Assembly (NCBI GenBank): GCA_003663535.1
Contig: QMUE01000011.1
Location: forward strand, 1-13,266
From: Thermococci archaeon
GTDB taxonomy: Archaea; Methanobacteriota_B; Thermococci; Thermococcales; Thermococcaceae
DNA length: 13,266 nt
Direction: 5' to 3'
A program made the translations under genes and the position numbers. Below the pieces are notes generated by a model. That model was given only the letters and a program-made list of their open reading frames with translations. It was not told the DNA's origin and searched no databases. This document shows, in pieces, positions 1 through 13,266 of this stretch. The first letter of the stretch is position 1. Each line of letters opens with the position of its first letter.

Positions 1-621
1 AAGGATGGTAAATTTACCGTACAGTATGAGCTCAATTTAACCAAACTCGGAAACAGAACAAACCAAATAATAGAACAGCTCGGTTTGAAGAGGTTAAATC
101 GAAAAATAACATTTATTACAAGGATCAATCTTAAAGGGAGCGTTTATGGAAGAGAAATAACCGAAAGCTTTGAACACAGCTCATCTCTAGTTAGGGACTC
201 CGGAGCTGGTCTTTACTACTTTACTAATGAAAAAGAAAGCATGCAAAAAGCAGTAATAGAAAAAGGCACAAAGAGGACGGCGGTGAGTATTGTTGGCTTG
301 CCCTTCTACGCCGATACTGCAAAGAAAGTGGCTCCAATATTAGCATTGCTATTCTTAACACCCCTTATAGGAGGAGTTTATACAATCAGGGCTCAGAGAC
401 CCAAGAATGAGTTCAAGGATCTGAGAGCTTACATAACGGAAGGGGCCCCAATCCACGTGGAGAAAAAGATAATTCTGGCCACAAAAGACGATCTAAAGAA
501 GACTTTTGATCTTTTGGATAAGCCGATCCTTCACTACAAGGAGGGTGAGGAGGACGTTTACACAATAATTGACGGCAACATAGCCTACGAATACAGACAT
601 AAAAATAACAAAAATAACTGA
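1..621 (+). CDS. DUF5305-like membrane-anchored protein (5'-truncated by window edge)
   Basis: The frame is open from base 1 with no convincing start, so this is the C-terminal about 206 residues of a longer protein. A TTG at 85 is the first start-like codon but has no ribosome binding site. The visible part begins with beta-rich sequence (KFTVQYELN...), passes a hydrophobic segment (about VAPILALLFLTPLIGGVYTI, encoded near 331-390) and ends in a soluble domain (ATKDDLKKTFDLLDKPILH... then DGNIAYEYR). The ending 'D.L...D.P.....Y.I.DG...Y.Y' matches what I know of archaeal DUF5305 proteins: an extracytoplasmic N-terminal region, one membrane helix and a small cytoplasmic domain. Function is unknown; in archaea such genes often sit by a type I signal peptidase gene, which cannot be checked here. 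The DUF assignment is from recall of the pattern. Confidence 0.75.
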   Translation, partial: KDGKFTVQYELNLTKLGNRTNQIIEQLGLKRLNRKITFITRINLKGSVYGREITESFEHSSSLVRDSGAGLYYFTNEKESMQKAVIEKGTKRTAVSIVGLPFYADTAKKVAPILALLFLTPLIGGVYTIRAQRPKNEFKDLRAYITEGAPIHVEKKIILATKDDLKKTFDLLDKPILHYKEGEEDVYTIIDGNIAYEYRHKNNKNN

Positions 622-656
622 TTTTTCTCCTCTTTTTTAAAATTTAGAAAATCAAA
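622..656. terminator. T-rich bidirectional termination region between convergent genes
   Basis: The 30-bp gap between the convergent DUF5305-like gene and the small membrane protein gene contains a plus-strand T tract (GATTTTTCTCCTCTTTTTT, about 620-638). On the minus strand, T-rich runs lie just after the stop codon of the opposing gene. Archaeal RNA polymerase terminates at such U-rich tracts without needing a hairpin. I see no stem-loop. Confidence 0.45.
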
Positions 657-1026
657 GAAAAGCAGTACTTATGCCCAAGATCAGTGCAAAAACAAACACC
701 ACCAATATCTCTACAATGATCGTCATCAGCCATGCTATTGTTGCTTTTATCCACTCCGTGTTAAATACTGTTTTTATAACCCAGATGTAGGCTATGATTC
801 CCAAAATCCATCCTATAACCGGCATCCATCCTGTAAGCAGGGCCAAAATTCCCCCGCCAACAACTGCTATCATGGATTTCCCAAGGTTAGCTCCTTCTAT
901 TCCGGCAAACTTTGCTCCAAGCATCAGGAAAAACCCTGCAATCACAAGAGCAATCAATATTGCTATCACTGCCATGAATCCCATTGCAGCAAAAAGTCCG
1001 GGAACAATTGGTGGCCCCATTGGCAT
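652..1026 (-). CDS. Small integral membrane protein of unknown function
   Basis: A 124-residue, strongly hydrophobic protein. It starts at ATG 1026 behind a good ribosome binding site (AAGGTGA, about 1032-1038). Four hydrophobic stretches are visible: about residues 10-37, 48-68, 70-86 and 98-121. The sequence is rich in Gly, Ala, Ile and Trp (GWMPVIGWILGIIAYIW) and has no catalytic motif. The N-terminus MPMGPPIVPG has no cleavable signal. It faces the DUF5305-like gene convergently and is divergent from the DUF63 gene, so it is probably a single-gene unit. I do not recognise a family. The antisense plus-strand frame at 794-1045 is a shadow. Confidence 0.8.
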   Translation of the reverse strand: MPMGPPIVPGLFAAMGFMAVIAILIALVIAGFFLMLGAKFAGIEGANLGKSMIAVVGGGILALLTGWMPVIGWILGIIAYIWVIKTVFNTEWIKATIAWLMTIIVEILVVFVFALILGISTAFL

Positions 1027-1133
1027 AATACTTCACCTTAACTGACTTATTAGCGATATTTTCTTATTAGCCTTTTCACTCTTGGGTAGAAAAAGCTTTA
1101 AGGGAGCAAAGGGAAGCCTTCTGGGGATGTAAA
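1027..1133. promoter_or_regulatory. Divergent promoter region, small membrane protein / DUF63
   Basis: The intergenic region separates two divergent starts. For the DUF63 gene, AAAAGCTTTAAG (1091-1102) resembles a Thermococcales BRE/TATA element, and GGGGATG (1123-1129) can serve as ribosome binding site for ATG 1134. For the minus-strand gene, CTAATAAG (complement of 1063-1070) is a TATA candidate at a reasonable distance from the AAGGTGA site. The word CTTATTAGC occurs twice (1046-1054 and 1063-1071), 17 bp apart. This may be TATA duplication or a small operator. Confidence 0.45.
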
Positions 1134-1925
1134 ATGGAATCAGTAGAGAGGTTTTTATGGGAGTATTTTATAGAACCGATGTACACGAGAGAGGGATATA
1201 ACCCTTACAATACCATTGTTTATGCGGTTATTTTGGGATTGGCTATAATCTACACATACAGGTGGATAATAAAGCCCCTCAAGATAAAGGTTGATGAAAA
1301 GCTCTTCTATGCCGTTACCCCAATGGTTGTCTTTGGAGCAACTGTTAGGGCACTGGTTGATGGAGGGGTTTTAGAGCCTCACCCCCTCATCTTGACTCCC
1401 GGGATATTCTTTACTGCATTTTTCTTGATCTTGCCGGCTCTCTTTGCAGATTCAAAGCTAAAAACTTATCCAAAAATAACTGTTGGATGGGGAACAATTT
1501 TAGCCTTCTATGCAAACTATCTTCTTGTAACAAATGCCAAAAGCTGGAGGCCATATGAGCTGACGCTTTTCTATACCATGGCCTTTTTCCTGCCGATTTT
1601 GGTTTATTATAAGTTTAGACCTTTTGAAAAGTTGTATCTCTTCCCTGTATTTGCCCACATCTTTGACATAGGCTCGACGGTGGTGGCCATCCATTATTAC
1701 GGCTACCGAGAAGTCCACTGGATTGAGAACATTCTGGTTCAAAAGTTCGGGGCGTTTGTTTATTACCCCTGGATAGTGTTCATATTGGTTGTCGTCTATT
1801 ACGGGTTGAGGTATTTAGTGCCCGATGAGGAAGAGAGGAGATTTTGGTATTTGGCAGTTTATATACTCGGATTGGGACCGGCGATAAGAGATCCGGCGCA
1901 GATGATTTTACAGCTTACAGGTTAA
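1134..1925 (+). CDS. DUF63 family integral membrane protein
   Basis: A 263-residue polytopic membrane protein with about seven hydrophobic segments (roughly residues 26-44, 60-78, 85-103, 116-132, 145-157, 168-186, 207-224 and a weaker one near 240-255). Motifs typical of archaeal DUF63 proteins are visible: the N-terminal FIEPMYTREGYNPYNTIVYA, then FGATVRALVDGGVL after the second helix, FAHIFDIGSTVVA in the middle, and GLGPAIRDPAQM at the C-terminus. The conserved charged or polar residues inside membrane segments (R, D, H) suggest a transport or membrane-enzyme role, but the family has no established function that I know of. ATG 1134 is preceded by GGGGATG. Family length is usual. The minus-strand frame 1500-1742 is a shadow. 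Confidence 0.85.
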   Translation: MESVERFLWEYFIEPMYTREGYNPYNTIVYAVILGLAIIYTYRWIIKPLKIKVDEKLFYAVTPMVVFGATVRALVDGGVLEPHPLILTPGIFFTAFFLILPALFADSKLKTYPKITVGWGTILAFYANYLLVTNAKSWRPYELTLFYTMAFFLPILVYYKFRPFEKLYLFPVFAHIFDIGSTVVAIHYYGYREVHWIENILVQKFGAFVYYPWIVFILVVVYYGLRYLVPDEEERRFWYLAVYILGLGPAIRDPAQMILQLTG

Positions 1926-1935
1926 TATCTTCCTT

Positions 1936-2004
1936 AATTTTTATAACTAATAACTGCATAATATACTCATGGAAGTATATTTAGGGACATCTGGGGGCGG
2001 GATA
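1936..2004 (+). promoter_or_regulatory. Promoter and translation start region of the HExxH gene pair
   Basis: TTTATAA at 1940-1946 is a clear TATA box. It places transcription start near 1968-1970, right at an in-frame ATG (1969). Two readings are possible: a leaderless transcript starting at ATG 1969, or a 35-nt leader with initiation at GTG 2005 behind the G-rich run GGGGGCGGGA (1993-2001). I favour GTG 2005 because it gives a normal signal peptide that aligns with the second paralogue from the first residue. Confidence 0.5.
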
Positions 2005-3672
2005 GTGAAAAAGCTTTCTTTAGCTATCTTCCTCTTATTGTTTCTTTCCACAGTTCCACAGTTTGCACTTTCACAAGAGGAACCGCAAGTAACGGTTGAG
2101 GTTAATCCGAATCTTGAATTGTTTGCTGTGGTTTATATTCTAGCTTTTAACGGGAGTGATCTGTTTATAGTTGCTCCTCAGGATTACATAAGTGATGTCT
2201 TAACTTACTTTGCTCCTTATGCGAATAGTGGGGCTGTAAGATTAATTAGGGATTTAATCCCTCAAAGTTTTTCGTACTATGTTCGTGATCGCTCGATACG
2301 TAAGTTTGCTAGGAACTTAGTGAAAATGCCTTATCTTGGGAACATGAGTGAAAGCGACCCTCTTCTAACGGAACCTTATAAGCAGCTGGCAAAATTTGCA
2401 AAGGAAAGCAACTTCATCCAGTTCTACAATGAGCATAAGGAGGTTTATGAAAAGGCTGTAACGCCCCTCAAGGAAGTACTGCCCAACGACATTCCGGAAA
2501 AGTTTGTCAAGTTCTTTGGATGGAGCTACACCAGCTATAAAGTGGAGCTCTCATATTCCCTATGGATACATCCCTATAGTGAATACACGAGAGATTCGGC
2601 AATATGCATAATGACGGCCCAAGGTGACCATTTAGTGCGGGGGATGGTGATGCTCCATGAGTTCACTCACCCTTATATAAACCGTTTAATGGATTCGCAT
2701 CCTAGAATTTTTGAAAATCTGACTTATTACGTGGATGAAGTCCAGAGGCAACTTCCCGCATGGACTTCACTGGATCCGGAGCCCTATTTGAATGAATACT
2801 ATTGGAATGAGCTTTTAACAGAATCCTTTGCCGTATATTTAGCGAAAACCTCTAACACTAGCCTGATGAAGATGGCAAGATACCGCGAACTTCAGGATTT
2901 GTCGCTGGGTTATTATTTGCTCGATGAAGTTGTCAGGGAGCTCAAAGCTTTTGAGCAAAGCAAAAAGCCAGGAGAGACTTTTTCAGATTACCTGCCAGTT
3001 TTAGTGAGTCACTTGAAGGGAATAGCCAACCCAGAGAATGTTGCATCTTATTTTAAGCGAAAAGTTCCCGTTACTCAGCTTTGGTTTTTTGATAGAGCTT
3101 ATTCCGCGGGAAGGATTGTTATTGTATATGGCTCTCAAAATCCTGATAAGAGGGGTAATGAGTATGATAAGGAAACTGCACTCAGGTTGAAAGAGCACCT
3201 AAGTGCTTTGTTCTCCACTATTTATGATATTTCACCTTCGATCATAATTAAGAGCGATAGGGAAGTAACAGCTGAGGATTTGAAAGAAAATTTAATTCTT
3301 GTTGGCGGGCCTGTTGCTAATAATCTCACAAAAAATGTTCAGGATAAGATGCCGATTAAGTTCATTCTGAATGGAACTTGGGGATTAAAGCGTGATCCGG
3401 ATGTAGTAGGAGAATTCTCAGCCTTTTTCTCTAGGGGCAATACTTTTGATGCCCTACCATTATCTGCTCCAATTCCGCAGGAGGCGTTTGGAGTTGTTGA
3501 GGTCATTAGAAATCCATGGAGTGACAAAAGCTTCATTCTCATTGTGGCTGGAGTTGACAGGTACAGTACAAGAAGGATGATAGAGAACGTAAAAATATTC
3601 TCTCCAAGTTATATAATTGAAGGGGATGAGTACATAGAAGCCGGATTTTACACTCAAACAGGGGGGATATAA
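2005..3672 (+). CDS. Secreted HExxH putative metallopeptidase, DUF4932-like (paralogue A)
   Basis: Numbering is from GTG 2005 (555 residues); an upstream in-frame ATG at 1969 would add 12 residues ahead of the signal peptide. Residues 1-24 (KKLSLAIFLLLFLSTVPQFALSQ) form a classical signal peptide. The middle holds HEFTH at 218-222 and, about 50 residues later, NELLTESFAVY with Glu273. Together these are a HExxH...E gluzincin-type zinc signature. The C-terminal 180 residues form a separate alpha/beta region with GRIVIVYGSQNPD and LKENLILVGGPVAN, which recalls cell-surface or S-layer-associated domains. It is followed 4 bp later by paralogue B, so the two are surely co-transcribed. The DUF4932 label is from recall. 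The metal signature is directly seen; substrate and activity are unknown. Location is extracellular or cell-surface. Confidence 0.8.
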   Translation: MKKLSLAIFLLLFLSTVPQFALSQEEPQVTVEVNPNLELFAVVYILAFNGSDLFIVAPQDYISDVLTYFAPYANSGAVRLIRDLIPQSFSYYVRDRSIRKFARNLVKMPYLGNMSESDPLLTEPYKQLAKFAKESNFIQFYNEHKEVYEKAVTPLKEVLPNDIPEKFVKFFGWSYTSYKVELSYSLWIHPYSEYTRDSAICIMTAQGDHLVRGMVMLHEFTHPYINRLMDSHPRIFENLTYYVDEVQRQLPAWTSLDPEPYLNEYYWNELLTESFAVYLAKTSNTSLMKMARYRELQDLSLGYYLLDEVVRELKAFEQSKKPGETFSDYLPVLVSHLKGIANPENVASYFKRKVPVTQLWFFDRAYSAGRIVIVYGSQNPDKRGNEYDKETALRLKEHLSALFSTIYDISPSIIIKSDREVTAEDLKENLILVGGPVANNLTKNVQDKMPIKFILNGTWGLKRDPDVVGEFSAFFSRGNTFDALPLSAPIPQEAFGVVEVIRNPWSDKSFILIVAGVDRYSTRRMIENVKIFSPSYIIEGDEYIEAGFYTQTGGI

Positions 3673-3676
3673 GAAA

Positions 3677-5329
3677 ATGAAAAAAGTCGCGGTATTCCTT
3701 GTGACATTAATGTTCCTCTCTTCACTCCCCTTGGGAGCAACTCAAGCTCAAGAGTCCCAAGTGACCGTGGAAGTAAATCCTAATTTAGAGCTCTTTTCAG
3801 TGGTTTATATTCTAGCGTTTAACGGGAGCGACCCGTTCATAATTGCCCCCCAGGATTACGTTCAGGACGTTCTAACGTACTTCGCTCCCTACAAAGAGCA
3901 TGAGGCAGTTAAATACATTAGAGAAGTTCTGGACGAGTCCCTTCCGTATTATTCCCGAGACAGCGCGATGATGGATTTGGGTGGCAGATTGGCACTGCTT
4001 GATTACCTCCCCAACGAAACAAACCTTGGAGACTTAAGGCCTTTGGCGGAATTCGCCAGCGAGAGCAATTTTATGGAATTCTACAAGGCTCACAAGGAGG
4101 ATTATCTTAAATACACCTCAAGCATAGCGCCCTACCTGGAAAATGTTCCAGAACTATACAGGGAGTTTTTCGGGTTTACTTATCAGGAGTACCGTGTTGA
4201 GCTGTCTTATTCAGTTAGAATTCACCCACATGCAATATTCCGAGAGGAGAGAGCATACTGTATTGGATATGCTATTCCGAGTAAATACAAGGCACAAATG
4301 TTCCAGCAGGTTGTCACAATATTTCACGAGCTTACACATCCACCCATTATGGACTTTCTTGGAGAAAATTTCGAGTTTTTCAAAAACAAAAGCTATTACC
4401 TAGACGAAGTCAGAAACCAGATGCCTGTGACCACTTCATACGATTACGGGCATTTTGGGTCATTCAGCAAGTATCTTAATGAAATCTTAACAGAAAGTCT
4501 CGCAGAGTACTTTGCTCTAAAAAGCGGTGTTCCAGAGGATTTTGTTAAATTCAGAAGCCTTCAACTGTCTACAGATTTGTATCTCATCCAAGATTTTCTC
4601 AGGGAGTATGAACACTTCGAGAAAACAAGGAAGGAGAATGAAACTCTGTTGGACTACGCCCCAATCATGGCCGAACACATGGAAAAATGGGCAACTCCGG
4701 AGAACATCAGCGAATACTTCAAAATGAGAACTCCAATCACAGGACTTTGGGCAGTGGACAGGATAAAATACATGGGAAAGGTCATCATTGTCTACGGCAC
4801 TCAAAACCCAGATAAGAGCGGAACAGAATACGATAGGGAGACTGCAGAGGATTACAAGAGAGGCCTTGAAAGATCTTTTATTTGGTTCTATGGGAGCAGT
4901 CCGGAAATAATAGTTAAAGCGGATGTAGATTTGACAGACGATGATTTGAAGGAAAACTTAATTCTCATTGGAGGCCCCGTGGCCAATAAAATCACCGGGG
5001 AACTTAATGATAAGCTCCCAATAACTTTCGTTCGGGATGAAAAGGGCTGGAGTCTAAAACGGAATCCAGGGGCTGTTAAAGACTTTCACGCTTTCTTAAT
5101 CACGAATGAAAACATCATAGAGCTTTCTTTGGACAGCACGATTCCCTATGATGGATCCATAGGGGTACTGCAGGCTATCAGGAACCCCTGGAATGAAAAG
5201 AACTTTATTATAGTGCTTGCAGGATTAACAAGATACGGAACAAGGAGTATTTCCAAGAACCAGGACTTTACGGCTAGTTACAAAATCTTTGGAAACAACT
5301 ACATAGAATTAGGGTTCTATAAACAGTGA
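3677..5329 (+). CDS. Secreted HExxH putative metallopeptidase, DUF4932-like (paralogue B)
   Basis: A 550-residue paralogue of the preceding gene with the same order of parts. It has a signal peptide at 1-24 (KKVAVFLVTLMFLSSLPLGATQAQ), the shared start of the mature protein (QVTVEVNPNLELFSVVYI), HELTH at 217-221 and NEILTESLAEY with Glu273. The C-terminal domain carries GKVIIVYGTQNPD and LKENLILIGGPVAN. Metal ligands are intact in both copies, so neither looks decayed. ATG 3677 follows the first stop by 4 bp, and its ribosome binding site (GGGGGGAT, 3661-3668) overlaps the end of paralogue A, which suggests translational coupling. Third-position base choice is visibly more G/C-rich than in paralogue A (for example GACCCGTTCATAATTGCC against GATCTGTTTATAGTTGCT), so the duplication is not recent. 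Confidence 0.8.
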   Translation: MKKVAVFLVTLMFLSSLPLGATQAQESQVTVEVNPNLELFSVVYILAFNGSDPFIIAPQDYVQDVLTYFAPYKEHEAVKYIREVLDESLPYYSRDSAMMDLGGRLALLDYLPNETNLGDLRPLAEFASESNFMEFYKAHKEDYLKYTSSIAPYLENVPELYREFFGFTYQEYRVELSYSVRIHPHAIFREERAYCIGYAIPSKYKAQMFQQVVTIFHELTHPPIMDFLGENFEFFKNKSYYLDEVRNQMPVTTSYDYGHFGSFSKYLNEILTESLAEYFALKSGVPEDFVKFRSLQLSTDLYLIQDFLREYEHFEKTRKENETLLDYAPIMAEHMEKWATPENISEYFKMRTPITGLWAVDRIKYMGKVIIVYGTQNPDKSGTEYDRETAEDYKRGLERSFIWFYGSSPEIIVKADVDLTDDDLKENLILIGGPVANKITGELNDKLPITFVRDEKGWSLKRNPGAVKDFHAFLITNENIIELSLDSTIPYDGSIGVLQAIRNPWNEKNFIIVLAGLTRYGTRSISKNQDFTASYKIFGNNYIELGFYKQ

Positions 5330-5378
5330 TATGAAGCTCCTGAGTTAAGGGTGGAAGATAGGTAAAGGTAAGTTAATC

Positions 5379-6428
5379 TCAAATATTTGCTACTCCCTTC
5401 TTAACTTTCTCCCCAACTTTTGAGTTAACATAGATGTCTAATGAGCACATATGAGCGAATACGTCTTCGAGGGTTATTGTTTCGTTTTGAAGGTCAACTA
5501 CTTCATAATTTGTCAGGATTGCAAGGATATCTTTTAGGCGATCTTGTTTAGTGTAAATTTCCAAATAAGTGAAACCGTTTTGAGAATAAACTTTAATCTT
5601 CTCTGCTATTCCGTTAAAGTTACTAGTTTCAACTTTACCCCTGAGTTTGACCAACAGCTTCCTCTCCATTTTTAAGGCCTGGAACTTTTCGATTAATTCT
5701 TTCGGCTTGCCCTCGGCAATTTTCTTCTTGTTGAAAATTAGAACTCTATCGCACAACGCTTCCGCCTCATTTAAATTGTGAGTAGTGAGTATTATCGTTG
5801 TCCCGAACTCTTTGGAGAGGTCTAAAATGGTATTCCACACTTCCCTTCTTGTAAAAACGTCGAGATAAACTGTTGGCTCATCAAGAATTAAAACTTCAGG
5901 CTGGAGTATTAACGGCAAAGCTAAGTACACTTTCTGCCTCATGCCTGCAGAAAGTTTTTGATACCACTCGTTTTTCTTATCCTTGAGATTCAAAAGCTCC
6001 AGAGCGTAGTTGATTCTCTTTTCAGCTTCAGCTTTAGGAATCCCCCAGAGTTCTGCAATAAACTTTAAGTTCTTTTCCACACTTACACGCCATTGAAATA
6101 AGCCAAACAAATCCCTCTCCCCACCAAAAATCGTGAATATTCTCCCCTTGATTTTATTATGCTCTTTTATCGAATCGTAACCATTAATGTAAAGATTACC
6201 CCGAGTCGGGATTACCAAGGCGTTGGCAATCTTACAAAAGGTTGTCTTTCCAGCACCATTGGGACCTAAAAGACCAAAAACCTCGCCCTCCTTAACTTTG
6301 AAATTTAAGTCAATTAGGGCAGGGATTTCTTCACGAGGAGTCTTGATAAAGTCCTTGAGGCTTTTCAAATCGAGCAGTGATTTTATCGGAGGCGGATAAA
6401 ACTTGGTCAAGCTAACAGACTCGATCAT
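5379..6428 (-). CDS. ABC-2 type transporter, ATP-binding subunit
   Basis: A 349-residue ATPase that would energise the permease encoded upstream in the same operon. Walker A GPNGAGKTT is at 55-63, signature LSAGM at 159-163 (LSGGQ variant), Walker B VLILDEP at 179-185, D-loop Leu-Asp near 189-190 and the switch His at 217. The Q-loop region reads FGGERDLFGLFQW instead of the usual PQ, a variant common in ABC-2 exporters. Residues about 1-40 carry an insertion before the core (YPPPIKSLLDLKSLKDFIKT). Residues 250-325 form the usual C-terminal accessory domain ending ITLEDVF. About 24 further residues follow; the last 13 or so are encoded across the left copy of a 21-bp direct repeat. ATG 6428 directly abuts the stop of the winged-helix gene. 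Substrate is unknown; context suggests export of, or self-protection from, the adjacent modified peptide. Confidence 0.93.
   Translation of the reverse strand: MIESVSLTKFYPPPIKSLLDLKSLKDFIKTPREEIPALIDLNFKVKEGEVFGLLGPNGAGKTTFCKIANALVIPTRGNLYINGYDSIKEHNKIKGRIFTIFGGERDLFGLFQWRVSVEKNLKFIAELWGIPKAEAEKRINYALELLNLKDKKNEWYQKLSAGMRQKVYLALPLILQPEVLILDEPTVYLDVFTRREVWNTILDLSKEFGTTIILTTHNLNEAEALCDRVLIFNKKKIAEGKPKELIEKFQALKMERKLLVKLRGKVETSNFNGIAEKIKVYSQNGFTYLEIYTKQDRLKDILAILTNYEVVDLQNETITLEDVFAHMCSLDIYVNSKVGEKVKKGVANI
5394..5414. repeat. Left copy of 21-bp perfect direct repeat (putative cassette boundary)
   Basis: These bases, beginning TCCCTTCTTAAC and ending CTCCCC, are identical to 11168-11188 in the same orientation. 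This copy lies inside the last codons of the ABC ATPase gene (frame G-E-K-V-K-K-G). The right copy lies at the end of the helicase gene in a different frame (G-R-K-L-R-R). Shared protein ancestry therefore cannot explain the identity. Read in the helicase frame, this copy is followed by GAG and then TAG (complement of 5390-5392), a stop at the same place as in the intact helicase. It looks like the displaced old end of that gene. Confidence 0.8.
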
Positions 6429-6704
6429 TTAAATCACCCGGATGACATAAGTTCTTCCTTTCTTCCTTCGTTCTATCAAACCTTTCTTTTCCAGCCCTTG
6501 AATAATCCTGCAGGCTTTGACTTTTCCAAACCTCTTGCTGAGCTCCTTTTGAGTAACACTCCCATTCTGGAGTATAAACTCCAAGACATCCTTTTCTAAT
6601 CCGCTTAATTTCATCTTGTACGCATACTCAAGATCAACTTCTACTCTCAGGAACAGTATCAGTTTTCCGTTCTCACAGTTTGCTTTTAAGAGGTGGGCCC
6701 TCAT
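6429..6704 (-). CDS. Small winged-helix DNA-binding protein, candidate operon regulator
   Basis: I place the start at ATG 6704 (91 residues) because GAGGTG (complement of 6712-6717) lies 7 nt ahead. A GTG at 6719 in the same frame would add five residues and overlap the permease gene by 4 bp, but it has no ribosome binding site of its own. The C-terminal two thirds read as a winged helix: LSGLEKDVLEFILQNGSVTQ (helices 1-2), KELSKRFGKVKACRIIQGLE (recognition helix), then KKGLIERRKKGRTYVIRVI (wing). This is MarR/ArsR-like in style, but no family is recognised with certainty. The N-terminal 30 residues form a beta-rich segment (KLILFLRVEVDLEY). Its position between permease and ATPase genes suggests it senses transporter status or the peptide and acts on the divergent promoter region. 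That role is inferred. Confidence 0.82.
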   Translation of the reverse strand: MRAHLLKANCENGKLILFLRVEVDLEYAYKMKLSGLEKDVLEFILQNGSVTQKELSKRFGKVKACRIIQGLEKKGLIERRKKGRTYVIRVI

Positions 6705-6715
6705 CTTATGACACC

Positions 6716-7531
6716 TCACATATGGCCCAAAGTTCCCAACTGTCTCGCCTTGTTAAAGCCCCACCTAAAAGTAAGGTACCCTAAGAGTAACATCACCCCT
6801 GTGATGACCAGCATGTTAACCAAGCTGGGCAGGATTTGTCCTAACGAATATCCACCACCCATTGTTAATCTGCCCATTTGGAGAATATATGTTTCCGGAT
6901 GGATTTTTGATAATGGTTGAAGCCATTTTGGTAGTGCTTCTGGGGGAAAGTATAAACCGCTTACAAGCTGGGCTGTAATGTTGAAGAACCAATTTAATGG
7001 GTCTTGCGTTGCTTTAGTAGCAATTCTAAAGCCTGCTGAAAACATGTCAAGGGCAAAGATTAGCAGGACGCCGCTTAAGATAACGATTGCAACGCCGAGG
7101 TTAAGGTGAATGGTCAATCCGAAAAAGAGGATGTAGATAACTGTTATTGCTAAGGTTAATCCCAAATTCCACAGAATTCGCCAAGCGTTAATCCCGATGA
7201 AGATTGCTGTTAATGATGCGGGTGAATTGTATAACACTGGAAATACCCTTCCCAAAACAAATGAAGAAATGCTGCCCCTTGGCAGGAAGACGAGGTTGTG
7301 GATTATTGAGCCAATTAAAAGATAGTCAAGGTAATTTGAAGTGCCATATTGGGAGATGTTGGCGTTAATTGTGATAAGCTTTGCAAAAATCCCGATAAAG
7401 AGGATGTTTAAGCCTAAACTTATGAATTGAAGGAGCAAGTCAAAGCGCCTTGAAAAGAAGACTTCCTTCTGGATGAAAATGAAAGCTTTGAGTACTTTAA
7501 CATTCCTGATTATTGCACTAATGCCCACCAC
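6716..7531 (-). CDS. ABC-2 type transporter, permease subunit
   Basis: A 271-residue membrane protein with about six transmembrane segments (roughly residues 30-53, 68-95, 103-122, 127-148, 150-172 and 235-255). It carries the typical ABC-2 region before the last helix: SGLYFPPEALPKWLQPLSKI followed by HPETYILQMGR. The N-terminal part (AFIFIQKEVFFSRRFDLL) is the usual cytoplasmic coupling helix. The start is GTG 7531 or the adjacent GTG 7528; AGTGATG (complement of about 7536-7542) is a plausible but weak ribosome binding site. It is the first gene of the operon, transcribed away from the peptide gene. It would form a dimer with two copies of the ATPase. Export of the modified peptide or removal of it from the membrane (immunity) is inferred from neighbours. 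Confidence 0.9.
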   Translation of the reverse strand: MVGISAIIRNVKVLKAFIFIQKEVFFSRRFDLLLQFISLGLNILFIGIFAKLITINANISQYGTSNYLDYLLIGSIIHNLVFLPRGSISSFVLGRVFPVLYNSPASLTAIFIGINAWRILWNLGLTLAITVIYILFFGLTIHLNLGVAIVILSGVLLIFALDMFSAGFRIATKATQDPLNWFFNITAQLVSGLYFPPEALPKWLQPLSKIHPETYILQMGRLTMGGGYSLGQILPSLVNMLVITGVMLLLGYLTFRWGFNKARQLGTLGHM

Positions 7532-7540
7532 TGCTCATCA

Positions 7541-7590
7541 CTCACTATTAAAAATCAGTGAGATTACTTATAAACATTGCTTTTTTTTTT
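7541..7590 (-). promoter_or_regulatory. Promoter of the ABC operon with adjacent A tract
   Basis: On the minus strand, TTTATAAG (complement of 7567-7574) is a good TATA box. It predicts transcription start near 7545, giving a leader of about 14 nt before GTG 7531. Immediately upstream is an uninterrupted run of ten A on this strand (T at 7581-7590), which may bend the DNA and separates this promoter from the repeat array that precedes the peptide gene. Confidence 0.55.
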
Positions 7591-7599
7591 CTCGTAGAT

Positions 7600-7686
7600 A
7601 GTTTCACTTCATTTATAAATTAGTTTCAGTAGTTTATAAATCAGTTGCAGTAAAACTTATTTATTGTTTCAACGAGAATATACCAT
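7600..7686 (+). repeat. Four helically phased GTTKCA repeats, candidate operator
   Basis: Four units begin at 7600, 7622, 7643 and 7665. Their GTTTCA, GTTTCA, GTTGCA and GTTTCA cores sit at 7601, 7623, 7644 and 7666, spacings of 22, 21 and 22 bp, close to two turns of B-DNA. In units 1 and 2 the core is followed about 10 bp later by TTTATAAAT; units 3 and 4 decay to TTATTTAT and AATATA. The array ends just ahead of the ribosome binding site of the peptide gene. It could bind a regulator side by side on one DNA face, overlapping the TATA boxes. An iteron-like role is less likely because no replication protein is present. Confidence 0.6.
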
Positions 7687-7704
7687 AAAAGACTTGGGGA
7701 GGTG
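7633..7704 (+). promoter_or_regulatory. Promoter and ribosome binding site of the peptide operon
   Basis: Candidate TATA boxes are TTTATAAAT at 7612-7620 and 7633-7641, and a weaker TTATTTAT at 7657-7664. The second would start transcription near 7662 and the third near 7686. GGAGGTG at 7698-7704 is a strong ribosome binding site. It fixes translation at GTG 7711 (7-nt gap from GGAGGT) and rules out the in-frame GTG at 7702, which overlaps the site itself. Confidence 0.6.
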
Positions 7705-7710
7705 GATGAT

Positions 7711-7935
7711 GTGGAGTTCAAGATTATCGAAAAAGGTTCTACAGAGGGAATTGCAGGGAACTTATCATGCACCTGTTATGCTGAGTCGGGTCTTTGTGGA
7801 GATGACTGTAGCTTATATTGTCCAGGGGTTTGCATACCTAAATGCATTGCCGTAATTATTCCAATGCTGGCTATCTGTATTGGGACGTATTGTGAATGCT
7901 ATGAGCAGTGTCAGCCTGATTGTGTTTGTTACTGA
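7711..7935 (+). CDS. Cysteine-rich RiPP precursor peptide (putative)
   Basis: A 74-residue peptide with a short Cys-free leader (residues 1-19, MEFKIIEKGSTEGIAGNLS) and a core holding all 13 cysteines: 20, 22, 29, 33, 37, 41, 45, 56, 61, 63, 67, 71 and 73. Five of them (29-45) recur every fourth residue, and C-x-C pairs open and close the core. A hydrophobic stretch (AVIIPMLAI) divides it into two Cys-rich arms, as in hairpin thioether peptides. The start is GTG 7711, set by GGAGGTG at 7698-7704. The next gene is a radical SAM/SPASM enzyme, the usual partner of such precursors. In known families these enzymes make Cys thioether crosslinks (sactipeptides, ranthipeptides); the leader ending 'EGIAGNLSCTC' loosely recalls clostridial Cys-rich bacteriocin precursors. 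An alternative is a metal-binding or iron-sulfur miniprotein. No identity to a named peptide is claimed. Confidence 0.8.
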   Translation: MEFKIIEKGSTEGIAGNLSCTCYAESGLCGDDCSLYCPGVCIPKCIAVIIPMLAICIGTYCECYEQCQPDCVCY

Positions 7936-8004
7936 ATTTTTACTTATATTTCTTTCTTAATTCTTAATCTTAACTTTATAAAAATTTAATATGGAGGTGA
8001 ATAC
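7936..8004 (+). promoter_or_regulatory. Intercistronic region: partial terminator, possible TATA, strong RBS
   Basis: After the peptide stop, the plus strand is T-rich (ATTTTTACTTATATTTCTTT, from 7936), able to cause partial termination. This would make more peptide message than enzyme message, a common arrangement in RiPP operons. TTTATAAAA at 7975-7983 resembles a TATA box but would start transcription at the ATG itself. GGAGGTGA at 7993-8000 is a near-perfect ribosome binding site for ATG 8005. Confidence 0.45.
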
Positions 8005-9372
8005 ATGTACAAAGTTTCAAGATATAACTTATTCTTCGAAGAGAATAACATGATATTACTGTTTAACAGTCTTAGAAACGTAGTAGCTAGATGTGATGCT
8101 GAAACAAAAGAAATCTTAGAAAATGAGACACTTGATAAATTGCCTTCAAACTTGTTAGATAAAATGGTTTCTGAGGGTGTAATAGTTGACGAAAAACTAA
8201 ATGAACTTAATGTTATTAGGTTTACAAGAATGATGCATTATGTTCACCTTATGCAAAATTTGAGTATTGGGTTGACATTAGTAATGACTTATTCTTGTAA
8301 CTTAGCGTGTCCCTATTGTTACGAGGGAGATAGAAAGGCCAAAGGGGGATTGTTAACTCCAAATAAGATCGAAACAATTTTGAAATTTGCAAAAAGCCAC
8401 AGACAGGGGGACAAAAAACCACTAATTTCAGTCAGTTTTTATGGTGGAGAACCTCTCCTAAATTGGAAAGGGTGTAGATACACATTAGAGCGGTTAGAAG
8501 AAATGAAAGAAGATGGAGAAATTCGAGATTATTCAACGGGTTTTATCACTAATGGAACGTTAATTAACTACGAGCTTATCGAAGCAATTAACGAATATAA
8601 TGTGAACTCTATGCAGATAACATTAGACGGTCCTAGAGAAGTTCATAATAAACGACGGATAAGGCCAAATGGTGAAGGAACTTTTGATGAAATAATTGAA
8701 AATATTAAACTATTGAAAAATGGGGTAAACAATGAAAAGTTTCACTTAGGTTTAAGAATAAACGTTGACAAAACTAACTTTGAAACAATACCTGAATTAC
8801 TTGAATTTCTAAAAAAGGAAGGCCTTGATGATATACCTATCTCTTACGGAATTGTTAGGGGAAACTTTCCCTATTGCCACTCTAATTGTGGGATATACTT
8901 CTCTGGAGTAGACCTCCAAAAAGCTCTTCCATACTTATGGAGAGAGGCATACAGAAGAGGTTTTAATGTTTGGACTAGACCTAACTTGCGATTTATTTAT
9001 TGTGGGTATGATCATCCATTCGGATACGTTATTGATCCAGAATTAAAGGTATATCCATGTTGGGAGATGGTTGGAATTGAGGAGTACCAAATTGGAGAAA
9101 TACAAGAAGACGGAAGTCTAAAAATATATCCTTTTTATTATGATGTGAAATCCCGGGATCCTACAGAATATGAAGAATGCAGAAAATGCAAGCTTTTGCC
9201 AGTTTGTATGGGAGGTTGTGCTGCAGAGTCAATAAGAAGAAACGGGCATCCTAATGGACCTGGGTGTGATATCAATAAATACATTTGGAAAGAGGGATTA
9301 AAGTTTTATTTGATGAAAAGATACTCTTATTTGTTTAGCCAAGATAATAAAAACAAAGAGAAAATGATTTGA
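8005..9372 (+). CDS. Radical SAM/SPASM peptide maturase
   Basis: A 455-residue cytoplasmic enzyme predicted to crosslink or otherwise modify the cysteine-rich peptide encoded just upstream. The radical SAM cluster motif is C98-NLA-C102-PY-C105; the SAM-binding GGEP is at 147-150; ITNGTLI and MQITLDGP follow in the TIM-barrel order usual for this superfamily. The C-terminal SPASM domain supplies seven cysteines: C333, C352, then C392-x2-C395-x5-C401-x3-C405 and C421, enough for two auxiliary 4Fe-4S clusters. Residues 1-85 form a separate N-terminal region (YNLFFEENNMILLFNSLRNV...) of the kind seen in peptide maturases; it may bind the leader. C291 and C295 form an extra pair in the linker. ATG 8005 has an excellent ribosome binding site. 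Peptide modification is well supported by family and context; the exact bond made is unknown. Confidence 0.93.
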   Translation: MYKVSRYNLFFEENNMILLFNSLRNVVARCDAETKEILENETLDKLPSNLLDKMVSEGVIVDEKLNELNVIRFTRMMHYVHLMQNLSIGLTLVMTYSCNLACPYCYEGDRKAKGGLLTPNKIETILKFAKSHRQGDKKPLISVSFYGGEPLLNWKGCRYTLERLEEMKEDGEIRDYSTGFITNGTLINYELIEAINEYNVNSMQITLDGPREVHNKRRIRPNGEGTFDEIIENIKLLKNGVNNEKFHLGLRINVDKTNFETIPELLEFLKKEGLDDIPISYGIVRGNFPYCHSNCGIYFSGVDLQKALPYLWREAYRRGFNVWTRPNLRFIYCGYDHPFGYVIDPELKVYPCWEMVGIEEYQIGEIQEDGSLKIYPFYYDVKSRDPTEYEECRKCKLLPVCMGGCAAESIRRNGHPNGPGCDINKYIWKEGLKFYLMKRYSYLFSQDNKNKEKMI

Positions 9373-9388
9373 AATAGGAGGGAGGATA

Positions 9389-11155
9389 ATGTCGAAGAGA
9401 AAGATGCTCTTTGCAGTTCTTGTACTCCTTATTCTTTTCGTTGGTTGGATAGCATGGGATACTTCTCCAGCTATGGAAAAACATAATATTCCTAAAGCAG
9501 AGAATTTAGAACTTCGTATTTTGTATCCAGAAAAACCAAGTGCAAAGGTGTTATATGGACCAGTTATAACAGAAGTTTTTAGGGATCTTTCCGCTAATTA
9601 TACCTATCACCCCTATACTGTTGTTGGAAATCTGAGTGCTTTAATTACACCCGATCTTGTTAAAATTAAGTGGAGTTTTTTGATTATGAACAGAAGCCAG
9701 GAAAATACAACGATTTACATTTTATCTCCAAACTTTGGCAACTTGAGCTTGGTAATTAAAGACCAACCAGTTAACTTATCAAAGCTGTCTCACTACTCGT
9801 TACCTTACTATGAAGCGAAGATACTGTTTCTGAACGTGAGCTATCCAAAAGACAAACCGATACAGGGAGTAATAGAATACGAAACAAGAACAAGTCTCCT
9901 ACTTGCTTACTTGCCCCCACTTTCCAGGCAATTTTTGGGGGGCTTTTATTTTCCACAAAACTATCCTCACGTGATATACTTTTCGCAAAACTTTGTTTTT
10001 TCAATATCTCCCGTGGGAATTCTTGGACCCTACTCTAATGGAACTGTTCTTGTTACCTTCCCTTCAAAATACGAGGTAAGGTCTGAATACCCCTTGAAAG
10101 TGGAGTATGTGAATGATAAGACAACTTTAAGGCTTGATATCTCCAAACTGGGAGGCTCTGTTTATATCTACGAAAGAGGCTTTTTCCAAGAAGCTGAATT
10201 CACCATGAATAACACCAAGGTAAAAGTTTATGTTCCAAAGAATACGATGTTAGGCTTTAGGGAACTATCAAATGTCACCATGAAAATAATAGAGAGCTAC
10301 ACAGAACTCCTAAAAATCGTCCCGTACTCTGAAATCAACGTAATTTTTTATCCAGATTTACCTTATGGAAATGGGGAGGAATTTGAGGATTTTGAAGAGA
10401 GAGGAGTTGCAATAGTTGGTATTCAAGGTAGTGTCGGGGTAGCGGACTTTCTATCAACACTTGGACATGAGGTTGCCCATGCATGGTTTGGAAGCTATAC
10501 TCATCTTGGAAAGATAGAAGAAAGTCTCGCCACCTATATGGCCATCAGTTTGGAAGATTCTACCAGGTTAGATTCAATTGAAGGGGATATACTGACTTAT
10601 TTTCCCATCTATGGAAAGCCGTTGGCTAAATCATATGAGGAGGGTATATCTAATCCAGATGTGAGGAATAGTGTTAGATACTATGGAGGTGCTTTCATCT
10701 TCCGTTCTCTGCAGTTTGTTCTTGGAAACGAGACCTTCTTTAATGGTTTAAGAGAACTTTTGAGGGGGTGTCATGGTAAAGAATGCAATTTAACGGACGT
10801 TCAAAACGTTTTCGAGAAAGTTAGTGGGCAGGACTTGGACTGGTTCTTCAAGGAATGGTTTTACACCCCAAAAGTGCCTGATTATGAAGTAGGAAACTTA
10901 AGTGTAACTCAGAGGGATGATAAATACTTCCTAACTTTTGAAATTGTTGACAAAAACAACTTCACAATGCCCCTCGAAATTGAGGTAATAACATCAAAAG
11001 AAAAACTCGTTAAGAAAGTTTGGATTAAAGAGAAAGCAAAGGTAATCTTTGAACTAAAAGATAAGCCCCTGAAAATAATCCTCGATCCAAATGAATGGAT
11101 AGTAAACGAGAACAAAAAATATAATATTGAAGGAATAGAGATAATAGTCGAGTAG
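9389..11155 (+). CDS. Membrane-anchored M1-like (gluzincin) metallopeptidase
   Basis: A 588-residue protein with an N-terminal signal anchor (residues about 7-23, LFAVLVLLILFVGWIAW) and a large extracytoplasmic part carrying 14 N-x-S/T sequons, fitting an exported, glycosylated archaeal protein. HEVAH is at 360-364, with WFG after it as in M1 peptidases. The third zinc ligand is probably Glu378 in EESLATY, aligned with NEGFATY of M1 enzymes, but the gap is 13 residues, not the usual 18. YYGGAF (431-436) matches the position of the M1 catalytic tyrosine, and GQDLDWFFKEWFYTPKVPDY (480-499) is a typical M1 ending. The GAMEN substrate motif is absent. ATG 9389 follows the radical SAM stop by 16 bp with AGGAGGGAGG between, so it is in the same operon. 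It may cleave the leader or mature peptide outside the membrane; this is inferred from context. Confidence 0.87.
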   Translation: MSKRKMLFAVLVLLILFVGWIAWDTSPAMEKHNIPKAENLELRILYPEKPSAKVLYGPVITEVFRDLSANYTYHPYTVVGNLSALITPDLVKIKWSFLIMNRSQENTTIYILSPNFGNLSLVIKDQPVNLSKLSHYSLPYYEAKILFLNVSYPKDKPIQGVIEYETRTSLLLAYLPPLSRQFLGGFYFPQNYPHVIYFSQNFVFSISPVGILGPYSNGTVLVTFPSKYEVRSEYPLKVEYVNDKTTLRLDISKLGGSVYIYERGFFQEAEFTMNNTKVKVYVPKNTMLGFRELSNVTMKIIESYTELLKIVPYSEINVIFYPDLPYGNGEEFEDFEERGVAIVGIQGSVGVADFLSTLGHEVAHAWFGSYTHLGKIEESLATYMAISLEDSTRLDSIEGDILTYFPIYGKPLAKSYEEGISNPDVRNSVRYYGGAFIFRSLQFVLGNETFFNGLRELLRGCHGKECNLTDVQNVFEKVSGQDLDWFFKEWFYTPKVPDYEVGNLSVTQRDDKYFLTFEIVDKNNFTMPLEIEVITSKEKLVKKVWIKEKAKVIFELKDKPLKIILDPNEWIVNENKKYNIEGIEIIVE

Positions 11156-11163
11156 TGGATTCT

Positions 11164-13266
11164 TTAATCCCTTCTTAACTTTCTCCCCTCTTCGAGCTCT
11201 CTTCTCAAAGTTCTTGCCTCGAACTCCGCTTTCTTTGCCCTAAACACCTTTGAAATCCTCTCAATAGCTTCGAGCTTCCTTATTATGCTGTCGAGCCATG
11301 TAAAAACGTCTCCCGGGTAGACCACAAGGGAATACTGTCTTCTGAAGTACTCCGCTATCTGGGTCGGGTGTTTTCCTTGTCTTCTGAGCTCGATTATAAG
11401 CGATGAAACCCTCTCCATGGCGTATTCAGTGCATTCCTCTTCCTCACACATGAAGAAGTCTTGGTAAATTAAAAACAGCTTATCCTGCACGTTTGGACTA
11501 ACCTCTGGCAGAACTTTTTCAAGCTCATCTAAAATCGAAGCAAAGCTTGGGGAAAAGATGTTGCTGCTTAGCCTTCCCCTAACGGCCCTTTCAAGCTCTC
11601 TCTGAACAACTCCGGAAAGATAAATGTTCTCAAATGGCAACAGCTTAATCGCAATCTCTTTTGGATGCCTTTTGAAGAGATTTTCCCTTATAAATTGAGC
11701 TTCATTTGGCAGTAAAAAGCTCATGCTCACGGCCCTTCCATATGGTGTAACGCTTACAAGTTTACCCCTTAACTTTACAAATTCAAACTCTTCGAGCTTT
11801 TCAAGAACTTTTTCGGCGCTTTGATTTGCACCCAAACATTTGTTTTGAACCTCCTCTACATCATCTAAACATGAAAAAACACATGAGTGGGCCAGAACCT
11901 GATCTTGCTCCATCTCATCACTCCACTCCACGTAAACGGGCTCTATTGGTGCGGTGAGGAGTTTAAATGCTATTTCGTCTTCACTTCCTTCCATTTGTGA
12001 GGAATACTTCCTTCCGGGTTCGACTATGAGATAGACTTTGCCCTTCTCATGGTATAGAGGCCTTCCCGCTCTCCCCAGCATCTGATGGAATTCCCTAACA
12101 CTTAACCATTTGTTGCCCATTGCGAGGCTTTCGAATATTACTTGAGATGCTGGAAAGTCGACACCGGCCCCTAATGCGGCTGTTGTTACAACTACATCAA
12201 GCATCTGGGCTTGAAACTCCATTTCGGTGAGTTTTCTTTGATGGTAGGGTAAACCGCTGTGATAAGGCTTTGCTTTCAAGCCTTTACTCGTTAAAAACGC
12301 CGCAAGTTCATGACACCTCTTTCTTGAGAATGTGAACACTATACTCTGTCCCTTAAACCCCTGAGGGGATTTCCTCATTGTTTCAGCCTTGCACAGCTGA
12401 GCCACATAGCGCCACTTCTCACTCTCATTTCTAGCTATAATGACGTGCCTTTCAAGTGCAACGGGCCTTTCATCGTATAGAACAAGCTTTAATCCAAGCT
12501 CTTTTGCGAGCTCTTGAGGGTTTCCAATGGTGGCACTAAGCCCAATAAACTGCGCGCTGGGATAGAGCTTTCTAAGCCTTGCAATAAAACCATCTAACCT
12601 CGTTCCTCTCTCTTCCTCGTCAAGCATGTGAATCTCATCTATGACGATAGTTCCAACGTTTCCTATTTTTCTTCCTGCCCTAAGGAGATAGTCAATGCCT
12701 TCATAAGTTCCAATAATTATGTCGGCATCTATTCCAGTGTCCACCACAACAAGTTCATCTTTTGTCTTTATTCTGCTCATTCCTACCCTTATGGCAACTT
12801 TAAGTTCCAATTTAGAGTATCTCCTCTTAAAATCTTCATATTTCTGATTTGCCAGAGCAACAAGGGGAACGAGAAAGAGAAGTTTTTTGCCATTGAGAGC
12901 CTTGGGAACTCCCGCGAGTTCCCCGATGAGAGTCTTTCCACTTGCTGTTGCAGAAACTACCAATAAGTTCTCTCCCTCAAGGAGGTCATTCTGCAGGGCT
13001 AAAACCTGAACAGGGAGAAGTTTTTCTACACCTTCTTCTTTTAAAACTCGCTTGAACTCCTCGGGAATGCGTGTCTCATCTATGGATAGCTCTTTAACCT
13101 TAATACGCTTTGGCTCCAGTTCGTCCCATTTCGTAACGTCTGGATTCTTTGTTGGATCAAAACGAGGATCAAAAATAGCCATTACCTTATCCAGGTCTCT
13201 AAATCTTTTAAGAAGTTTTTTTGCTTGATCAAACATTCCGAGACTTCTAAACCTGTAGCGGAGTTC
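11164..13266 (-). CDS. Ski2-like superfamily 2 DEAD/DEAH helicase (5' end beyond window)
   Basis: An ATP-dependent nucleic acid helicase. Numbering is from ATG 13236 (690 residues), but the frame stays open to the window edge (ELRYRFRSLG before this Met), and that Met has no clear ribosome binding site, so the true start is probably outside. Motifs in order: Q77 in LLPVQVLAL, motif I SATASGKT 95-102, motif Ib-like GTYEGIDYLL near 176-185, motif II DEIH 200-203, motif III SAT 234-236, YHSGLP 325-330, TTAALGAGVDFPA 351-363 and motif VI QMLGRAGRP 385-393. Two Cys groups (HSCVFSCL...NKC and MCEEEEC) lie in the C-terminal half. The arrangement fits the archaeal helicase group associated with DUF5814, from recall; a role in RNA or DNA processing is not determined. 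It is convergent with the peptidase gene with an 8-bp gap. Its last codons (GRKLRR) lie in the right copy of the 21-bp repeat. Confidence 0.9.
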   Translation of the reverse strand, partial: ELRYRFRSLGMFDQAKKLLKRFRDLDKVMAIFDPRFDPTKNPDVTKWDELEPKRIKVKELSIDETRIPEEFKRVLKEEGVEKLLPVQVLALQNDLLEGENLLVVSATASGKTLIGELAGVPKALNGKKLLFLVPLVALANQKYEDFKRRYSKLELKVAIRVGMSRIKTKDELVVVDTGIDADIIIGTYEGIDYLLRAGRKIGNVGTIVIDEIHMLDEEERGTRLDGFIARLRKLYPSAQFIGLSATIGNPQELAKELGLKLVLYDERPVALERHVIIARNESEKWRYVAQLCKAETMRKSPQGFKGQSIVFTFSRKRCHELAAFLTSKGLKAKPYHSGLPYHQRKLTEMEFQAQMLDVVVTTAALGAGVDFPASQVIFESLAMGNKWLSVREFHQMLGRAGRPLYHEKGKVYLIVEPGRKYSSQMEGSEDEIAFKLLTAPIEPVYVEWSDEMEQDQVLAHSCVFSCLDDVEEVQNKCLGANQSAEKVLEKLEEFEFVKLRGKLVSVTPYGRAVSMSFLLPNEAQFIRENLFKRHPKEIAIKLLPFENIYLSGVVQRELERAVRGRLSSNIFSPSFASILDELEKVLPEVSPNVQDKLFLIYQDFFMCEEEECTEYAMERVSSLIIELRRQGKHPTQIAEYFRRQYSLVVYPGDVFTWLDSIIRKLEAIERISKVFRAKKAEFEARTLRRELEEGRKLRRD
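11168..11188. repeat. Right copy of 21-bp perfect direct repeat (helicase 3' end)
   Basis: Identical to 5394-5414. On the minus strand it encodes the helicase residues GRKLRR and the first two bases of the final Asp codon; the last base of that codon and the stop TAA lie just outside the repeat, on the cassette side. If the cassette was inserted here, these last bases come from the cassette and restore an almost unchanged helicase C-terminus (RRD instead of RRE). Confidence 0.8.

Follow-up and report, generated by a model that had tools for sequence, protein, structure and literature searches.

The window, a 13,266-nucleotide stretch of Thermococcaceae DNA, carries three plus-strand genes (beginning at 7711, 8005 and 9389) for a Cys-rich peptide, a radical SAM/SPASM enzyme and an M1-like HExxH protein. 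The three open reading frames were verified, and the gaps between them, 69 bp from peptide to maturase and 16 bp from maturase to M1, agree with the tight arrangement described in the original prediction. The unit had been taken to begin at 7711, whereas the island reaches further upstream: it also takes in a divergent ABC/HTH block (5379-7531) and a shared promoter (7532-7710), and two DUF4932 genes (1969-5329) are probably part of the same island. Comparison of the homologues of this locus from a heat-loving archaeon indicates that the three genes, referred to below as the type A operon, very likely form a RiPP operon. The transporter, regulator and promoter, the exchange of cassettes behind them and the site left empty in two relatives had been overlooked in the original prediction.

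The type A precursor gene (7711..7935, plus strand) encodes 74 amino acids, with a leader at residues 1-17, free of Cys as had been stated, and a core containing 13 Cys. Translation starts at a GTG codon at 7711, a position supported by a preceding GGAGGTG and by homologues starting at the same codon, and ends at the stop codon 7933-7935. Given the average Cys content of 12 window proteins (1.04%), p for at least 13 Cys in 74 residues is about 1e-12. Among 12 aligned precursors the leader is conserved (consensus MEFxIIExGSxExxAGN) and the core is hypervariable; the core contains several CxC and CxxxC spacings and, by reading, an irregular Cys spacing overall. The precursor has no family match in Pfam or NCBIfam, and modelled alone it gives no confident fold (pLDDT 44). 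A precursor search of 94 Thermococcaceae genomes listed 14 genomes at E up to 10, only 4 of them at E below 1e-10; the weak matches were judged by reading the loci, which confirmed those in G086 and G060 and added one in G047 at another place.

The maturase gene (8005..9372, plus strand) encodes 455 amino acids, including a putative RRE-like N-terminal domain (about residues 1-85). The cysteines of the radical SAM motif CNLACPYC (C98/C102/C105) and the full set of seven SPASM cysteines recognized earlier (C333, C352, C392, C395, C401, C405 and C421) are invariant across 60 aligned sequences, except for C395, which is conserved in at least 90%. Profile scores are 79.7 bits for PF04055 and 60.3 for TIGR04085 (cut-off 27), while Pfam SPASM (PF13186) scores 17.6, below its cut-off of 21.5. 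The N-terminal domain has no Pfam match; the predicted fold of the enzyme matches PDB 5why/5wgg over residues 5-441, this domain included, which is consistent with radical SAM/SPASM architecture and an RRE-like domain at the N-terminus, in a VIA-align comparison that leaves room for families outside its list. These structures, of CteB, the maturase of a SCIFF system, are the best solved matches both by sequence (E 2.7e-26) and by fold, at an identity of 20-22%; other structural matches are TigE, SuiB and SkfB. The comparison with SCIFF systems covered the maturase, for which their model (TIGR03974) scores 109.9 bits against a cut-off of 425. Among named models the closest is CefB (NF038107), at 352.7 bits but well under its cut-off of 600, followed by Clo7bot (TIGR04334), at 249.2 bits under a cut-off of 600. 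Annotated relatives occur on Paraclostridium plasmids at 32% identity. The type A precursor matches neither system: no NCBIfam model, including CefA (NF038108), recognizes the window peptide or its relative in G078, and it has a different leader from CefA and lacks the Cys-every-fifth core. The earlier suggestion of a new class is too strong for the enzyme family, but neither Pfam nor NCBIfam has a name for the precursor family.

Intact type A maturases are present in 6 of the 94 genomes; the operon is broken in G060 and reduced to a remnant in G074. A search of 115 genomes of the phylum (E 1e-50 or better) brought up type A maturases in Thermococcaceae alone, and beyond that family just relatives of 30-35% identity in two class-mates (G113 and G114), while a named-genome search returned a single distant Bacteroidales locus and a plasmid search 69 records, every one below 60% identity. 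Far from never sitting beside the peptide, the outcome that the original prediction had named as speaking against a RiPP operon, the maturase adjoins a precursor, its leader conserved and its core variable, at all seven loci where its gene can be read (six intact, one broken). This conserved leader and hypervariable core, together with a predicted fold matching that of a thioether-forming maturase, N-terminal domain included, argue for the RiPP reading. The peptide could instead be an intracellular Cys-rich binder of metal or Fe-S clusters, with the radical SAM enzyme performing another change (epimerisation, C-C bond formation or a step that does not involve Cys); the abundance of Cys, 13 in all and several in CxC or CxxxC spacing, would suit such a role, and none of the solved relatives (5why/5wgg, TigE, SuiB, SkfB) fixes the chemistry. 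The leader/core pattern and the RRE-like domain favour a processed RiPP, and the divergent ABC transporter and anchored peptidases favour a product outside the cell, making the binder unlikely.

Upstream, on the minus strand, profile matches identify an ABC-2 type permease (6716..7531, weakly DrrB-like, a candidate exporter or immunity transporter), a MarR/TrmB-like winged-helix protein (6429..6719, a candidate regulator) and a DrrA-like ABC transporter ATPase (5379..6428). The divergent promoter region between this block and the operon (7532..7710) is, from region alignments, common to type A, B and C cassettes. It contains a 20-bp direct repeat, of which copy 1 (TTTATAAATTAGTTTCAGTA; 7612..7631, plus strand) is a candidate operator/TATA element (2 pattern matches against 0.02 expected by shuffling) and copy 2 lies in a 28-bp promoter element (7633..7660, plus strand) that was used as a search pattern. 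Seventeen of the 94 genomes carry this element, at 23 places altogether, and a pattern allowing 3 mismatches misses the G061 locus, although that region aligns. At 18 of the 21 readable sites it leads into radical SAM or azole genes, precursors or relics, five of these sites showing a radical SAM gene only, where a RiPP role is presumed; the other three lack such a gene, two having a peptidase only and one another ABC transporter.

The ABC/HTH pair could be an ordinary drug-efflux unit that is a common neighbour by chance, given that its best named relatives are the drug exporters DrrA and DrrB (scores below cut-off) and that the copies L120 and L130 have no radical SAM neighbour within the fetched stretch. 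A radical SAM gene adjoins 22 of the 26 intact copies, a figure resting on profiles built partly from these loci, and the intervening promoter is common to several cassette types, so that chance association is improbable. The arrangement varies in detail: the G008 operon has only the ATPase alongside, with permease and HTH missing, in G078 the permease and HTH gene are found at the opposite end, next to a B cassette, and the G047 ATPase is spread over two overlapping reading frames.

The transporter, HTH gene and repeat-bearing promoter recur before unrelated cassettes: type A (this locus), type B, a CefA-like type C, further radical SAM genes and an azole cluster of SagBCD type. A different Thermococcaceae genome has a true CefA-like precursor (50.9 bits against a cut-off of 30) behind this promoter element. 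The azole (TOMM) cluster in G078, with a CCCCGGGG peptide and SagB, SagC and SagD above cut-off, likewise stands behind this element and behind an ATPase of 84% identity, this frame being the sole part in common with type A, whose chemistry is unrelated. This recurrence suggests, at the level of sequence, that the type A operon is one member of a set of interchangeable cassettes for peptide production behind a common transporter, regulator and promoter.

Recombination of cassettes is seen across genera, and a seam falls within the M1 gene, whose conserved 3' part (residues 434-588; 10688..11155, plus strand) was delimited by M1 comparisons. Between G078 and G008, the maturase and M1 residues 1-425 are 98.5-99.8% identical in amino acids (dS 0.007-0.018), whereas M1 residues 501-588 are just 61% identical (four masked residues counted as mismatches) and the precursor dS is 0.22. 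Positive selection on the precursor was considered for this pair and dropped, since the gap in dS between it (0.22) and the maturase (0.007) speaks for a recombination history of its own. Inheritance of whole islands, with differences reflecting unequal constraint between genes, would suit the comparison of this locus with G086, where the ABC genes resemble each other about as closely as the flanks do (DUF63 80%, helicase 85%, ABC and HTH 77-90%). It is ruled out for G078 and G008 by the M1 seam and by the contrast in dS and identity, which constraint alone cannot explain, and the maturases of types A-D form separate clades behind related transporters; as a general account it is very improbable.

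The third gene of the operon (9389..11155, plus strand) encodes an M1-like HExxH metallopeptidase of 588 amino acids with, by reading, one N-terminal hydrophobic stretch (a putative anchor), 14 N-glycosylation sequons and HEVAH at 360; its PF01433 score (38.0 bits, cut-off 27.7) bears out the predicted peptidase. M1 exopeptidases carry the motifs HExxH-x18-E and GxMEN. By reading, the M1-like sequence has HEVAH-x13-E378 and no GxMEN, making aminopeptidase activity doubtful, and a PDB sequence search gave only weak aminopeptidase matches. Two DUF4932/S_layer_C HExxH proteins are encoded upstream on the plus strand: protein 1 (open reading frame 1969..3672) more likely starts at a GTG at 2005, ahead of a signal-like stretch, and protein 2 (3677..5329), assigned by profile match, is 92.5% identical to a type-B island protein in G074. 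The DUF4932 family accompanies both type A and type B cassettes. A dedicated place for M1 in the operon, as first proposed, is weakened: M1 is third in six of seven type A loci, with a DUF4932 protein replacing it in the other, and homologues occur in 48 of the 94 genomes against 6 with an intact maturase. The block 1998..9379 is absent in two relatives (G083 and G074), where M1 follows DUF63, intact in G083 and truncated at residue 522 in G074, directly following a diverged version of the promoter region at the island's left side (window 1928-1997). This retention after island loss, the occurrence of M1 (G075) and DUF4932 (G043) behind the promoter element with no radical SAM gene in 19 kb, and the hypervariability of the N-terminal two thirds of M1 suggest that the peptidases may be immunity or counter-peptide proteins, not maturation proteases. 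The third position of M1 in most type A operons is equally compatible with maturation, and the chances of an immunity role fall somewhat short of even.

The best explanation of the whole, a RiPP operon with a leader-guided maturase, ABC export or immunity, outside peptidases and a swappable cassette, is held with good though not full confidence. The RRE-like domain would bind the precursor via its 17-residue leader, and the radical SAM/SPASM enzyme would act on the Cys-rich core, with thioether crosslinks from Cys as the likeliest modification. Removal of the leader would come next, with the cut most probably following the conserved Gly-Asn. The HTH protein would control transporter and operon jointly through the repeat-bearing promoter, the DrrAB-like transporter would export the product and/or protect the producer, and the exported M1/DUF4932 metallopeptidases may act on the product outside the membrane, as leader peptidases or in self-protection. 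On this view the type A operon would be one of the exchangeable cassettes of a Thermococcaceae RiPP locus that keeps its frame but replaces its biosynthetic genes. The broader proposal is evenly balanced: a standardised slot (one promoter/operator, HTH regulator and ABC transporter) would receive RiPP cassettes of unrelated chemistry, among them several of radical SAM type and one of SagBCD azole type. Species and genera would exchange these through recombination at the promoter and at the conserved 3' end of genes for exported peptidases, and the slot would serve as a fast-evolving weapon or recognition locus, leaving orphan peptidases as resistance genes.

Among the archaeal RiPP kinds treated there, only haloarchaeal lanthipeptides are named as experimentally validated in PMC12144867, and a literature search, selective in depth, found no report of this Thermococcales locus. 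A precursor/maturase pair from a hyperthermophile would be a source of heat-stable enzymes for peptide modification and of a product open to testing. Of greater weight would be the handle that the common promoter, regulator and transporter with their interchangeable cassettes provide on how these archaea may fight or recognise one another. The 28-base element locates such loci across genera without knowledge of the chemistry, and the recombination seams and empty sites make the gain and loss of cassettes directly testable.

The VARTIG modules, described in the main text of PMC8416519, are hypervariable islands of Thermococcales that owe their diversity to recombination across species. These modules are Ig-domain proteins, unlike the type A cassette; the words 'radical', 'peptidase' and 'ABC transporter' do not occur in that main text, and the Pfam matches of ten scanned window proteins include no Ig family of the sort that marks arCOG07710, the large Ig-domain protein of VARTIG modules. 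The GN motif suggested by those authors as a cleavage site is also present in the type A leader.

The three plus-strand genes of the original prediction, for a Cys-rich peptide, a radical SAM enzyme and a peptidase, are present in the window, whose source genome (G000) is 78% complete in 300 contigs. The precursor gene (7711-7935) has its GTG start at 7711, preceded by GGAGGTG, and its 74-residue product contains 13 Cys, with none in residues 1-17, as expected of the predicted Cys-free leader. The maturase (8005-9372) combines CxxxCxxC with the anticipated seven-Cys SPASM set, conserved over a 60-sequence alignment. The product of the M1-like gene (9389-11155) has a Pfam M1 match and an N-terminal hydrophobic anchor; M1 peptidases usually show HExxH-x18-E, and because the motif here is HExxH-x13-E and no GxMEN was seen in this protein, aminopeptidase activity is not to be assumed. 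Divergent from the precursor lie genes for an ABC-2 permease, a MarR/TrmB-like HTH protein and a DrrA-like ATPase (5379-7531).

The best reading, which we hold with good confidence, is a RiPP operon in which the maturase, guided by the precursor leader, would modify the core, perhaps and on balance by thioether chemistry. Position, topology and co-occurrence suggest that the ABC transporter serves export or immunity and that the peptidases act outside the cell. For the M1-like protein and the two DUF4932 proteins (HExxH proteins encoded at 1969-5329), an immunity role is about as likely as leader cleavage, because M1 or DUF4932 genes with no maturase are found after the same promoter or at an empty site.

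The window precursor matches no Pfam or NCBIfam family. Genome searches and locus reading found related precursors in six more Thermococcaceae genomes, and sequence and profile searches found further relatives in a protein collection. Across 12 aligned precursors, including that of the window, leader positions F3, E7, G9, S10, E12, G16 and N17 are invariant, while the Cys pattern varies, as does the core, from 15 residues (in P0123, a possibly incomplete 32-aa row) to more than 50; P0126, which has the leader and a core that looks frame-shifted by eye, was excluded. Among 94 Thermococcaceae genomes, the source genome included, which were also surveyed for permease and promoter, an intact maturase of at least 53% identity occurs in six (G000, G078, G008, G086, G047 and G061); that of G060 is broken into pieces, and G074 retains a C-terminal remnant, with no precursor seen beside it. 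The proposed co-occurrence holds in all seven loci with a readable maturase gene, each having a precursor immediately upstream. In the protein collection, the Pyrococcus woesei protein P0005 is nearly identical to the G078 maturase, and precursors P0124 and P0125 appear linked to maturases P0008 and P0006, since their longest contigs have the same sizes (8341 and 3154).

In five of the seven type A loci (the cassette of the window; G000, G086, G047, G061 and G060), the ABC/HTH block lies next to the precursor; the G047 ATPase can be read as two overlapping frames. The G078 operon has the permease and HTH genes at its far end, and in G008 only the ATPase is left of the block. Permeases of this family are present in 28 of the 94 genomes and fall mainly into two groups, one at about 83-100% identity and the other at about 60%. 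A radical SAM gene lies at most 6.2 kb from 22 of the 26 copies that are intact (at least 240 codons) within the fetched stretches, by a profile built partly from these same loci; the exceptions are L115 and L135, close to contig ends, L120 and L130. By BLAST matches only, a hand count gives 19 of 26 within 10 kb, against a rough expectation of 1.1% per locus.

The associated cassettes differ. Small precursor-like ORFs next to radical SAM genes define further types: type B has Gly-rich ORFs (G078 and G074), type C has CefA-like peptides (G047 and G023; 50.9 bits for the G047 peptide against the CefA model, cut-off 30), and type D has a MFKKLN-type leader and a transporter of the 60% group, with the HTH absent. 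In a tree of 79 rows, the maturases of types A, B, C and D fall into separate groups with good support; C is represented by two rows, and some joins of long branches around B and D may be spurious. The transporter family is therefore common to unrelated maturases. The type D loci (L126-L134) encode peptides with abundant Cys and Asp and, in eight of nine (L130 excepted), a 480-492 aa radical SAM enzyme; they have an ABC pair of 60% identity without HTH gene or promoter element. For one type D enzyme tested, the nearest model is PapB (288.9 bits, under the cut-off of 340). In G018, two short ORFs (L136:11313-11629; MEKPEYELPKV and MEKSKYEPPKV) with Cys close to the C-terminus precede a radical SAM gene close to a 60%-type ABC pair.

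The permease-precursor intergenic region (7532-7710) is alignable across types A, B and C, with at most one deviating sequence of 12 in 84 of 159 well-filled columns, and contains a 20-bp direct repeat (7612-7631 and 7633-7652; 0.02 matches expected). A 28-base pattern from this region gave 23 sites in 17 of the 94 genomes, all with at most two mismatches where three were permitted, and the reversed pattern gave none in the same genomes; the G061 locus is missed, although its promoter region aligns. Two sites are cut off by contig ends (G055 contig C6 and G085), and the identical G055 C6 and C7 sites may be one locus. RiPP-type genes or relics follow the element at 18 of 21 readable sites: type A (G000, G008, G047, G060, G078 and G086), type B (G074, G078 and a decayed copy on contig C123 of the source genome), type C (G023, G047 and a G008 relic recognised by eye), an azole cluster, and other radical SAM genes with a presumptive RiPP role at five (G001, G082, G068, G093 and G055 C7). 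The azole cluster, in G078 (L048:14522-19447, L185), runs CCCCGGGG peptide, ABC ATPase, 257-aa protein without NCBIfam match, SagC, SagD and SagB, the last three each above the NCBIfam cut-off; G078 has three such promoters inside about 12 kb, with azole, A and B cassettes in tandem. At the other sites the element precedes a peptidase gene without a radical SAM gene (DUF4932 in G043, M1 in G075) or a different ABC transporter (G088). On contig C123 (L141, L184), the second promoter copy is accompanied by an ATPase reading frame, a DUF4932 gene, the decayed type B precursor and a radical SAM fragment of 266 aa. Behind the element in G068 and G093 (L170, L179), Ala/Val-rich small ORFs starting MEYIPPAGGE/MSYVPPVGGD, possibly another RiPP type, precede the radical SAM gene; in G001 and G082 (L163, L174), small ORFs MDIKVEEMFKIGEFELLKLGGD/MDVKVEETFKVGDFELLKLGGD precede a 365-399 aa radical SAM protein.

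Sequence comparisons point to exchange of cassettes within this frame. Between G060 and G047 (purQ background 81%), nucleotide identity in 150-bp windows is 83-100% over ABC, HTH and promoter, falls to 46-66% from the precursor onward (one gapped window 73%), has no counterpart over M1, which G047 lacks, and is again 70-99% in the DUF4932 gene (first six windows 86-99%). Between G078 and G008, of different genera, dS is 0.007 for the maturase, 0.018 for M1 residues 1-425 and 0.22 for the precursor, and M1 residues 501-588 are only 61% identical (four masked residues scored as mismatches). Among 14 M1 proteins, many pairs fall to 8-20% identity over residues 1-355 and show 67-100% over 434-500, and conserved and variable parts are swapped in L147/L148 (99% over 356-433, 76% over 434-500). 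A recombination seam at about residue 434 accounts for these patterns, which differing constraint as sole cause does not.

The maturase itself is of a known enzyme kind. In the literature consulted, mostly listings with passages of PMC12144867, PMC8416519, PMC12713403 and PMC4603692, we found no report of the precursor family, the common frame or cassette exchange among chemically unrelated types. According to the passages of PMC12144867, genome mining has already found sacti/ranthipeptide-type clusters in archaea, predominantly Euryarchaeota, so such loci may figure there unanalysed. Among these passages, the closest parallel in evolution is VARTIG (PMC8416519), a hypervariable Thermococcales module with, as here, between-species recombination.

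An empty site is found in G083, where window 1-1927 (95%) is followed by 82 bp and then by window 9380-11568 (98%). The 82 bp are partly similar to window 1935-1997, which places the missing block at about 1998-9379, with the two DUF4932 genes, ABC/HTH, precursor and maturase; M1 thus lies directly behind sequence resembling the upstream region of the first DUF4932 gene. The G074 locus is arranged likewise, with M1 cut at residue 522. Block loss in G083 and G074 seems likelier than recent gain, because the order ABC-precursor-maturase-M1 is also found in G086, a member of another genus, where DUF63 and helicase are again the neighbours. In G074, 110-121 bp of the M1 gene recur at 100% in three places (L144 ~8250, L054 ~6450 and L146 ~8430), two of which split an apparent ancestral DUF63-M1-helicase locus, as if by a chromosomal rearrangement with a breakpoint inside M1. 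Outside Thermococcaceae, the class-mates G113 and G114 have several maturase relatives of 30-35% identity, often in tandem (L150-L162), and L150 contains repeated ORFs of 32-59 aa with CPP.
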